Assembly: GCA_015655545.1 (NCBI GenBank)
Contig: JAATET010000071.1
Span: forward strand, 85,390-149,389
DNA: 64,000 nucleotides
Direction of reading: 5' to 3'
Source: Chthoniobacterales bacterium
GTDB lineage: Bacteria > Verrucomicrobiota > Verrucomicrobiia > Chthoniobacterales > JAATET01
A program made the translations under genes and the position numbers. Below are positions 1 through 64,000 of the stretch, piece by piece. Position 1 is the first letter of the stretch. Each line of letters begins with the position of its first letter. The notes beneath the pieces are model-generated. The model saw only the letters and a program-made list of their open reading frames with translations, was not told the DNA's origin and did not search any database.

Positions 1-805
1 TGAATCTCACCGCCGGGAGAGTCTTCGATTCCAGCCGGCCTGGCTCAGGATTCCACCAGTCGTAACGGATCGCGGGGAGCGTGTAGGTGCCGGGCCTTTC
101 GACGAGATACGTTAGCGTCTCGGTTCGCTGGCCGGAGAAATCACCGCGCTCGGTTTTGTCCTCTACTTCCGGATTTCCGGGATAGACATGAATCCCTTCC
201 GGCGCGGTGGTCGGGGCCGGCGCGAGCGCCATACCTGTCATGTCATCGGCGCTTTGGGTGATGGTGCGCTTGAACACCGCCCCGGTTTTGACTTCTCCGG
301 ATGGCACCGGATTCCATCTTTCCTCGACCGAGAAATTCTGCGCGGTGACGAGAAACCGCTGCGGATCGGTCCCCGCCGGACGCTCGATCTCGACCGAGAG
401 CATTGGAACCTTGGCCTCCATTTCCATCACCGGACCGGAGATCGCCTCGCGCGATCCGAAGCGAACCGGAAACTCGGGAATTCGAAGCGGACCCTCGTGC
501 TGGGAAAATAGCGCGAACTCGTGGGTCTGGACGAACCAGCTTTGTCCATCGACCTCATCCGATGACACAACCGGATCGCCTACCTTGACGAGGATCGAGC
601 CCGGCACCTCCGGGAGTGTGAAGCTGGTCGCCCCTCCGAACGGCCCCTTCGAGCGCAGCTCGACGAAGAACGGAAGCCGCTGTCCGACATAGGCCTTCGC
701 CAAGGGAACCTTGACAGCAACAAGCTCCGCCGCTGCCCGTGCAGAAATCACGCTCGTCACAAGCCATGCAAATACCAGTGCCAAAACGGGAAACTTCGTC
801 GTCAT
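1..805 (-). CDS. batD: BatD-like oxygen-tolerance protein, partial (C-terminus beyond window)
   Basis: The reading frame starts at an ATG that overlaps the batC stop by 4 nt and stays open to the left edge, about 268 codons; the ORF track missed it because it has no stop in the window. The N-terminus is a signal peptide (MTTKFPVLALVFAWLVTSVI, ending near ARAAA). It is followed by beta-rich sequence of the BatD type, with 'AYVGQRLPFFVELRSKGPFG' near residue 40 and 'YLVERPGTYTLPAIRYDWWN' near the end of the visible part. BatD proteins are membrane-anchored periplasmic partners of the BatA/B VWA proteins. The position at the end of moxR-DUF58-batA-batB-batC fits this. The C-terminal membrane anchor is not visible. 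Confidence 0.85.
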   Translation of the reverse strand, partial: MTTKFPVLALVFAWLVTSVISARAAAELVAVKVPLAKAYVGQRLPFFVELRSKGPFGGATSFTLPEVPGSILVKVGDPVVSSDEVDGQSWFVQTHEFALFSQHEGPLRIPEFPVRFGSREAISGPVMEMEAKVPMLSVEIERPAGTDPQRFLVTAQNFSVEERWNPVPSGEVKTGAVFKRTITQSADDMTGMALAPAPTTAPEGIHVYPGNPEVEDKTERGDFSGQRTETLTYLVERPGTYTLPAIRYDWWNPEPGRLESKTLPAVRF

Positions 806-1383
806 TTTCCTTCCCCCGCTTCCTGATACTGCCAGGCGAATTTCGCCTTCAGAAAATCCGCCGGCTTCGTCGTCACCTTGCGCAGCCAGAGCGCCTGCAT
901 CTGCTCGGAGTTCATCGCCTTTTCGCCGGCGACCTCCGTGTCCTGGCCCTTGGGATTTTTTTCGTTCCGATCGAAGACGACCTTGTCCGCGCCCTCCTGC
1001 TGATCGCCGAAATCGCCGCCTTTTTGCTCCCTGAGCTTGGCTCGCGCCATGGCGAGATCGCAATTCTCCTTCGCTTCCTCCCAACCCGGCCGTGCATCGA
1101 GGGCCTTGCCGTAAGCCTCGACTGCGGCATCGTAGCTGCCGCTCATCACGAGAGCGTTGCCCTTGTTGAAAAAGGCCTCCGGCGTTTCCCTTCGCGCGAA
1201 CGCCGCCGCTGCCAGCTTGAAATTTCCGGAGCGATACCACGCTGCTCCCTGCCACATGGGGTCGTGAAACGCCTTCGCTGCTTCCGCACATTTCCCGCTG
1301 TCGAACAGACGGCGCCCTTCCTGATCGGGCGTGAACCAGAGGCTCGTCCAGCTCAGAGCCAGCGCGAAAAAAATAGTTTTCAT
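802..1383 (-). CDS. batC: BatC-like tetratricopeptide repeat protein
   Basis: 193 residues from the ATG overlapping the batB stop (ATGA). The ORF track starts 33 codons earlier, inside batB, but MKTIFFALALSWTSLWF is a clear signal peptide and fixes the start. Residues about 20-130 carry TPR-like helices ('EGRRLFDSGKCAEAAKAFHD', 'AFFNKGNALVMSGSYDAAVE'). The charged C-terminal half (KGQDTEVAGEKAMNSEQMQ) resembles the linker of BatC proteins. A periplasmic adaptor with BatA, BatB and BatD is inferred from family and operon position. It overlaps batD by 4 nt. Confidence 0.88.
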   Translation of the reverse strand: MKTIFFALALSWTSLWFTPDQEGRRLFDSGKCAEAAKAFHDPMWQGAAWYRSGNFKLAAAAFARRETPEAFFNKGNALVMSGSYDAAVEAYGKALDARPGWEEAKENCDLAMARAKLREQKGGDFGDQQEGADKVVFDRNEKNPKGQDTEVAGEKAMNSEQMQALWLRKVTTKPADFLKAKFAWQYQEAGEGK

Positions 1384-2327
1384 GCCGTCGCCCCCTCCCG
1401 CCGCTGGTTGCCGTCCCGTCGGAATGCATACGCCGCCGCAAGAGCAAGAATCGGCAGCAGATACCAACCGCTTTCCTGCCATTGGACCTGTTGTTGCGCG
1501 CCAGCGGTGCGGGATACGGGCGTGTGCGCCGCCGCCCGCACGAGCGCGGCGATGTCGGTGCCGTCCGGAGTGAGCGATTCGACCCGCGCATTCAAGGCAT
1601 TCGCGGCCTTTCGCAACGCGTCGTCCTCGGAGGAACCGGGCACGTTGAGCGCCAGAAATTCGACCGACGGTACTCCATGCGCATGTCGGGCCTCCACGAT
1701 GGCCTTCGTATCGCCGTCGACGGTATCGGCGATCACGAGGACCGAGCCGGAAATTCCCTGCCTAGACAGAAGGTCGCCCGCCTTTGCCAGCGCGAGTTCC
1801 AGATGATCTCCCGGTGCAGGCATGATCGCGGGGCTAATCTCCGCCGCCATCTGCGCCACGACCTTCGTGTCCTTGGTCGGCGGGAGGACGAGATGAGCGG
1901 AGCCGGCATAAGCGATCAAAGCCATGGGCTGGCCTTTTCGCGCCTCCGCGAGATCGGCGATCTTCAATCGCGCCCGCTCAAGCCGCGAGGGCGCGATGTC
2001 GGTGTTCTCCATGCTGGCGTCGGCCTTCAGCAACACGATCAACGACGATGCGTCCTCGGCAAAGGGATTCGGCTCCGGCTTCCAGGTCGGTCCGGCGATG
2101 ACGATGACCGCGAGCATCCAGCAGCCCAGGATGGCAAAATCTTTCCAGCGTCCTCCGCGTTCCGCTCCGATGACAAGCGCGCCGAGCAGGTCGGCGTCCA
2201 TTTGCTCGCTCCATCCGCGCAGGGGATCCGCGCTTTGCCTCCACGCCCACCAAATCACCGCCGCGGGAACAACCAGCAGCAGCCAGATCGGCCGGATGAA
2301 GTGGAACTGCGCCAGCGTTTCGATCAT
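1380..2327 (-). CDS. batB: BatB-like VWA-domain membrane protein with altered MIDAS motif
   Basis: 315 residues. An N-terminal membrane segment (FIRPIWLLLVVPAAVIWWAW), a second near residues 65-85, a VWA-type domain at about 90-270, and a C-terminal membrane segment (YLLPILALAAAYAF). The family landmark 'APSRLERARLKIADL' is present just after the metal site. The metal-site segment reads 'IVLLKADASMENTD', where VWA proteins normally show DxSxS ('LDVSxSM'); aligned on the final SM the first Asp is Lys and the first Ser is Asp. The neighbouring BatA keeps the normal motif. Start and stop both overlap neighbours by 4 nt, implying translational coupling. Confidence 0.88.
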   Translation of the reverse strand: MIETLAQFHFIRPIWLLLVVPAAVIWWAWRQSADPLRGWSEQMDADLLGALVIGAERGGRWKDFAILGCWMLAVIVIAGPTWKPEPNPFAEDASSLIVLLKADASMENTDIAPSRLERARLKIADLAEARKGQPMALIAYAGSAHLVLPPTKDTKVVAQMAAEISPAIMPAPGDHLELALAKAGDLLSRQGISGSVLVIADTVDGDTKAIVEARHAHGVPSVEFLALNVPGSSEDDALRKAANALNARVESLTPDGTDIAALVRAAAHTPVSRTAGAQQQVQWQESGWYLLPILALAAAYAFRRDGNQRREGATA

Positions 2328-3355
2328 GCCGGTATCTCCAATTTTCCGGTGATCGGATGAACGCGCACCAATTCGGACTTCGCCCGGGCGACCGCCTGAC
2401 CGCGTGTCTGGCGGACGATCAAAATGAGTTTCTCACCGAGCGCGAAAACGAGCGCGGCGAGGACGAACCATGGAAAGAGATCGAGCCGAGGACGATGGCT
2501 GATGACCTCGACCTTGCGCGTCTCGATGCGGTCCAGTTCGTCGTAAATTCCCGCAAGCGATTGACGATCGGCGGCGAAGAAATATTTGCCGCCGGTCGCC
2601 TCGGCGGTGGCGCGCAGCGTGGGCTCGTCGAGTTTGTCTTCCCCAACCGTCGTCGGATCGCCGATGGCGACCGTGTGAATGCGGATGTTTCTCCCAGCCG
2701 CGACGCGCGCCGCTTCCACCGGGGGAACCTGGCTGGCCGTGTCGTTGCCATCCGTGAGCGCGATAATCGTCTTCGCGGGGGCCTTGCTGTCATCGAAGAG
2801 GCTGATCCCCAGGCCGATCGCGTCGCCGAAGGCCGTGCGCGGCCCCGCCATACCGACCACGGTTTCATCGAGCAGCTCGCGGGAGAGATTGAGATCGGTC
2901 GAGAACGGAGCCTGCAAAAACGGCGCATCGCCAAAGACGACCAGTCCGACACGATCGCCCTTGCGCCTCGAGAGGAAGTCGCCGAGGACCTCCTTCACGG
3001 CGGACAGGCGATCCACCTTCCTGCCGACCGCATTCGTGAAGTCCTCCTGCTTCATCGATCCCGAGAGATCAACCAAGAGAAGCAGATCGCGGGTCGGCTG
3101 CTCCTTCGTTACCGGGGGCTCCAGCCATTGCGGACGGGCCATGGCTGCGACAAGCAGCAGCCAGACAAGAGCCGGAGCAACGAGACTGCGCGACCGGGAA
3201 ATGCCGACCGTGCCCCGACCCATCGCCCGATGGAGCCGCTCGCCGAAAGGCACGCGCACCGAGACCGCCGAGACCGGGCGCGGGGGCAGAATCCTCCGCA
3301 GCAGCCAGGGAAGCGGCAGCAGAGCAAAGACCCAAAGATATGCGAACGAAAACAT
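2324..3355 (-). CDS. batA: BatA-like VWA-domain membrane protein
   Basis: 343 residues. N-terminal membrane segment (FAYLWVFALLPLPWLLRRIL) and a second around residues 58-75. A VWA domain spans about 85-290 with intact MIDAS 'LLLVDLSGSMKQEDF' (DxSxS), plus 'ALTDGNDT' for the later metal-site loop. A C-terminal hydrophobic segment (FPWFVLAALVFALGEKLIL) closes it. This is the classic BatA layout. The ATG shares one base with the TGA of the DUF4381 gene (TGATG). The role in periplasmic stress or aerotolerance is known only for a few members of the family; here it is inferred from the operon. Confidence 0.92.
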   Translation of the reverse strand: MFSFAYLWVFALLPLPWLLRRILPPRPVSAVSVRVPFGERLHRAMGRGTVGISRSRSLVAPALVWLLLVAAMARPQWLEPPVTKEQPTRDLLLLVDLSGSMKQEDFTNAVGRKVDRLSAVKEVLGDFLSRRKGDRVGLVVFGDAPFLQAPFSTDLNLSRELLDETVVGMAGPRTAFGDAIGLGISLFDDSKAPAKTIIALTDGNDTASQVPPVEAARVAAGRNIRIHTVAIGDPTTVGEDKLDEPTLRATAEATGGKYFFAADRQSLAGIYDELDRIETRKVEVISHRPRLDLFPWFVLAALVFALGEKLILIVRQTRGQAVARAKSELVRVHPITGKLEIPA

Positions 3356-3798
3356 CAGGCGTTATGGGAGGCGATCCAGCGTGCGGTCCAAGCGCGCAGG
3401 GCCTCAAGGTTCGTTGTCGCGTCCGCGGAATAAGCACCGGTGGTGAGTTGCCCGCGAAGCAGCGGAGGCATCGGTTCTCGACTGCGGGCGGAGAGCCAGT
3501 CGGCCCAGGCGTCGCCGTGCAAGACGGCGATCTCTTCACGGGGGAATTCCGCGAGCGCCGTGCGACGAAGCAGCATCGCGATTTCGGCGACGTCATTCGC
3601 GGTATGGAGCGAACGGAGCGCCTCGCGCCGATACGCGGTGCGCCGCCGGCGAAGCCACGCTCGAAAAGCAAGCGCGAGCAGGAGGAGGAGAACGACTACT
3701 CCGAGCACATACCATCCCGGCGCGAGCGGCCACCAGGGCACGGGCGGCGGCAGAACAATGTCGTGCAGACGATCCAGGCTGGCGGCGTCTTCGTTCAT
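3355..3798 (-). CDS. DUF4381-type membrane protein of the Bat operon
   Basis: 147 residues from MNEDAASLDRLHDIVLPPP; the ORF track runs 60 codons further upstream into the DUF58 gene, but this ATG overlaps the DUF58 stop (ATGA) and gives the family's typical N-terminus. The motif 'LHDIVLPPPVPWWPLAPGWY' followed by one membrane segment (VLGVVVLLLLLALAFRAWL) and a cytoplasmic helical part with an Arg-rich stretch is characteristic of DUF4381. The family usually sits between DUF58 and BatA genes, exactly as here. No catalytic residues are apparent; an accessory role in the MoxR-Bat system is inferred. Confidence 0.88.
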   Translation of the reverse strand: MNEDAASLDRLHDIVLPPPVPWWPLAPGWYVLGVVVLLLLLALAFRAWLRRRRTAYRREALRSLHTANDVAEIAMLLRRTALAEFPREEIAVLHGDAWADWLSARSREPMPPLLRGQLTTGAYSADATTNLEALRAWTARWIASHNA

Positions 3799-4724
3799 GC
3801 GGTGGGAATTTGCGCCGCCCCAAAAAGACCGCGGAGCTGATCGGCCACCGGCTCCGCCGTGCTGATGGGGAGAAGCGGAACCTTCAAGGCGCGAAAGACC
3901 TCCCGCCACTCGTCGAGCTTGGCGGCAAAGGCGTCGCGAAACGCCGTGCGGAATTGGGCTCCCGCAGGAATCTCCCACTCCTGCCCTCGGTCGCTGGCCC
4001 GCATGCCCGGATGTCCCTGCAATGAAGCGCCGAGCGGATCGTAGACGAGGACGATGAGGACATCGTTGTGCGCGGCAATCTCCATGGCCAGACGGCGGGT
4101 GTCCTCGTTCACGCCGTCGAGATCGCTAATGAGCACCACCAGGCAATCGTGACGAGCCATCCGGTGGACGGCCTGGAGCGCGTCGTTGAGGCCGACCTTT
4201 CCCTCGGCTGGGTGACGGGAGGCGAGCCGCTGCCCCAACCGGACCGTCTCCTGGAGAAGCACCATTGCTCGCGCCGCGCTGCGGTGGGGACGAACTTCGA
4301 CGACTTCCTCCTCGTTGAAAACAATCCCGCCGATGCGATCTCCACCATCGAGGGTGCGCCAGGCCGCCAGCGCCGCGGCCTCTGCCGCGACCACCGACTT
4401 CATGGCCCGTCGGCTTCCGAAGAACATCGGAAATCTTTGATCAACGACAAGCAGGACGGGACGCTCGCGCTCCTCGTCATAGACGCGCACGTGCGCCGCG
4501 CCGCGCCGCGCCGTCGCGCGCCAGTCGATCAGATGCACGTCGTCGCCGGGCTGGTAACGCCGCAGCTCCTCGAAGGAAAGTCCTCGCCCGCGCAGCCGCG
4601 AGGCATGACGGCCGGACAGCAGCGAATGAACCGGCTGCCTGGGCAGAAAACTAAACCCGCGCGCCTCGGCCTTGAGCCGGACAAGTTCGTCGATCGATGC
4701 CGTGATTTGCGCGCCCGTTCTCAT
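3795..4724 (-). CDS. DUF58 domain protein
   Basis: 309 residues, soluble. The DUF58 signature is clear near residues 45-75: 'GRGLSFEELRRYQPGDDVHL' followed by 'IDWRATARRG', then 'HVRVYDEERERPVLLVVDQR', which begins a degenerate VWA-like fold. 'DCLVVLISDLDGVNED' near residue 205 matches the later VWA strand. DUF58 proteins accompany MoxR AAA ATPases and VWA proteins and are thought to help assemble or chaperone other complexes. The gene begins 15 bp after moxR and overlaps DUF4381 by 4 nt, so the whole set is probably one transcript started at moxR. Confidence 0.92.
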   Translation of the reverse strand: MRTGAQITASIDELVRLKAEARGFSFLPRQPVHSLLSGRHASRLRGRGLSFEELRRYQPGDDVHLIDWRATARRGAAHVRVYDEERERPVLLVVDQRFPMFFGSRRAMKSVVAAEAAALAAWRTLDGGDRIGGIVFNEEEVVEVRPHRSAARAMVLLQETVRLGQRLASRHPAEGKVGLNDALQAVHRMARHDCLVVLISDLDGVNEDTRRLAMEIAAHNDVLIVLVYDPLGASLQGHPGMRASDRGQEWEIPAGAQFRTAFRDAFAAKLDEWREVFRALKVPLLPISTAEPVADQLRGLFGAAQIPTA

Positions 4725-4739
4725 GACCGTTCGGCAAAC

Positions 4740-5699
4740 TCACACCGCCACCACTTTCTCCAGCAACGCATCGATCACGTCGGTGCGGGTCTTGCCGAGC
4801 GCCTCCGCTTCGTAGGAAAGATGCACACGGTGCGCGAGGCACGCCGGGGCGACGGCGCGAATATTGTCGGGCGACACGAAGTCCTGCCCGTGCAGCCAGG
4901 CATGGGCGCGGGCGGCGGCGTCGAGGGCGATGGTTCCCCGCGGACTCGCGCCAAGGCGAATCCATTTCGCGAGATCGTCCCCGTATTTCTTCGGATCGCG
5001 GGTGGCGATGACAAGGTCCACGATGTATTGCTCCGCCGCGTCGGCGACGTGAACGGCCGCGACCTCGCGGCGGGCCGCAAAGATGACATCCGGCTCCACC
5101 GCAGGCGGCGACTGCGGCGCGTTGCCGCTTTTTTCGCCGCGCACCAGACGCAGGATCGCCGCCTCGTTTTTCGCGGGCGGATACGGCACGTTCACATACA
5201 GGAGAAACCGATCCATCTGCGCTTCGGGCAGAGGATAAGTGCCCTCCTGCTCGATCGGATTTTGCGTGGCGAGCACGAGGAAAAGCTCGGGCAGCCGGTG
5301 CGTGGTGCCCGTGACGGTGACCTGCCGTTCCTCCATCGCCTCGAGCAACGCGGCCTGAACTTTTGCGGGCGCGCGGTTGATCTCGTCGGCCAGAATGAGA
5401 TTTCCGAAAATCGGGCCGGATTGGAAATCGAACGTGCCGGTCTGCTCGCGGTAGACGTCCGAGCCGGTGACATCCGAGGGCAGTAAATCGGGCGTGAACT
5501 GAATGCGGCTGAAGTCGCTCTTGATGAGTTTCGAGAGCGTCTTGATCGATCGCGTCTTGGCCACGCCGGGCAGGCCCTCCATGAGGACGTGTCCATCCGC
5601 GAGAAGCGCGATGAGCATGCGCTCGACGACGGTCTCCTGCCCGATGATGGCGGCATTCATGGCGTCCTGAATCTGGCGAATGGATTCCCGGGGCGTCAT
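4740..5699 (-). CDS. moxR: MoxR-family AAA+ ATPase
   Basis: 319 residues. Walker A 'GLPGVAKT' near residue 40, Walker B 'LILADEINRAPAKVQAALLE' near residue 105 with the MoxR-specific DEINRA, and sensor region 'FLVLATQNPIEQEGTYPLPE'. The C-terminal lid includes 'GASPRGTIALDAAARAHAWL', typical of MoxR. It is the first gene of the Bat operon; about 100 bp separate it from the convergently placed end of the sulfatase gene upstream, which is where the operon promoter should lie, though I cannot point to clear -35/-10 boxes. Confidence 0.95.
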   Translation of the reverse strand: MTPRESIRQIQDAMNAAIIGQETVVERMLIALLADGHVLMEGLPGVAKTRSIKTLSKLIKSDFSRIQFTPDLLPSDVTGSDVYREQTGTFDFQSGPIFGNLILADEINRAPAKVQAALLEAMEERQVTVTGTTHRLPELFLVLATQNPIEQEGTYPLPEAQMDRFLLYVNVPYPPAKNEAAILRLVRGEKSGNAPQSPPAVEPDVIFAARREVAAVHVADAAEQYIVDLVIATRDPKKYGDDLAKWIRLGASPRGTIALDAAARAHAWLHGQDFVSPDNIRAVAPACLAHRVHLSYEAEALGKTRTDVIDALLEKVVAV

Positions 5700-5798
5700 G
5701 AGGTCGAAGCAGGTGCGAAATCGGGTTTCATCTTTTCAAGCCTAGAGGACGCCCTGTTTTCAGGACGCCCTTCGGTAAATCCGCGGTGGACGCCGGAC

Positions 5799-7379
5799 CT
5801 AACGCGGGCTGAGGGTTTCGAGATCCTTGAGGCGCTTGAGGGCGTCCTGCTTTTCCAGGGTGCCGTAGTTGATATTGCCGGGATTGAGCGAGGAGCCGGT
5901 CTGGAACGGATACCGGTTGAAGTCGGCGAAGAAGTCCTTGACCTTCTGCTGGATCGGCACGAGCAGCCACATCTGTTGTGCATACCAGTTGAGGTATTGG
6001 CCGCCCTCCTCCATGGCGCGCTCATAGGGATCCATGCGGAGGTTCTCGATCATCGCCCAAGAGGTGGACTTGCGGGAGCCTTCGGCGATGTTGCCATCGT
6101 TGACGGCGAAGTTCACCTTCCAGTCGTTCCAGCGGACGGCGTTGAGATTTCCGCCCTGGTCGAAGTAATAGATCACGTCGCGAGGCCCCTTCTTCTCGTC
6201 GCCTTTGAAGTAGGGCACGAAATTGTAGCCATCGAGGTGGACCTTGAAGTCCTTGCCATCGACCTTTGCTCCCTTGGCCAGCTGTTCCTTGATGTCCGAG
6301 TTTCCTGCGGCCGCGACGAGCGTTGGGAACCAGTCGATGTTCGAAATGATCTCGTTCGAGACGGTGCCGGGCTTGATCACGCCGGGCCAGCGAACCATCA
6401 TCGGGATGCGGAAGCCACCCTCCCACGTCGTGCCTTTTTCACCGCGGAACGGCGTCATGGCCCCGTCCGGCCAGAGCGCGAGCTCCGCGCCATTGTCGGT
6501 GCTGTAGATGACGATGGTGTTGTCGGAGATCTTGAGCTTGTCGAGCAGATCGAGCAGTTGGCCAACCATGGCATCGTGCTCCACCATTCCATCGGCTTCG
6601 ATGCCCTTGCCGGTCTTACCCAATGACTCTTTCTTGAGGTGGGTGAAGACGTGCATGCGCGTGGTGTTGAACCATACGAAGAACGGCTTGTCCGCCTTCA
6701 CCTGGCGCTCGATGAAATCCTCGGCCGAGCCCAGGAATTCCTCGTCAACGGTTTCCATGCGTTTCGTATTGAGCGGGCCGGTGTCCTCGATCTTGCCGTC
6801 GGCACTCGACTTGATGACGCCGCGCGGTCCGTATTTTTTCAGGAACTCGGGATCTTTCGGGTAGAAGTAGCCCTCGGGCTCCTCCTCGGCATTGAGATGG
6901 TAAAGATTGCCGAAGAACTCGTCGAAACCGTGCTTGGTCGGAAGATGCTGGTCGCGATCACCAAGATGGTTTTTGCCGAATTGCCCCGTGGCGTAACCCA
7001 TGCTCCGAAGCACGTTGGCGATTGTGGGCATCCAATCAGTGATCCCGTGAGGATCGCCGGGCATTCCAATGGTCAGCAAACCGGTGCGAAACGGTTCCTG
7101 CCCGAGGATAAAACTCGCGCGGCCCGCCGTGCAGCTTTGCTGCCCGTAAGCATCGGTGAAGAGCATGCCTTCGTTGGCGATCCGGTCGATGTTGGGCGTT
7201 TGATAGCCCATTAGACCCTTCGTGTAGGCGCTAAGCTGTGAAATACCAATGTCGTCGCCCCAGATGACAAGGATGTTCGGCTTTTTCGTGTTTTGTGCGG
7301 GCGTGCTCTCTTGCGCCCGAATGGATGGCAGCGAAAGCGCACCAAACACGACGGCGGCGAGAAGGTGTGGGATTTTCAT
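5799..7379 (-). CDS. Secreted arylsulfatase-type sulfatase
   Basis: 526 residues with signal peptide MKIPHLLAAVVFGALSLPSI ending near RAQ. Metal-binding start 'NILVIWGDDIG' at about residue 35, the formylglycine site 'QQSCTAGRASFILGQ' near residue 85 (C-x-A-G-R variant rather than CxPxR), and the second metal site 'VIYSTDNGAE'. A maturing formylglycine-generating enzyme must exist elsewhere. Such enzymes desulfate polysaccharides or small sulfate esters in the periplasm; the substrate cannot be told. It is divergent from an AraC-family regulator 300 bp away, which may control it. Confidence 0.93.
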   Translation of the reverse strand: MKIPHLLAAVVFGALSLPSIRAQESTPAQNTKKPNILVIWGDDIGISQLSAYTKGLMGYQTPNIDRIANEGMLFTDAYGQQSCTAGRASFILGQEPFRTGLLTIGMPGDPHGITDWMPTIANVLRSMGYATGQFGKNHLGDRDQHLPTKHGFDEFFGNLYHLNAEEEPEGYFYPKDPEFLKKYGPRGVIKSSADGKIEDTGPLNTKRMETVDEEFLGSAEDFIERQVKADKPFFVWFNTTRMHVFTHLKKESLGKTGKGIEADGMVEHDAMVGQLLDLLDKLKISDNTIVIYSTDNGAELALWPDGAMTPFRGEKGTTWEGGFRIPMMVRWPGVIKPGTVSNEIISNIDWFPTLVAAAGNSDIKEQLAKGAKVDGKDFKVHLDGYNFVPYFKGDEKKGPRDVIYYFDQGGNLNAVRWNDWKVNFAVNDGNIAEGSRKSTSWAMIENLRMDPYERAMEEGGQYLNWYAQQMWLLVPIQQKVKDFFADFNRYPFQTGSSLNPGNINYGTLEKQDALKRLKDLETLSPR

Positions 7380-7678
7380 GGGAGTGGATCGGGTTGGGGG
7401 TGAGAGTATCGAGGAAACTTTTACATCAGGCCGTCACCCGTGAGATGCCAGGGGAACGATCGCGGCGGAATTGTGGGTTCGCTGGCAGACATGGAAACGG
7501 AGGTTTTCAGCCCAGGAAAGTGTTCATATTCCCGGCAGCATTTTTCCATTAAGCCAATTCGGCCCGCCGTTGAAAAGTGCGCTGTCTATCCGATTAGCGA
7601 CAAACCACAGGCTTTTCACTTGTGCTTTTTCCTCTACTATTGATCGCGGTCAAATTCGCTTTAACCAGCCCTTGACGC
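7380..7678. promoter_or_regulatory. Divergent intergenic region between sulfatase and AraC-family gene
   Basis: 299 bp with no supported gene between two divergent starts; both promoters and any regulator site must lie here. The half nearest the regulator is AT-richer (around 7560-7670) than the surrounding coding DNA. I do not see an unambiguous inverted-repeat operator. Confidence 0.5.
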
Positions 7679-8644
7679 ATGGCCCATCCTCCCATTGCAA
7701 AACATTCTCTGCATTTGCAGGATTTCAGTCCCGAGCAATTGCTGGAGGCCGTGCGCGGGGCGAACTTCGAACACTACATTCTCACGCGCGCCCGCTGCGA
7801 CGCCCGACTCGAACGCTGGAGCTGCGAGAATTTCACCGTCGACGTCGGGCGCTACAGTTTTCCCGTGCGGGCCATCGGCGCGTTTCCTTCGCGAAAGCTC
7901 TTCATCGGCTATATGCGGAAATCTCCGCAGCCCGCCTGGGTGAACGGAGTCGAGGCGGATCAACGCACCATGGAATTCTACCCCGAGGGCACCGAGCTGA
8001 ACTACCGCGCCGCGCCGAACAGCGAATGGCTGGCGATCGAGTTCGACGAACATGCGCTGCAAGCCGCCGCGCAAAAACGACTCGGCCATAATTTGGAACT
8101 GCCATGGAAGCATGTGGTGAGCTTTCGCGTGCCGCGCAGCGAGCGTGCCGCCCTCGACCGAATGGTTCGCTGTCTTTGGACCCATCCCGTTTCCGGAGCG
8201 CTCATGATCGGGCCGATTCTCGGAAAGATCGCCGAAATCCTCGACGGCCTGCGGCGCAAATTATCGAGAGAGGCAGACAGCGGGGAAATCCGCCGCGTCG
8301 CATTGCTCACCCGCGCCGACGATTATCTGCGGGCAAGCATTGCCCATCCGTTCGACTTGAAATCTCTCGCGAACGCCGTCGGAGCGAACGCGCGCTCGCT
8401 CCAGCGATATTTCATGGATGCCTACGGCCTTACGCCCCTGCAATGGGCGCGCTGCCTGGCCCTGCACCATGTGCGGAAACGGCTCCTCGCCAGCAACCTC
8501 AAAAAGTTCACCATCGAGGGCGCGGCGAGGGAATACGGCTTCCGCCACATGGGCCGCTTCTCCATCCACTACCGGGAATTGTTCGGCGAATCGCCGATCG
8601 AAACACTACGTCGTGGGGTTGAACCCCAGCCGCGATGTATTTAG
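7679..8644 (+). CDS. AraC-family transcriptional regulator
   Basis: 321 residues. The C-terminal ~100 residues form the AraC double helix-turn-helix: first HTH around 'PFDLKSLANAVGANARSLQR', conserved 'YGLTPLQWARCLALHHVRKR', second HTH 'IEGAAREYGFRHMGRFSIHY' and the family closure 'RELFGESPIETLRRG'. The N-terminal 200 residues are a divergent sensor domain without a recognisable cupin motif. Its divergence from the sulfatase suggests local control of that gene, an inference from position only. Confidence 0.92.
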   Translation: MAHPPIAKHSLHLQDFSPEQLLEAVRGANFEHYILTRARCDARLERWSCENFTVDVGRYSFPVRAIGAFPSRKLFIGYMRKSPQPAWVNGVEADQRTMEFYPEGTELNYRAAPNSEWLAIEFDEHALQAAAQKRLGHNLELPWKHVVSFRVPRSERAALDRMVRCLWTHPVSGALMIGPILGKIAEILDGLRRKLSREADSGEIRRVALLTRADDYLRASIAHPFDLKSLANAVGANARSLQRYFMDAYGLTPLQWARCLALHHVRKRLLASNLKKFTIEGAAREYGFRHMGRFSIHYRELFGESPIETLRRGVEPQPRCI

Positions 8645-8912
8645 CCGGGAACAAAGCTGGCAGTTCACTTCTAAACCGAGAAGCTCGCCCATGGGCCGTA
8701 GTCGGCCAAAAACACATCCATCGATCGGCATGGAAACTCGACCTTAGTCTTAGGTCCCGACCGGCATTGAGTTGTGCATCAGAAATCGTCGACTTGAATG
8801 ACCTACCTGTCTTCTGCGTAAGAGTTCCTTGCTCACATCTCCTGATCGCGCTTGATATGGATTATGCAAAAGCCGCACGCTCCCCTATGCTGTGCGGCCC
8901 CTCTTTCACTGC
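8645..8912. other. Intergenic, no supported gene
   Basis: 268 bp between the AraC-family gene and a convergent membrane-protein gene. No reading frame longer than shadows and no convincing terminator hairpin was found. Confidence 0.5.
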
Positions 8913-9230
8913 TCAGAGCAGATAGAGAACGATGAGAGCTCCCAACACCAACAGAAGAACCGCACAGATTGCCACCCCTGCAATGCGGATTAACCTTTCA
9001 TTGATTTTCCCTTGAAGCGCAGTTCCGATGGCCGCGTAGAGGATAGGAATCGCGAACAGCCAGAGCACATGAGCCGCCAGAAACTGGGCCAGTTTGGCAA
9101 GCACCTCGGGCTGCACATTCTTGTGCTCGATCTTCACGAGCAAATGCAGGACGGGGCCTCCCAAGGTGACGATCAGAAGTTGAGTAAGAGCAAGAACTCG
9201 CGCCTTCGACATGGGATTGAACTCAGGCAT
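8913..9230 (-). CDS. Small membrane protein, function unknown
   Basis: 105 residues from MPEFNPMSKARVLALTQ; the ORF track starts 31 codons earlier, but AAGGGA lies just before this ATG. A second ATG (MSKAR) six codons later is also possible. Three predicted membrane segments: LALTQLLIVTLGGPVLHLLV, AAHVLWLFAIPILYAAIGTAL, and IAGVAICAVLLLVLGALIVL at the very end. I do not recognise a family. It stands alone between convergent and divergent neighbours. Confidence 0.6.
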   Translation of the reverse strand: MPEFNPMSKARVLALTQLLIVTLGGPVLHLLVKIEHKNVQPEVLAKLAQFLAAHVLWLFAIPILYAAIGTALQGKINERLIRIAGVAICAVLLLVLGALIVLYLL

Positions 9231-9366
9231 ATCCCTTGAAATATTCAGAAGCAACCTTTCGCTGGTTGGTGCGACTCGGGCCGCAACGCAAGCGGGAGCA
9301 TTATCTTTATCATTGCCCCACACGCGGGGCTAGTCCTCGCGATGTATTGCTGGTTAACTATCGGCT

Positions 9367-9684
9367 ATGAATATGGACGCGATCATCGAAGCCCGCCGCA
9401 AGTCCATCGCAGCGTCGATTCATTCGATCAATACAGCGGAGATGAAGACGCTCGGCGAAACGCTCTTCCCGTATCACGACGATCCATGGCGCGAGGCGTT
9501 CTTCGAATTCCTCGCGCAAAACCCCCACGGCAGCTTTTACCACGCGACGACCGGCGACGGCGTGGAAATTCTCTATTGCCACGACAAGAGCAAAGGCATC
9601 TGGTTCGTGCCGAAAAGTGGCGTCGGTCCCTTGCAGGCCACCGGCCTGAAAGTCATGAACGAGGCCGTCCTCGGCGGCGGCTGA
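9367..9684 (+). CDS. Conserved-looking small soluble protein, unknown function
   Basis: 105 residues. An N-terminal amphipathic helix (MNMDAIIEARRKSIAASIHS) is followed by a compact alpha/beta part with 'SFYHATTGDGVEILYCHDKS' and 'KGIWFVPKSGVGPLQ'. No signal peptide and no metal or nucleotide motif I can name. It lies 30 bp upstream of the PPK2 gene in the same direction with similar codon use, so it may be co-transcribed with it. Confidence 0.7.
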   Translation: MNMDAIIEARRKSIAASIHSINTAEMKTLGETLFPYHDDPWREAFFEFLAQNPHGSFYHATTGDGVEILYCHDKSKGIWFVPKSGVGPLQATGLKVMNEAVLGGG

Positions 9685-9714
9685 AATCCTCTCCAACGCC
9701 ATTCCCTCCCCCCA

Positions 9715-10620
9715 ATGAAAACCAGCAAAGTCATCGAAGCCGCCCGCCGCCTTTCCAAACCCTACCGCGTCACGAACGGGAAAAAATTCCGGCTCGAGGA
9801 CTTCGATCCCGGCGACACGGGCGAATTGAAATCCGATGACAAGCCGCGCGCAAAGGAGGCGCTGCGGACGGGCATCGAGGCGCTCGCAAAGCTGCAGGAC
9901 GTGCTCTACGCGCAGGATCGCTGGTCGCTGCTGCTTGTCTTCCAGGCGATGGACGCGGCCGGCAAGGACGGGACGATCAAGCACGTCATGTCGGGCATCA
10001 ATCCGCAGGGGTGCCAAGTCTCGTCGTTCAAGTCGCCGACCAGCACGGACCTCGATCACGACTACCTCTGGCGCTGCATCAAGGAATTGCCCGAACGCGG
10101 ACGCATCGGCATTTTCAATCGCAGTTATTACGAAGAAACGCTCGTGGTGCGCGTGCATCCCGAGTTTCTCGCGGGGCAAAAACTTCCGGAAGAATGTGTG
10201 ACGAAAGCCATCTGGGACGAGCGGTTTCAGGACATCCGCGGCTTTGAGCGCTACCTGCGCCGCAACGGCACCATCGTCCTTAAATTCTTTCTCAACGTCT
10301 CGAAGGAGGAGCAGGAAAAGCGCTTTCTTGCGCGGCTCGACCTGCCCGAGAAGAACTGGAAATTCTCCGCCAGCGACTCGAGGGAGCGCGGATTCTGGGA
10401 CGACTACATGAAGGCCTACGAGGACATGATCCGCAAGACCGCGACGAAGGAATCGCCGTGGTATGTCGTGCCGGCGGACAACAAATGGTTCACGCGCGTG
10501 GTCGTCGCCGCCGCGGTGATCGATGCTTTGGCCTCGCTGGATCTTCGCTATCCGAAGGTCGGCGCGGCGAAGAAAGAGGAACTCGCCGAGGCTCGCAAAC
10601 TCCTGCTCGAGAGCAAATGA
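9715..10620 (+). CDS. ppk2: Polyphosphate kinase 2 family protein
   Basis: 301 residues, the usual length of one-domain PPK2. Walker A 'AMDAAGKDGTIKHVMSGINP' near residue 80, the 'SFKSPTSTDLDHDYLWR' segment, lid and Walker B region 'GRIGIFNRSYYEETLVVRVH', and 'DRWSLLLVFQ' before Walker A. PPK2 enzymes use polyphosphate to phosphorylate nucleotides, or the reverse; the direction and nucleotide preference cannot be read here. Its TGA overlaps the ATG of the SulP gene (ATGA). Confidence 0.94.
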   Translation: MKTSKVIEAARRLSKPYRVTNGKKFRLEDFDPGDTGELKSDDKPRAKEALRTGIEALAKLQDVLYAQDRWSLLLVFQAMDAAGKDGTIKHVMSGINPQGCQVSSFKSPTSTDLDHDYLWRCIKELPERGRIGIFNRSYYEETLVVRVHPEFLAGQKLPEECVTKAIWDERFQDIRGFERYLRRNGTIVLKFFLNVSKEEQEKRFLARLDLPEKNWKFSASDSRERGFWDDYMKAYEDMIRKTATKESPWYVVPADNKWFTRVVVAAAVIDALASLDLRYPKVGAAKKEELAEARKLLLESK

Positions 10621-12329
10621 GCGCGACCGCAGCCAGCGAAGTGCGGCGCTGGTGCGGAATTTTTCCCGCAGCCCAATGGCTGCGAAATTACGATCGGTCG
10701 TGGTTGCGGGGCGACACGGCGGCGGGTGTGACGCTCGCGGCCTATCTGCTGCCATCCGCGCTCGGCGATGCCTCGCTGGCCGGACTTCCGCCGGAGGCGG
10801 GCCTTTACGCGTGCCTGTTCGGCGGGCTGGTGTTCTGGCTCTTTTGCAGCTCGCGGCATACGTCGATCACGGTCACCTCCGCGATCTCGCTGCTCGTCGG
10901 TTCAACGCTCGGTGGACTTTCGGGCGGCGATCCGTCGCGCTATGCCGCGCTGGCGGCGGGCGCGGCGCTGCTCACGGCGGCCATCGCATTCCTCGCGTGG
11001 CTGGCGCGCGCGGGTTCGGCGGTGAGCTTCATCTCGGAGAGCGTGATGACCGGTTTCAAGGCCGGCGTCGCGCTGCATCTGGCGAGCACGCAACTGCCGA
11101 AGCTCTTCGGTGTGACGGGCGGGCACGGCGATTTCTGGGAGCGCATGCACGTCTTTCTCCGGCACCTCGGCGAAACGAACGCGACCTCGCTCGTGCTTGG
11201 CTGCGCCGCGCTCGCACTGCTCCTGCTCGGAAAAAAACTTCTGCCGAACAAGCCGGTCGCGCTCTTCGTGGTCATCGCCGGCATCGCCGCGGCGACGTTC
11301 ATCGACCTCGGCTCGCACGGCGTAAAACTGCTCGGCGAAGTGCCGCGCGGCCTGCCCATGCCGGCGTTGCCCGCGGTGAATTTCGACGACCTCGACGACC
11401 TGCTGCCGCTGGCGCTCGCCTGCTTCCTCCTCGCGGCGGTGGAGACGGCGGCGATCGGGCGGATGTTTGCCGAGAAGCACGGCTACCGCCTCGACCCGAA
11501 CCAGGAATTTCTCGCGCTCGCCGGCGCCAATCTCGCCTCGGGCCTCGGCCGCGGCTTCCCGATCAGCGGCGGCATGTCGCAGTCGCTCGTGAACGAAAGC
11601 GGCGGCGCGCGCACGCCGCTCTCGGGCTTGATCGCGTCGGGCATCATCCTGGTCGTCGCGCTCTTTTTCACCGACCTGCTCCGTAATCTCCCGCAGCCCG
11701 TGCTCGCGGCCGTCGTGCTCATGGCCATCGCGAGCCTCGTGAAGGTGAAGGAACTCGCGCGGCTCTGGCGGGTGCATCGCGGGGAATTCCTCGTCGCCAT
11801 GGCCGCGCTGCTCGGCGTGCTCGGAGCCGGATTGCTGAAGGGCGTGCTCATCGGCGCGGTGATCTCCATCGTTCTGCTCATCCGGCGCGTTTCCAAGCCG
11901 CACGTCGCCTTTCTCGGCCGCATTCCCGGCACGCGCCGCTACTCGGACCGCGAACGCCATGCCTCCAATGAACCGACGCCCGGCGTGCTCGCCTTCCGCG
12001 TCGAGGCCGGCATCGTCTATTTCAATGCCGAGCATGTCTTCGACACCGTGCTTGCCCGTCTCGACACCGCGCCGGAGCCCATCCGCATCGTGATCGGCGA
12101 TCTCTCCGCCTCCCCGCAGGTGGACATGGCCGGCGCGCGCATGTTTCTCGCGCTGCAGACGGAACTCGCCAAACGCGGCATCGCTTTCCGCCTCGTCGAG
12201 GCGCGGTCCGCCGTGCGCGACATGCTGCGGGTCGAGGGCATCGGGGAGAAAGCCGGCCATATCGACCGCTTCACGATGCTCGCCGACGCGATTGACGATT
12301 TCCAAAACGAAAACGACACCAAGCCATGA
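10617..12329 (+). CDS. SulP-family anion transporter with STAS domain
   Basis: 570 residues from the ATG overlapping the ppk2 stop; the longer ORF-track start lies inside ppk2. About ten to twelve membrane segments, with the SulP hallmark 'LAAYLLPSALGDASLAGLPP' near residue 45 and 'SGGMSQSLVNESGGARTPLS' near residue 320. A C-terminal STAS domain spans about 455-560 ('GVLAFRVEAGIVYFNAEHVF', 'VDMAGARMFLALQTELAKRG'). Likely an inner-membrane sulfate, bicarbonate or carboxylate transporter. It overlaps the next gene by 4 nt. Confidence 0.93.
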   Translation: MSATAASEVRRWCGIFPAAQWLRNYDRSWLRGDTAAGVTLAAYLLPSALGDASLAGLPPEAGLYACLFGGLVFWLFCSSRHTSITVTSAISLLVGSTLGGLSGGDPSRYAALAAGAALLTAAIAFLAWLARAGSAVSFISESVMTGFKAGVALHLASTQLPKLFGVTGGHGDFWERMHVFLRHLGETNATSLVLGCAALALLLLGKKLLPNKPVALFVVIAGIAAATFIDLGSHGVKLLGEVPRGLPMPALPAVNFDDLDDLLPLALACFLLAAVETAAIGRMFAEKHGYRLDPNQEFLALAGANLASGLGRGFPISGGMSQSLVNESGGARTPLSGLIASGIILVVALFFTDLLRNLPQPVLAAVVLMAIASLVKVKELARLWRVHRGEFLVAMAALLGVLGAGLLKGVLIGAVISIVLLIRRVSKPHVAFLGRIPGTRRYSDRERHASNEPTPGVLAFRVEAGIVYFNAEHVFDTVLARLDTAPEPIRIVIGDLSASPQVDMAGARMFLALQTELAKRGIAFRLVEARSAVRDMLRVEGIGEKAGHIDRFTMLADAIDDFQNENDTKP

Positions 12330-12982
12330 CGAACCATTCCTCCCGCAACCGCATTCTCGACCCGCTCGAACGCTTCTCGGAGATCGTCTTCGGGCTCATC
12401 ATGGTGCTCTCTTTCACCGGCGCATTGAGCGTGGCGAACGTCGGACGTGACGACATCCGCGTCATGCTGATCGGCGCGATCGGCTGCAATCTCGCGTGGG
12501 GAATCATCGACGCGGCATTTTATCTCATCGCCTGCGTGGCCGAGCGGGGGCGCAACGCGGACATCCTGCGCCGCGTGCAACAGGCCGCCGATCCGGAGCG
12601 CGCGCAGCGCATCATTGCCGAGGCCCTGCCGGAGCCGGTCGCCGCGGCTTTGCAATCCGCGGACTTCGAGCGGGTGCGCGAACATTTGAAGACATTGCCA
12701 GGGCCTGCCGGCAGGCCGCGGCTCACGGTAGAAAACTGGCGGGGCGCAGCGGGCGTGTTTCTGCTCGTCTTTCTCTCCACGTTCCCGGTGGTCGTGCCAT
12801 TTCTTTTCATGCAAAACACAGGGCTGGCGTTGCGCGTCTCGAACGGTGTTGCCATCGCGATGCTCTTCGGCGCGGGCTATATGCTGGCCGGTTACGCCGG
12901 AATGCGACGCGTTCCCACCGGCCTCGTGATGGTCGGCATCGGAGCCGCACTCGTCGCGATCACCATTGCCCTCGGAGGCTGA
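12326..12982 (+). CDS. VIT/CCC1-like membrane protein
   Basis: 218 residues. Opens with 'LERFSEIVFGLIMVLSFTGA', resembling the first membrane helix of VIT1/CCC1 transporters, then a second helix (VMLIGAIGCNLAWGIIDAAF). A soluble helical stretch (about 70-140) follows and three more membrane segments. The usual metal-binding glutamates of the VIT cytosolic domain are not obvious, so metal transport is uncertain. It is coupled to the SulP gene by a 4-nt overlap. Confidence 0.72.
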   Translation: MTNHSSRNRILDPLERFSEIVFGLIMVLSFTGALSVANVGRDDIRVMLIGAIGCNLAWGIIDAAFYLIACVAERGRNADILRRVQQAADPERAQRIIAEALPEPVAAALQSADFERVREHLKTLPGPAGRPRLTVENWRGAAGVFLLVFLSTFPVVVPFLFMQNTGLALRVSNGVAIAMLFGAGYMLAGYAGMRRVPTGLVMVGIGAALVAITIALGG

Positions 12983-13037
12983 TTTTCATGCGAATAATCT
13001 CGAAAAGCCGCAGAATGCACGATCCACTCACGTTGCC

Positions 13038-13403
13038 ATGGACGGCCTAAGTTACTTCGCGCTCGCGATCCTCTTTTTTGTCGTGCTGGTCCTCGCCTAC
13101 GGGATGATCGCGATTCACGACATCCCTTACCATATCGCGAAGGCGCGGAATCACCCGCATCAGGACGCCATCCACGCCGGCGGCTGGGTGAGCCTGTTCA
13201 CGCTCCATGCCATCTGGCCCTTCCTCTGGCTCTGGGCCTACTCCTACCATCCCGAGCACGGCTATGCGGGGAAGCCTCGCGACAGCGCCGGCAAAGCCGC
13301 GCCGGACATGGCACCCACCACGCCCGCGACAGCCGCGCTCGAAAAGCGAATCGCCGAACTCGAGGCCGAGCTGAAGCAGTCAAAAGCTCCGAAGTCCGAA
13401 TAG
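13038..13403 (+). CDS. DUF3302 (YiaW-like) inner-membrane protein
   Basis: 121 residues starting at MDGLSYFALAILFFVVLVLA. Family-typical features: one N-terminal membrane segment, 'IAIHDIPYHIAKARNHPHQD', then 'HAGGWVSLFTLHAIWPFLWL' as the second membrane segment. The tail is a Pro/Ala linker and a short coiled coil (ALEKRIAELEAELKQSKAPK). DUF3302 proteins are usually paired with a YiaV-type membrane fusion protein, which is indeed the next gene one base later. Confidence 0.85.
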   Translation: MDGLSYFALAILFFVVLVLAYGMIAIHDIPYHIAKARNHPHQDAIHAGGWVSLFTLHAIWPFLWLWAYSYHPEHGYAGKPRDSAGKAAPDMAPTTPATAALEKRIAELEAELKQSKAPKSE

Positions 13404-13404
13404 C

Positions 13405-14538
13405 ATGGACCTCCTACTCATCCTCACCTACGCCGCGTTTGCCTACGCCGCCTTTCGGATTTTCCGCATTCCGGTCAACGGCTTCACCCTCCTCACCGCA
13501 GCGCTTGGCGGCATCGCGCTTATCGGCGCGTTGCTGCTCGGGATGAATTACAACCATCCCTTCACGAGCCAGGCCCGGTTTTACTTCACCACCACGCCGA
13601 TCGTTCCCGGCGTGAGCGGCGTGGTGACCGAGGTGCCTGTCGAGCCGAACACGCGCCTGAAGGCAGGCGACGTGCTTTTCCGCATCGATCCGGAGCCGTT
13701 CGAAAACGCGGTGAAGGCGAAGGAAGCCGCGCTCGCCGATGCCCGGCAATCAACCAGCGAGCTGCAGGCGGCGGCGGAAACCGCGCAGAGACAATATCAA
13801 TCCGCCCAGTCGGTCCGCAACGTGGTGAAGGATATTTTCGACCGCGCTACGAAGCTCATTGCGAGCGGCTCGATCTCACAGGCGCAGTTCGAGAAGGCGA
13901 AGAACGACTATCAAGCCGCCGACGCGTCCGCCCAGGCGGCCAAGGCTGAAGCCGAGCGGGCGCGCCTCCAGGCCGATGCCGTGATCCTCGGCGTCAATAC
14001 CGAGGTCGCCCGCCTCCAGGCCGAACTCGACACCGCGAAGTTCAACCTCGAGCAGTCGGTCGTCCGCGCGCCGTCGAATGGCACGGTCGTGCAGATGTTC
14101 CTGCGGCCCGGCATGTATGCGGCATCCCTGCCCCTGCGGCCGGTCATGATTTTCATGCCCGACGAACCGCCGGTCTTCGCCGCGGCGTTCCTGCAAAACA
14201 GCGCCCAGCGCATCGAAGAAGCCTCGGACGCCGAGGTCATCCTGCCCTCGGTTCCGGGCCGTTTTTTCAAGGCCAAGGTCGATGCCGTCGGCGCCTACAT
14301 CCCTCAGGGCCAGCTCCAGCCCAGCGGCAACCTCGTCGATCCCGAGCAGATCAAGGGCCATGGCCGCATGCTTGTTGTCGTTAAATTCACAGACGATCTC
14401 TCAAAATATCAAATCGTACCCGGTAGCACTGGCGAGGTGGCCATCTACACGCACCACATGCACCACCTCGCCATCATGCGAAAGGTGCTGCTGCGGATGA
14501 AGTCGTGGCTCTACTACATCTTCGGCGACGGCCATTAG
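13405..14538 (+). CDS. HlyD/YiaV-type membrane fusion protein
   Basis: 377 residues. Two N-terminal membrane segments (LLLILTYAAFAYAAFRIFRI and TAALGGIALIGALLLGM), then the biotinyl-lipoyl-like half 'VSGVVTEVPVEPNTRLKAGD' followed by 'VLFRIDPEPFENAVKAKEAA'. A long coiled-coil hairpin spans about 115-215, the second lipoyl half is 'QSVVRAPSNGTVVQMFLRPG', and a beta-barrel end follows. It is the periplasmic adaptor of an export system; no outer-membrane partner is nearby. Paired with the DUF3302 gene as in the yiaVW arrangement. Confidence 0.9.
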   Translation: MDLLLILTYAAFAYAAFRIFRIPVNGFTLLTAALGGIALIGALLLGMNYNHPFTSQARFYFTTTPIVPGVSGVVTEVPVEPNTRLKAGDVLFRIDPEPFENAVKAKEAALADARQSTSELQAAAETAQRQYQSAQSVRNVVKDIFDRATKLIASGSISQAQFEKAKNDYQAADASAQAAKAEAERARLQADAVILGVNTEVARLQAELDTAKFNLEQSVVRAPSNGTVVQMFLRPGMYAASLPLRPVMIFMPDEPPVFAAAFLQNSAQRIEEASDAEVILPSVPGRFFKAKVDAVGAYIPQGQLQPSGNLVDPEQIKGHGRMLVVVKFTDDLSKYQIVPGSTGEVAIYTHHMHHLAIMRKVLLRMKSWLYYIFGDGH

Positions 14539-14573
14539 CCTCGCCGGCCTTTCAATCCAACCCAACCTTCCCC

Positions 14574-16163
14574 ATGAGCACCGCATCCCTCGACCTGTCC
14601 GCCCACGGCCTCACCGTCGCCGAGGTCCATCACAACCTCGCCCCGAGCGCGCTCTACGAGCACGCGATCCGCTTCGAAAAGGACGCGAGCATCGCCGACA
14701 ACGGCGCGCTCGTCGCCTACTCCGGCGCCAAGACGGGACGCTCGCCGAAGGACAAGCGCGTGGTCGAGCACCCCGAATCGAAGGACGACGTCTGGTGGGG
14801 CCCCGTAAACATCCCGTGCGACGAGCACACCTATCAAATCAACCGCCAGCGCGCGCTCGACTACCTCAATACCCGCGACCGCCTGTATTGCTTCGACGGC
14901 TTTGCGGGCTGGGACCCGAAGTATCGCATCAAGGTACGTGTCATTTGCTCGCGGCCCTACCACGCGCTTTTCATGCACACCATGCTCATCCGCCCGACGA
15001 AGGCGGAACTGGCGGGCTTTGGCGAACCGGACTTCGTGATCTTCAATGCAGGCGCGTTTCCTGCAAACCGGCTGACGACCGGCATGGGCTCGACCACGAG
15101 CGTCGATCTGAACATCGAGGCGAAGGAACTCGTGATCCTCGGCACGGAATACGCCGGCGAGATGAAGAAAGGCGTGTTCTCGGTCGCAAACTACCTCGCC
15201 CCGAAACAAGGCGTGCTCTCGATGCACTGCTCGGCGACGGCCGACAAGGAGACCGGCGCCTCGTCGTTGCTCTTCGGCCTGAGCGGCACAGGCAAGACGA
15301 CGCTTTCCGCCGATCCCAAGCGCCACCTCATCGGCGACGACGAGCATTGCTGGAGCGACGACGGCATTTTCAACATCGAAGGCGGCTGCTACGCCAAGGC
15401 GATCAATCTTACTCCCGAGAGCGAGCCGGATATTTTCCAGGCCCTGCGCTTCGGAGCCGTGCTGGAAAACGTGGTGCTCGATGAGGATCACGATGTGGAC
15501 TACACCGACACCAGCATCACGCTGAACACGCGCGGCGCGTATCCGATCGAGTTCATCGCCAACGCGAAAATCCCCTGCACCGCCGGTCACCCGACCAACG
15601 TGATCTTCCTCACCTGCGACGCCTTCGGCGTGCTGCCGCCGGTGAGCGCGCTCTCGCCCGCGCACGCGATGTATCACTTCATCAGCGGCTATACCGCGAA
15701 GGTCGCCGGCACCGAAATGGGCGTGACCGAGCCGCAGACCGTGTTCTCGCCGTGCTTCGGCGGGCCGTTCCTCGTCTGGCATCCGAGCAAATATGCCGAG
15801 CTGCTCGCGGAAAAAATGACGAAGCACAACGCGCGCGTCTGGCTCGTGAACACCGGCTGGGGCGGCGGCGGCCCCGGCGTCGGAAAACGCATCAGCCTCA
15901 AAAACACCCGCGCCATCATCGATGCGATCCACGACGGCTCGCTCGCGAAATCAAAAACGGAGAAGGATCCGGTATTCGGCTTCGACATCGTCACCGAATG
16001 CCCGAACGTGCCTTCGGAAATCCTCATTCCGCGCAACGCCTGGACCGACAAAGCCGCCTACGACGCCACCGCAAAAAAACTCGCCGGCCTCTTCAACAAA
16101 AACTTCGAGACCTACGCTCCTGGAGCGAGTGCGGAGGTCAAGGCTGCGGCACCCGCGGCTTGA
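14574..16163 (+). CDS. pckA: Phosphoenolpyruvate carboxykinase (ATP)
   Basis: 529 residues, normal for the ATP-dependent enzyme. The ORF track begins 23 codons upstream in an unlikely Arg/Pro-rich stretch; MSTASLDLSAHGLTVAEVHH gives the family's start. Motifs: substrate site 'YSGAKTGRSPKDKRVVEHPE', kinase-1a P-loop 'LLFGLSGTGKTTLSADPKR', kinase-2 'HLIGDDEHCWSDDGIFNIEG', and 'VNTGWGGGGPGVGKRISLKN'. It converts oxaloacetate and ATP to phosphoenolpyruvate in gluconeogenesis. Same direction as the neighbours with 35 bp before it and 3 bp after it. Confidence 0.97.
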   Translation: MSTASLDLSAHGLTVAEVHHNLAPSALYEHAIRFEKDASIADNGALVAYSGAKTGRSPKDKRVVEHPESKDDVWWGPVNIPCDEHTYQINRQRALDYLNTRDRLYCFDGFAGWDPKYRIKVRVICSRPYHALFMHTMLIRPTKAELAGFGEPDFVIFNAGAFPANRLTTGMGSTTSVDLNIEAKELVILGTEYAGEMKKGVFSVANYLAPKQGVLSMHCSATADKETGASSLLFGLSGTGKTTLSADPKRHLIGDDEHCWSDDGIFNIEGGCYAKAINLTPESEPDIFQALRFGAVLENVVLDEDHDVDYTDTSITLNTRGAYPIEFIANAKIPCTAGHPTNVIFLTCDAFGVLPPVSALSPAHAMYHFISGYTAKVAGTEMGVTEPQTVFSPCFGGPFLVWHPSKYAELLAEKMTKHNARVWLVNTGWGGGGPGVGKRISLKNTRAIIDAIHDGSLAKSKTEKDPVFGFDIVTECPNVPSEILIPRNAWTDKAAYDATAKKLAGLFNKNFETYAPGASAEVKAAAPAA

Positions 16164-16166
16164 TGG

Positions 16167-17837
16167 ATGAGTTGGCTTTTCGAGCTGCATAAGACGCAGC
16201 CCATCGTATTCGCGATCGGCATGCTCGCGTTCGTGTGCGTGCTGGGCATGGCGCTTGGCAGCGTCAAGTTTCGGGGCATTGGGCTTGGCACGGCGGGCGT
16301 GCTTTTCGCGGGAATCCTGATTGGGCATTTCAGCGAGGAGGTGGATCACAAGACGCTCTCCTTCGTGAAGGAGTTCGGATTGATCCTGTTCGTATTCACC
16401 ATCGGGCTTCAACTCGGTCCCGGCTTCTTCGCGGCGCTGCGCCAGCAAGGCGTGAAGATGAACGTGCTCGCCGCCTCCATTGTTGTTCTGGGCGCCATCG
16501 GGGCACCGCTGTCCGGCTGGCTGGCGGGCTTCGACCCCGCGGCGGTGCTGGGCATTTTCTCCGGAGCTTCAACAAATACACCTTCTCTCGGAGCGGCTGC
16601 TCAAACACTTGGCACCATGCCGGGCATTTCCCCGGACCGCCTCACGCTTCCCGCACTCGCCTACGCGGTCACATATCCCGTCGCCATCGTCGGAATTATT
16701 GGCACGCTTCTCTTGCTCAAACAGATTTTTCGCATCGATCCGGTCCGGGAAGCTGCGGAGTTCGCCGCCAAAAATCAGCGACGCATAGAACCACTGGAAC
16801 GTCGCACGCTCATCGTCACCAATCGGAATCTGGAGGGCATTCGTCTGGACGCCATCCCCGGGCGCCTGGAATCCGGCATCACTGTTTCCCGCATTCGCCA
16901 CGGCGAGGAAACCCATGCGGCGACAAATGCGACGACGATCCATCAAGACGATCTCCTCGTCGTCGTCGGCACCCCCACCGGCCTCGACCAATTCGAACGC
17001 GTGGTCGGCCAGCGAAGCGATGCCGATCTCGTCCTGTCGGACAATACGCTCACGACCCACCGCGTTTTTGTGACCGACCGCCAGGTGCTCGGCAAAACCG
17101 TGAGCGAACTCAACCTCGACGACCGCTTCGGCGTGGCGGTGACCCGCATCACCCGCGCCGATCTCGAAATGTCCGCCGTGCCCGGCCTGCGACTGCAGTT
17201 CGGAGATCAAGTCGTGATCGTGGGCCGCGAGGCGGATTTGGATCAGGCGGCCATCGCGGTCGGCAATTCGCTCAAGGAACTCAATACGACGCAATTCATT
17301 CCCTTTTTCATCGGCCTCGTTCTTGGCGTGATCCTGGGCACCATGCCCATTCCTTTTCCCGGACTGCCGCATCCCATCAGCCTCGGCCTTGCCGGAGGCC
17401 CGCTCATCGTCGCGCTCATCCTGGGCCGCATCGGTCGCATCCGCCGTCAGGTCTGGCACATGCCGGTCAATACCAACCTCGCCTTCCGCGAATTCGGCAT
17501 CGCGCTCTTCTTCGCCGCCGTCGGCCTCACCGCCGGCGCGAATTTCTTTGCCACGGTTTTCAGCGCGACCGGATTCAAATGGCTGATCACGGGCGCGTGC
17601 GTCACGGTGATTCCGCTCGTGCTCGTCGGCATCTTTGCGCGGGTGGCCTTGAAAATGAATTTTATGGACCTCAGCGGCCTGATCGCGGGAAGCATGACCG
17701 ATCCCCCGGCTCTCGCCTTTGCCGCGAATATCGCGGGCTCCAATGCTCCCGCCGTCGGCTATGCCACGGTCTATCCGCTCACCACGCTGCTGCGCATCCT
17801 CGCGGCCCAGATCCTCGCAATACTCCTCTTCCGATAA
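16167..17837 (+). CDS. AspT/YidE/YbjL-family transporter
   Basis: 556 residues. Two hydrophobic halves each with about five membrane segments flank a central soluble part (about 200-370) with two TrkA-C (RCK-C) like domains: 'RTLIVTNRNLEGIRLDAIPG' and 'VFVTDRQVLGKTVSELNLDD'. The duplicated family motif is visible as 'GIFSGASTNTPSLGAAAQTL' in half one and 'LIAGSMTDPPALAFAANIAG' in half two. An aspartate:alanine-type antiporter or dicarboxylate carrier is the family expectation; placement right after pckA fits a C4-acid link, but that is inference. Confidence 0.9.
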   Translation: MSWLFELHKTQPIVFAIGMLAFVCVLGMALGSVKFRGIGLGTAGVLFAGILIGHFSEEVDHKTLSFVKEFGLILFVFTIGLQLGPGFFAALRQQGVKMNVLAASIVVLGAIGAPLSGWLAGFDPAAVLGIFSGASTNTPSLGAAAQTLGTMPGISPDRLTLPALAYAVTYPVAIVGIIGTLLLLKQIFRIDPVREAAEFAAKNQRRIEPLERRTLIVTNRNLEGIRLDAIPGRLESGITVSRIRHGEETHAATNATTIHQDDLLVVVGTPTGLDQFERVVGQRSDADLVLSDNTLTTHRVFVTDRQVLGKTVSELNLDDRFGVAVTRITRADLEMSAVPGLRLQFGDQVVIVGREADLDQAAIAVGNSLKELNTTQFIPFFIGLVLGVILGTMPIPFPGLPHPISLGLAGGPLIVALILGRIGRIRRQVWHMPVNTNLAFREFGIALFFAAVGLTAGANFFATVFSATGFKWLITGACVTVIPLVLVGIFARVALKMNFMDLSGLIAGSMTDPPALAFAANIAGSNAPAVGYATVYPLTTLLRILAAQILAILLFR

Positions 17838-17970
17838 ACTCCGAATCTGATCACGCATTTGTTTCCGCGGACATTGGCGAATTAGCGCGCGTCATCCCGT
17901 GATGGCAAAACAGTCCTGAACCTCAAACGAAACTCTTGCCTTTGCCGCCGACGCCCGGCAAAACGCCGGA

Positions 17971-18195
17971 ATGCGCCCCCTTCCCGCGATTTCTTCCCTT
18001 TTGACCCTTCTCCTTGCGTTCGGCATGGCGACCGCCTTCGTGAGCGGCACGACCGGCTGCTCGAATGCCCGGACGGAAGCGCTCCAGCGGCGGCAAGGTT
18101 GGTATAACGAGCGGTCCGCTAAGCGTGATCAGCGACGTGCCATCCGAGCTCAGAACATGGATGAACGGACGGGCTTCACCCTGCCGGACATGTGA
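17971..18195 (+). CDS. Small putative lipoprotein
   Basis: 74 residues. The N-terminus is hydrophobic (LLTLLLAFGMATAFVSGTTG) and ends at a Cys in a poor lipobox (GTTGC). The rest is Arg/Gln/Glu-rich (ARTEALQRRQGWYNERSAKR), like small verrucomicrobial lipoproteins. A short GC hairpin lies just before the start. No homologous family named; could be a chance ORF, so confidence is moderate. Confidence 0.45.
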   Translation: MRPLPAISSLLTLLLAFGMATAFVSGTTGCSNARTEALQRRQGWYNERSAKRDQRRAIRAQNMDERTGFTLPDM

Positions 18196-18261
18196 TTTTC
18201 CGGGATGGTTCCACGCTTCGGCGAAGAGCTGGAGGCGGCATTTTTCCGAGCTGATTTGTCG

Positions 18262-18322
18262 GGGCTACGCCATCGTCTATCCGCTCACCACGCTGCTGCG
18301 CGTCCTTGCGATTCTTCTTTCC
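18262..18322 (+). pseudogene. Remnant of a second copy of the AspT/YidE transporter 3' end
   Basis: A 60-bp stretch encodes GYAIVYPLTTLLRVLAILL, nearly the same as the last residues of the transporter just upstream (GYATVYPLTTLLRILAAQIL). The DNA is almost identical over 'ctatccgctcaccacgctgc'. No transporter coding sequence precedes it, so it is a decayed duplicate or the scar of a recombination about 500 bp downstream of the intact gene. Confidence 0.75.
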
Positions 18323-18349
18323 ATCAACGTCGAATCCCTGTCCGCGGAA

Positions 18350-19999
18350 TTAATTCGCGGCGGCGCGGGCGTTGGTTTCCTGGATGGCGACTTTCGTGAG
18401 GAGCTTGAGACACGCCGAGTAATAGTCCTCGCCCTTGCCGAGGGCAGGAATGTTCTCCACTCGAATGGGCCGATTCTCGACGCAGGCGGTGATCCATTGG
18501 GCGATGGCCTTCATACCTGGGGACGCCGGGTGCCCGAGCGGTTGATTGGTCTCCAGGTTGACACCGGCCGGAATCCGCGAGGAAGGAAACGAATGCCAGA
18601 AATTGTAAAAAGGCCGCAGCAGCGGAGAGCGTGGATCACGCCAGGCGAGGTAGAGCGGCACCCGGACGGCGTTATAGCCGAATTCCTTGGGAAATTGTTC
18701 GGGCAGGGAGATCGATTGCGGCGAGACCGTCAGCCAATCCGGAGGGAGCTTCCACTTCCCCACCTGCCCATGGCTGATCACTTTCAGTCTGCAGTTCTCC
18801 AAGCTCTTCCATTCGTCGCTCGAGTTCGCTTCGCCCAATTCCCGATAGGCCTCGAAAATGAAATACGACGGGTTCAGGGTCGCCTGCTGCCCCTTCAAGA
18901 AGCCGATCTCCGCGGGCAACAACAACGGTCCGTGCCGGGTCTGCAAGACGCACTTCCGTTTCAAGTCCTCGACGATGGCCCTGCTGGCCTGGTGGTAGGA
19001 TTGGTCACCCCAGGCCTGGCAGGCCCGGAACAGCGCCCACGCGATGAGCAGACCACCGTCCGAGGCATTGTTCGGATCGCTCACCGCCGAATCTCCGGGC
19101 GCGGGATTCGGACTCCATCGCCAGCTGAAGAGATGGTCGCCTCGCACCTGCAGATGCGTTTGCGTCCATTGCCACATTCGGTCGAAAGTCGGGCGGTCCC
19201 CATAGGACTCGGCCAGCAGCATGCCATAGCCCTGGCCCTCGGAGTGGCTCACGTTTTTGTTGCCCGTGTCGATGACCCTTCCATCGCGGGAAACGAACTT
19301 TGCCTTGAAGGTTTTCCAATCGCCGACCGGCAGTCGATCGGTCTTCCGGTCGACCTTCTTTTTCGCGGTCGCGGCCTGCCGACCGTCCGCGCTCGGCTGG
19401 TCAGGGGCGGCGCGGTTGAGCATCTTGAAGATGCGCTCCGCATCGTCATTCCGCTTGAGTTTCAGGTAATCGTCGGCCTTGACGGTCAACTCCGCATGAG
19501 TGAGAGGCCGATACTTTTGGGCGTGTTTGAATTGCTCGACACTGAGTCCGTAATCGAGGCTCTGATGGCTTTGGAATCCCCTCTGCGCATAGATGTCGCC
19601 GTAGAGCGTGCGCATCCTGGGATCGTGGTTGGGATGGGCCAGGGCGACCGATTCCGCTTGGTCAAGGTGCCCTGCGTGGAGAAACGAGGCCGTCAGTCCA
19701 TATACGCCGTCCGGATCCTTTGGATCCAATTTCAGGGCGTGCTCGAACCAGACCTTGGCGGTGGCGTAGTCCTTGTGGTGGAAATAGGCCCAGCCGACCT
19801 GATCCGCATCGACCGCTTTCTGAGAGGCATTTGCCGTCTGCACCATCTGCACGATCTGATCGTGCGAAGGAAGGGTCGAAGCCGGCGCACCGTTCCTTGC
19901 CAAGGCAGGACTTTGCGCAAAAAGGAAAATGCCGCAGATTGCAAGTCCCGCGACAAAGCTCCGCCCGGGCAGGAAGCAGACTGAAGGTTCTGATTTCAT
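18350..19999 (-). CDS. Secreted TPR-glycoside hydrolase family 8 protein
   Basis: 549 residues from MKSEPSVCFL, followed by a signal peptide (SFVAGLAICGIFLFAQSPAL). An ATG nine codons upstream is an alternative. TPR-like helices occupy about 60-200. The GH8 catalytic part begins with 'VSHSEGQGYGMLLAESYGDR' (the Glu is the general acid of the family), then 'DPNNASDGGLLIAWALFRAC' and 'EFGYNAVRVPLYLAWRDPRS'. The usual (A/T)-(S/T)-D-x-D motif shows Gly at the second Asp. BcsZ-like enzymes cut cellulose-type beta-1,4-glucans in the periplasm; no cellulose synthase gene is in view. Confidence 0.88.
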   Translation of the reverse strand: MKSEPSVCFLPGRSFVAGLAICGIFLFAQSPALARNGAPASTLPSHDQIVQMVQTANASQKAVDADQVGWAYFHHKDYATAKVWFEHALKLDPKDPDGVYGLTASFLHAGHLDQAESVALAHPNHDPRMRTLYGDIYAQRGFQSHQSLDYGLSVEQFKHAQKYRPLTHAELTVKADDYLKLKRNDDAERIFKMLNRAAPDQPSADGRQAATAKKKVDRKTDRLPVGDWKTFKAKFVSRDGRVIDTGNKNVSHSEGQGYGMLLAESYGDRPTFDRMWQWTQTHLQVRGDHLFSWRWSPNPAPGDSAVSDPNNASDGGLLIAWALFRACQAWGDQSYHQASRAIVEDLKRKCVLQTRHGPLLLPAEIGFLKGQQATLNPSYFIFEAYRELGEANSSDEWKSLENCRLKVISHGQVGKWKLPPDWLTVSPQSISLPEQFPKEFGYNAVRVPLYLAWRDPRSPLLRPFYNFWHSFPSSRIPAGVNLETNQPLGHPASPGMKAIAQWITACVENRPIRVENIPALGKGEDYYSACLKLLTKVAIQETNARAAAN

Positions 20000-20047
20000 C
20001 TCGCGTTTCAGATTAAGGTGAATCATGCGCTGCGCCCAAAGACGGCG

Positions 20048-20725
20048 TCAGCGTTTTGCAGCGAGAGCGGTTTCGGTGGAGTGCAGCGCGGAGAGTTCGT
20101 TGATAAATGTATTGTATCGCTGAAAGAGAGTCGTGAACTCCGAATTCAGTTCCTTGATCGCGGTTTGCATCGCTTTGTCCAAATCCATGGCCTCGTTCAG
20201 CGCCACCTTCCGCGCGGCCGTTCCCCCCGGCATGAGCGTTTCAAGGCGCTGCTTACGGCGCTCCGCAACGAGCGCATCGTTCTTCGCCAGTTCCTCATTG
20301 AGCGTTGCTCGCTCGACCGGATCGGCAGTCGCGGCGAGTTTGGTTTTCAACGTGCGGTTCTGTCGATCGAGGCGCGCGAGACTGGCATCAAGCTGCTTCA
20401 CGATCGCGTCGCGTTGCTTGTTGCCATGGGAAGTCATTCGGCGGTTCTGCTCGAAATCCCTATTCCTTTCGTATTCCGTGCCCCACCAGCCACCGCCCGT
20501 GGCCCGGTAGCGTTCCTGATCCTCAAACTCGGGCATAGACTTGTAGAGCGCGAGGATCTGCGCGGTGCGCTTCGCAATCCGGTCATCGAAAATGGAAATC
20601 ATCTTTTCCTTTTCCGACTTGGTGAGGCGCAGCCGCGGATTTCGGAGCTCTTCCTTCAACGCCGCGCGCTTTTGGTCGTAATACGTGATCGTTTTCATCA
20701 GCCCCTTGCCGATGGATTCCTTCAT
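20048..20725 (-). CDS. Coiled-coil protein, probably downstream half of a frameshifted gene
   Basis: 225 residues, almost entirely helical and charged, with coiled-coil runs such as 'LDASLARLDRQNRTLKTKLA' and 'RKVALNEAMDLDKAMQTAIK', and an aromatic patch 'ATGGGWWGTEYERNRDFEQN'. No signal peptide of its own. Its ATG overlaps the stop of the preceding 83-residue secreted ORF. Reading through the overlap with one extra base gives a continuous 'SVTDSKDSRTRVAQMKESIG', so the two ORFs are probably one ~315-residue secreted coiled-coil protein split by a frameshift or sequencing error. Confidence 0.7.
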   Translation of the reverse strand: MKESIGKGLMKTITYYDQKRAALKEELRNPRLRLTKSEKEKMISIFDDRIAKRTAQILALYKSMPEFEDQERYRATGGGWWGTEYERNRDFEQNRRMTSHGNKQRDAIVKQLDASLARLDRQNRTLKTKLAATADPVERATLNEELAKNDALVAERRKQRLETLMPGGTAARKVALNEAMDLDKAMQTAIKELNSEFTTLFQRYNTFINELSALHSTETALAAKR

Positions 20726-20973
20726 CTGCGCGACCCTGGTGCGGGAGTCTTCGAGTCCGTCACGCTTTCGAGCGTAGCGACGAGAATATCGAGGCGGGAC
20801 TCGAGCCGCGCATCGGTCTGCTTGATTTCATCGCGCAGCAAGTCCACGCGTTGCTTCCGGATCGCGATCCATGATTTCAACTGCGCGGCGGTTGGCGATT
20901 GCGCGGCAGCCGATTCGGCAAAAACGAATGCGGCAAACGCGAGAAAAAGAAACCGAAACGTGAGGGCGTTCAT
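20722..20973 (-). CDS. Short secreted protein, probably upstream half of the same frameshifted gene
   Basis: 83 residues. Signal peptide MNALTFRFLFLAFAAFVFAE ending near AAAQ, then a charged helix 'KSWIAIRKQRVDLLRDEIKQ' and 'TDARLESRLDILVATLESVT', continuing the coiled-coil character of the next ORF. It ends in a non-helical PAPGSRR tail, which looks like out-of-frame sequence. See the neighbouring entry for the single-base shift that would join them. Confidence 0.65.
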   Translation of the reverse strand: MNALTFRFLFLAFAAFVFAESAAAQSPTAAQLKSWIAIRKQRVDLLRDEIKQTDARLESRLDILVATLESVTDSKTPAPGSRR

Positions 20974-21113
20974 AAGTTAAAGTTAACAGGCTTGGCAGCG
21001 GGCGGGAAGCCAGACACTCGCCGGTCAAGGCAATCTATTTCCAAGCGGTATTCCTTCAATGGTCGATCGTCGAACAAACTCTTTATGACATTTCGACCCT
21101 AAGCGCGTGTTCA

Positions 21114-21336
21114 TTATTTCATATCGTCAGGCTCCAGGGCTTTTTTCGATCTTGGCCTGAGAAGTCCCCCCAACTTTTGAAGGATACCCCAAGCAACCTC
21201 GCCAACGGCGTCCTTGCCATTCTTCAAATGAGCTTCAAGCAATTCCTGAGCAGACTTCAAGCGTCGTTCCGCCTTCTCTTTCGCCGTGACGAGCGAGCGC
21301 AGAATCGCCCGGGCGTCTTCCGCGTCAAGGACACTA
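21114..21336 (-). pseudogene. C-terminal fragment of an unidentified coiled-coil protein
   Basis: A frame ending in TAA at 21114 encodes about 70 charged residues without a start codon: 'EDARAILRSLVTAKEKAERR', 'LKSAQELLEAHLKNGKDAVG', 'LEPDDMK'. Codon use is protein-like and the sequence forms amphipathic helices. It is cut off upstream by a strong GC hairpin at 21325-21368. I do not recognise the family. It marks the edge of the accessory zone. Confidence 0.5.
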
Positions 21337-21368
21337 CGGCCCCGCGGGGCGGGGCCGTTCCTCCTTGA
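21325..21368. terminator. Strong nested inverted repeat
   Basis: An inner 8-bp stem CGGCCCCG/CGGGGCCG around cgggg is nested inside outer arms TCAAGGA/TCCTTGA. No U-tract follows on either side, so it may be a REP-like palindrome rather than an intrinsic terminator. Confidence 0.6.
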
Positions 21369-21547
21369 CGCTCACAATTGTGGACGCCCGATCTTACGCG
21401 GCTACATAATTTCGCTGGTCACTACGATGGAACAAAAAACAGCATTGAAGCTATTGAGGAACACCTGTCGCCCCGGATTTGAACTTGATTTACACGGAAG
21501 CGCCAAGCTTTAGGAATGGCGGGTCGGACGGCAGGTGGTTCTGTCGA

Positions 21548-21566
21548 GAACATGCGCTGCATGTTC
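21548..21566. repeat. Perfect dyad GAACATGC-gct-GCATGTTC
   Basis: An exact 8-bp inverted repeat with a 3-bp spacer in non-coding DNA. Size and symmetry resemble a protein binding site, but no intact gene starts nearby. Confidence 0.5.
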
Positions 21567-21829
21567 ACACCGTATGTTCGGCATGGGGGTGGATTCCGAC
21601 ATTCGCAGCGGCCATTTCCATGTGTGCATGGCCGACTATCGGGTCATTACGACGCTCGCCAGCGATTCAGGACATTCATGGTGCCGGGTAGATTCCATGA
21701 CACCTGTTGATCTCAGCATGACCTTTTCGATATTACGGCATCCCCTCTCAACTCCGGGCGCCCATTGCCGGGCACGGACCAAACGGCAGTTTCATTGTCC
21801 ACTACTCAGCCGACGAGGCTGTGGCGCGG

Positions 21830-22150
21830 TCACACGACAACGGTTGTCAGCAGAACATTATCTACTTCATTGAGCGTGAGACTCTGAGGGTGCCCGTCGA
21901 TGGTCCTCGCGTTGCTTTGGACTTCGATGTCGTAGTGAGCTGGGATTTCCTCGAGGAAAGCTTTGTTGAACTTCACGCGTGAGACCGTGTAGCGCTCAGA
22001 CTTCTCCGAGCTGATAGGTCGATCGATCGTGTCCCCAGCTTCCACGTCGAGATCATCAGTCCAGATCGTAAAGGTCGTGTGATCAAACCCAGCCTTCAAC
22101 GGCCCGATGCGGCCGCCACTGGATAAATTGATAAGATTTCCTCGGTGCTG
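21830..22150 (-). pseudogene. Fragment of a conserved protein seen near defence genes
   Basis: The frame reads 'INLSSGGRIGPLKAGFDHTT', 'DLDVEAGDTIDRPISSEKSE' and 'RYTVSRVKFNKAFLEEIPAH' followed by YDIEV. The pattern '(I/V)E-GD-I-R-(L/P)...E-YTV...F....IPAHY-(V/I)-V' is one I associate with short conserved proteins of unknown function often found in mobile and defence regions. No proper start codon: the track's start is a TTG inside the domain, and a competing ORF beginning MENPFEEF is in another frame, suggesting a frameshift. Probably decayed. Confidence 0.5.
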
Positions 22151-23075
22151 AATTCTTCGAACGGATTTTCCATAGAGGCTTGGGAGGTGCGTGACCGTAT
22201 CAGGAGCACGGCCCAGTGACTAGGATTGACCGGCTGCCACGGTAAACAGCAGGTTGGCGACGGCATGCCGCGCTTCATAATCGAACCTTCGAAGGATTCT
22301 CCAACAAGCCAAAACAGTCTACTCTGTGCTGGCACGATTTTAACTCAATCCGGGGAAATCGACCCGGTTTTCATTTTCATGAATAAAACAAAGTGTATTG
22401 CCACTTTGAAACTATTCCGGATAACTCGATAAATAGAGGCTCGGGCTTCCACCTTGATTCAAAACCAGCAATTCAAAAGTAGAATTATTGAGTTGGTTTG
22501 GAGCCTTCTGAAATCAATAGAATTTGGGACTTCGGGAATCTAATATATGGAATCGCTTGGATCACTGCGGGAATTTGTATTCTTGCGGTATCTGAAGACG
22601 AACTGGGCTGCAGTTCTTTTCTTCTCCGGCAACTCGCCGATCCACCTCCTTCCATGGCACATGGCCCATGAGAAGCGAAGGTTTCTACTGCTTCCAGAGC
22701 TTTTCGCGGCAGAGTTCTTTTCGCAACGGATACGAAGGCGACCTTCCTGTCCTCACACACCCTTCCTTCGTCTCAAACGAGATTGGATTAGGTAACTACT
22801 CAAAAAAGATTAAAAAAGTGCATTTTTGCCACCCCACCCCGTAGACGATCCGAATCGGCGTATTTATACTGGAGCATGTCACGCCCCAGCCAATTTGGAA
22901 GATTAATTGTCGTCGCGAGCATTATTAAATCAAGCTTGCCAAGCGACGTAAACGGACGCCACGAACCGATTCTGCTGAAGGTCCAAGCTCAAGCTCCAAA
23001 AATCGTAAAAGCACAACTTCGAAAGACAAATCCGCCGGAGCGAAGTCTGACCAACCCCCAAAATCACAAAATAAG
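22151..23075. other. Non-coding or decayed accessory DNA
   Basis: About 900 bp of lower-GC DNA without a supported gene. One plus-strand stretch near 22500-22680 reads like protein (IWDFGNLIYGIAWITAGICI) but has no start and is short. An ATG at 22876 with GGAG close before it opens a frame that, with a shift near 22940, would lead into the 23076 ORF. Confidence 0.5.
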
Positions 23076-23618
23076 TTGGAGAGCATCGCCAAAAGGCAAG
23101 AATTAGAACTCGTCTTAGATCTTTTGCCCACTAACTCCGCTCCAATCGTCCAAGAGGGCATTGGCTCGTCGAGCGATCCAGAAACATCCCTTTCCGTCGA
23201 GTCCGTCGAGTCCACCGAGTCCGTGGAGCACATCCTGTCTGTGGAGCCAGCCTTGTTTGTGGAGCTCGTTCCGTCCACGGAATCCACATCGCGTGCGGGA
23301 TCCAACACACCTCAAACCTCTGGGGCATTAACCATCATTGAACACCAAATCACCATCAGGAAAATCATCGAAGAAACAGATCCCTATGCCGCGATTCGGA
23401 GGCTGGTGCCGTTGGATAACAATAAGGTAGCACGCGATAACGTCAGCGACGTAATGCGGCTGATTTACAAACTTCCAAAACTCAAAATTGAGAATCCAAC
23501 AGCCGTCCATTCAGAGCGCGAATCGAAATACAAGAAATATGCCCAATCAGCATTCATGTATGCTCCGACGCTCTATTACGAATCTTGTGCTTTAGGGAGT
23601 ATTAACACTAAATCGTAA
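23076..23618 (+). CDS. Hypothetical protein with Ser-Val-Glu repeats, possibly 5'-truncated or frameshifted
   Basis: 180 residues from a TTG in the ORF track. Residues 35-75 are low complexity (SLSVESVESTESVEHILSVE) from a repeated gtcgagtcc unit; the following part looks globular (ITIRKIIEETDPYAAIRRLV, VSDVMRLIYKLPKLKIENPT). The frame stays open upstream for about 45 codons of Lys/Ser-rich sequence (SSSKNRKSTTSKDKSAGAKS) without an ATG, and an ATG with a fair ribosome site at 22876 is in another frame. So the true 5' end is unclear. The 3' end overlaps a transposase remnant. Unknown function. Confidence 0.45.
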   Translation: MESIAKRQELELVLDLLPTNSAPIVQEGIGSSSDPETSLSVESVESTESVEHILSVEPALFVELVPSTESTSRAGSNTPQTSGALTIIEHQITIRKIIEETDPYAAIRRLVPLDNNKVARDNVSDVMRLIYKLPKLKIENPTAVHSERESKYKKYAQSAFMYAPTLYYESCALGSINTKS

Positions 23619-23733
23619 AGCATCGACGATGAGTGCAAAAAGGACAAAGGCGGCAAAAATGACGTCGAGTTTGTCGTAGCGGGAGAAGACGCGGCGGAAG
23701 CCCTTGAGGCGTCGGAAGTGGCCGTTATCAAAA
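23592..23733 (-). mobile_element. IS5-like transposase 3' remnant
   Basis: The minus frame ending in TAA at 23592 encodes NGHFRRLKGFRRVFSRYDKL followed by DVIFAAFVLFALIVDALRFS and VNTP. 'FRR-x-x-(T/S)RYDKLD' near the end is characteristic of IS5-superfamily DDE transposases. Only about 45 codons remain; the catalytic core is gone. It marks a past insertion in the accessory zone. Confidence 0.75.
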
Positions 23734-23741
23734 ATACTGGG

Positions 23742-23761
23742 ACGGTTTTTTACAAAACCGT
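23742..23761. terminator. Hairpin ACGGTTTT-ttac-AAAACCGT
   Basis: A perfect 8-bp stem with a 4-nt loop next to the broken end of the transposase remnant. It could be an IS-end palindrome or a weak terminator. Confidence 0.5.
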
Positions 23762-23919
23762 GGGACAGGATTAACGGAATAAATGGGACGCTTCTGGTGA
23801 AGCGGGTTCACATCCTCGATTTCGTCCCGCTATTTCCGTAAATATCTCACTATTCGCGAGCCCGACCGATTCGGAATCCGGCCGCGAATTCGAGCTTTTA
23901 GACATTTTCCTTCTCGTTG

Positions 23920-24735
23920 ATGTCGGGGATGTCCTTCGGAGAATCAGTCAATTCCCGAGGTTCAGTTTTCCGCTCGGACCCGCTACAGGCGCATTGGTGC
24001 GTCAGGCAACGTGGCATGCACGTGGCCGGATACGATCCCCGCCCCATTCCCTTGATCGTGGGACCGTCGGGCAGCGGAAAGAGCGCCTTGGTGCGCCATT
24101 TTGCGAAGATCGAAAAGCTGCCGATAAAGGACTTCAATGTCGGCACATGGGTCGTCACTGGCGCGAAGGCTGATCCGCCCACGCTCGATGAAATCGCGGA
24201 TTTTATCCGCGGCAATGAGCGCGGCGTGCTCTTCATCGACGAGGTGGACAAGCTCGTGGCCACCACCGATTGGTCGCGCAACATTCAGCAGGAAATCTAC
24301 GCCTTGCTCGACGGCCGCACCGATTCCTTTCCGGGCTGGGACGAGGCGGTGACGAAAAAGCTCGCACGCGACTTCTTTCTCGTCGGAGCGGGCACATGGC
24401 AGACGCGATATGCGGGGCGGCAGCACGCCCTCGGCTTCGGCGCAAAAGAAGCCAGCAACGTCTGGGCCATCGAGCTCGACCGGCAGGACGAGATTCCCGA
24501 GGAACTGCTCATGCGATTCAACGCCGACGTGTTGTATCTGCGCCCGCTCACGAAGGCGGAATTCGGCGAACGCATCGCCTCCATCCACGATGCTCTGGCT
24601 CTTGCCCGTCCGACGAGCGAGCGGCTCGATCAACTGTCGGAGAAGGCGGTGGCATCCCGCCGGCACAATCGCTGGCTCGAAGCCTACGCCAGTCGCATCA
24701 TTCGCAGGGAAGTCTTTGCCGTCATGCAATCTTAA
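23920..24735 (+). CDS. AAA+ ATPase (ClpX/RuvB-like core), accessory
   Basis: 271 residues from the ATG following the TTG used in the track. Walker A 'LIVGPSGSGKSALVRHFAKI' near residue 50, Walker B 'RGVLFIDEVDKLVATTDWSR' near residue 103, then 'IQQEIYALLDGRTDSFPGWD' and arginine-finger-like 'IPEELLMRFNADVLYLRPLT'. The region before Walker A is short and looks unrelated (RSDPLQAHWCVRQRGMHVAG), so the 5' end may be truncated or fused. It lies between an IS remnant and the sigma-like gene; a mobile-element or phage-type role is possible but not shown. Confidence 0.75.
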   Translation: MSGMSFGESVNSRGSVFRSDPLQAHWCVRQRGMHVAGYDPRPIPLIVGPSGSGKSALVRHFAKIEKLPIKDFNVGTWVVTGAKADPPTLDEIADFIRGNERGVLFIDEVDKLVATTDWSRNIQQEIYALLDGRTDSFPGWDEAVTKKLARDFFLVGAGTWQTRYAGRQHALGFGAKEASNVWAIELDRQDEIPEELLMRFNADVLYLRPLTKAEFGERIASIHDALALARPTSERLDQLSEKAVASRRHNRWLEAYASRIIRREVFAVMQS

Positions 24736-24832
24736 TACGCCACCGATGCGAGAGCGGTTGTTGTTGCAGGTGTCGTGGAGCGTGTCGTAATCCGCGATCA
24801 GGGCTGCGAGCCATTCAAGGAATCGCTGTGTC

Positions 24833-25027
24833 TCACCCGTTGCCGAGATGCTTGCGGATCGTGGCCAGGAACTCGTCGTTTCCGATGTCCCAGACTGACT
24901 CCTGCGGGTCCTCCGGACCACGAGCGAATATCGCAACATTGGTGACAAGCTGGCCGATGCGCATTTCGGGGTATTTATCCCACATGCGTTCCAGGGCCTC
25001 GATCACCTCGACTCTCGTGGCTGCCAT
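24833..25027 (-). CDS. Small soluble protein, unknown function
   Basis: 64 residues: MAATRVEVIEALERMWDKYP, 'EMRIGQLVTNVAIFARGPED', 'WDIGNDEFLATIRKHLGNG'. Composition and predicted helices look real and resemble short conserved proteins that start with an HTH-like helix pair, but I cannot name a family. A minus ORF ending just upstream (25030) may be the tail of a partner gene; its N-terminal half is unconvincing. Confidence 0.6.
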   Translation of the reverse strand: MAATRVEVIEALERMWDKYPEMRIGQLVTNVAIFARGPEDPQESVWDIGNDEFLATIRKHLGNG

Positions 25028-25203
25028 CGTCAGGCGTCATTTACTGCGTCATCGACGAGCTTGCGAACCTTTTTCAGGCAGTGTCGGCTTCGCTTTTTCG
25101 TTGAAGGGAAGGAGGAGGCACCACCGCATTGGCGGCCGGGTCGAAAGCAAAATCCAAACCACAGTTCAGCTTCTTTCTCAAGGTCACCGCCCGCCTGTAT
25201 CTC

Positions 25204-26130
25204 ATGGCGATGAAAACACAACTAGCCACCCGCCGTATCAACACCCGCATCCTCCGCTCGAGTCAGGCCATCTACCGGTGGCATCCCGCGCTGATCGATG
25301 CGGCTCTCGCGAGCAGCCAAGGCTTTCAAACATTGGAAGACCTCGTCGCCTCGACGGAGTTTCAGCTCCGGTGCCAGGCCATCGCCGCCCGGTATCTCTC
25401 GTTGCGAGCAATCCTGAGCGGTAGCAGGGTCGCTCTGCTCGATCCGATGCAGACCTGCACCGAGCCCTTCCTTTTCAGCACGCTCCGCAAGGCATGTCCT
25501 GATCTCGATCCCTCGCAGACATTCCTCTGGCCGCACCTGTTCGAGTTCCTCCGCTATCGGTATCTGGCGGACGTGAACCGTTTTCTTCCGGGCCTGGTGG
25601 AAAACGGCCGGGTGATTATCTATTGGTTCTTCAACTTCCAGCGCAAGCGGCTCACGCTTTTTGCCCGTGCGGAATACCAGCGGCTTCGCCGGGCCGCTGA
25701 CCGCACCGAATCGCTCGATATCGTCGATCAACCCTGGCGCGAACCCGGGGAGCCCGATTGCTCGCTCGAGCCCATCCGCGAAGCCTTGCTCCCGAGCATC
25801 CAGTCGCGTGAAGACGCCTGCCTTGTCTGGTTGACCGTGGCTTGCGGGGCCGGCCTCGCCGAGTGCGCGGAGGTCTATGGCTGCTCGCTGGCGACCATTC
25901 AGCGTCGCGTTGCGGTCGTGATCTGCCGGTTCGCGCGCAATTACGTGGGCGACGAGAAACGCGCGCTCAACGTGGACGTGACGCGTTGCCGAAACGAACT
26001 CGCCAGCGCCATTCCACCGGAGGCGCTTTCCGCCTGGCTGCAAGAACGGGTCGCCAGCCTCGAAAGCTCATTCAGCCTGTCGCAATCATGCCTCAGCGCG
26101 AAAGTGCCGGTTCAGCAGATTCGACGCTAG
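25204..26130 (+). CDS. Sigma-70-like HTH protein, unknown function
   Basis: 308 residues from MAMKTQLATRRINTRILRSS; the track uses a TTG 25 codons earlier. The middle (about 60-160) is helical and aromatic (TFLWPHLFEFLRYRYLADVN, IYWFFNFQRKRLTLFARAEY). Near residue 225, 'SREDACLVWLTVACGAGLAE' followed by 'CAEVYGCSLATIQRRVAVVI' resembles sigma region 4: a helix-turn-helix after a short acidic lead. No clear region 2, so promoter recognition is only a guess. Divergent from the DUF3307 gene. Confidence 0.6.
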   Translation: MAMKTQLATRRINTRILRSSQAIYRWHPALIDAALASSQGFQTLEDLVASTEFQLRCQAIAARYLSLRAILSGSRVALLDPMQTCTEPFLFSTLRKACPDLDPSQTFLWPHLFEFLRYRYLADVNRFLPGLVENGRVIIYWFFNFQRKRLTLFARAEYQRLRRAADRTESLDIVDQPWREPGEPDCSLEPIREALLPSIQSREDACLVWLTVACGAGLAECAEVYGCSLATIQRRVAVVICRFARNYVGDEKRALNVDVTRCRNELASAIPPEALSAWLQERVASLESSFSLSQSCLSAKVPVQQIRR

Positions 26131-26274
26131 CCCCTTTCTGCTATATAAGGCATTAGTTCATTTGCCACTGGCGCGCCACTAAATTGGGTGACGTTAATAT
26201 TATGATACTGGCGATAAGAAAGCGCCGATCAAACTACCCCACCCATTTGGCGGCTATCCATTGATGTATAAGGG

Positions 26275-26652
26275 TTAAACCCATCGCAAGGCAGCATAGT
26301 TAATCGACAGGTGAAGGGTGTTGTCGCAGATGATGGCGAGGCCGGTGGAAAGGAAGACCGGCAGTTCATTGCTATAGCCTGTGACCGAGCATTCGCTCCA
26401 TGGCCTCCAAGTGGATCTGGGGCCGAGCCGATCCTTGGCGAAGATGACATAGCGGGCGAGCCGCAGGCGATCGATCGCAAGATGGGTAAGTCCAATGACC
26501 GCGACGGCACTCGCCGAGCCGATTAAAAAGAAAGGCAGGCTATAAACCAACGCATGACAGAACGCGGGCCACGTCGAGCGGCTTTTGTTCTCGGCCATCC
26601 AGGTGCTCTGGAGAAGATAATCGCCGATCAGATGTAGGATGAGTTGATCCAT
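26275..26652 (-). CDS. DUF3307 membrane protein
   Basis: 125 residues. Family start 'ILHLIGDYLLQSTWMAENKS', a membrane segment (FCHALVYSLPFFLIGSASAV), 'IGLTHLAIDRLRLARYVIFA' and the C-terminal 'STGLAIICDNTLHLSINYAA'. DUF3307 proteins are small integral membrane proteins common in phages and accessory DNA, function unknown. It lies 25 bp downstream of the histidine kinase in the same direction. Confidence 0.85.
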   Translation of the reverse strand: MDQLILHLIGDYLLQSTWMAENKSRSTWPAFCHALVYSLPFFLIGSASAVAVIGLTHLAIDRLRLARYVIFAKDRLGPRSTWRPWSECSVTGYSNELPVFLSTGLAIICDNTLHLSINYAALRWV

Positions 26653-26677
26653 TGGGGGACTCTGAAAGTCAGTTCTG

Positions 26678-27871
26678 TCAGAACCCGTTTCTGCACCTAT
26701 CTCCCGGCTCTTGGAATAAAATGGACTCGAGATCGGTTCGCGTCAGGGGCTTGCTCAGACAGTCGTCCATACCAGCTTCGAGAAGATTTTGGCGAAGTCC
26801 ATTGAGAGTGTGCGCCGTGAGGGCCACAATCCGGGCTTTCTTTTCGAGTCCCCTTTCCCGCTCGGCCTTACGGATCAGCCGCGTTGTCTCGATCCCGTCG
26901 ATCTTGGGCATCTGGATGTCCATGAAGATGAGCTCATACGCGGATCGATTATGCATATCCAAGCACTCCTTTCCATTCGCGGCCTCGTCGGCCGTGATAC
27001 CCATATCACTTAGAACGTGGCGAGCCAGACGGCGATTTATGCTGTGGTCATCGACGACCAGCACACGGGCATAGGGAGAAACCCTTTCCCTCTCGATTCG
27101 CAAACGCGGAACGCGATTATTCACACGCTCAAGCTCGGCCACAAAACAAAACACGCTTCCCCTTGGAGTGGATTCTTTTATTTCGATTTTGCCCCCCATC
27201 AGTTGGGCGAGCCTTTGGCTGATGGCCAATCCCAGACCGGCTCCCTCGTGGGCCCGGGAACGCGACGCGTCAAGCTGGGTAAAGGGTCGGAAAACCTTCC
27301 CTATCTGTTCAGGAGGTATGCCGCCCCCCGTATCCCGCACTTCGATCCGCAGCCGGAATCTTGTTTGGTCCAGGTTCCTGCCTTCCATGATGGCCACGAT
27401 ATCGACACTCCCCCGCTCCGTAAACTTCAGGGCGTTTTCGATCAGATGGGAAAGGACTTGCCTAAGCCTATCGGAGTCAAATTTCGCCATTTGAGGAATT
27501 GTTTCGGCGATGCGCAGGGATAGCGAGACCGGCTTGGCAAATGGGATATTAGAATAGTGAGTGTGGACTACCCCTTCGAGCACTTCATGTAAATTAGCTT
27601 CCTTGATTTCCAGGACGCATTTTCCCGAAGCGATGTGGGCGTAATCGAAGACGTCCTCAATCACCTCTCGCAAGACATTGCCGTTGATCCGAAGCTGATC
27701 GAGACATTCGCGCTGTTCATCGTTCAGATCACCCGAGGCAAGCTGATTGGCCATCCCGATGATGCTGCTTAACGGAGTGTAGAGTTCATGGCTCATCATG
27801 CCGATAAAGTCATCTGTCAATGCGGGGATTAGCTCCGCCTCATCTCGGCATCCGTTTGGCGAACCACTCAT
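26678..27871 (-). CDS. Hybrid histidine kinase without an input domain
   Basis: 397 residues. HisKA with H-box 'DDFIGMMSHELYTPLSSIIG' near residue 28, HATPase_c about 130-250 (N-box 'VLSHLIENALKFTERGSVDI', G1 'VRDTGGGIPPEQIGKVFRPF', G2 'EGAGLGLAISQRLAQLMGGK'), then a receiver domain with 'RVLVVDDHSINRRLARHVLS', phospho-acceptor 'LIFMDIQMPKIDG' and Lys in 'CLSKPLTRTDL'. No PAS, HAMP or membrane segment precedes the H-box, so sensing must come from a partner; the small membrane protein just upstream is a candidate. Confidence 0.92.
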   Translation of the reverse strand: MSGSPNGCRDEAELIPALTDDFIGMMSHELYTPLSSIIGMANQLASGDLNDEQRECLDQLRINGNVLREVIEDVFDYAHIASGKCVLEIKEANLHEVLEGVVHTHYSNIPFAKPVSLSLRIAETIPQMAKFDSDRLRQVLSHLIENALKFTERGSVDIVAIMEGRNLDQTRFRLRIEVRDTGGGIPPEQIGKVFRPFTQLDASRSRAHEGAGLGLAISQRLAQLMGGKIEIKESTPRGSVFCFVAELERVNNRVPRLRIERERVSPYARVLVVDDHSINRRLARHVLSDMGITADEAANGKECLDMHNRSAYELIFMDIQMPKIDGIETTRLIRKAERERGLEKKARIVALTAHTLNGLRQNLLEAGMDDCLSKPLTRTDLESILFQEPGDRCRNGF

Positions 27872-27886
27872 GAATTCAAAACACGC

Positions 27887-28087
27887 CTAACTAAAGAAGG
27901 TCTTCAAAGACAGAACCAGTTCCCGCAGGCGGTCTTCCCTTGACTTCCTTCTTGAATCTCCCGGCTCAAGATGAAATCCAGATTCATCCTCATACCCAAT
28001 TGGAGTGCGCGACAGCGCGATTGCCATTAACAATATACCCAGCGCGTATAGCGCCAGGACACTCGACAAAATAATTATCCCCACCAT
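27887..28087 (-). CDS. Small membrane protein upstream of the hybrid kinase
   Basis: 66 residues: one membrane helix (VGIIILSSVLALYALGILLM) followed by a charged cytoplasmic tail (GDSRRKSREDRLRELVLSLK). It ends 15 bp before the kinase start in the same direction. Unknown family; it may anchor or regulate the sensor-less kinase, by position only. Confidence 0.6.
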   Translation of the reverse strand: MVGIIILSSVLALYALGILLMAIALSRTPIGYEDESGFHLEPGDSRRKSREDRLRELVLSLKTFFS

Positions 28088-28535
28088 TTTTTTCCCTTTT
28101 ATTTTGGCTGGGCCACTCGTGTGGCTCAGCGTGTTTCCTTAAAGGTCCACGCCAGTGAACGCTTCCAACGAAATTGGACATGAATGCCCATCTCGATTGA
28201 TCTCGGGGGAGAAATAGGGCCGCTGGTTTTGAAAAGCGCCTTCGCGCACAAGAAAACGCCGACGTTTTCATAGAGAAAACAGTATTTCCATGGCGGCATG
28301 CTCGCATGGACTGCAGGAAGCCCCAATGGGGGGGATTCCACATTCCGCTTGTAGAAATCATCCCAGTGTTGCTCGATGAAAAAGAACCCGAGACACGCGC
28401 CGACCACGGAGGATCGCCTTGGCCAGCCCCGGCGTCGGGCTCGTATAGCGCGCCACCGTGAGCGAGAGCCCGAGGAGGGGTTCACCAACAAGATGATTCA
28501 CTCTGAGCGCCTCCGATTGTTTCGCAATGGCGGAG
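28088..28535. other. Spacer between kinase unit and array, with repeat copy A
   Basis: About 450 bp. Two minus frames look partly protein-like: one encodes GEPLLGLSLTVARYTSPTPG from a GTG at 28501 and stops at 28358; another (28126-28491) continues through the dispersed repeat. Neither is convincing as an intact gene; both may be decayed. Confidence 0.4.
28338..28362 (-). repeat. Dispersed repeat, copy A
   Basis: Read on the minus strand: GATGATTTCTACAAGCGGAA followed by TGTGG. It is one of five copies in the window of a short element with consensus GATGGTTTCTAC-n5-8-AATGTGG (see findings). Confidence 0.6.
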
Positions 28536-29789
28536 TTATGACCCGCCCGCGCCGCCGGCGAGTGCCCTGCGGCGCAGCAGCACCATCACGCCAAGCAAGA
28601 AAGAGATCGCCACGGCCGAGGCTGGTGGCTCGGGCACGGCAGATGGCTCCGGCACGGCGACAATATTCAATGTGCCGATTCCGCCGGTGAAGCTGAAGCC
28701 GACGTCATACTGGGAGACGTTGTAGCCGAGGATGCTGGTGAAACCGCCGCTCGAGGCCGCATCGAACCCGGTGAAGACCTGATAGGAGCCTGCCGTAAGC
28801 GTGCTGCCGGTCAGGTCCAGGATTCCACTCGTGATGGTAAATTTCCCGCCATTGCCGCTGAGGCGGTCGTAGCTGCCGGAGCTGAGGATGTTCATGGCCA
28901 GCGTGCCGTTGCTCACCACGACATTCGCGCCCGTGCCGAGCGTGAGGGTGAGCGCGTCCGCACCGCCGAGATCGAGCACTCCTCCCAAGAGACCGATGGA
29001 GCCTGCGCCAAGCGCGCTGGAGCTGCGGGCCTGCAGCGTGCCGGCCTTGATCGTTGTCGGGCCGGTGTAGGTATTCGCCCCGGTGAGAATGGTGACTCCG
29101 GCATTTTGAACCACGGAGGACGTGCCGGTGATCGCGGCGCCGAAGGAATAGGCAGTGCCGGTGTGGTTGAAGTTCACCAGCCCCGTGCCGAAACTGGAAG
29201 TCACCGTTCCGGCATTCACGATGCCGGGCGCCACGGCGGCGGAGCCTGCGGCGGCGCCGATATTCAAGGTTCCGCTCGAATTGGGAACGCCGGTGATGGT
29301 GGCGCCGAGGAAAATCGTGCCCGCGCCCTTGGTTCCGACCGTGAGAGCCGCGCCCTTGGCGACCGTGACCGTGCCTGTCCTGGAGCTGCCGACGTTGAAG
29401 GACGCCCCCGTGTTCGTGAAGGTCGTGCCGTCGTCGGTGATGAGGATGGTGCCTACGCCCCCACTGCCGATCGTCGTAGCGCCGGTGGTAAGGCTCGCGC
29501 CGCTGCCGATGGTCAGGGAACTCGTGCCGGAATAACCGACATACAATGCAAGGGCATAGGCGGCGCCGCCGGATATCAATGGATTGTTTGCCGTATTTGG
29601 CACCAAGACCACATCGGAGGCCGTCGGCGAGGCCGCCAGGCTCCAGTTCGCCGGGGCAAACCAATCCGCGCCACCACTCCCCTTCCACGTATTGCTCGCG
29701 GCGCCGGCATCATGCGCCGCAAGCAAGGCAACGCAAAGTCCGCTGCGGAAATATGGAATCGGCGTTCTCAAAAAGGCGTGAAGCTTCAC
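28536..29789 (-). CDS. PEP-CTERM protein with autotransporter-type beta-strand repeats
   Basis: 417 residues from a GTG lying in an 18-bp palindrome; the N-terminus is an unusual signal (YFRSGLCVALLAAHDAGAAS), so the start is uncertain. Then 'NTWKGSGGADWFAPANWSLA', typical of proteins with beta-strand passenger repeats, and a passenger repeat 'VTILTGANTYTGPTTIKAGT'. The C-terminus is a PEP-CTERM sorting signal: VPEPPASAVAISFLLGVMVL then RRR. Exosortase processing and surface display are expected. It lacks the array's Ig-like C-terminal domain and closes the array. Confidence 0.85.
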   Translation of the reverse strand: MKLHAFLRTPIPYFRSGLCVALLAAHDAGAASNTWKGSGGADWFAPANWSLAASPTASDVVLVPNTANNPLISGGAAYALALYVGYSGTSSLTIGSGASLTTGATTIGSGGVGTILITDDGTTFTNTGASFNVGSSRTGTVTVAKGAALTVGTKGAGTIFLGATITGVPNSSGTLNIGAAAGSAAVAPGIVNAGTVTSSFGTGLVNFNHTGTAYSFGAAITGTSSVVQNAGVTILTGANTYTGPTTIKAGTLQARSSSALGAGSIGLLGGVLDLGGADALTLTLGTGANVVVSNGTLAMNILSSGSYDRLSGNGGKFTITSGILDLTGSTLTAGSYQVFTGFDAASSGGFTSILGYNVSQYDVGFSFTGGIGTLNIVAVPEPSAVPEPPASAVAISFLLGVMVLLRRRALAGGAGGS

Positions 29790-29792
29790 GCC
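29775..29792. repeat. 18-bp perfect palindrome at the PEP-CTERM gene start
   Basis: GGCGTGAAGCTTCACGCC is fully self-complementary and, on the minus strand, is followed by TTTTTG. It overlaps the proposed GTG start, so it may act as a terminator for the upstream gene or a translation-blocking hairpin. Confidence 0.6.
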
Positions 29793-29819
29793 CTCGACGC
29801 TTGCAGCCCGGAAGTCGCG

Positions 29820-29861
29820 CGCCTATGGGGCGATCCCCACATTCACTGTGTAGAAACCATT
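29820..29861 (-). repeat. Dispersed repeat, copy B
   Basis: Minus-strand reading AATGGTTTCTACACAGTGAA then TGTGGGGATCGCCCCATAGG. It lies between the heparinase-like gene and the PEP-CTERM gene. Same family as copies A, C, D and E. Confidence 0.7.
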
Positions 29862-29921
29862 GGAGGTTCCGTGAAACAGCCGATTGCCAGCCGAGAGCTT
29901 CAGCCGTTATTGGAGATCTGG

Positions 29922-32900
29922 CTACCGCGTGCGGGTGACGGTGATCTTCGCGGGAGCGGAGTCGCCGCCGGGACCGTGGGCGGTGACGGTGATTTTGTTT
30001 TTGCCTGGCTTGAGCTTCCGGGCGGTGAATTTCCACGCGGAGGTGCCGGTGGCTTGCTTCGGCTTGGCTTTCTTGCCGCTGCCGATCTGGTAGGTGACGC
30101 TCGTCACCGGGCCTGTCGTGTGGCCCGCGATCTTGATCTTCGCTTTGTCGGTGGTGCGTTTTTTCGCGCCGGCGATGGTGAGCGTCGGCTTGGCGACGCT
30201 CTGGGGCGTGTCGGTGCCGGGGAACGCTTCTTCCGGAATCGGCTTGCCGACCGCGCTGATGCTGAAGCGGAGCAGGCCGGCGCTGTCGGCCTGGTAGGCT
30301 CCGCCGCCGGGCTGGATGGTGATGTCGGCTCCGTCGCCGGCGGCGGTCGGCGTGGTGGTGACGTTGTAGCTGGTGCCGGGGGTGAGGCCGCAGATGTAGT
30401 GCTTCCCGGGAATGGGCGGCGCGGGGTAGGTGGTGCCGGTGAAGGTGCCGCTCACGGCGGCCTTGGCATCGACGGGAAACAGGACGGTGGAGGTGCCGAG
30501 GGTGACGCCGTCGAAGGCGGCGCCGGATGTGCTGGCGAGGCGGCCGGGCACGATGCGGTCGGCGGCGGTGTCGGTGCCCTGGAGGACGTGGAGGAACCGG
30601 ACGTCAGTGGGGTTGCTCGGGTCCTCGACGACGAGCCGGCCAACGGAGGGCTCGAGCCCCGCGATGATGGTGATAGTGTGCTTGTTATTCGCGTCGAGTT
30701 CAGAAACGTAGCTCACCGTAGCGGCGGCGGGCAGCATGGTCTGCACGGTGAAGTGCTGGCCGCCCGGGGTGACGGCGGTAGCGAGCTTCCTGGTGGCATC
30801 GATCGTGGGGACGACGGTGAGGCAGAGATTAAACCGCTTGAAAAGCCCCGGGTGGAGGCTCGTGGCGCGGTCGTAGACGACGGCGATGTCGGGCGCGTCC
30901 GTGGAGGCAGGCCGCAGCCACACGACGGAGCGGCTGGCATTCTGGATGTCGGTCAGGACGTTGCCAGCGACGAAGGGGTCGGCGTGGTTGAAGAGCAGCG
31001 TCATATCCGTCTGCGCATAGGCGTAGTCGGGACCAGTGGTGGCAAGGGTGACGGGGTCGCCGGCGTTGCCGCCGTTGTTGTATTGCGAGCCGAGCGCGAA
31101 GAAGGTCTTGAGCCGCGAGTCGGTGAAGGGCGGCGTGCCGGTGGAGGACCAGTTCTTCAGCGACAGGGTGTTGTGCCAGAGCGTCGATTGGCCGACGTTG
31201 TAGCCGTCGTAGTTCGAGAGTTCTTTGGTGAGCCACTCGCCCTTGCGGTAAAGCTCGAACTGGCCGCCGTCGCAGTTCTGGTGATTGATGGTGATGTAGC
31301 CGCTGCGGAAAGTGAACATGCTGGCCTGCGGACCCCAATCGGTGCGGCTGAGCAGCCGGCCCATGCCGGGATCGTAGAAATCGACGGGCAGGCTGGGGCG
31401 CGGATCCGTCGGGGTGAGTGCGGCGGGGTCGGTGGGGTCGAAGAGCAGGAAGTAGACGATCGACTCGCTGGTGCCGTAGGGGTTCTGGACGCGGGAGATG
31501 AGCTTCGCGGCGCCGCCCTCGACGCCGTGGAGGGCGAGCCAACGAGCGGCCTGGAGGTGGGTGGTGAGTCCCCTGCTCTGCTCGTTGAGCGCGATCAGGG
31601 CGAAGTTCAGCATGAAGTCGGGGCTGACATAGATGCGGAGGGAGTCGCCGAAATTCGCGATCTGATACACGGGGCCCATGTAGGCGAGGCCGAGGGGCAC
31701 CTGCGCGGCGGGCACCATGGTGGAGAGGAAGCCGTGAATGTAGCGGTCCCACACCGGGGCGCCGATGAGGGCGATTTGCTTGCCGCTGATCGCGGGGTCG
31801 TCATACCCGGCGGTCTGGAGCGCGAGGAGCTGGCCGAGGGTGTAGGCGACGGCGTGGCTGTAGAACCCGCCCTCGGGGGCGATGCCGCCGCTGGCGAGGC
31901 CGACGTCACTATCGGCGGGCAGACCGGGGTAGGCGGCGCGCACGGCGGCTGGCTCGCCGAGCATGGAGTATTGCTGGTAGAGCCAGGCGCCGGTGGCATT
32001 CGCCAGATAGCTGCGCAGGGTGTTGCCGAGGATGGCCTCGGGCTTGGCGGCATCGAGCGGCGGGTCGTCCGCGGGATCGAGCGCGAGGGGCATCATGGTA
32101 ATGAGGCGGGCGTGGTTCTCGTAGAAATTGTTGGTCGCGACGCGGCGGGCCTTGCCGCCGGGTAGGAGCGCAGTGCTGTTCATCACGCCCACGGGCTCGG
32201 GGTGGCCGGTGATGTCGGGGACGACGGCGTGGAGGCAATCGTCGGCCCACAGCATGAAGACCTGGCGGATAATGGCCTTATCCTGCGCGGTGAGGATGGT
32301 GACGGGCTGGCCGTTCGCATCGGTCACGCCCTGGAGCCAGTCGACGACGAGCGGCAGAGCCTCGCCGATGCCATTCTGGCGCTCGCGGAGGGCGAAGAAG
32401 GGGTCTCGGAAGGGCTGCCCGGCCGCGTGGCCAAGCTTCGCCAGGTTCATCTGATACATGAGGAGGTCGCGCGCGTAACCGGCGTAGGTCGCGCGGGCGG
32501 CGGGGTCCGGATCGATAAGGGCGAAGAAGGCGAGGATGAGCGCGTGGTGGTCGCTCACGAGATCGTAGTTCGCGGGGGAGTTGCCCGAGAGGTTCGAGCC
32601 GGAGTAGCCGTAAACGTCGCCTTTGTCGGGATACGGCGAGGCGGCCTGGCCCGGGGAACCCGGTTGGCTATTCGGGAAGCACCACTGATGCGCGGTAATG
32701 GCGGTCTTGAGCGTCTCTCGCAGACCCTTTTGATAGACGTCGTTCCCCGTCACGGCCCAGCTCCGCAAGCGGGCGATGTCGCCCTTCGTCACCCACATGC
32801 GCGGGTGCGTCGCCACGGGCTGCGGGATGGGCGCGGGCGTGAAGTAGAGCGCGCTCACGCTCACATTGGCGGCGGGCATCTTGAACGTGGTCGTCGTGCT

Positions 32901-33152
32901 CGTGGCGCTGTCGAACGTGGCGTTGCCGGCCCAATTCTGGAACCACTGTCCCGCGGGCGCGGGGTTCGCCACGAGCGTGATGACCGCGCCCTGCGAGTAG
33001 TTCCCGCTCGCGGCGCCGTTCGCGGTGCCATTGGCGACAGTCACGGTGTAAGCGCCGGCCTGCGCGGCGAGCCCGGCTAGGGCCGCGAGCAGGGCGGCTG
33101 CGCGGCGGAGCTTGAGTGGGGATGGGTAAACTGCGCGGCGTGGTTTTTTCAT
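29922..33152 (-). CDS. Heparinase II/III-like secreted lyase with array Ig-like C-terminal domain
   Basis: 1076 residues from MKKPRRAVYPSPLKLRRAAA (signal peptide), 12 codons inside the ORF-track start. An InlB-B-repeat-like module (GAVITLVANPAPAGQWFQNW) covers about 30-95. The lyase-like alpha-toroid starts with 'ATHPRMWVTKGDIARLRSWA' and includes 'FYSHAVAYTLGQLLALQTAG'; the beta-sandwich has 'FRSGYITINHQNCDGGQFEL'. The last ~85 residues are the array domain (LTIAGAKKRTTDKAKIKIAG ... HGPGGDSAPAKITVTR). Probably degrades an acidic polysaccharide outside the cell; the substrate is unknown. Confidence 0.85.
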   Translation of the reverse strand: MKKPRRAVYPSPLKLRRAAALLAALAGLAAQAGAYTVTVANGTANGAASGNYSQGAVITLVANPAPAGQWFQNWAGNATFDSATSTTTTFKMPAANVSVSALYFTPAPIPQPVATHPRMWVTKGDIARLRSWAVTGNDVYQKGLRETLKTAITAHQWCFPNSQPGSPGQAASPYPDKGDVYGYSGSNLSGNSPANYDLVSDHHALILAFFALIDPDPAARATYAGYARDLLMYQMNLAKLGHAAGQPFRDPFFALRERQNGIGEALPLVVDWLQGVTDANGQPVTILTAQDKAIIRQVFMLWADDCLHAVVPDITGHPEPVGVMNSTALLPGGKARRVATNNFYENHARLITMMPLALDPADDPPLDAAKPEAILGNTLRSYLANATGAWLYQQYSMLGEPAAVRAAYPGLPADSDVGLASGGIAPEGGFYSHAVAYTLGQLLALQTAGYDDPAISGKQIALIGAPVWDRYIHGFLSTMVPAAQVPLGLAYMGPVYQIANFGDSLRIYVSPDFMLNFALIALNEQSRGLTTHLQAARWLALHGVEGGAAKLISRVQNPYGTSESIVYFLLFDPTDPAALTPTDPRPSLPVDFYDPGMGRLLSRTDWGPQASMFTFRSGYITINHQNCDGGQFELYRKGEWLTKELSNYDGYNVGQSTLWHNTLSLKNWSSTGTPPFTDSRLKTFFALGSQYNNGGNAGDPVTLATTGPDYAYAQTDMTLLFNHADPFVAGNVLTDIQNASRSVVWLRPASTDAPDIAVVYDRATSLHPGLFKRFNLCLTVVPTIDATRKLATAVTPGGQHFTVQTMLPAAATVSYVSELDANNKHTITIIAGLEPSVGRLVVEDPSNPTDVRFLHVLQGTDTAADRIVPGRLASTSGAAFDGVTLGTSTVLFPVDAKAAVSGTFTGTTYPAPPIPGKHYICGLTPGTSYNVTTTPTAAGDGADITIQPGGGAYQADSAGLLRFSISAVGKPIPEEAFPGTDTPQSVAKPTLTIAGAKKRTTDKAKIKIAGHTTGPVTSVTYQIGSGKKAKPKQATGTSAWKFTARKLKPGKNKITVTAHGPGGDSAPAKITVTRTR

Positions 33153-33191
33153 CGGGTGGTTGGAAATGGGAGTCGAAGGGATGACCACGGC

Positions 33192-34913
33192 CTACGCGCG
33201 TCGAGTGTGCGCGGAGCGCCAGCGAGTGAGGGCGAGGATGCCGAGTGCGACGCCGAGGAGGCCGTAGGTGCCGGGCTCGGGCACCGCGGCATAGTTGAGC
33301 TGGAGGCTGTTGCCGACCTGCGAGAGTGTCCAGATGCTGCCGGGCTGGGTGGAGTTCGCGAAGCCGGCGAGGCCGATGGCGAATTGATCCGGGTCGAACG
33401 CCCAGCCGGTGGCGGCGGTGGCGATGATCCAGCTTTGGCTGAGGGCGGGGTCGAAGTGGACGGCGGCGCCGACGGCGGTGCCGTTCAAGGACTGGACGTG
33501 AATGGTGAACCTGGCCTCGGAGGTGCTGGTGATCGTGAGGGGGCCGCCGATGGAGAGGAAGTCCCAGCCCGCGCCGGCGGCGCCGGTCGCGTCGGCGAGA
33601 TTCCAGACGTATCGGCCGCCGGAGCCCCATGTCTCGGCGCCGGTGGTGAGGGTGGTGGGGAGGTAGCCGGCGGTGCTGCCGGAGGCGCCGGGGGAGATGG
33701 CGCCGCCGTCGAGGATGCTCAAGGGGCCGGTGATGCCGTGGCCGCCGAGGGTGCCCGCGCCCTGGATGACAATGGGCGAGCCGGCGGAAAGGGAGCCATG
33801 CACGATGAGCCTGCCTCCGGTGACGTTGGTGGGGCCGGTGTAGGTGCTCGCGCCGGTGAGGATGGTGGCGCCGGGGCCGGCCTGGGTGAAGCCGCCGTCG
33901 CCGCTGATGACGCCGCCGAGGGTGGTGGTAGTGCCGGCGCTCTGCCGGCCCTCGACGAGGCCGGCATTCGCGATGTTGTTGGGCAGGGTGGCGGTGGTGT
34001 TGAAGGCGAGTGTGCCGCCGGGGGCGATGGAGACGGCACTACTAACGAGGATGGAGCCGGCGGCGCCGTTGCCGATCTGCAAAGTGCCGGCGTTCACGGT
34101 GGTGGCGCCGGCGTAGGAATTCGTGGCGGTGAAGAGGGTGGTGCCGGGGCCGGTCTGGGTGAAGCTGCCTGAGATGCCGAGTATGGCGGCGGAGAAGGTG
34201 GTGGTGACGCCGGCGCTCTGGCGGCCCTCGACGAGGCCGTTGTTGTTGATGAAGCTGGAGTAGGTGCTCGGGGTATTGAAGGCCACGGTCGCGCCCACGG
34301 ACACGACGATGGCGTTGCTGGCGAGCGAGCCGGAAATGCCGTCGCCGATCTGCAAGGTGCCTTCGGTGACCTGGGTGGCGAAACCATAGGTATTCGCGCC
34401 GGTGAGGATGACGGTGCCGGGGGTGGTTTTCGTGAGCAGGGCCAGGCCCCCGAGGCTGGCGGAGACGGTGCCGGACTGAACCACGAAATCGGAGCCGCTG
34501 AGCGTGCCGCTGCCGATGATGGAACCGCCGGCGAGGGTGACGGCGCCGACGGTCTCGGTGTAGCCGGAGAGGTCGAATGTGCCGCCGGCGCCGATGGTGA
34601 GGGCGCCGGTATTGGCGATGCGCTCGTTGGCCGAGATGGCAAGGGTGCCGGCGCTCACGGTGGTGAGGCCGGTGTAGGTGTTGCTGCCGGAAAGGAAGAG
34701 GGTGCCGAGGCCGACTTTGATCACCTGGCCGTTGCCGCTGATGATGCCGCTCTGGATGGCGGTGCCGCTGGCGACGGAAAGCGTGATCGCGCCCGGCGCG
34801 GTGGTGGTGTAGTTGGTCGAATCGGCCAGGCCGTTCAAGTAATCGACGGTTTGCTGGGCGTGGAGCGAGGCGGCCGAAGCGAGAAACGCCAGGACAAGGG
34901 AATGTTTTTTCAT
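33192..34913 (-). CDS. PEP-CTERM protein with autotransporter-associated beta-strand repeats
   Basis: 573 residues. Signal peptide MKKHSLVLAFLASAASLHAQ. At least four passenger repeats of the type 'GLGTLFLSGSNTYTGLTTVS' / 'TPGTVILTGANTYGFATQVT' / 'GPGATILTGASTYTGPTNVT', forming a beta-helix. The C-terminus is a PEP-CTERM signal (VPEPGTYGLLGVALGILALT then RWR). Lies 39 bp upstream of the heparinase-like gene. It does not carry the Ig-like array domain; surface sorting by an exosortase is expected instead. Confidence 0.88.
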   Translation of the reverse strand: MKKHSLVLAFLASAASLHAQQTVDYLNGLADSTNYTTTAPGAITLSVASGTAIQSGIISGNGQVIKVGLGTLFLSGSNTYTGLTTVSAGTLAISANERIANTGALTIGAGGTFDLSGYTETVGAVTLAGGSIIGSGTLSGSDFVVQSGTVSASLGGLALLTKTTPGTVILTGANTYGFATQVTEGTLQIGDGISGSLASNAIVVSVGATVAFNTPSTYSSFINNNGLVEGRQSAGVTTTFSAAILGISGSFTQTGPGTTLFTATNSYAGATTVNAGTLQIGNGAAGSILVSSAVSIAPGGTLAFNTTATLPNNIANAGLVEGRQSAGTTTTLGGVISGDGGFTQAGPGATILTGASTYTGPTNVTGGRLIVHGSLSAGSPIVIQGAGTLGGHGITGPLSILDGGAISPGASGSTAGYLPTTLTTGAETWGSGGRYVWNLADATGAAGAGWDFLSIGGPLTITSTSEARFTIHVQSLNGTAVGAAVHFDPALSQSWIIATAATGWAFDPDQFAIGLAGFANSTQPGSIWTLSQVGNSLQLNYAAVPEPGTYGLLGVALGILALTRWRSAHTRRA

Positions 34914-34927
34914 AGGGTGTGGGCTGG

Positions 34928-34981
34928 TTATGGTTTGCGGGTGACGGTGAGTTTGTTTCTGCCGGGCTGGAACGGGCCTTT
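34928..34981 (-). pseudogene. Truncated 3' end of an array Ig-like domain
   Basis: Seventeen codons, KGPFQPGRNKLTVTRKP then stop, match the array signature 'LKPGKNKITVT...LTVTRKP' with the middle (AHGPGGDSAPA) deleted. It lies in front of the 21-bp tandem repeats. It is the trace of a deleted array gene. Confidence 0.75.
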
Positions 34982-34982
34982 G

Positions 34983-35096
34983 ATTGGGGAAACGCGTTGC
35001 GCCGGGTTGGAAACGCGTTGCACCGGGTTGGAAACGCGTTGCGCCGGGTTGGAAACGCGTTGCGCCGAATTGGAAACGCGTTGCGTTTGGAGCCGC
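34983..35096. repeat. Five 21-bp tandem repeats with AACGCGTT dyads
   Basis: Unit TTGGAAACGCGTTGCGCCGGG, five copies, the first and last slightly altered. Each holds the palindrome AACGCGTT, so dyads are spaced by 21 bp, two helical turns. The block ends 20 bp before the antitoxin ATG and could be its operator array. 21 bp is also seven codons, so it may instead be microsatellite-like expansion. Confidence 0.75.
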
Positions 35097-35115
35097 CCGT
35101 CTTTAAGGTGCGGGC

Positions 35116-35313
35116 ATGAGCGCGAGCGAGATACTGGTCTCCCTGCCGAGCCTCTCGGACGAGGATTTGCGGCAGGTCGCGTATTCGCTCGACCGCGTGC
35201 TGCGGGAGCGCCGCCCTCCGGTGATCGACGATGCCTACGGCACGCTGACCGAGGAGGACGTGACGACCGTGGTGGCGGAGGCGTGGGACGAGCTCGATGG
35301 GCGCGGAGCCTAG
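35116..35313 (+). CDS. Putative antitoxin partner of MazF-like toxin
   Basis: 65 residues: MSASEILVSLPSLSDEDLRQ, 'VAYSLDRVLRERRPPVIDDA', 'VVAEAWDELDGRGA'. Small, acidic and helical, like the C-terminal binding tails of many antitoxins; no DNA-binding fold can be assigned with certainty. It overlaps the toxin start by 17 nt and follows the 21-bp dyad repeats, which suggests autoregulation. Confidence 0.75.
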   Translation: MSASEILVSLPSLSDEDLRQVAYSLDRVLRERRPPVIDDAYGTLTEEDVTTVVAEAWDELDGRGA

Positions 35314-35617
35314 GCGCGGCGAGGTCTGGCAGGTCGATCTCGGCATCGCCGGAAAGGTGCGCCCGGCCCTCGTGGTAAGCGCGCCGATCTCCGAGGCGGA
35401 CTACGCCTTGATCGCCGTGGTGCCGCACACCACGCAGCTCCATCGCACCCGCTACGAAGTCGTCCTCGCCGTGCCCGCGCTCAAGGAGGGCTGCTTCAAC
35501 CTCCAGGGTCTCGCCGCCCTCCCGCCCAGCCGTTTTCTGCGCCGCATCTGCACGCTCCCCGAGCCGCAGATGGCGGAGATCGCCGCCGGCCTGCGCCGCT
35601 GGTTGCCGGTGGAGTGA
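35297..35617 (+). CDS. MazF/PemK-type toxin (endoribonuclease)
   Basis: 106 residues. The family start 'RRGEVWQVDLGIAGKVRPAL' and 'VVSAPISEADYALIAVVPHT' followed by TQLHRTRYEVVL are typical of the MazF/PemK fold, ending 'PEPQMAEIAAGLRRWL'. MazF toxins cleave mRNA and are neutralised by the protein encoded just upstream. The pair is transcribed against the surrounding array. Confidence 0.88.
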   Translation: MGAEPRRGEVWQVDLGIAGKVRPALVVSAPISEADYALIAVVPHTTQLHRTRYEVVLAVPALKEGCFNLQGLAALPPSRFLRRICTLPEPQMAEIAAGLRRWLPVE

Positions 35618-35635
35618 GACAGGCATGTCGGATAG

Positions 35636-37018
35636 CTAGGGCTTCCTCGTGACGGTGAGCCGCGCGGGGGCGGAGTCGCCGCCGGGGCCGTGCGCGATCG
35701 CGGTGATTTTGTTTTTGCCGGGCTTGAGCGCGGCCTTGAGGCTCCACGAGGCGGTTCCCCTCGCCTTCACGGTTTTCCTGCCGATCTTGGCCGTCACGCT
35801 CGTCACCTGCCCCGTGGCCTTGCCCTTGATCGTCACCTTCGCCTTCGCCGTGGTGAGCTTCTTCGCGCCGGTGATCTTCACCGCCGGCCTGGCGGCGGGC
35901 GCGGGCGGCGGCACGACCGTCTTTACGGGGCGGAGCAGGAAGCCGAGCTGCGTGGTGCCGTCGGGCGCCGTGCCGTAGCCGCAGATCTCGCCGGCGGCGT
36001 TGATGCCGGTCGCCTCGGTATCCGTCCAGCCGGAGTTCGGCACGAGGTCGTCGAGGTCGTAGAGCGTGCCTCCCGTGTAGAGAAAGACACGCGACCCATT
36101 GTTGTCTGACACGGTTCCCACGACCTGCCCCGAGTCGTTGATGCCCGCCGCGTAGCTGTCGGTGCCGCTCGGGAGGTCGCCCAGCTCGCGCATCTTCGGC
36201 GTGGCTTTCTCGTCGTAGAGGAACGCGCGCTTGGTGGCATCGCCGGCCGGCCGGGAGACGCCGACGATTTGCCCGGAGCCGTTGATCGCCGTCGCCTCGC
36301 TGCCGCTGCCGCCGAGAGTGCCCAGCTCCGCCGGAGGGGGGCGCACGCCGTGCGAGCCGGGCAGCCAGCGCACGGCACGGCGAACGACGAAATTGCTCGA
36401 GGAAGATGTCGCGCCGACGACCACCCCCTGGTCGTTGATCGCGGCGGCGGCAGAATAGGGAACGCCCGCGACGGCGGGCAGCGCGACCATCCCCCCGGCG
36501 GCCGTCCAGATAAATGCGCGATTCTCGCTGCCGACGTAGGAATACCCGACGACGGCCCCGCTTTTGTTGATGCCGCGGGCCTCGCTCGCGAGGTAGCCCG
36601 CCAGGTAATCCCCTTGATTGGCGGCTGGCGCACTGGGGGCGGTAAGGCTGCCGAGCGTGGCCATCGCGCCGCCGGCGGGCACGAGAATGGCGCGCAGGTT
36701 GCCGCTGGCCGTGGCGTTCGACGAGCCGGCGAGCTGCCCGGCGGCGTCGATGGCAAACGCGAAGCACAGGTCGCCAGTGCCGGGCAGGCTGCCGTGGTAG
36801 GCGAGCTTGCCGTCGCGGCTCCAGAGGGCGCCTTGACCAAGATTCTCGGTATCGTAGGAGTTCCCCGCCATCTGCCCGGAGGCATTGATGGCATTTGCCT
36901 GGCTAAAGCCGCCGCCGAGATCCTCAAGCGGGATGAGCGTGTAACGCGGCGCGGCGGCTTGGGCGAGGCCGAGAGCGCCAAGAAATGCGAGGGCGTGGGC
37001 GAGGAATGGGGTCTTCAT
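35636..37018 (-). CDS. HAF-repeat secreted protein with array Ig-like C-terminal domain
   Basis: 460 residues from MKTPFLAHALAFLGALGLAQ (signal peptide); the ORF track adds 134 shadow codons. Repeats of the HAF family: 'YTLIPLEDLGGGFSQANAIN', 'LGTLGGSGSEATAINGSGQI', 'ATGINAAGEICGYGTAPDGT', about 7 units, predicted to form a beta-propeller. Residues about 380-460 are the array domain (VKITGAKKLTTAKAKVTIKG ... GPGGDSAPARLTVTRKP). 14 bp separate it from the preceding array gene. Extracellular; ligand unknown. Confidence 0.85.
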   Translation of the reverse strand: MKTPFLAHALAFLGALGLAQAAAPRYTLIPLEDLGGGFSQANAINASGQMAGNSYDTENLGQGALWSRDGKLAYHGSLPGTGDLCFAFAIDAAGQLAGSSNATASGNLRAILVPAGGAMATLGSLTAPSAPAANQGDYLAGYLASEARGINKSGAVVGYSYVGSENRAFIWTAAGGMVALPAVAGVPYSAAAAINDQGVVVGATSSSSNFVVRRAVRWLPGSHGVRPPPAELGTLGGSGSEATAINGSGQIVGVSRPAGDATKRAFLYDEKATPKMRELGDLPSGTDSYAAGINDSGQVVGTVSDNNGSRVFLYTGGTLYDLDDLVPNSGWTDTEATGINAAGEICGYGTAPDGTTQLGFLLRPVKTVVPPPAPAARPAVKITGAKKLTTAKAKVTIKGKATGQVTSVTAKIGRKTVKARGTASWSLKAALKPGKNKITAIAHGPGGDSAPARLTVTRKP

Positions 37019-37032
37019 GGGCGTGGGTTTTT

Positions 37033-38475
37033 CTATTTGCGGATGACGGTGAGGCGCGCGGGGGCGGAGTCGCCGCCGGGGCCGTGGGCGATCACGGTGA
37101 TTTTGTTTTTGCCGGGCTTGAGTGCGGCCTTGAGGCTCCAGCTCTCGGTGCCTTTCGCTCTCACAGTTTTCTTCCCGACTTTGGCGGTGACGCTCGTTAC
37201 CTGCCCCGTGGCCTTGCCTTTGATCGTGAGCTTGGCCTTCGTCGTGGTGAGCGCTTTCTTGCCGGTGATCTTCACTGCCGGCCTGGCAGCGGGCACGGGC
37301 TTCGGCGGCGCGGCTGGCTCCAGGGTGGCGCGCCAGGCTTCGTCGTATCCGTTGTGGCGGCCGACGCCGACGATGACCTTGCCGTCGGCGCTGATGGCGG
37401 TGGCGGAGGTGAGCGTCCACCCGGCGAGGTCGATGCCGGCGGCGGCCAGCACCTCGGGGATGGAGCGCATGCCGTGCTCCGCGTCCCAGACGAAGGCCTC
37501 GTAGCCGCTTTCAACCGCGCCCTGGCCCACGACGATCGCGCCGTCGGCCGAGACGCCGTCGGCCGAGCTGTTGAAATCCCCGCCGGGCAGGTCACCGAAA
37601 CCCACCATGCCGTCCCCCTGCGTCCAGCGGAAGGCCTCGTAGCCATCGGCGCCAAGGCCGCCGTAGCCGACCACGACATTGCCATCGGCCGAGACCGCGA
37701 AGGCGGAGCTGTCGGAGATGCCGACGGCGAGATTGCCGAGGCCCACCATGCCGCCGGCGGCCGTCCAGCGGAAGGCCTCGGTGCCATTCACGACGTGGCT
37801 CTGGCCGACGACCACGCTGCCATCGGCCGAGACGGCATAGGCGTAGCTCTCGGGCGTGGCGCTGGGCGCGATCTCGCCCAGCCCCGTGAGGCCCACGAGT
37901 GCATTCACCCACCGGAAGGCCTCGATTTTGCCGCTGGCGCTGTAGCCGACGACGACCTTCCCATCGGCGGAGACGTCGGTGGCGGAGCTGTAAAACGTGC
38001 CGCCGGGGAGATCGCCCAGCCCCACCATCGGCCCGCCCACGACGAGGCGGAAGGCAACGGTGCCACTCGCGCTCGTGCCATAGCCGACGATCACGCTGCC
38101 GTCGGCCGAGACCCCGGAGGCGGAGCTCTCGAAGCCGCCGTTATCGAGGTCGCCAAGGCCCGCCATGCCTCCGGCGGCCGTCCAGCGGAAGGCCTCGATG
38201 CCGTTCCCGCTGTAGCTATCGCCGACGATCACGCCGCCATCGGCCGAGACGGCGGAGGCGTAGCTCCCGACGGGGCCGTCGTCGAGGTCGCCCAGCCCCG
38301 TGAAGGTGGCGGCGCGGCCGAGGGTGAGCGTGGCCGCCGCGAGGGCGGCGAGGAGGAATGGGGTGAGTGAGGTCTTGCCTCCCGGCCACGCGGAAGTCTT
38401 GCCCTGTGGTTTGGAATGCGCTGTGGGGGAGAAGGGGCCCCCTCCCCTTCTGGCGCTGGCGTTCATGGTTTTCAT
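37033..38475 (-). CDS. HAF-repeat secreted protein with array Ig-like C-terminal domain
   Basis: 480 residues from MKTMNASARRGGGPFSPTAH; the hydrophobic signal (LTPFLLAALAAATLTLGRAA) is preceded by an unusually long 35-residue polar stretch. Seven very regular ~47-residue HAF units: 'FTGLGDLDDGPVGSYASAVS', 'ADGSVIVGYGTSASGTVAFR', 'LVVGGPMVGLGDLPGGTFYS'. The array domain occupies about 395-480 (VKITGKKALTTTKAKLTIKG). The near-identical units suggest recent internal duplication. Confidence 0.85.
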   Translation of the reverse strand: MKTMNASARRGGGPFSPTAHSKPQGKTSAWPGGKTSLTPFLLAALAAATLTLGRAATFTGLGDLDDGPVGSYASAVSADGGVIVGDSYSGNGIEAFRWTAAGGMAGLGDLDNGGFESSASGVSADGSVIVGYGTSASGTVAFRLVVGGPMVGLGDLPGGTFYSSATDVSADGKVVVGYSASGKIEAFRWVNALVGLTGLGEIAPSATPESYAYAVSADGSVVVGQSHVVNGTEAFRWTAAGGMVGLGNLAVGISDSSAFAVSADGNVVVGYGGLGADGYEAFRWTQGDGMVGFGDLPGGDFNSSADGVSADGAIVVGQGAVESGYEAFVWDAEHGMRSIPEVLAAAGIDLAGWTLTSATAISADGKVIVGVGRHNGYDEAWRATLEPAAPPKPVPAARPAVKITGKKALTTTKAKLTIKGKATGQVTSVTAKVGKKTVRAKGTESWSLKAALKPGKNKITVIAHGPGGDSAPARLTVIRK

Positions 38476-38501
38476 AAGGTGAGTGGATTTGTTGTGCTGC
38501 C

Positions 38502-40067
38502 CTATTTGCGGATGATGGTGAGGCGCACGGGCGCGCTGTCCCCGCCGGGGCCGTGGGCGGTGACGGTGAGCACGTTCCTGCCGTGCTTCAGCGCGGCCTT
38601 GAGGCTCCACGAGGCCGTGCCTTTGGCCTTCACGGTTTTCCTGCCGAGCTTCGCGGTGACGCTCGTCACCTGCCCCGTGGCCTTGCCCCGGATCGTGAGC
38701 TTCGCCTTCGCCGTGGTGAGCTTCTTCGCGCCGGTGATTTTCACCACGGGCGCGGGGATTACGGGGTCGGGCACGGCGGTGGCGAGGTAGCGGGCGACGG
38801 TAAGGGTGGCGCCGCCGCTCTCGCCGGCGGCGAGGATGTCGCCATTGGGCTGCAGGGCGAGGCTGGTGATGCCGCCGCCGGTGCCGACGGGGGTCTCGAC
38901 CTTGCCGCCCGCGCCGAAGCTGGCGTCCAGCGCGCCATCGGCGGTGTAGCGCGCAAGCGCGAAGCCGCTATTCCCGGACTGGGTGTGCCGGGCATAGCCG
39001 CCGGCGAGGATCCTGCCATCGGGCTGGATGGCGAGACATGCAACGCCGTCGTCGAACCCGGCGAAGTCGGTGGTGACGCGCCCGCCGTCGCCGAAGGTGG
39101 TGTCGAGCACGCCGGCGGCGGTGTAGCGCGCGAGCGCGAAGTCGGTCACGCTGTCGCCCGCCAGGCCCGCGACGAGGATCTTCCCTCCCGGCAGCACAGC
39201 GATGGCGGCGGCGTAGGCCTCGCCGGTGAAGAAGGGCGTGGTGACGATGCCGTTCGTGCCGAAGCTGGCATCGAGCGTGCCCGAGGGCAGGTAGCGCGCG
39301 AGGGCAAACCGGTTGGCGGAGGAGATGTTCGCGTGGCCGGCGGCCACGATCTTCCCATCGGGCTGGATGGCCACGGCGAAGGCGGCGGCACTGTTGCCGC
39401 CGCCGGGGGCGGTGGTGAGCTTGCCCCCGGTGCCGAAGGCGGCGTCGAGCGCGCCTTTGTCGGTATAGCGGGCGAGGGCGAAGAAGCTGCTATTCGCCTC
39501 CCCTGCCCTGCCGGCGGCCACGACCTTCCCATCGGCCTGCACGGCGGCGGCGTAAAAATCCTCGAAGGTCTGGCCGAAGCTGGTCGCGACACCGCCGGTG
39601 CCGCCGAAGGCGGTATCCGCCGAGCCGTCGATCTCGCAGCGGGCGAGCGCGGCGTCGAAGTTCTGGACGGTGCTTTGATGGATGCTGCCGAGCAGCAGCA
39701 GCTTGCCATCGGCGGGGAAGGCCAGGTGGTTCGAAACGATCGGCAAGTCATACCCCGCGACCTTGAAAGAGCCGCTGCCCTTCTGGCCGCCGGTGCCGAA
39801 GGCGCCGTCGAGCGCCCCGCCGGGCGTGAGCCGCACCATGCCGCAACCGTTGCTGGCGGTGGCAGCGACGAGGAGCCTGCCATCGGGCAGGAGCCGGAGC
39901 TGCGGGGAACTCGCGCTGGTGACGCCGGCGAGGGTGACGACGGTCTTGCCGCCGCTGCCGAAGGTGGGGTCGAGCCCGCCGACGCCGATGGCGAAGGCGG
40001 GGCCCGCGGCGGCGGCGAACAGGCCTGCGAAGCAGGCATTCCTAAGGGCGATGGTGGCGGTGTGCAT
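38502..40067 (-). CDS. Delta-60-repeat secreted protein with array Ig-like C-terminal domain
   Basis: 521 residues. Signal peptide MHTATIALRNACFAGLFAAA ending near AFA. Eight or so ~52-residue units of the delta-60 type: 'GGLDPTFGSGGKTVVTLAGV', 'ALARYTDKGALDAAFGTGGK', 'AFAVAIQPDGKIVAAGHANI', making a beta-propeller. The array domain starts at about residue 435 (VVKITGAKKLTTAKAKLTIR). The only member with this repeat type in the window. Confidence 0.87.
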   Translation of the reverse strand: MHTATIALRNACFAGLFAAAAGPAFAIGVGGLDPTFGSGGKTVVTLAGVTSASSPQLRLLPDGRLLVAATASNGCGMVRLTPGGALDGAFGTGGQKGSGSFKVAGYDLPIVSNHLAFPADGKLLLLGSIHQSTVQNFDAALARCEIDGSADTAFGGTGGVATSFGQTFEDFYAAAVQADGKVVAAGRAGEANSSFFALARYTDKGALDAAFGTGGKLTTAPGGGNSAAAFAVAIQPDGKIVAAGHANISSANRFALARYLPSGTLDASFGTNGIVTTPFFTGEAYAAAIAVLPGGKILVAGLAGDSVTDFALARYTAAGVLDTTFGDGGRVTTDFAGFDDGVACLAIQPDGRILAGGYARHTQSGNSGFALARYTADGALDASFGAGGKVETPVGTGGGITSLALQPNGDILAAGESGGATLTVARYLATAVPDPVIPAPVVKITGAKKLTTAKAKLTIRGKATGQVTSVTAKLGRKTVKAKGTASWSLKAALKHGRNVLTVTAHGPGGDSAPVRLTIIRK

Positions 40068-40097
40068 AAATCGGTAGAGGCGAGGCGCGTGGTGGTG

Positions 40098-41462
40098 CTA
40101 GGGCTTGCGGATGATGGTGAGCCGCGCGGGCGCGGAGTCCCCGCCGGGGCCGTGGGCGGTGACGGTGAGCGTGTTTTTGCCGGGCTTGAGCTCGGCTTGG
40201 AATTTCCACGCTGCCGTGCCGTGCGCCCGCTTCGCCGGCCGGCTGCCGAGGCGGTAGGTCACGCTCGTCACCTGCCCGGTCGCCTTGCCCTTGATCGTGA
40301 GCTTCGGCTTCGTCGTGGTGAGCTTCTTCGCCCCGGTGATCTTCATCACGGGTGCGGCGGCAGTGAGTGTGGGCGTGGGGGGCGGTGGCGTGTAGGGCGT
40401 GAGGAGGAAGCCGTGGGCCTTGTCCTGCGGGTTCGTTCCCCGACCGACGATTTGTCCGGCGTTGTTGATGCTCGTCGCGCTGTGGAGCGTCCAGCCGCTG
40501 CCGGCGGGCAGGAGCTCGTCGAGATAGGTGACCTGCCCGTCGGTGATGAGGAACAGTCGAGGTTCGGTTTCGTCGCCGGCCGAAGTGTAGCCGATGATCT
40601 GGCCGGCGTCGTTGATGCCGGTGGCATGGCTGTCGATGCCGGCTGGGAAAGTGGCCACGGGCCGCATGCCCGCGCCGTCGTTCTGCCAGAGGAAGGCGAC
40701 GAAGTGTTCCGTGGATGAGGTGACGAAGGAGCAATAGCCGACGACCTGCCCGGGGTTATTGATCGCCGTGGACTCGCTATAGGCGGCGAGCGTGGGGAGC
40801 GCGCCGAGGTCGGCGGGCTCCTTGGTCTTATCCGCGCCCCAGAGCACGGCGTGGCTGTTGCCGTCGGGGAGGGCCGTGCCTTTGGAGACGCCGACGGCGA
40901 GGCCCGAGTCGTTGATGGCGGCGACCTTCGGCCGATGGCCGCCCGCAAGCGGCTTCAGAGCCGCCATGCCGGCTGCTTTCGTCCAGTAGAAGGCTTGCTC
41001 GGTGTTGCCCATCTCGTTGGAGACTCCGACGACCTGCCCGAGATTATTGATGTCGAGCGCCTTGGCCTGGTTATCGCCGGGGAGGAACTCGATCTTGTTC
41101 GTATCGGCCAAGGTGCCGAGGGAGGCCATCGCGCCGCCTACCGGAGCAAGGACCGGCAAGGGGCCCGAGGAGCCGGCGACGGTGCCGGCGTCGTTGATGC
41201 CGTAGCCTTGGCTGTTGGTATCCGTGCCGAGCACGCCGAGGTCGGCGGGCGAGCCGCCCTCCGGGCTCCAGCGCGCGGCGTGCTTGGATGCGGAGCCTTG
41301 GTAATCGGTGGAGCCGGCCACCTGCCCGGAGGCGTTGATGGCCGAGGGGAAGACATCTCCTGCCGCATCGCCGATGGCACCGAGATCGGTGATGGTGTAT
41401 TGCGGCGTGGCGCCGTGGGCGAGGCCTGCGGCGGCGAGAAGGGCAAGGAGTGCGGGCTTCAT
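40098..41462 (-). CDS. HAF-repeat secreted protein with array Ig-like C-terminal domain
   Basis: 454 residues. Signal peptide MKPALLALLAAAGLAHGATP. HAF units include 'YTITDLGAIGDAAGDVFPSA', 'INASGQVAGSTDYQGSASKH', 'SATSINNAGQIVGRGTNPQD'. The array domain is at about 370-454 (VMKITGAKKLTTTKPKLTIK, with the 'TYRLGSRPAKRAHGTAAWKF' sub-type of middle strand). It begins 7 nt after the stop of the upstream array gene. Confidence 0.87.
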   Translation of the reverse strand: MKPALLALLAAAGLAHGATPQYTITDLGAIGDAAGDVFPSAINASGQVAGSTDYQGSASKHAARWSPEGGSPADLGVLGTDTNSQGYGINDAGTVAGSSGPLPVLAPVGGAMASLGTLADTNKIEFLPGDNQAKALDINNLGQVVGVSNEMGNTEQAFYWTKAAGMAALKPLAGGHRPKVAAINDSGLAVGVSKGTALPDGNSHAVLWGADKTKEPADLGALPTLAAYSESTAINNPGQVVGYCSFVTSSTEHFVAFLWQNDGAGMRPVATFPAGIDSHATGINDAGQIIGYTSAGDETEPRLFLITDGQVTYLDELLPAGSGWTLHSATSINNAGQIVGRGTNPQDKAHGFLLTPYTPPPPTPTLTAAAPVMKITGAKKLTTTKPKLTIKGKATGQVTSVTYRLGSRPAKRAHGTAAWKFQAELKPGKNTLTVTAHGPGGDSAPARLTIIRKP

Positions 41463-41469
41463 AAAAATG

Positions 41470-42744
41470 CTAGGGCTTGCGGGTGACGGTGAGTTTCGCG
41501 GGCGCGGAATCGCCGCCCGGGCCGTGGGCGATCACGGCGATCTGGTTTTTCCCGGGCTTGAGCGCGGCTTTGAGGCTCCAGCTCGCGGTTCCCCTCGCCT
41601 TCACGGTTTTCTTCCCGACTTTGGCGGTGACGCTCGTCACCTCGCCGGTCGCGCGGCCTTTGATCGTGAGCTTCGCCTTGTGCGTGGTGATCTTCTTCGG
41701 CCCGGTGATCTTCACCGTGGGCGCGGTGGATGGGATGGGCGTGAGGACGAAGCCGAGGTATTTGCTGCCATCGGTGGTGTAGTAGCCGGCGATCTGGCCG
41801 CTGGCGTTGATCGCGGCGGCGATGCTCTGAACTGTGCCGGGGGGCTCGGGCAGCCGCGCGGCAACGCCGCCCTGCCAGATGGTGGCGCGACTGACATGGA
41901 AGCCGGCGTCCGAGGAAGTGCCGACGATGAGGCCGGCGTCGTTCACATCGAATGCTGCGCTATTGGCGAAGCCGGCGACGGGGGGCAGCTTCGAGGGCTG
42001 GCCGGCGGCCCAGGTGCAACCGTAGGAGGTGTTATTCGGCAGGCTGTAGCCGCCGACGATGAGGCCGGATGCGTTGACCTTGCGTGGGGAGGCGGTCGTG
42101 GCGTTCGCTTCGGGAAGGGGTAGCGGGGCGAATACGCCGTTCAGCCAAGTGCAGGGGCGGGTCGGGGAGCCGTAGATGCCAATGACGAGGCCGGAGCCGT
42201 TGCCGCAGTAGGCGCCGGAGTCGGTGATGCCGGCCGGCACGGCGAGCGGAAAGGGTGTGCCGAGATACCACTGGACGGCGTGGATGCCAGTGGAGTCGTA
42301 GTAACTGCCGACCACGCGCCCGGCGCGACCGTATCCGTAGGCTTCGTTGCTGGTGACGCCGGCGGGCTTTGCGAAGGTCGATATCTCGCCGTCGAGCCAT
42401 AGGCACGCCGTTGAGATGATTTTATCGTCGTCGGTGGCGTAGCCCACGATGGCTCCGGCGGAGTCGATGGCAAGGGCGGCGTAGCTCTGGGTGGTGCCGG
42501 GGGGCAGCGGGAGCTTGGCGGGGATGCCATTCCTCCATACGCAGGGGCGCGAGGAGGTGAATACGCTGGCCTGCGAATAGTAGCCGGCGACGATGCCGGA
42601 GTCGTTGATGGCCTGCGGCACGACCGATGTGGCGGCGGGGTCGGGCGCGGGGAGGACGGTGATGGTGTATCGGGTGGCGGCGGGCGCGGGCTGGATCGCC
42701 GCGGCAAGGGTGGTAGCGAGGGCCATGATGTGGAGATGTTTCAT
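41470..42744 (-). CDS. HAF-like (CxW-type) secreted protein with array Ig-like C-terminal domain
   Basis: 424 residues. Signal peptide MKHLHIMALATTLAAAIQPA. Repeats alternate 'AINDSGIVAGYYSQ' and 'RPCVWRNGIPAKLPLPPGTT' type segments, i.e. HAF-like units with a (C/A)xW-x-(N/D/A)G core ('GCTWAAGQPSKLPPVAGFAN'). The array domain is at about 342-424 (VKITGPKKITTHKAKLTIKG). Stop and start junctions on both sides are 6-7 nt. Confidence 0.85.
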   Translation of the reverse strand: MKHLHIMALATTLAAAIQPAPAATRYTITVLPAPDPAATSVVPQAINDSGIVAGYYSQASVFTSSRPCVWRNGIPAKLPLPPGTTQSYAALAIDSAGAIVGYATDDDKIISTACLWLDGEISTFAKPAGVTSNEAYGYGRAGRVVGSYYDSTGIHAVQWYLGTPFPLAVPAGITDSGAYCGNGSGLVIGIYGSPTRPCTWLNGVFAPLPLPEANATTASPRKVNASGLIVGGYSLPNNTSYGCTWAAGQPSKLPPVAGFANSAAFDVNDAGLIVGTSSDAGFHVSRATIWQGGVAARLPEPPGTVQSIAAAINASGQIAGYYTTDGSKYLGFVLTPIPSTAPTVKITGPKKITTHKAKLTIKGRATGEVTSVTAKVGKKTVKARGTASWSLKAALKPGKNQIAVIAHGPGGDSAPAKLTVTRKP

Positions 42745-42750
42745 GGCGGG

Positions 42751-44091
42751 CTATTTCTTGCGGGTGACGGTGAGGCGCGCGGGCGCGGAGTCGCCGCCGG
42801 GGCCGTGCGCGGTGACGGTGATTTTGTTTTTGCCGGGCTTGAGCGCGGCCTTGAGGCTCCAGCTCGCGGTTCCCCTCGCTTTCACGGTTTTCTTGCCGAC
42901 CTTGGCGGTGACGCTCGTCACCGCGCCCGTGGCCTTGCCCTTGATCGTGAGCTTGGCCTTCGCCGTGGTGAGCTTCTTCGCTCCGCTCACCTTCACCACC
43001 GGCGCGGCGGGCTTCGGCACGGGCGGGGGCGTGACCTCGGGGATGGGCGTGAGCAGGTATGCGTGGTCCGAGGGGGCGCCGGCGGGACGGTAAACGCCGG
43101 CGATCTGCCCGGCGTCGTTGATCGCGGTTACGGTGCTCTTCGTCCCATCCCCGCCTGGCTCGGGGAGCGGGGAGAATTCCCCGGCGAACCATGTGCAGGC
43201 ATGGCCGATCGCGCCGCCGGGAGCGACGCCGGAGGCGCCGACGACGCGGGTGCCGGCGGCATTGATCTTGTAGGTGTAGGTATTCCCCGCCCCGTCGGGG
43301 ACCGGCAGCAAGGTCGGCGGGGTGGTGGGCGTCGAGTTCGCGGGCCACACGCAGGGGCGCACCTCCCCGGCATCGGCGTAACGCCCCGAGACCTGCCCGG
43401 AAGCGTCGATCGCGGTGGCCGCCACCCCGGTGATCTGCCCCCCGGTGGGGCTCACCGGGTCGGCGAGCGGGGTGACCGTGGCGGTGGCGGTGGCGTCGGA
43501 CCAGATGCAGCCGTGGCTGCCGGTCGCATCCGAAAAATTCCCGAGTATCCTGCCGTCGGCGTTTACCCCGGAAGCGGTCGCAGAAGTGGCGCCCGCGGGG
43601 AGCGGGAGCGGGACAAAGGCGCCGCCTGTCCAGGCACAGGGGTGGAAAGGGCTGCCGTAGAAGCCGACGACCACGCCGGAGGCGTTGATCCCCCGGGCGA
43701 AGGAACTCATCCCGGCCGGGAGCTCGAGCACGGGTTCGGAGGCGCCGCCCCAGGCGTAGGCGTGGGAGCCGTTCGCATCCTGGACATACCCGACGACGAT
43801 GCCGGAGGCATTGACGCCGAAGGCGAAACTGTTGGTCACGTCCGCCGCCACGGGCAGCGGTGCGAAGGTCCCGCCCTGCCACTGGCAGGCGTAGGTAATG
43901 TTGCCCGAGGCTCTGTAATGCCCGACCACGACGCCCGAGTCATTCATGTCCCCGATGGTGATGATGGCATCCACCGGCGGGTCCTGGAACTCGGTGATGA
44001 GGTAGTTTTGCGCCGCGTGGGCGGCGGCGGTGAGGCCGAGCAGGCCTGCGAGACTGGCGATTCCAAGGGTGGTGCGGAGGGTGGTGTGCAT
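42751..44091 (-). CDS. HAF-like (CxW-type) secreted protein with array Ig-like C-terminal domain
   Basis: 446 residues from MHTTLRTTLGIASLAGLLGL (signal peptide); the ORF track adds 70 shadow codons from the upstream gene. About eight units such as 'SGVVVGHYRASGNITYACQW', 'VVGFYGSPFHPCAWTGGAFV' and 'AGQIAGVYRPAGAPSDHAYL'. The array domain covers about 362-446 (VVKVSGAKKLTTAKAKLTIK). It lies 44 bp downstream of the unrelated 204-residue gene. Confidence 0.85.
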   Translation of the reverse strand: MHTTLRTTLGIASLAGLLGLTAAAHAAQNYLITEFQDPPVDAIITIGDMNDSGVVVGHYRASGNITYACQWQGGTFAPLPVAADVTNSFAFGVNASGIVVGYVQDANGSHAYAWGGASEPVLELPAGMSSFARGINASGVVVGFYGSPFHPCAWTGGAFVPLPLPAGATSATASGVNADGRILGNFSDATGSHGCIWSDATATATVTPLADPVSPTGGQITGVAATAIDASGQVSGRYADAGEVRPCVWPANSTPTTPPTLLPVPDGAGNTYTYKINAAGTRVVGASGVAPGGAIGHACTWFAGEFSPLPEPGGDGTKSTVTAINDAGQIAGVYRPAGAPSDHAYLLTPIPEVTPPPVPKPAAPVVKVSGAKKLTTAKAKLTIKGKATGAVTSVTAKVGKKTVKARGTASWSLKAALKPGKNKITVTAHGPGGDSAPARLTVTRKK

Positions 44092-44135
44092 CGGGATTTT
44101 TTGGGCTTTTTTTGAGTGTGGAGACGCAGGCGCTC

Positions 44136-44750
44136 TCAGCCGCCGTAGAGGACGCTCACGATGTCGCTGGGCTGGCCGATCTCCTCGTCGGCCACCACGC
44201 CCACGGCGCGGTATTCGCGCGTCTCGGGCGCGCCGGCGACGGCGAGCGGGCTGTCGTCGTCGAAGGGGAATTTCGTGCGGCGGGCGATGAGGAGCCGCCA
44301 CTCGGCCTGGCCCTTCAATCTTGTGTAGAGGTTCATGGCGCTGGCGCCGGCTTTGCGGGCCTTCAGCCGCACGTGGCCGAGGTGCGCCTCGGCGCCGAGC
44401 GCGGGCTTGTAGTGCTCGGCGTCGAACTCCCCCGCCCCGCCGATCACCTGCAAGTCCTCGCCGATGCCGATGGTGTAGGCGGGCACGGCCTTGAGGTGGC
44501 GGATGGCGGCGCGCAGCTTCGGCAACTGGTCGGCCTCGCTCTGGCGGAAGGCGCCGAGGGCGGCGTCGAGCTCGATCTCCTGGGCCATGAGGACGTCGAG
44601 CGGGGCTTGCAGGGCGGCGATCTCGGCAAGCAGCGCGGTGACTTGCGCGGGGGGCAGCCCGAGGGCCGGGCCGATGGTGGGGAGCTTCGCGGCGAGGTTC
44701 GCGAGCCAGTCGGAGAGGGCGGCGTGGGATTGCGGGATGTAGTCTGTCAT
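44136..44750 (-). CDS. Conserved-looking protein with C-terminal fibronectin-III-like segment
   Basis: 204 residues from MTDYIPQSHAALSDWLANLA; the ORF track adds 163 Arg/Pro-rich shadow codons. Residues 1-115 are helical (LPPAQVTALLAEIAALQAPL, LPKLRAAIRHLKAVPAYTIG) ending 'GIGEDLQVIGGAGEFD'. Residues 120-204 look like a beta-sandwich: 'GHVRLKARKAGASAMNLYTR', 'EYRAVGVVADEEIGQPSDIV', 'SVLYGG'. I have seen this two-part layout in hypothetical proteins of Verrucomicrobia but know no function. No signal peptide. Its 3' end is duplicated as a remnant at 51785. Confidence 0.75.
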   Translation of the reverse strand: MTDYIPQSHAALSDWLANLAAKLPTIGPALGLPPAQVTALLAEIAALQAPLDVLMAQEIELDAALGAFRQSEADQLPKLRAAIRHLKAVPAYTIGIGEDLQVIGGAGEFDAEHYKPALGAEAHLGHVRLKARKAGASAMNLYTRLKGQAEWRLLIARRTKFPFDDDSPLAVAGAPETREYRAVGVVADEEIGQPSDIVSVLYGG

Positions 44751-44805
44751 GGCGAGTTTGGGTGTTTGGGTTTTGGTGCTTGGTTTTGGTCTTCCTGGTG
44801 TCGGT

Positions 44806-45189
44806 TTATGGCTGCGAAATGGTGCGCGGGCGCGGCTGCCCGGCGCGGGCGCGAGGGAGAAAGCGGACGAGCGAGAGCGGCGCGCGCACCCGCGAGGGCG
44901 GCTCGCACCGGGGCATGGAGGCCTCGGGCTCCCGCACGGCGGCCTCGGGCCCCTGCGAGGGTGCCTTGGGCTCCTGCGCGGAGAGATCGCACATGTGCGA
45001 GGCGGCCTCGCACTCGCGCCGGGGGAAATCGCACCCCTCCGAGGCGGCCTCGCACCCGCGCGAGGGCGGCACGGACTCGTGCGAGGATGCCTCGGGCGCG
45101 GGCCGGTGGGCCGGGGAGACGGCCGGGAGCGCCAGCGGGGCGGGCGGGCCGCAGGGCGCGGCGGGAGTTTTACGGATGCGCGTTTCCAT
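44806..45189 (-). CDS. Low-complexity Pro/Ser/Glu protein, doubtful
   Basis: 127 residues from METRIRKTPAAPCGPPAPLA. The rest is made of degenerate 7-residue units such as 'RGCEAASEGCDFPRRECEAA' and 'PKAPSQGPEAAVREPEASMP'. The plus strand is also open in two frames over this DNA, so a real gene cannot be distinguished from a repetitive GC-rich spacer. It is co-directional with the 204-residue gene 55 bp downstream. Confidence 0.4.
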   Translation of the reverse strand: METRIRKTPAAPCGPPAPLALPAVSPAHRPAPEASSHESVPPSRGCEAASEGCDFPRRECEAASHMCDLSAQEPKAPSQGPEAAVREPEASMPRCEPPSRVRAPLSLVRFLPRARAGQPRPRTISQP

Positions 45190-45255
45190 GGCGGGCGGCG
45201 ACGGCAAGGACGTTCCGGCTTGCGGCGAGGGCCGCGCACGGCTTAGCTTCCCGGC

Positions 45256-45570
45256 ATGGCCGTCGCCGACCCGATCCATCACATCCGGCTGGATGACCGC
45301 GACCGCGCGTGGATCGACGACACTCGCGTGAAGGTCGTCGAGGTGGCCATGGATCACCTCGCCCACGGCTGGAGCGCGGAGGAAATCCACCGCCAGCACC
45401 CCGATCTCTCCCTGGCGCAGGCGCACGCCGCCCTCGCCTACTACTACGACCACCAGGCGGAGTTCGACGAAGCCATCGCGCAGAGCGCCCTCGCGGCGGA
45501 AAAGCTCGCCGCCGCCACCGCGGACTCCCCCGGCCGGCGCAAGCTGCGCGCCATGGGCCTGCTGCATTAG
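45256..45570 (+). CDS. DUF433-type antitoxin
   Basis: 104 residues. DUF433 core 'WIDDTRVKVVEVAMDHLAHG' followed by 'WSAEEIHRQHPDLSLAQAHA' and 'ALAYYYDHQAEFDEAIAQSA', an HTH-containing fold usually paired with DUF5615 PIN-like toxins, as here 3 bp downstream. Transcribed against the array. Confidence 0.88.
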   Translation: MAVADPIHHIRLDDRDRAWIDDTRVKVVEVAMDHLAHGWSAEEIHRQHPDLSLAQAHAALAYYYDHQAEFDEAIAQSALAAEKLAAATADSPGRRKLRAMGLLH

Positions 45571-45573
45571 GCC

Positions 45574-45924
45574 GTGGGCCTTCCATTCTACATGGACGTG
45601 CACGTCCCGCTGGCCATCACGGAGGCCCTGCGGCGCAAGGGCGTCGATGTGCTCCGGGCGCAGGAGGACGGCGCCGCCCGGCTGGAGGATGCCGCGCTGC
45701 TCGACCGCGCAACGGCCCTGGAGCGCGTGCTCTTCACCCAGGATGAGGACTTCTTGGTTGAGTGCGCACATCGGCAGGCGCGGGTCACGGCATTCTACGG
45801 CGTCGTCTATGCCCACCAGATGCGGGTGACGATCGGCCAATGCGTGGCCGATCTGGAACTCATCTCGAAAGTCTATGCGCCTGCCGACATGGCGGGGCGC
45901 GTCGAGCATCTGCCGCTGCGGTAG
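45574..45924 (+). CDS. DUF5615 PIN-like toxin
   Basis: 116 residues from a GTG; '[20 protein letters not shown]' at the start provides the first acidic residue of the PIN-like site, and '[18 protein letters not shown]' the second acidic cluster. DUF5615 proteins are presumed nucleases of type II TA modules. Forms a pair with the DUF433 gene just upstream. Confidence 0.87.
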
Positions 45925-45938
45925 GTTCACGGTCGCAT

Positions 45939-47405
45939 TCATTTGCGGATGACGGTGAGCCGCGCGGGCGCGGAGTCACCGCCCGGGCCGTGCGCGGTGA
46001 CGGTGAGTTTGTTTTTGCCCGGCTTCAGCGCGGCCTGGATGCTCCAGCTCGCGGTGCCTTTCGCTTTCTTCGCGGGCTTGCTGCCGATCCGATAGGTCAC
46101 GCTCGTCACCTGCCCCGTCGCCTTGCCCTTGATCGTGAGCTTCGGCTTTGTCGTCGTGAGGTTCTTTTTGCCGGTAATTTTCACCGTGGGCACGGCGGGG
46201 GCAGGAACAGGCACGACGATCTCGGTGGGGCTGAAGCGCAGCACGCGGTTGTAGCCCTGGTCGGCGATGAAGAGGCTGCCGCCGGGGCCGCCGCAGATCT
46301 GCCACGGATGGGAAAAATTGCGCTCGGAGGGGGACGCCGGGGCCCCGCCGGAACCGAGACCGGGCTGGCCGATCACGCGGGTGGCGCGGGCTCCGCTCGC
46401 CAGGGCAAGCGCGGCGGCGGGAAAGCCGAGCACCCGGTAGCCGGCGTAGTCGCTCACCCAGAGGGTGTCCTCGGCGTCGAGATAGACGCTGGTGCAGAGG
46501 TTCACGTGGGCGTCGTCGAAGGTGTCGCTGCCGGCGCTGGCGGAGAGGCCGGGCTGGCCGATCACGGCATCGGCCGTGCCGCCATTGACGGTGGCCGTCG
46601 CGGCGGCGTCGGTGAAGCGCAGCACGCGCGAGTTGCCGCTATCGGCGACCCACAGGCGGCCGGCGGCATCGGCGCACAGGCCGTAGGGGCCGTTCATGCG
46701 GGCGGGGCCGGTGGCGCCCTGGTCGGCATTCGCGCCCGGCTGGCCGAGCAGGCCGGTGGCGGGGGAGCCGGTGGTCTTCGAGGAGATATTCTTGAAGCAC
46801 AGTACGCGGTTATTGCCGTAGTCCGCCACCCAGAGCGTGTCGTCGGGGCCTACGGCCACGGCGGCGGGCAGATACATGCGGTCGAGCGCGGAGCCGGCGG
46901 TGGGCTGGCCGAGCACGATGGTGGCGGCGGGGCCGCCGGTGCCGTCGGGGCCGGTGCCCTGGACTCCGGCGGCGTGCTCGAAGCCGAGCACGCGGTTGTT
47001 GGCGCTATCGGCCACCCAGAGCCGCCCCTGGGCATCCAGGGTAATGGCGCGGGGGGCGGACAAGGTATTCGCCCCGGCGGCGCCGCCCTGGTTGGCATGG
47101 CCGGAGTTGGAGTTCTTCTGCCCGAAGGCGATCTCAGGCTCGGCCCCGCTCTGCGCGGCGGCCATGCTGGAGAAGCGCAGCACGCGGTTGTTGTCGCTGT
47201 CGCTCACGAAAACCTTGCCGGTGGCGGGGTCGCTGGCCACGCCGACGGGGCCGGCGAGGTAGGTGGACTTGTCGTCTTGCGCCATGCTCTTGAAATCGAC
47301 CTGGCCGAGCACGACGTCGGCGGGCTGGTAAGTCTGGATGCTGGCGCCGCGGGCGAGGCCGATGGCGCCGACGAGCGCGGCGAGGAGAAGGGTGGAGTTT
47401 TTCAT
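45939..47405 (-). CDS. NHL-repeat secreted protein with array Ig-like C-terminal domain
   Basis: 488 residues. Signal peptide MKNSTLLLAALVGAIGLARG. NHL propeller units: 'GVASDPATGKVFVSDSDNNR', 'AVGPDDTLWVADYGNNRVLC', 'GLCADAAGRLWVADSGNSRV', about six. The array domain is at about 405-488 (VKITGKKNLTTTKPKLTIKG). Stop lies 15 bp from the convergent TA pair. Starts 6 nt after the stop of the next NHL gene. Confidence 0.88.
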   Translation of the reverse strand: MKNSTLLLAALVGAIGLARGASIQTYQPADVVLGQVDFKSMAQDDKSTYLAGPVGVASDPATGKVFVSDSDNNRVLRFSSMAAAQSGAEPEIAFGQKNSNSGHANQGGAAGANTLSAPRAITLDAQGRLWVADSANNRVLGFEHAAGVQGTGPDGTGGPAATIVLGQPTAGSALDRMYLPAAVAVGPDDTLWVADYGNNRVLCFKNISSKTTGSPATGLLGQPGANADQGATGPARMNGPYGLCADAAGRLWVADSGNSRVLRFTDAAATATVNGGTADAVIGQPGLSASAGSDTFDDAHVNLCTSVYLDAEDTLWVSDYAGYRVLGFPAAALALASGARATRVIGQPGLGSGGAPASPSERNFSHPWQICGGPGGSLFIADQGYNRVLRFSPTEIVVPVPAPAVPTVKITGKKNLTTTKPKLTIKGKATGQVTSVTYRIGSKPAKKAKGTASWSIQAALKPGKNKLTVTAHGPGGDSAPARLTVIRK

Positions 47406-47411
47406 GAGTGG

Positions 47412-48929
47412 TTATTTGTTTCCCAACTCTGCGGAAGTGTTGCCCCGTAGGTTGGGATGCGCTGCCGCGCGGGCAGTGCGGGTGAGGGTGAGCCGCGCGG
47501 GCGCGGAGTCGCCGCCGGGGCCGTGCGCGATGACGGTGATCTTGTTTTTGCCGGGCTTCAGCGCGACGGTGAGCTTCCACGAAGCCGTGCCCTTGGCCTT
47601 CCGCGCGGGCTTGCCGCCGATGCGGCAGCGCACGCCCGTCACCGGCCCCGTGGCGCGGCCCTTGATCGTGAGCTTCGCCTTCGCCGTGGTGAGCTTCTTC
47701 GGCCCCGCGATCTTCACCACGGGCGCGGCGGGGGCGGGCACGATGGTCTCGATGGGGCTGAAGCGGAGCACGCGGTTGCAGCCGGAATCGACAATGAGCA
47801 GGCTCTCCCCCGGCCCGCCGCTCACTTGCTCGGGCGTAACTATTTTGCCTGTCTCCAAGATGCTGCTAGTTCCCTCGAAGTTCGGCTGGCCGAGCACGGT
47901 GGCGGCGGGGGCGCCGGGGGCCAGGGCGGCGGCGGCGGGGAAGCCCAGCACACGGCTGTAACCCGCATCGCACACCCACAGGGTGCCCGCGGCATCGAGA
48001 TACACGCCGCGGCATTCATTCACATGGGTTTCATCCGTATCCGTGCCGGCGGCGCCGAAGGTGGACTGGCCGAGCAGGCCGCTGGCCTTCGCGCTCGTCC
48101 CGGTGGTGATCGCCGTCTTCGCCTTCGCCGCCGCGCCATCGAATCGGAGCACCCGGTGGTTGTATTTATCCGCCACCCAGAGCCGGCCCGCGGCATCGGC
48201 CCAGAGGCCGTGGGGATTATTCATCCCGCCGTCGCCGAGCGCGGGCGGGTTCGCCGTGAAGCTGGGCTGGCCGAGCACGCCATCGGGGGCGGCGCCGGTC
48301 GTCTTCGCCGAGATGTTGGCGAAGGCCAGCACCCGGTTATTGCCGGTATCCGCCACCCAGAGCGTGTCGTCGGGGCCGAGGCTCACCGCCTGGGGGAAAT
48401 TCATCTTGTCCTTCCCGATGCCTTGCCCGCCGCCGAGCACGATGCTCGCGGCAGGGCCGGGCATGGCGGCGGTGGTCGCCGCGAAGTAGCCGACCACGCG
48501 GTGATTACGCGTATCGGCCACCCACAGGCGGCCCTTGGCATCCACGGTGATGGCGCCGGGGCTATACAAGCCGCTCGCGACGGGGCTCGCGGTGTTGTCC
48601 TGGTTCGTCCAATGGGAGGTATAGTCCGGCTGGCCGAAGACCATGTCGGGGTCGAGGTGGGCCTCGGCGGCGGCGATGCTGGCGAAACGCAAGACGCGGT
48701 GGTTAAAACTATCGGAGACGAAAACCTTGCCGCTCGCGGAGTCGCAGGCCACGCCAAGCGGCATCGAAAAACGGTTCACCTGGCCGAGGTAGGCGTCTTT
48801 TGTCTTGAAATCGGGCTGGCCGATCACGCCGATGGCGGCCTGGCCATTCTGGAAGCTGCCGGCCGCGTGGGCGCCGCCCACGAGGGCGAAGGCGGCCAGG
48901 GAGGCGAGCGTGAGGAGAGTCGTTTTCAC
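47412..48929 (-). CDS. NHL-repeat secreted protein with array Ig-like C-terminal domain
   Basis: 505 residues from a GTG; signal peptide MKTTLLTLASLAAFALVGGA. Begins 'FQNGQAAIGVIGQPDFKTKD', then NHL units 'GKVFVSDSFNHRVLRFASIA', 'LGPDDTLWVADTGNNRVLAF', 'RLWVADKYNHRVLRFDGAAA'. The array domain (VKIAGPKKLTTAKAKLTIKG) is followed by an extra tail, 'TARAAAHPNLRGNTSAELGN', shared in part with the orphan domain at 54314. 6-nt junctions on both sides. Confidence 0.88.
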   Translation of the reverse strand: MKTTLLTLASLAAFALVGGAHAAGSFQNGQAAIGVIGQPDFKTKDAYLGQVNRFSMPLGVACDSASGKVFVSDSFNHRVLRFASIAAAEAHLDPDMVFGQPDYTSHWTNQDNTASPVASGLYSPGAITVDAKGRLWVADTRNHRVVGYFAATTAAMPGPAASIVLGGGQGIGKDKMNFPQAVSLGPDDTLWVADTGNNRVLAFANISAKTTGAAPDGVLGQPSFTANPPALGDGGMNNPHGLWADAAGRLWVADKYNHRVLRFDGAAAKAKTAITTGTSAKASGLLGQSTFGAAGTDTDETHVNECRGVYLDAAGTLWVCDAGYSRVLGFPAAAALAPGAPAATVLGQPNFEGTSSILETGKIVTPEQVSGGPGESLLIVDSGCNRVLRFSPIETIVPAPAAPVVKIAGPKKLTTAKAKLTIKGRATGPVTGVRCRIGGKPARKAKGTASWKLTVALKPGKNKITVIAHGPGGDSAPARLTLTRTARAAAHPNLRGNTSAELGNK

Positions 48930-48935
48930 AAAGTG

Positions 48936-50246
48936 CTACGGTTTCCGCATGACGGTGACTCTCGCGGGCGCGGAGTCGCCGCCGGGGCCGTGGGCGGTGA
49001 CGGCGATCTTGTTTTTGCCGGGCTTCAGCGCGGCCTTGAGGCTCCACTTCGCCGTGCCCTTTGCTGCTTTGGCCGGCCGGCTGCCGATGCGGTAAGTCAC
49101 GCTCGTCACCGGCCCGGTGGCGCTGCCCTTGATCGTGAGCTTCGCCTTCGCGGTGGTGAGATTTTTGGCGCCGATGATCTTGACGACGGGCGCGGCGGGC
49201 TTCGGCGGCGGCACGACCTTGGGAGTCATCTTCCAGACGACAGCCTCGGTGCGGTTGACGACCGAGTTACGAGCACTGCCGGCGACCAGGATCGTGGCGC
49301 CGTCCGTCCATACGCTCCTGGCTTCCGAGGTTGAATAGTCCGCCGGGAGCAGAACGTGCAGGTCGATAAAACTGCCAGCCGTGCCTGTCCAGATACCGGC
49401 GTGGGAAGCCCCATTGATAATCGCGTAACCGGCCTGCTGCGTGCCGTTCGTATCGTAGAGGTAAGACGAGGTTGCACCGGTGCTCTCCGGGTGGAGATCG
49501 ACAAAGCTGCCCTTGCTGCCCGCCCAGATGGCGGCGCGGGAGACGCCGTCCACCACGGTGCGCCCGGCCTGCTGCGCGCCAGTGGTGGCTCTGATGACAG
49601 AGGCGGTCGTGACGGCATCGGCCGCGTAGGGGTGGAGATCGACGAAGCTGTCTTTCGTGCCAGCCCAGATACCCGCATGGGCGCTGCCGCCGATGGTGGC
49701 GTATCCGGCCTGCTGCGTGCCGGTGGTGGCATTGAGGCCGGAGGCGGTCGCGCCGGAGCTGTCGGGATTCAGGTCCAGAAAGCTGGCCTTGCCGCCGGCC
49801 CAGATGCCGCCGTGCGAAACACCGCCAGTCATGATGTTGCCCGCCTGCTGGGTGCCGCTGGTCGCTTGAACGATGGAATAGGTGACGTTTGGATCGTCGG
49901 GATGGAGATCGACGAAGCTCTCCTTCGTGCCGGCCCAGATGCCCGCGTGGTTCGTCCCTCCGATGGTGGCGTAGCCTGCCTGCTGAGTGCCATTGATGGC
50001 GTTGAGGCCGGAGGCCGTGGCTCCGACGCCCCCATCCGGATGGAGGTCGATAGGGGACGCTGCCGTGCCGCTCCAGATCGTCGCATGGCCGCCTGAGTAT
50101 CCGACCTGCCGGGTGCCGGTCGTCGCGTAGGCCGAGGCTGCGGAATTAAAAGCGCCGTCGGGGGTGAGATACGTCACCGTCCACGTCTGCGCGTGCAGCG
50201 TGGCGGCGGTGAAGGCGGCGGCGAGGGTGAGAAATGAGGTTTTCAT
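48936..50246 (-). CDS. AIWAGT-repeat secreted protein with array Ig-like C-terminal domain
   Basis: 436 residues. Signal peptide MKTSFLTLAAAFTAATLHAQ. Seven ~47-residue units of a HAF-like type: 'GTQQAGYATIGGTNHAGIWA', 'GTKESFVDLHPDDPNVTYSI', repeated with few changes, ending 'DLHVLLPADYSTSEARSVWT'. The array domain is at about 352-436 (VKIIGAKNLTTAKAKLTIKG). It shares this repeat type with the gene at 55539. 6-nt junctions at both ends. Confidence 0.85.
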   Translation of the reverse strand: MKTSFLTLAAAFTAATLHAQTWTVTYLTPDGAFNSAASAYATTGTRQVGYSGGHATIWSGTAASPIDLHPDGGVGATASGLNAINGTQQAGYATIGGTNHAGIWAGTKESFVDLHPDDPNVTYSIVQATSGTQQAGNIMTGGVSHGGIWAGGKASFLDLNPDSSGATASGLNATTGTQQAGYATIGGSAHAGIWAGTKDSFVDLHPYAADAVTTASVIRATTGAQQAGRTVVDGVSRAAIWAGSKGSFVDLHPESTGATSSYLYDTNGTQQAGYAIINGASHAGIWTGTAGSFIDLHVLLPADYSTSEARSVWTDGATILVAGSARNSVVNRTEAVVWKMTPKVVPPPKPAAPVVKIIGAKNLTTAKAKLTIKGSATGPVTSVTYRIGSRPAKAAKGTAKWSLKAALKPGKNKIAVTAHGPGGDSAPARVTVMRKP

Positions 50247-50252
50247 AAAATG

Positions 50253-51755
50253 CTATGGCTTGCGGATGATGGTGAGTTTCGCGGGGGCGGAATTAAGGAC
50301 CGGGCCGCCGGGGCCGCCGGTGGAACCAGTCCCTATTGCGGTGACGGTGATCTTGTTTGGGCCGGGCCTGAGCGCGGCGGTGAATTTCCACGAGGCCGTG
50401 CCCTTGGCCTTCCGCGCGGGCTTGCCGCCGATGCGGTAGGTGACGCTCGCCACCTGCCCTGTCGCCTTGCCTTTGACGGTAAGCTTCGCCTTTGCGGTCG
50501 TGAGCTTCTTCGCGCCGCTGATCTTCACCACCGGCCGGGCGACGGCAGGCGGGGCAACGATCTCGACCGGCGCGAAGCGCAGCACGCGGTTGTTGCTGCG
50601 ATCGGCTACGTAAAGGCTGCCCGCCGGCCCGCCGGCTACCCGCCAAGGCGGGCCAAAGGCCTTGTCCGACAACCCCGGATCTCCCGTTTTGAAATCCGGC
50701 TGCCCGAGCACGTAAGTGGCGGGGGCGGCGGGAAGCAGGGCGGCGGCGGCGGGGAAGCCCAGGATATGCGCGAAGCTATTGTCACTCACCCACAGGGTGC
50801 CCGCGGCATCGAGACAGACCCCGTAGCACTTGTTCACATGGGTTCCGTCCAGCGCCTGCGTATTCGCGAAGAATGTCTTCTGGCCGAGCACGCCGTCGGC
50901 CTTGGCGTTCGTCACCGTGGGGATCGCCGCCCTGGCCTTCGCGATGGCGTTGTCGAAGCGCAACACCCGGTCATTAAAGGTATCCGCCACCCACAGCCGG
51001 CCCGCGGCGTCGGCGCAGATGTCAAGGGGCGAACTCATCCCTCCGGGGCCGAACGCGGGCGTCTTCGCCCCGAAGGAGGGCTGGCCCAGCACGCCGTCGG
51101 CGGGGTCTCCGGTTTTCTTCGCCGAGACGTTGGCGAAGGCCAGCACCCGGTTGTTGCCGGTATCTGCCACCCAGAGCGTGTCGTCGGGGCCTACGGCCAC
51201 CGCGTAGGGAGCATCCATCCTGTCCTTCGCGAGGCCGCTCTGGGTGCCGAATACCGTGGACTGGCCGAGCACGATGTCTGCCGCGGGGCCCATCACCAAG
51301 GTCGTGGTCGCCTTGAAATAGCCAACCACGCGGTGACTCCCGGTATCCGCCACCCAGAGGCGCTCCTTGGCATCCACGGCGATGGCGCCGGGGATGGTGA
51401 TGTGGCTTGCCGACGAAGCCAGCGACGAATGGGAGGTGAAATCCGGCTGGCCGAAGACCATCTCGGGATCCTCCCCGCTCTCGGCGGCAGCCACATCGGC
51501 GAAGCGCAACACGCGGTGATTGAAGGCATCGCAGACGAACACCTTCCCGCTCTCGGCATCGTAGGCCACGCCTTGCGGACTCACAAAGCGGTTCGGCTTT
51601 GCAGCGGTGCTGCTATCGGCGGGGTATGGGTCGCCGGATTTGAAATCGGCCTGGCCGATCACGCCGATGGCCGGCTGGCCATTCTGGAAGCCGGCGGCGG
51701 CGTGGGCGAGACTGGCGGCCGCGAGAAATGCGAGGGCGAGAAATGAGGTCTTCAT
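50253..51755 (-). CDS. NHL-repeat secreted protein with array Ig-like C-terminal domain
   Basis: 500 residues from MKTSFLALAFLAAASLAHAA (signal peptide); the track adds 141 codons from the repeat-rich leader. Strongly similar to the NHL gene at 47412: 'FQNGQPAIGVIGQADFKSGD', 'AVGPDDTLWVADTGNNRVLA', 'LWVADTFNDRVLRFDNAIAK'. The array domain carries an insertion, 'TGSTGGPGGPVLNSAPAKLT', in place of HGPGGDSAPA. Thirty bp upstream lies a remnant of the 204-residue gene. Confidence 0.87.
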   Translation of the reverse strand: MKTSFLALAFLAAASLAHAAAGFQNGQPAIGVIGQADFKSGDPYPADSSTAAKPNRFVSPQGVAYDAESGKVFVCDAFNHRVLRFADVAAAESGEDPEMVFGQPDFTSHSSLASSASHITIPGAIAVDAKERLWVADTGSHRVVGYFKATTTLVMGPAADIVLGQSTVFGTQSGLAKDRMDAPYAVAVGPDDTLWVADTGNNRVLAFANVSAKKTGDPADGVLGQPSFGAKTPAFGPGGMSSPLDICADAAGRLWVADTFNDRVLRFDNAIAKARAAIPTVTNAKADGVLGQKTFFANTQALDGTHVNKCYGVCLDAAGTLWVSDNSFAHILGFPAAAALLPAAPATYVLGQPDFKTGDPGLSDKAFGPPWRVAGGPAGSLYVADRSNNRVLRFAPVEIVAPPAVARPVVKISGAKKLTTAKAKLTVKGKATGQVASVTYRIGGKPARKAKGTASWKFTAALRPGPNKITVTAIGTGSTGGPGGPVLNSAPAKLTIIRKP

Positions 51756-51784
51756 GAAATGGGCAGCGCTTCTGCGGGCGGAAA

Positions 51785-51883
51785 TCAGCCGCCGCAGAGG
51801 GCGCTCACGATGTCGCCGGGCCGGCCGATTGCCTCGTCGCCCCCCATGCCGGCGGCGCGGCATTCGCGCGTCCCGGGCGCGCC
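51785..51883 (-). pseudogene. Remnant of the 3' end of the 44136-type gene
   Basis: About 32 codons: 'APGTRECRAAGMGGDEAIGR' then PGDIVSALCGG and stop, matching the end of the intact gene (APETREYRAVGVVADEEIGQ, PSDIVSVLYGG). As at 44136, it is followed within ~45 bp by an array-gene signal peptide, so the junction was duplicated as a block. Confidence 0.75.
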
Positions 51884-51922
51884 CGGCCGGAGAGAAGATC
51901 CGCGCCCCGCCCATTCGCACGG

Positions 51923-52168
51923 AGAGACAACCAACGGTGAGCGGGCGGGGGCGGAAAGCCGGCGGCGGAAGGGAAAGAGACTCCGCCTCCCCTTCTGCGC
52001 ATGCCCTGCCGGGAAAGGTTTTCGCTTGGCCGGGGGGCCATGCCCGCGCGCGCCCATCCCCGGGGAACGGGAGGCAAAACGAAAACGCGAGAAAAGCGCC
52101 TCCGCCAGGGTGGCGGGGCGGAGCGGGCGACTCGGTGAAAGAGAGAGAGTAGCGCCCAGGTTGTCTCT
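51923..52168. repeat. Element with 10-bp terminal inverted repeats, copy 1
   Basis: AGAGACAACC at the left and GGTTGTCTCT at the right are exact inverted repeats 246 bp apart. The left edge (cgcacggAGAGACAACCaacg) and right edge (agcgcccaGGTTGTCTCTtagg) both recur at 54670-54792. No transposase inside; MITE-like in form. Confidence 0.65.
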
Positions 52169-52209
52169 TAGGCTGCAAGCGAGGGAAGTTCGCAGCCGCA
52201 GGAGCCGCC

Positions 52210-52250
52210 GCCTATGTGCCGATCACCACAATCGCCTCGTAGAAACCATC
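52210..52250 (-). repeat. Dispersed repeat, copy C
   Basis: Minus-strand GATGGTTTCTACGAGGCGAT then TGTGGTGATCGGCACATAGG. Linked to the right end of the inverted-repeat element through a shared ~100-bp block also present with copy D. Confidence 0.7.
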
Positions 52251-52334
52251 CTGCGAGCGGGGCTGAAGATGCCTCACGCAGAGGCGCGGAGATGCGGAGG
52301 GGCCGCTGGCGCCTTTCCGCCCGGGCTCCTCTTC

Positions 52335-52696
52335 CTAGATGGGAAGCACTCTGGCTTTCGTGCGATCGGGGAGGATGGTAACGATCGCTCCCCTCTCCAG
52401 TTCCTCCCGGAATTGATGCAGTGCGGCGAGGATGATAGGTCCGAGAACGCCGGGCGTGACGTCATCCACCCGGGCTTGAATGACGCTTGGTTTATGCGAG
52501 GCGGCGTGGGCCAGGAGGGTGCCGAAATCCAGATCGTGGGTGAAGACGATATATCCTCGGACGCTGGCGTGCTCGAAGATGACTTTATCCTCCACATCCA
52601 CCGCACCGACCGAGGACCAGTGGATGGAGGCTATGTGATGAAGATCGAAGTAGCCGACCCACTCGGGGTGAGGCAGACGTCGATAAGCAGCGTCAT
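52335..52696 (-). pseudogene. DUF5615 PIN-like toxin with a frameshift after codon 10
   Basis: The ATG at 52696 overlaps the antitoxin stop (ATGA) and starts MTLLIDVCLTP, the usual first strand of the family. The rest of the domain, 'EWVGYFDLHHIASIHWSSVG', 'GYIVFTHDLDFGTLLAHAAS', 'GAIVTILPDRTKARVLPI', is in another frame, joined at a CACCCCGAG sequence near 52665 by one missing base. The track's 156-residue ORF reads the second frame with a shadow N-terminus. Either an inactivated toxin, a sequencing error, or a C-run slippage site. Confidence 0.8.
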
Positions 52697-52917
52697 GCGG
52701 GCTGCAAGTCCGCATCAAATGCCTCCGTGAGCCATGTGGCGTAGGAGAGTGCGGCGGGGATGTCTTCCTGCTCGAGGTAGGGATACATCTGGAGAATATC
52801 CGCATGGGTGCGCCCGGCGGCCACCAGGCCGGTGATGGTGCCGACGGTCACCCGCAGGCCGCGGATGCATGGCTTGCCGCCCATCACGAGGGGATTTCTG
52901 GTGATGCGTGGATGCAT
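52693..52917 (-). CDS. DUF433-type antitoxin
   Basis: 74 residues: 'MHPRITRNPLVMGGKPCIRG' then 'LRVTVGTITGLVAAGRTHAD' and 'ILQMYPYLEQEDIPAALSYA', the full DUF433 pattern. Its stop overlaps the toxin's ATG by 4 nt. Unlike the other two TA pairs in the array, it is in the same direction as the array genes. Confidence 0.9.
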   Translation of the reverse strand: MHPRITRNPLVMGGKPCIRGLRVTVGTITGLVAAGRTHADILQMYPYLEQEDIPAALSYATWLTEAFDADLQPA

Positions 52918-52985
52918 GGCGGAAAGCTACGTGACGGGCGATAGGCTGGCAAGCTCGCAAGCCGGCCGGAGCGCGCTGGATGCGG

Positions 52986-54317
52986 CTAGGGCTTCCGCGT
53001 GACGGTGAGTTTCGCGGGCACGGAGTCCCCGCCGGGGCCGTGGGCGGTGATGGTGATCTTGTTTTTGCCCGGCTTCAGCGCGGCCTGGATGCTCCACGAG
53101 GCCGTGCCCTTGGCCCGCTTCGCCGGCTTGCTGCCGATCTTGTAAGTCACGCTCGTCACCTGCCCCGTCGCCTTGCCTTTGATCGTGAGCTTCGCCTTCG
53201 CCGTGGTGAGCTTCTTCCTGCCCGTGATTTTGATGGCCGGCGCGACGACGGCGGGCGGCGAGGGAGGCGTGCCCGGCGTGAGCACGTAGGCGAAGAGCTC
53301 GGTGGCGGTCTGGTAGAACCCGGCGATCTGGCCCGAGGCATTGATCGCGCTGGCATCGCTGCCGAAGGCGCCTGCCGGCTCGGGCAGCGGGGAGACCTCC
53401 CCGCCCTGCCAGGTGCAGGCGTGGGAATACATGTCGGTCGTCTCGTATGCGCCGACGATGCGGCCCGAGTCGTTCGCGGCCCGGGGCTCGGCCAGCGTGC
53501 CGTTCTCCGGCAGGGGCAGGATGGCGGGCTCGTATGCGGCGCCGGCCTTGCTCCAGGTGCAGGGGAGGGAAACGCCGCCCTGGTCGTAGGTGCCGAGGAT
53601 GAGGCCCGAGGCATCGATGGCGATGGCCCGGGTGGAGGTGGCGCCGGCGGCGGGATCGGGCAGCGGGACGAATACGACTCCCGCCTCCCAGACGCAGGCG
53701 CGGTCGCCCATGCCGGCATCGTAGGTGCCGACAGTGTCGGTGTTGCTCATCCCGAGGGCCTGGCTCTCGATGGCGCCCCCGTCGGTGAGCTTGAAGACTG
53801 CGGTGTCCAGCCAGTAGCAGGCGTGCTTTTTGTTGCCGCTGTCGATGTAGTAGCCGCTGGATATCCCGACGCCATTCACGGCCTGCGCGCGGCTGCCCGT
53901 GTTGAATTGCGGCAGTGGCCCCGGCTCCGGCAGCGCCTTGGGCGCGGGGATGGCGCCCGCACCGGGTGCGACGTCGGGCCAGCGCATCGCGGTGTCTCTG
54001 CCGCCGACGACCGAGTAGCCGACGGCCACCGCCGAGTCATTCACGGCGAGGGCGTAGCTCTGCCCGGCCGGCGAGAGCTCGGGCAGTGCGGCGCCGGTGC
54101 GATCCCCCAGCCACCGGTAGGCATGCCGGCTGCCGGACGTGTGGATCGAGCCGACCACGATGCCGGCGGCGTTGATTGCCGCGATGCTGTCGAAGCCCGA
54201 CCCTGCCGGCGGCGGATCGAGCAGGGTGCGCGTGTAATACGGGAGGGCCCCCTGAGCGAGGCCGAGGCCCGCGGCGCAGGCCATGCCCAGGATGAGGATG
54301 AGAGCGGATTTTTTCAT
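52986..54317 (-). CDS. HAF-like (CxW-type) secreted protein with array Ig-like C-terminal domain
   Basis: 443 residues. Signal peptide MKKSALILILGMACAAGLGL. Units such as 'INAAGIVVGSIHTSGSRHAY', 'HACYWLDTAVFKLTDGGAIE' and 'PCTWSKAGAAYEPAILPLPE'. The array domain is at about 360-443 (IKITGRKKLTTAKAKLTIKG). Its ATG overlaps the stop of the orphan domain fragment upstream by 4 nt. Confidence 0.86.
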   Translation of the reverse strand: MKKSALILILGMACAAGLGLAQGALPYYTRTLLDPPPAGSGFDSIAAINAAGIVVGSIHTSGSRHAYRWLGDRTGAALPELSPAGQSYALAVNDSAVAVGYSVVGGRDTAMRWPDVAPGAGAIPAPKALPEPGPLPQFNTGSRAQAVNGVGISSGYYIDSGNKKHACYWLDTAVFKLTDGGAIESQALGMSNTDTVGTYDAGMGDRACVWEAGVVFVPLPDPAAGATSTRAIAIDASGLILGTYDQGGVSLPCTWSKAGAAYEPAILPLPENGTLAEPRAANDSGRIVGAYETTDMYSHACTWQGGEVSPLPEPAGAFGSDASAINASGQIAGFYQTATELFAYVLTPGTPPSPPAVVAPAIKITGRKKLTTAKAKLTIKGKATGQVTSVTYKIGSKPAKRAKGTASWSIQAALKPGKNKITITAHGPGGDSVPAKLTVTRKP

Positions 54318-54661
54318 GGATGGTTACTGAGGCCCCGGAGATGGGACTGCGCTATCGCGCGGGCAGTGCGGATGACGGTGACCTTCGCAGGCGCGGAGTC
54401 GCCGCCGGAGCCGTGCGCGGTGACGGCGATTTTGTTTTTGCCGGGCTTCAGCGCGGCTTTGATACTCCACGAAGCGGTGCCCTTGGCCCGCTTCGCGAGC
54501 TTGCTGCCGATGCGGTAGGTCACGCTCGTCACCTCGCCCGTCGCCTTGCCTTTGATCGTGAGTTTCGCCTTCGCCGTGGTGACCTTTTTCGCCCCGCCGA
54601 TCTTCACCACCGGCGCGGAGGCACGCGGCTTGGCGGCGGGAGAGGTCCGCACCCCGCCCAT
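54314..54661 (-). pseudogene. Orphan array Ig-like domain without N-terminal module
   Basis: Only the shared domain remains: 'PVVKIGGAKKVTTAKAKLTI' to 'HGSGGDSAPAKVTVIRTARA', then the tail IAQSHLRGLSNHP, similar to the tail of the 47412 gene. No signal peptide: the frame runs upstream through Arg-rich sequence into the inverted-repeat element. Coordinates here start at an in-frame ATG (MGGVRTSPAAKPRASAP). It looks like the 3' end of an array gene whose front was replaced by the repeat element. Confidence 0.75.
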
Positions 54662-54669
54662 CCGCACGG

Positions 54670-54792
54670 AGAGACAACCAACGACGAATGGACGGGGGCG
54701 GAAGAGGAAAGCGCGACGAGCCACCGCCACGGGCGCGGTGGATGGATGGCGGGCGACTCGGTGCGAGAGTGAGAAGCGCCCAGGTTGTCTCT
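54670..54792. repeat. Element with 10-bp terminal inverted repeats, copy 2
   Basis: Same AGAGACAACC/GGTTGTCTCT ends as at 51923-52168 but only 123 bp long, so the two copies differ by an internal deletion or insertion. Edges outside the inverted repeats also match copy 1. Confidence 0.65.
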
Positions 54793-54834
54793 TAGGCTGC
54801 AAGCGAGGAAAGCTCGCAGCCGCAGGACGCCCCG

Positions 54835-54875
54835 CCTATGTGCCGATCACCACAATCACTGTGTAGAAACCATCC
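54835..54875 (-). repeat. Dispersed repeat, copy D
   Basis: Minus-strand GATGGTTTCTACACAGTGAT then TGTGGTGATCGGCACATAGG; nearly identical to copy C including the ~60 bp separating it from the inverted-repeat element. Confidence 0.7.
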
Positions 54876-54927
54876 GGCGGGCGCGGGCCGGCTCGCTGCG
54901 AGATGCCCAATCGCAGGTCATGATCGG

Positions 54928-55311
54928 CTAATGATCCAAGGGCAGCGGCAATTGCTCCTCTCTTCCGCGTTTGCGAGGCAGAAGGAGTATCTGGAGCTGC
55001 AAGGCGGCGACCCAGGTAAAGAGCGCGAGAAATAGCGCCAGCAGGGTGAGGCCGCCTTTCGTCGCGAGCCAGGCGGTGGAGGCGTTGGCGAGGACGGCGG
55101 CGGCCTTGAGGCTGCGGACGTCCTGTATGACGAGGCGGGAGTCGAAGTCGGGGGGCTTCGCGGCCTCTCGCTCGTTGATCGTGCGGGCCTCGGTAATCAT
55201 CGACCGATAGTCCACCGCCCATCGCGTGAGCGCGGCGACAGCCAGAACCGAGAAGCCAATGGCGAGGAATGTGACAACCGCCGCCGAAAGGGACAGGGCG
55301 CGGGATGCCAT
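54928..55311 (-). CDS. Two-helix membrane protein, unknown function
   Basis: 127 residues from MASRALSLSAAVVTFLAIGF; the ORF track adds 210 shadow codons. Membrane segments at about 5-30 and 90-112 (LTLLALFLALFTWVAALQLQ) flank a charged extracytoplasmic stretch (MITEARTINEREAAKPPDFD). It starts one base after the stop of the 69-residue gene upstream. I know no family. Confidence 0.6.
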   Translation of the reverse strand: MASRALSLSAAVVTFLAIGFSVLAVAALTRWAVDYRSMITEARTINEREAAKPPDFDSRLVIQDVRSLKAAAVLANASTAWLATKGGLTLLALFLALFTWVAALQLQILLLPRKRGREEQLPLPLDH

Positions 55312-55312
55312 C

Positions 55313-55522
55313 TTAGTTTTCCATATCCGGACATTCGATCTCGGCGCCCTGCGACCAGGCCAGGAGAACGCAAAATGCCGCGATGACGGCGAACAGGAAG
55401 AGCTGAAATGTCGAAATCTTCCCTCTCCTTTGCGACTCATCGAGCGACGACCCGAGAAGGATTGGCCGGAGACGGCGACCGACTTCCTTTCCCGATGCCA
55501 AGGATGGACGGGCGATTCCCAT
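55313..55522 (-). CDS. Small single-helix membrane protein
   Basis: 69 residues: a basic N-terminal half (SGKEVGRRLRPILLGSSLDE) and a C-terminal membrane helix (FQLFLFAVIAAFCVLLAWSQ) with a short acidic end. Paired with the 127-residue membrane protein by 1-bp spacing. Unknown function. Confidence 0.55.
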   Translation of the reverse strand: MGIARPSLASGKEVGRRLRPILLGSSLDESQRRGKISTFQLFLFAVIAAFCVLLAWSQGAEIECPDMEN

Positions 55523-55538
55523 GATGCGACCCGCCTTG

Positions 55539-56876
55539 CTATTTGCGAGTGACGGCGACGTTCACGGGTGCGGAATCTCCGCCGGGGCCGTGCGCGGTGA
55601 CGGTGATCTTGTTTCTCCCGGGCTTGAGCTTGGCCAGGAACTTCCAGCCCGCCGTGCCGGTGGCGACGCCGCTTTTCTTGCCGATGCGGTAGGTGACGCG
55701 GGTCACCACGCCGGTGGCCGAGCCCTTGATCGCGAGCTTCGGCCGGGTGGTGGTGAGTCTGGCCTTGCCCCGGAGGGCGATGCCGGGCGCGGCGGGCTTC
55801 GGCGTGACCGTGACGCCCGGAACCGGAGTCGGCGGAGGCGGGATCTCCAAGGACGTCACGGTCCAGAGCATCGCTTCCCAATGGGAAATATCGGACTTGC
55901 TCGCGCTGCCGGCGACGTAGGTGGTGGTGCCATCGGTCCATACGCCGCGGGCTTCCGAAATCTGATAATCGGCGGGCAGGAAGGCGTGGAGATCGATGAA
56001 GCTGTCGCGCTTGCCCAGCCAGATGCCCGCGTGGCCGCGGCCTCCGATCGTGGCGGTGCCGGCCTGCAATGAACCGTTCGTGGCATAGATGTGGGAGTCC
56101 GACGCCGCGACATTGGTGGGGTTGAGATCCTGGAAGCTGCCGGCCGTGTCGGCCCAGATGGCGGCGTGAGGCGCACCGCCGACCGTGGCATAGCCCGCCT
56201 GCTGCGTCTCGCTCATCGCCTCGACGCGGGAGGGAGCCTCGGTGTTGGGATTCAGGTCCGCATACTGGCTGCCGCCGGACCAGAGTGCTGCGTGAATGGT
56301 GCCGCCATTATTGACAATGCCGCCCTGTTTCGTGGAGCTGATGGCGTAGATGGCGGAGGCTGCAGCGCCCGTGGGATGGAGGGGGATGTAGGATTGGTCC
56401 GTGTCGCCGGTCCATATCGCGGCGCGGAGTCCGCCAACCGTGATGACGTAACCGCCCCGGGTATTCCCCGCGTAGGAGGTAATGACCGACGCCGTCACGC
56501 CGGAGATCGTCGGATGGAGAGGGATATAGGTTTTTCCCCCGGAAAAAATGGCGGCACGAGCGAAGATATCGCTATATGCAGCGCCGAACTGCTTCTCGCC
56601 GCTCGTGGCATTCAGGACGGATGCGGAGGCGTCGTCGGGGTTGACGTCCTGGAAGCTCTCGAGCGTGCCCGACCAAATGGCGGCCTGCTGGCTGTTGTCG
56701 AATGTGGCGTAGCCGACCTGCTGGGTGCCGGTGGTGGCGTAGGCCACGGACTGGGAGGCACCTGCGGGGTGGAGATTCGTGACGGTGACCGTCTGTGCCA
56801 GAACCGGCGCGGCGGCCAGCATGGCCGACAGGGCCAGCGAGGCGGAAGGCAGGGCGATGCGGGATTTTATTTTCAT
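55539..56876 (-). CDS. AIWSGT-repeat secreted protein with array Ig-like C-terminal domain
   Basis: 445 residues from MKIKSRIALPSASLALSAML (signal peptide); the track adds 61 shadow codons. Units such as 'GTQQVGYATFDNSQQAAIWS', 'GTLESFQDVNPDDASASVLN' and 'AHIYATNGSLQAGTA'-like segments, closing with 'DLHAFLPADYQISEARGVWT', the same end as the 48936 gene. The array domain is an early-branching variant (GIALRGKARLTTTRPKLAIK, 'VTYRIGKKSGVATGTAGWKF'). Confidence 0.85.
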   Translation of the reverse strand: MKIKSRIALPSASLALSAMLAAAPVLAQTVTVTNLHPAGASQSVAYATTGTQQVGYATFDNSQQAAIWSGTLESFQDVNPDDASASVLNATSGEKQFGAAYSDIFARAAIFSGGKTYIPLHPTISGVTASVITSYAGNTRGGYVITVGGLRAAIWTGDTDQSYIPLHPTGAAASAIYAISSTKQGGIVNNGGTIHAALWSGGSQYADLNPNTEAPSRVEAMSETQQAGYATVGGAPHAAIWADTAGSFQDLNPTNVAASDSHIYATNGSLQAGTATIGGRGHAGIWLGKRDSFIDLHAFLPADYQISEARGVWTDGTTTYVAGSASKSDISHWEAMLWTVTSLEIPPPPTPVPGVTVTPKPAAPGIALRGKARLTTTRPKLAIKGSATGVVTRVTYRIGKKSGVATGTAGWKFLAKLKPGRNKITVTAHGPGGDSAPVNVAVTRK

Positions 56877-57251
56877 GTTGATCGTAGGGTTATGCGAGCC
56901 GTGCGGATGGTTGGGCCCGGCAGGCACGGGCGGAATGCGAAGGCACTCGCGAGGCGATGCTCGAGAAAACCGCCTCCCGCCCTGCCGCGACGCAACGGCA
57001 AGGGACGGAAGGGGTTTTCTCGGGGGGGAGAAAACCACCGCTCGCCCACCGTGGGACAAGGCGAAGCACCGTGAATAAGCGAGGGTGGAAAGGGTATCTG
57101 CCAGGCTTCAAGGCGACCAAGGTGGCAGCACGCGGGCACTCGGCCCATGGGTTGAACGCCACATTCCGCCCGTAGAAACCATCGGGAGAAGTTGAGCTCC
57201 AGGGAGCAGGAATCCGGACAGTCCTTGCAGCCGGATGAACTGGCGCGACCT
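56877..57251. other. Intergenic GC-rich spacer with repeat copy E
   Basis: 375 bp between two array genes with no supported gene. It includes dispersed repeat E and an Arg/Pro-rich shadow frame. The upstream promoter of the 55539 gene could lie here; no clear boxes were seen. Confidence 0.5.
57142..57183 (-). repeat. Dispersed repeat, copy E
   Basis: Minus-strand GATGGTTTCTACGGGCGGAA then TGTGGCGTTCAACCCATGGG. The following ~40 bp (CGTGCTGCCACC...CTTGAAGC) also resembles the sequence after copy B. Confidence 0.65.
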
Positions 57252-58625
57252 TCATGGAAGGCGCGAAGACGGCGCGCGGGGCTGACGGATCACGGTGAGC
57301 TTCGCGGGAGGGGAATCAAGGATCGGGTTCCCCGGGCCACCCGGGCCATGGGCGATGACGGTGATATTGTTTTTCCCCGGCTTGAGCGCGGCTTTGAATT
57401 TCCAATTTGCCGTGCCGGCCACGCGGCCGGATTTCCTGCCGATCTTGCAGGTCACGCTCGTGACACTGCCACTCGCCGTCCCCTTGATCGTGAGCTTCGG
57501 CTTATCGGTATGAACCTTCTTCCCGCCCTTGATGAGGATCGATGGCGGGGCGAATGAAGGCGGCGGGGCGACGGCCTTGACGGGCGTGAGGAGGAAGGCG
57601 TGCGGCTCGCCCTCGGGATTTGCGCCATAGCCGGCGATCTGGCCCGAGGCATTGATCGCATTGGCGGAGATAAGAAGCCAGCCGGAGTGCGGCGGAACAA
57701 GTCCGTTCAAATCCTTCATCACGCCATCGGTAATGAGGAACGCGTGAAAGCCGGTTCCCCCGCCGCCACTGAAGGAGCCGACGATCTGCCCGGAATCGTT
57801 GATGCCGTAGGCCCAACTGGTAACGCCGAATTGGAAGAACCCGAGCCCCTGCAGCTTCGGCGTGGCATTTTCGTCGTAGAGGAAAGCCCTTTCGGCCGTG
57901 CCGGTGCCGGAGGCGGTCTCGGAATAACCGACGATCTGGCCATGACGGTTGATCGCGGTCGCCTCGCTGTAATTGCCTCCCGGGAGCACGCCGAGGTCCG
58001 TGGGGTGGTCTTCCATGATTCCTTTGTCCTTGTGCGACCAGCGAACGGCGTGACGGGCATTCCGCGACTCGGTCTCGCCAGACCCGACGATAAGACCCAG
58101 GTCATTGAGAGCGTTTGCCGCCGCACCCTTTTCGGTCACAAGCGGGGCGAGCAGTTCCATGGCGCCGCTCGCCGATCGGATGAACGCGTGGTTTACCGTG
58201 GCGCCCGACGAGATGCCGACGACCTGCCCGAGATTATTGATGCCGTGGGCCTCGCTTCGCAGGTCGCCTCGCAAGGGATCGAAAGTTGTCGAGCTGCCGT
58301 CCGCGTTCACGACTACCGAGATGGTCGAATCCCCGTCGGCAACCAAATACCCGCATATCTGGCCGGCATCGTTAATGCCCGTGGCGGAGCCCAGTTGCGA
58401 GCCGAAGGCGCCGGGCGTCGCCATTCCGCGCTCCGCACTCCACAGGAAACCTCGAGACCGGCTGCTGCCCGCATAGCCGACAATCTCGCCCCCGGAATTG
58501 ATGGCGGCGGGCGTGCTGAAATTTTCCAGCGCCCCGAGATCGGCGATCGTGTATTGGGGATCGGCAAATGCGGCAGCTTCGACCGCCCCCAAGGCGACAA
58601 TGACGAAGGCGGCTGTTGTTTTCAT
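57252..58625 (-). CDS. HAF-repeat secreted protein with array Ig-like C-terminal domain
   Basis: 457 residues. Signal peptide MKTTAAFVIVALGAVEAAAF. Canonical HAF units: 'YTIADLGALENFSTPAAINS', 'LGVLPGGNYSEATAINRHGQ', 'SWAYGINDSGQIVGSFSGGG'. The array domain (ILIKGGKKVHTDKPKLTIKG) has the inserted form 'HGPGGPGNPILDSPPAKLTV', like the gene at 50253, and an 8-residue tail RAPSSRLP. It starts 6 nt after the stop of the next gene. Confidence 0.87.
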   Translation of the reverse strand: MKTTAAFVIVALGAVEAAAFADPQYTIADLGALENFSTPAAINSGGEIVGYAGSSRSRGFLWSAERGMATPGAFGSQLGSATGINDAGQICGYLVADGDSTISVVVNADGSSTTFDPLRGDLRSEAHGINNLGQVVGISSGATVNHAFIRSASGAMELLAPLVTEKGAAANALNDLGLIVGSGETESRNARHAVRWSHKDKGIMEDHPTDLGVLPGGNYSEATAINRHGQIVGYSETASGTGTAERAFLYDENATPKLQGLGFFQFGVTSWAYGINDSGQIVGSFSGGGGTGFHAFLITDGVMKDLNGLVPPHSGWLLISANAINASGQIAGYGANPEGEPHAFLLTPVKAVAPPPSFAPPSILIKGGKKVHTDKPKLTIKGTASGSVTSVTCKIGRKSGRVAGTANWKFKAALKPGKNNITVIAHGPGGPGNPILDSPPAKLTVIRQPRAPSSRLP

Positions 58626-58631
58626 CGCCTG

Positions 58632-59972
58632 CTAACGTTTGCGGATCACGGTAAGCTTCGCGGGAGCCGAGTCGCCGCCCGGGCCACGGGCGATCACGAG
58701 AATCTTGTTTCGGCCGGGCCGCAGCTTGGCTTGAAACTTCCAGGCCGCCGTTCCCTTCGCCGTCTTATAGGCTCGCATTTTGCCCACGCGGTAGGCGACG
58801 CTCGTCACCGCTCCGCCGGCACTGCCCTTGATCGCGAGGGTGGCTTTCGCAGTCGTGATCTTCTTTTTCCCTTTGATAAGCACCGTCGGCCGGGCGGGCG
58901 GCGGTGGCGGCGCGACCGGCGTAAGCACATAGGGCTGGTAAAAAACTCCATTCTCTGCGTCGGTAGCCACGACGTAGCCGGCGACCTGTCCGCGCTTGTT
59001 GATGGCATTTGCAAAGCTATGAATCGCATTCTTCGGCACCGGCAACCTGAAGGGAACGCCATCCAGCCATGCACAGGCAGCAGTCAGTGCATTGGCGGTG
59101 AGGGAATAACCAACGATGACGCCCGACTCATTCAAAGCCGTGACGTCACTGCTCCCCCCGGCCGTTAAATCGGACAAAACGGCGATCGCGGAACCGGCAT
59201 TGCTGCGAAGCCAGGTGCAGCCATGGATGGCCGGCGCCACAAAACTTCCCACGATCAAGCCGGCGGAATTTGCAGCGAGGGCGGACACGCCGGCCACATC
59301 GGCGCTTTGATCCAGCCCGGCGGGATTAAGCGGCACGCCATCCTGCCATGCGCATCCATGCAAGCCGGAGGCATCCGTGAAATTGCCGACGATGAGGCCG
59401 GTTTCATTCATCCCAAGCGCGGACGACGAGGTGGCGTTCTCCGGCAGCGGAAGCAGGACCGGATCGCCACTTCCCTGCCAGGTGCAAGCTCTCGTGCTCG
59501 TGCCGGAGGCATCGGTAATCTCCCCGGCAACGAGGCCGGCGTCATTGACCGCATGCGCGACGCTGCCAATAATGCCCATCGCCGCCGGCTCGCTCAAAGG
59601 GGTGAGCGCCCCATTTTGCCCCTGCCAGATGCAGGCATGATTCTTGTTGCCGGTATTGAAATGACCGGCGATCAAACCGCCGGAATTCACAGCATAAGCG
59701 GCACTGAAAGAAGTGCCGGCCGGCTCCTGAAGACGAGCGCCGGCATGGCCGGAGCCATCGCTTCCCGTGAACCACGCGGCCGCGTGATCCCCACTATTGC
59801 CGGAAAAATATCCCACCACCAGACCCGAGTCGTTCATGGCCGTCGGGAAGCCTGCAAGGCTGACGGACTCGACGTTCAGAATGGTGGTTTTGTATTCCGG
59901 AAGCGTCGCCGCCCCGAGGGTGGTCGCGCCGAGGCCGAGCAAAACCAAAGCAAATGCGTGGGCGGCTTTCAT
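58632..59972 (-). CDS. HAF-like (CxW-type) secreted protein with array Ig-like C-terminal domain
   Basis: 446 residues from MKAAHAFALVLLGLGATTLG (signal peptide), 19 codons inside the ORF-track start. Units: 'AMNDSGLVVGYFSGNSGDHA', 'HACIWQGQNGALTPLSEPAA', 'GVIVGYSLTANALTAACAWL'. The array domain is at about 362-446 (VLIKGKKKITTAKATLAIKG) with the 'VGKMRAYKTAKGTAAWKFQA' middle variant. Confidence 0.86.
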   Translation of the reverse strand: MKAAHAFALVLLGLGATTLGAATLPEYKTTILNVESVSLAGFPTAMNDSGLVVGYFSGNSGDHAAAWFTGSDGSGHAGARLQEPAGTSFSAAYAVNSGGLIAGHFNTGNKNHACIWQGQNGALTPLSEPAAMGIIGSVAHAVNDAGLVAGEITDASGTSTRACTWQGSGDPVLLPLPENATSSSALGMNETGLIVGNFTDASGLHGCAWQDGVPLNPAGLDQSADVAGVSALAANSAGLIVGSFVAPAIHGCTWLRSNAGSAIAVLSDLTAGGSSDVTALNESGVIVGYSLTANALTAACAWLDGVPFRLPVPKNAIHSFANAINKRGQVAGYVVATDAENGVFYQPYVLTPVAPPPPPARPTVLIKGKKKITTAKATLAIKGSAGGAVTSVAYRVGKMRAYKTAKGTAAWKFQAKLRPGRNKILVIARGPGGDSAPAKLTVIRKR

Positions 59973-60044
59973 GGGATGGCGGGTCACAAGCTCGGCGGCC
60001 TTATTTTTGCCAGGAGACATCAGGTGCATGCGCAGTGACGTGCC

Positions 60045-63020
60045 TCACGGGATCTCCTTGCGCACCGTGGCCGCTTTCACCGGCGCGGGGGCGGCTTGTC
60101 TAATAACCGTGACCTTCACCGGGGCGGAGTCGCCGCCCGGGCCGTGCCCAATGATGGTGATGATATTCCTGCCAGGCTTGAGCTTCTTGGCCTTCACAGT
60201 CCAGGCGATCGTGCCAGTGGCTTTCTTATAGGCACCCTTATTGCCGATGCGATAGGTCACGCTGGTCACCGTGCCGGTCGCCTTGCCCTTGATGGCGAGG
60301 TTAGCCTTGGGAGTCTTGACCTTTTTCTTGCCGGTGAGGGTAAGGACTGGCTTGGCGACGGGTTCCGGCGTGGGGTCTGCGCCCACCACGGATGCCGTGG
60401 GGACCACGACGATGCCGTAGGGCCCGCTCAATCCGGAAACGAGCATGGAGTTCACCGCCTGGCCGGTGGAGACGTCGTATTCACCGATCGTGCCGTTGGA
60501 GTAGGCGACGAATAGCACCCCGCCATAGGCCGCGATCGCCAAGGGGCTGACCGAGGAGGTAATGAACGCCGCATTTTTCGGCGAACCGCCGTTCGTGCTG
60601 TATTGCGCGACGCCGTTGGGGGAGTCGGCCCTGGCGACAAAAAGATCGCCTGCGGAGACCGCGATACCGGTGATGTTGTTCAATCCGGAAATGATCTGCG
60701 TTCCCACGCCGGTATCCGCATTGTATTTGCCGATCGTGCCATTGGAGTAGGCGACGAAGATGCTGCCGCCGGATACCGCCAGGGCGATCGGATTGTTCAA
60801 GGTGCCGCCGATGAACGAGGCACTGACCAGCCCCCCTGCGGAGTTGTATCTGGCCACCGCGCTCAAACCGAAATTTGCCACGAAGATATCCGAACCGGAG
60901 ACTGCGATCCCACGCGGAGTGCTACCCACACCGGTGTTGATAAAGGAGGCGTCGATCAACTTTCCGCTGGCAAGATCGTAGGCGGAGACGGTGTTGCTGC
61001 CTGTATTCGTGACGAGCAAGTTCGGCCCGGCCACCGCAATGCCGTAGGGATTCGTCAAGCCTTCCTTGATGAACTGCGCCGACACTGTGCTTCCGGACGC
61101 GACATCGTGCGACGAGACCGAATTGGCCAGGCCATTCGTTACGAAAATCCGCCCGGTTTCCGATGCCGCCGCCGCCTGCGCGAGGGAACCTGCACCCAGA
61201 ATGGAAGTTGCCGCGCCGTCGCCGGTGTAGGTCGAGTTCGCGCCCCAGGTCTTCGTGCCCGTTTCGCTCGAGGGCGGTGTGGCGGTGTAGGTCAATGTCT
61301 GCGCCGTGCCATTGCCGAAGCTCCAGCTCACTTTCCCCGGGCCTGAGAAATAGTTGCCGCCATTGCTGATGTTCGTCACCGACCAGCCTGCCGGCGGATA
61401 ATCCTCCACCGTCTGGGAGCCATCGCCGTTGGGGCTCGTCGTGATCGTCACCGTCAGGCCTGTGCCGGGCGTGTAATTCGCGGGCAGGACGCGCGTGGCG
61501 CTTCCCTTGGTCGTCGGGACCGAAGCCTGCGCGATCGAGCTCGCACCTCCGATCGTCTTCGCGGTTCCGTCACCAGTGTAGGTAGAGGCTCCCCAAGTTT
61601 TGGTTCCTGAGTCGCTCGAGGGCGGCGTCGCCGTGTAGGTCAAGTTCTGGGCCGTTCCATTGCCGATGCCCCAAGTCACCTTCCCGGAAGCAAAGCTGCC
61701 ACCGTTGCTGATGTTCGTCGCCGTCCAGCCTGCCGGCGGGACATCGACCACCCCCTGCGTGGCGTCTCCATTGGGTGCCGTCGTGATCGTCACCGTCAGG
61801 CCTGTGCCGGGCGTGTAAGTCGAAGGCAGCGCGCGTGTCGCACTTCCCTTCGTCGTCGGCACCGCTGCCTGCGCGATCGAGCTCGCACCTCCGATCGTCT
61901 TCGCGGCTCCATCGCCGGTGTAGGTAGAGGCTCCCCAGGTTTTGGTTCCCGAGTCGCTCGAGGGCGGCGTCGCCGTGTAGGTCAACGTCTGCGCCGTGCC
62001 ATTCGCGAAATTCCAAGTCACTTGGCCGGAACCAAAGCTGCCGCCGCCGGAAATATTGGAGACTGCCCAGCCTGCTGGCAGTGCATCCGAAATGGTTTGC
62101 GTGGCGTCCCCATTGGGCGCCGTCGTGATGGTCACCGTCAGGCCTATGCCGGGCGTATAAGTCGAAGGCAGCGAACGCGTGGCGCTTCCCTTGGTCGTCG
62201 GCACCGATGCCTGTGCGATCGAGTTCGCGCCACCGATGGTGTTGGCGGCTCCGTCGCCGGTGTAGGTCGAAGCGCCCCAGGTTTTGGTTCCCGAGTCGCT
62301 CGAGGGCGGCGTGGCCGTGTAGGTCAAGGTCTGGGCCGTTCCATTGCCGATGCTCCAACTCACCTTCCCGGAAGCAAAGCTGCCACCGTTGCTAATGTTC
62401 GTCACCGTCCACCCCGTCGGCGGGGCATCGGCCACCGTCTGCGTGGCGTCCCCGTTGGGCGCTGTCGTGATCGTTACCGTCAGACCTGTGCCGGGTGTAT
62501 AAGTCGATGGCAGAGCGCGCGTCGCGCTCCCCTTCGTCGTCGGCGCGGGAGTGCCTTTCACTATACTAAGACTTCCACCGATGAAGACGTTGCCTTCAGC
62601 ATCGTCACCGTCATTGTCGCCAAAGTTTACGACACCATCGAAAGCCAATGCGCTGGTCGCGCTGGCAGGGGGAGTGATGGTGTAAGTGTAAGTTTGATTT
62701 CCGCCGCTGAAAACAATCCAGGCAATCGTCGTCTTTGGCGGTGTGGACGTGTCCGTCGTTGCTTTGCCACCGTTGTTGATGTTCGATATGATCCAATCGG
62801 CAGGAAGCACGACATGCTCTTCCGCTCCCTGTGCAACACTGACCGCAGGTGTATTCGTGGTAACAATTACTGTGAATGGAGACCCTGCAATGTAGCTCGC
62901 AGGCGAAAACGAACGAGTCGCACTACCTTTAGCTTGAGCGGATACAGCGACGGAAAGCAAGGCTGCCACTACGATAAATAATAGCTTGGCTAGAGAGCGA
63001 ATTTCGAATCGTGTTTTCAT
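60045..63020 (-). CDS. Large secreted protein: DUF11-like repeats, beta-propeller, array Ig-like domain
   Basis: 991 residues. Signal peptide ends after VAALLSVAVSAQA. Five ~98-residue DUF11/Big-like repeats to about residue 580; units 2-5 begin 'TKGSATRALPSTYTPGTGLT' and contain 'LTYTATPPSSDSGTKTWGAS'. A propeller of ~42-residue units follows (YGIAVAGPNLLVTNTGSNTV, GIAVSGSDIFVANFGLSAVA). The array domain (LTLTGKKKVKTPKANLAIKG) is at about 895-975, then a short basic tail. Probably a long surface or matrix protein. Confidence 0.86.
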   Translation of the reverse strand: MKTRFEIRSLAKLLFIVVAALLSVAVSAQAKGSATRSFSPASYIAGSPFTVIVTTNTPAVSVAQGAEEHVVLPADWIISNINNGGKATTDTSTPPKTTIAWIVFSGGNQTYTYTITPPASATSALAFDGVVNFGDNDGDDAEGNVFIGGSLSIVKGTPAPTTKGSATRALPSTYTPGTGLTVTITTAPNGDATQTVADAPPTGWTVTNISNGGSFASGKVSWSIGNGTAQTLTYTATPPSSDSGTKTWGASTYTGDGAANTIGGANSIAQASVPTTKGSATRSLPSTYTPGIGLTVTITTAPNGDATQTISDALPAGWAVSNISGGGSFGSGQVTWNFANGTAQTLTYTATPPSSDSGTKTWGASTYTGDGAAKTIGGASSIAQAAVPTTKGSATRALPSTYTPGTGLTVTITTAPNGDATQGVVDVPPAGWTATNISNGGSFASGKVTWGIGNGTAQNLTYTATPPSSDSGTKTWGASTYTGDGTAKTIGGASSIAQASVPTTKGSATRVLPANYTPGTGLTVTITTSPNGDGSQTVEDYPPAGWSVTNISNGGNYFSGPGKVSWSFGNGTAQTLTYTATPPSSETGTKTWGANSTYTGDGAATSILGAGSLAQAAAASETGRIFVTNGLANSVSSHDVASGSTVSAQFIKEGLTNPYGIAVAGPNLLVTNTGSNTVSAYDLASGKLIDASFINTGVGSTPRGIAVSGSDIFVANFGLSAVARYNSAGGLVSASFIGGTLNNPIALAVSGGSIFVAYSNGTIGKYNADTGVGTQIISGLNNITGIAVSAGDLFVARADSPNGVAQYSTNGGSPKNAAFITSSVSPLAIAAYGGVLFVAYSNGTIGEYDVSTGQAVNSMLVSGLSGPYGIVVVPTASVVGADPTPEPVAKPVLTLTGKKKVKTPKANLAIKGKATGTVTSVTYRIGNKGAYKKATGTIAWTVKAKKLKPGRNIITIIGHGPGGDSAPVKVTVIRQAAPAPVKAATVRKEIP

Positions 63021-63071
63021 TAGACTATGCAGTTAGTGCCTGATTTGGATACGTGAGCCGGGCGCGTATGA

Positions 63072-64000
63072 CTATGGACCCGTCACCCATCTGCTTGGCG
63101 TCCCGGGAGTGGCATTGAGATCCTCATGATATGATTGCCCATTTTGGTAGAGCGTGGCGGCATTCACCGCCCAGCTAATCGTTACGGTTGTCGGCGTCGT
63201 GGGCCACGCACTCTTGTTCTGATAGGCAGTGGCATAGGCGACCGCTTCACTTATACTTATCTTGAAATCTGGAGGGATGTTCGTGTCAGCCGGGTGGGCA
63301 GGCGTCCCCATGGTGCCTTGCGCGATCGAGTTCGCGCCACCGATCGTGTTGGCGGCTCCGTCGCCGGTGTAGGTCGAAGTCACTCCCCAGGTTTTGGTTC
63401 CCGAGTCGCTCGAGGGCGGCGTGGCCGTATAGGTCAACGTCTGGGCTGTTCCATTGCCGATGCTCCAGCTCACCTTCCCGGAAGCGAAGCTGCCGCCACC
63501 GATAATATCCGTCACCGTCCAACCCGCCGGCGGGACATCGACCACCGTCTGCGTGGCATCCCCGTTGGGCGCCGTCGTGATCGTCACCGTCAGGCCTGTG
63601 CCGGGTGTGTAGGTCGCTGGCAGCGCGCGCGTCGCGCTTCCCTTCGTCGTCGGCGTTGGCGTGCCTGACTCATCGATCGTTTGGTCGCCGGTGATCGCCG
63701 GTGAGACCGACGTGCCGTCGACATTGTAAATCCCCGAAAAGGTCTTCTGCCCGCTCGCGCTCGATGGGGGCGTTACCGTATAGCTAAGAGTCGTCTGCGT
63801 ATCTCCGTCGATCGACCATGTGATCTTGTTCTGCGTCGCGTTCGTAACATAGGTTCCGTCATTGGCAACCGGCGTGCTCACCACCCATCCCAGCGGCACG
63901 TTCTCCACCACCGCCCAGGTCACGCTTCCGGCAGCCGGCGTCACGACGATTTGCACCGGGAACGCCACTCCGGGAACGTAATTCGCCGGCAAATCCCGAA
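63072..64000 (-). CDS. Secreted DUF11-like repeat protein with dockerin-like end, partial (5' end beyond window)
   Basis: The frame is open through the right edge; the track's start at 63992 is only an alternative codon. It encodes a DUF11-like unit (PANYVPGVAFPVQIVVTPAA), a second unit nearly identical to those of the 60045 gene (TKGSATRALPATYTPGTGLT), and a C-terminal 'ISISEAVAYATAYQNKSAWP' followed by 'VNAATLYQNGQSYHEDL', a pattern I associate with dockerin-like ends of large planctomycete/verrucomicrobial surface proteins. It lacks the array Ig-like domain. Confidence 0.8.
   Translation of the reverse strand, partial: RDLPANYVPGVAFPVQIVVTPAAGSVTWAVVENVPLGWVVSTPVANDGTYVTNATQNKITWSIDGDTQTTLSYTVTPPSSASGQKTFSGIYNVDGTSVSPAITGDQTIDESGTPTPTTKGSATRALPATYTPGTGLTVTITTAPNGDATQTVVDVPPAGWTVTDIIGGGSFASGKVSWSIGNGTAQTLTYTATPPSSDSGTKTWGVTSTYTGDGAANTIGGANSIAQGTMGTPAHPADTNIPPDFKISISEAVAYATAYQNKSAWPTTPTTVTISWAVNAATLYQNGQSYHEDLNATPGTPSRWVTGP

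Follow-up and report, generated by a model that had tools for sequence, protein, structure and literature searches.

A 21-bp tandem array at the promoter of a MazF-type toxin-antitoxin operon, probably amplified from the -35 segment

Five tandem, dyad-bearing units lie directly upstream of a MazF-type toxin-antitoxin (TA) operon in the 64,000-nt stretch of DNA analyzed here (the window), and the question is whether such units form a cooperative operator, a coding expansion inside a dead surface gene, or something else. The arrangement reported in the preliminary description was borne out, with units starting at 34986, 35007, 35028, 35049, and 35070 in exact 21-bp steps and the array ending at 35090 (Table 1). 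Two details required correction: the repeat begins at 34986 rather than 34983, and the gap between the end of the last unit and the antitoxin ATG at 35116 is 25 bp rather than 20 bp. TRF delimited the array at 34988 to 35085, with a period of 21, 4.7 copies, 94% matches, and a score of 175. Neighboring units share 16 to 20 of their 21 bases; GGAAACGCGTTGC is invariant across all five, and variation is confined to the remaining eight positions. The exact 21-mer that had been quoted is present as one copy, the rest being 1 to 3 bases off, mostly at the array edges. The dyad AACGCGTT occurs five times in the whole window, always inside the array and at a spacing of exactly 21 bp, and the full 21-bp unit with up to 3 mismatches allowed was found 5 times in the window compared to 0 in shuffles. 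The presence of the array is thus far above chance expectation.

Table 1. Features at and around the 21-bp array (window positions)
Feature	Position	Strand	Basis
PATR-repeat, PEP-CTERM surface protein, divergent neighbor	33192..34913	-	ORF + domain match
3' remnant of C-terminal surface domain (ending in PGRNKLTVTRKP and stop), internal deletion, abuts array	34928..34985	-	ORF + domain comparison
Tandem array of five 21-bp units sharing the core GGAAACGCGTTGC	34986..35090	+	TRF + unit alignment
AACGCGTT dyad copy 1	34991..34998	no strand	exact match
AACGCGTT dyad copy 2	35012..35019	no strand	exact match
AACGCGTT dyad copy 3	35033..35040	no strand	exact match
AACGCGTT dyad copy 4	35054..35061	no strand	exact match
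AACGCGTT dyad copy 5, -41..-34 from ATG, overlaps predicted -35 box	35075..35082	no strand	exact match
Predicted -35 box TTGCGT, within last repeat unit	35081..35086	+	ortholog promoter pattern + TTG/TANNNT spacing
Predicted -10 box TAAGGT, 6 bp 5' of ATG	35104..35109	+	TANNNT at -12/-13 in 19/24 TA starts
Putative antitoxin, 65 aa, unnamed family	35116..35313	+	ORF + ortholog alignment
MazF/PemK-type toxin, 106 aa	35297..35617	+	PF02452, E 6.5e-13

The five dyads are one dyad, duplicated. Because the units are copies of one, the dyad and its phasing count as a single observation and not as five, and the case is a caution that repeated dyads generated by tandem duplication are one observation rather than many. 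Both the dyad and the 21-bp phase arise trivially from the copying of one unit; among random 21-mers of the same genome that were tandemized, 10.3% contained a perfect dyad 8 bp or longer. Therefore, the earlier argument that dyads 21 bp apart lie on the same helix face, as expected of a cooperative operator, holds as far as the exact phase is concerned but does not supply independent evidence for an operator.

Analysis of the downstream genes showed an arrangement typical of MazF/PemK type II TA pairs. The toxin belongs to the PemK/MazF family and matches MazF7 among PDB sequences (E 1.8e-5), and a conserved small gene upstream (35116-35313) overlaps the toxin start. A small gene of the same type precedes the toxin at about 20 orthologous loci, and its 65-aa product in the window is a putative antitoxin. 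The family to which this protein belongs has 60 to 75 aa, is encoded before the toxin in numerous Verrucomicrobia and in a small number of other phyla, and aligns to the consensus MxxAVAxILxEVxxLSxxERxELRR...DLTDxDxxALAAESFRALDEEE. Neither Pfam nor NCBIfam gives it a curated name, no DNA-binding family was matched in Pfam, NCBIfam, or PDB sequences, and a profile search across the phylum added just one new match. The AlphaFold model of the antitoxin is weak (pLDDT 79, pTM 0.44), with two N-terminal helices, a hairpin, and a C-terminal helix, and a PDB fold search using this weak model as the query gave no match.

Comparison of the TA starts revealed two recurring promoter signals. First, a TANNNT motif starts at -12 or -13 from the antitoxin ATG in 19 of the 24 TA starts that were aligned on this codon, of which three are from the window and 21 from orthologs, compared to a mean of 1.16 and a maximum of 6 in 5,000 shuffles. 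Second, TTG is present at -38 to -32 in 25 of 29 TA starts. TA pairs of this type are thus predicted to have a common leaderless promoter, TTGNNN-17-TANNNT-6-ATG, which in the window would read TTGCGT (35081)-17-TAAGGT (35104)-6-ATG (35116). Within the array, TTGCGT at 35081 alone among the TTG occurrences has a TANNNT 15 to 19 bp downstream, so it is the last unit that appears to contain the -35 box; the other four units each repeat this -35 segment but have no -10 box. Bacterial leaderless genes have been described as marked by a TANNNT about 12 bp 5' of the start codon (PMC3160421), and TAAGGT lies at -12. Both the signal and the distance are the same in most of the TA starts tested, although the text of that paper does not mention Verrucomicrobia. 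A generic sigma-70 scan based on the Escherichia coli consensus called no promoter here, the two boxes being weak matches to that consensus. The predicted pattern (leaderless, TTG-17-TANNNT-6-ATG) would provide a comparative promoter map for the TA operons of a poorly studied order.

Part of the repeat unit was also found as a single copy in orthologs. The sequence ACGCG, beside the -35 box, was present at -43 to -39 in 5 of 27 orthologs (L065, L069, L089, L305, and L323), compared to 0.21 expected from an order-1 model and 0.26 from sliding control windows, a position that was chosen from the window's own last copy and a count that is not fully independent because L065 and L069 may be related. 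The longer ACGCGT was found at this position in 2 orthologs compared to 0.04 expected, and the L065 ortholog carries the complete AACGCGTT at -43. The fifth dyad copy of the array coincides in place with the single ACGCG core of these orthologs, which make up a minority of the set. In the same genome, ACGCG accompanied 1 of 93 ORFs with TANNNT at -12/-13 (Fisher p = 0.0025 against the orthologs). Because ACGCG also precedes the -35 box of one non-TA gene in this genome, the core may be a promoter feature rather than a TA site.

The array, as distinct from its core, was detected at a single locus. No other copy was found in the 3.0-Mb genome, none was present in 57 relatives or in 388 genomes sampled across the phylum, and nothing comparable was located 5' of about 57 other MazF loci or in further orthologs. 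The preliminary description had proposed to look for the same repeats upstream of orthologous pairs, where the single core rather than the array was found. It had also reasoned that orthologous pairs lacking the repeats, with repeats found only in the coding sequence of the surface-gene array, would speak against an operator; the first half of this pattern was observed, but repeats in that coding sequence were not. Its absence from the relatives searched and from the MazF loci argues that the array is not a conserved operator. Several other candidate explanations were rejected as well. The best full-core match in the genome outside the array (GGAAACGCGTTGCGC) falls within a coding gene, presumably nadD-like as judged by eye, which speaks against a dispersed regulator site. 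Viral contigs, phages, and plasmids gave no match to the unit, which speaks against a mobile origin. RNA structure was dismissed because neither strand folded better than its shuffles (z of -0.05 and 0.18) and Rfam gave no match. In three genomes of the same genus, the surface-gene cluster around the operon is missing as a unit, so that synteny gave no readable empty site. A search of the literature turned up no 21-bp intergenic repeats from Verrucomicrobia.

The array is probably a species-specific minisatellite that arose when the 21-bp segment carrying the -35 box of the TA promoter was duplicated in tandem and in register. It consists of near-identical, head-to-tail, locus-specific units, as intergenic minisatellites do. 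The last unit overlaps the predicted -35 box, the ortholog core occupies the same place, and the orthologs lack the array, which together indicate a promoter-linked site and, in the five-copy array, a local expansion. The most plausible reading is that a -35 segment including the conserved single-copy core was recently amplified. In the ancestral state, each TA promoter would have had one functional core (ACGCG adjoining the TTGC of the -35 box), as in some orthologs today. Duplication of the segment in register would then have raised the number of cores to five, with the last copy continuing as the -35 region and the four further copies upstream serving as extra, helically phased sites for whatever binds the core, be it RNA polymerase, the TA complex, or another regulator. 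The extra copies would most likely tune expression or be near neutral.

Bacterial promoter-associated tandem repeats (VNTRs) lie beside a promoter and could vary in number; the present array likewise adjoins a promoter and is known from one genome. It falls among promoter-overlapping tandem repeats at TA operons, and repeat DNA in TA promoters is already known (PMC4803016). The mazEF alternating palindrome, regions I and II of kis-kid, and the L and S palindromes of yefM-yoeB similarly overlap or lie just 5' of the boxes from which an antitoxin-toxin operon is transcribed (PMC4803016), whereas here there are five near-identical tandem copies, the copy number is not conserved, and the antitoxin has no recognized DNA-binding domain. 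The BOX element in the pneumococcal yefM-yoeB promoter region is also repeat DNA (PMC4803016), but BOX is a dispersed repeat family whereas the unit described here is unique to its locus and contains the operon's own predicted -35 box. Similarly, the heptad operator of omega-epsilon-zeta consists of short repeats arrayed 5' of a promoter linked to a TA system, but its units are 7 bp, compared to 21 bp here, and are bound by a separate RHH repressor, omega (PMC4803016). What sets the present case apart is a near-identical 21-bp array that is unique to one species and has an apparent origin from the -35 segment. If this is right, a single promoter-proximal TA site was expanded to a phased array in one lineage while the single-site state is still visible in relatives, and a link between copy number and TA expression would be directly testable.

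Three broader alternatives were weighed against local amplification of the -35 segment. It is doubtful that the array is a cooperative autoregulatory operator, at which binding of the antitoxin or the TA complex to the five phased dyads would repress the operon. As a rule, a TA operator consists of a palindrome, perfect or imperfect, that overlaps the promoter (PMC4803016), and the last unit, with its predicted -35 box, lies in such a position. The dyads overlap the -35 box or sit just 5' of it, their phase is exactly 21 bp, and the single core is found at the same place in some orthologs. However, no ortholog of the same type has the array, the copying of one unit is enough to account for both dyad and phase, and the antitoxin has neither a DNA-binding family match nor, in its weak model, a fold match. 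The earlier proposal of an autoregulatory site for the antitoxin or TA complex therefore keeps its promoter-overlapping position, in a promoter of conserved architecture and with a core that recurs in orthologs, but not an array shared by those orthologs or an antitoxin recognizable as DNA binding.

The second and third alternatives concern other arrays of the same period. In 1.35 Mb of the same genome, TRF detected only two strong multicopy period-21 arrays, both in the window and both before TA-type pairs. The second one (44887-45095) consists of degenerate period-21 dyads (TCGCAC..GTGCGA, CGAGGCGGCCTCG) between divergent genes, about 160 bp 5' of a DUF433/DUF5615 pair at 45256-45924. Two 21-bp arrays in a relative, G083 (L058, 695-1028, and L224, 6986-7254), have similar units (CCTCGYTCKGAGYGARGYCAT) and a common 3' end, CAGCGGAGCTTT; the L058 array precedes a RelB-like/MazF pair, and the L224 array is not at a TA operon. 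On one strand, the changes among the L058 and L224 units preserve G-U pairing, a hint that the element acts as RNA. Another period-21 array, at L070 (434-590; dyad TTCCNTGNNCANGGAA), is downstream of a gene and not at a TA start. No 21-bp array was found in 321 kb from 20 relatives or at 30 DUF5615 loci. The third TA-type pair of the window (52336-52917, minus strand) has an intact DUF433 gene, with TANNNT 12 bp before its ATG, a DUF5615 toxin frame that looks broken, and no 21-bp array. A TA link is supported by the two window arrays and by L058, itself found through its TA pair, but was rejected for 21-bp arrays in general, given that L224 and L070 are away from TA starts and that the third window pair and the 30 DUF5615 loci lack an array. 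Exactly 21 bp thus recurs in unrelated sequences in this order, in small numbers and with the L058 and L070 arrays found through MazF.

It is unlikely that the array is a neutral intergenic minisatellite that plays no part in regulation and belongs to a class of 21-bp arrays, each restricted to one locus, in these bacteria. The unrelated intergenic arrays at 44887-45095, L058, L224, and L070 fit such a class, and L224 is not at a TA operon; however, the last unit here has the predicted -35 box and the core recurs there in orthologs, which makes neutrality of every unit unlikely. Also unlikely is that intergenic arrays of unrelated sequence, with dyads in helical phase and a period of exactly 21 bp, and frequently located 5' of TA or other promoters, constitute an expandable cis-regulatory class in which the MazF array would be a case with its ancestral single site still visible in relatives.

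The alternative raised at the outset, a seven-codon expansion inside a dead surface-array gene, is highly improbable. In its favor, one minus-strand frame stays open through the array and into the domain remnant at 34928. However, that frame runs on only in the antisense direction relative to the TA operon, further frames are open as well, and the unit is absent from all 17 domain genes on the contig.

The surroundings of the operon showed features of their own. The TA pair is embedded in a cluster of 17 minus-strand copies of a C-terminal domain on the contig. In the remnant at 34928-34985 (minus strand), the stretch between two short LTVT/ITVT repeats has apparently been lost, and the array adjoins directly. 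The 17 genes of this cluster span about 29900 to 60400 of the window and end in this same domain of about 83 aa, of which the genome has 32. The proteins that bear it are otherwise different and of extracellular type, and it looks like a sorting or anchoring domain.
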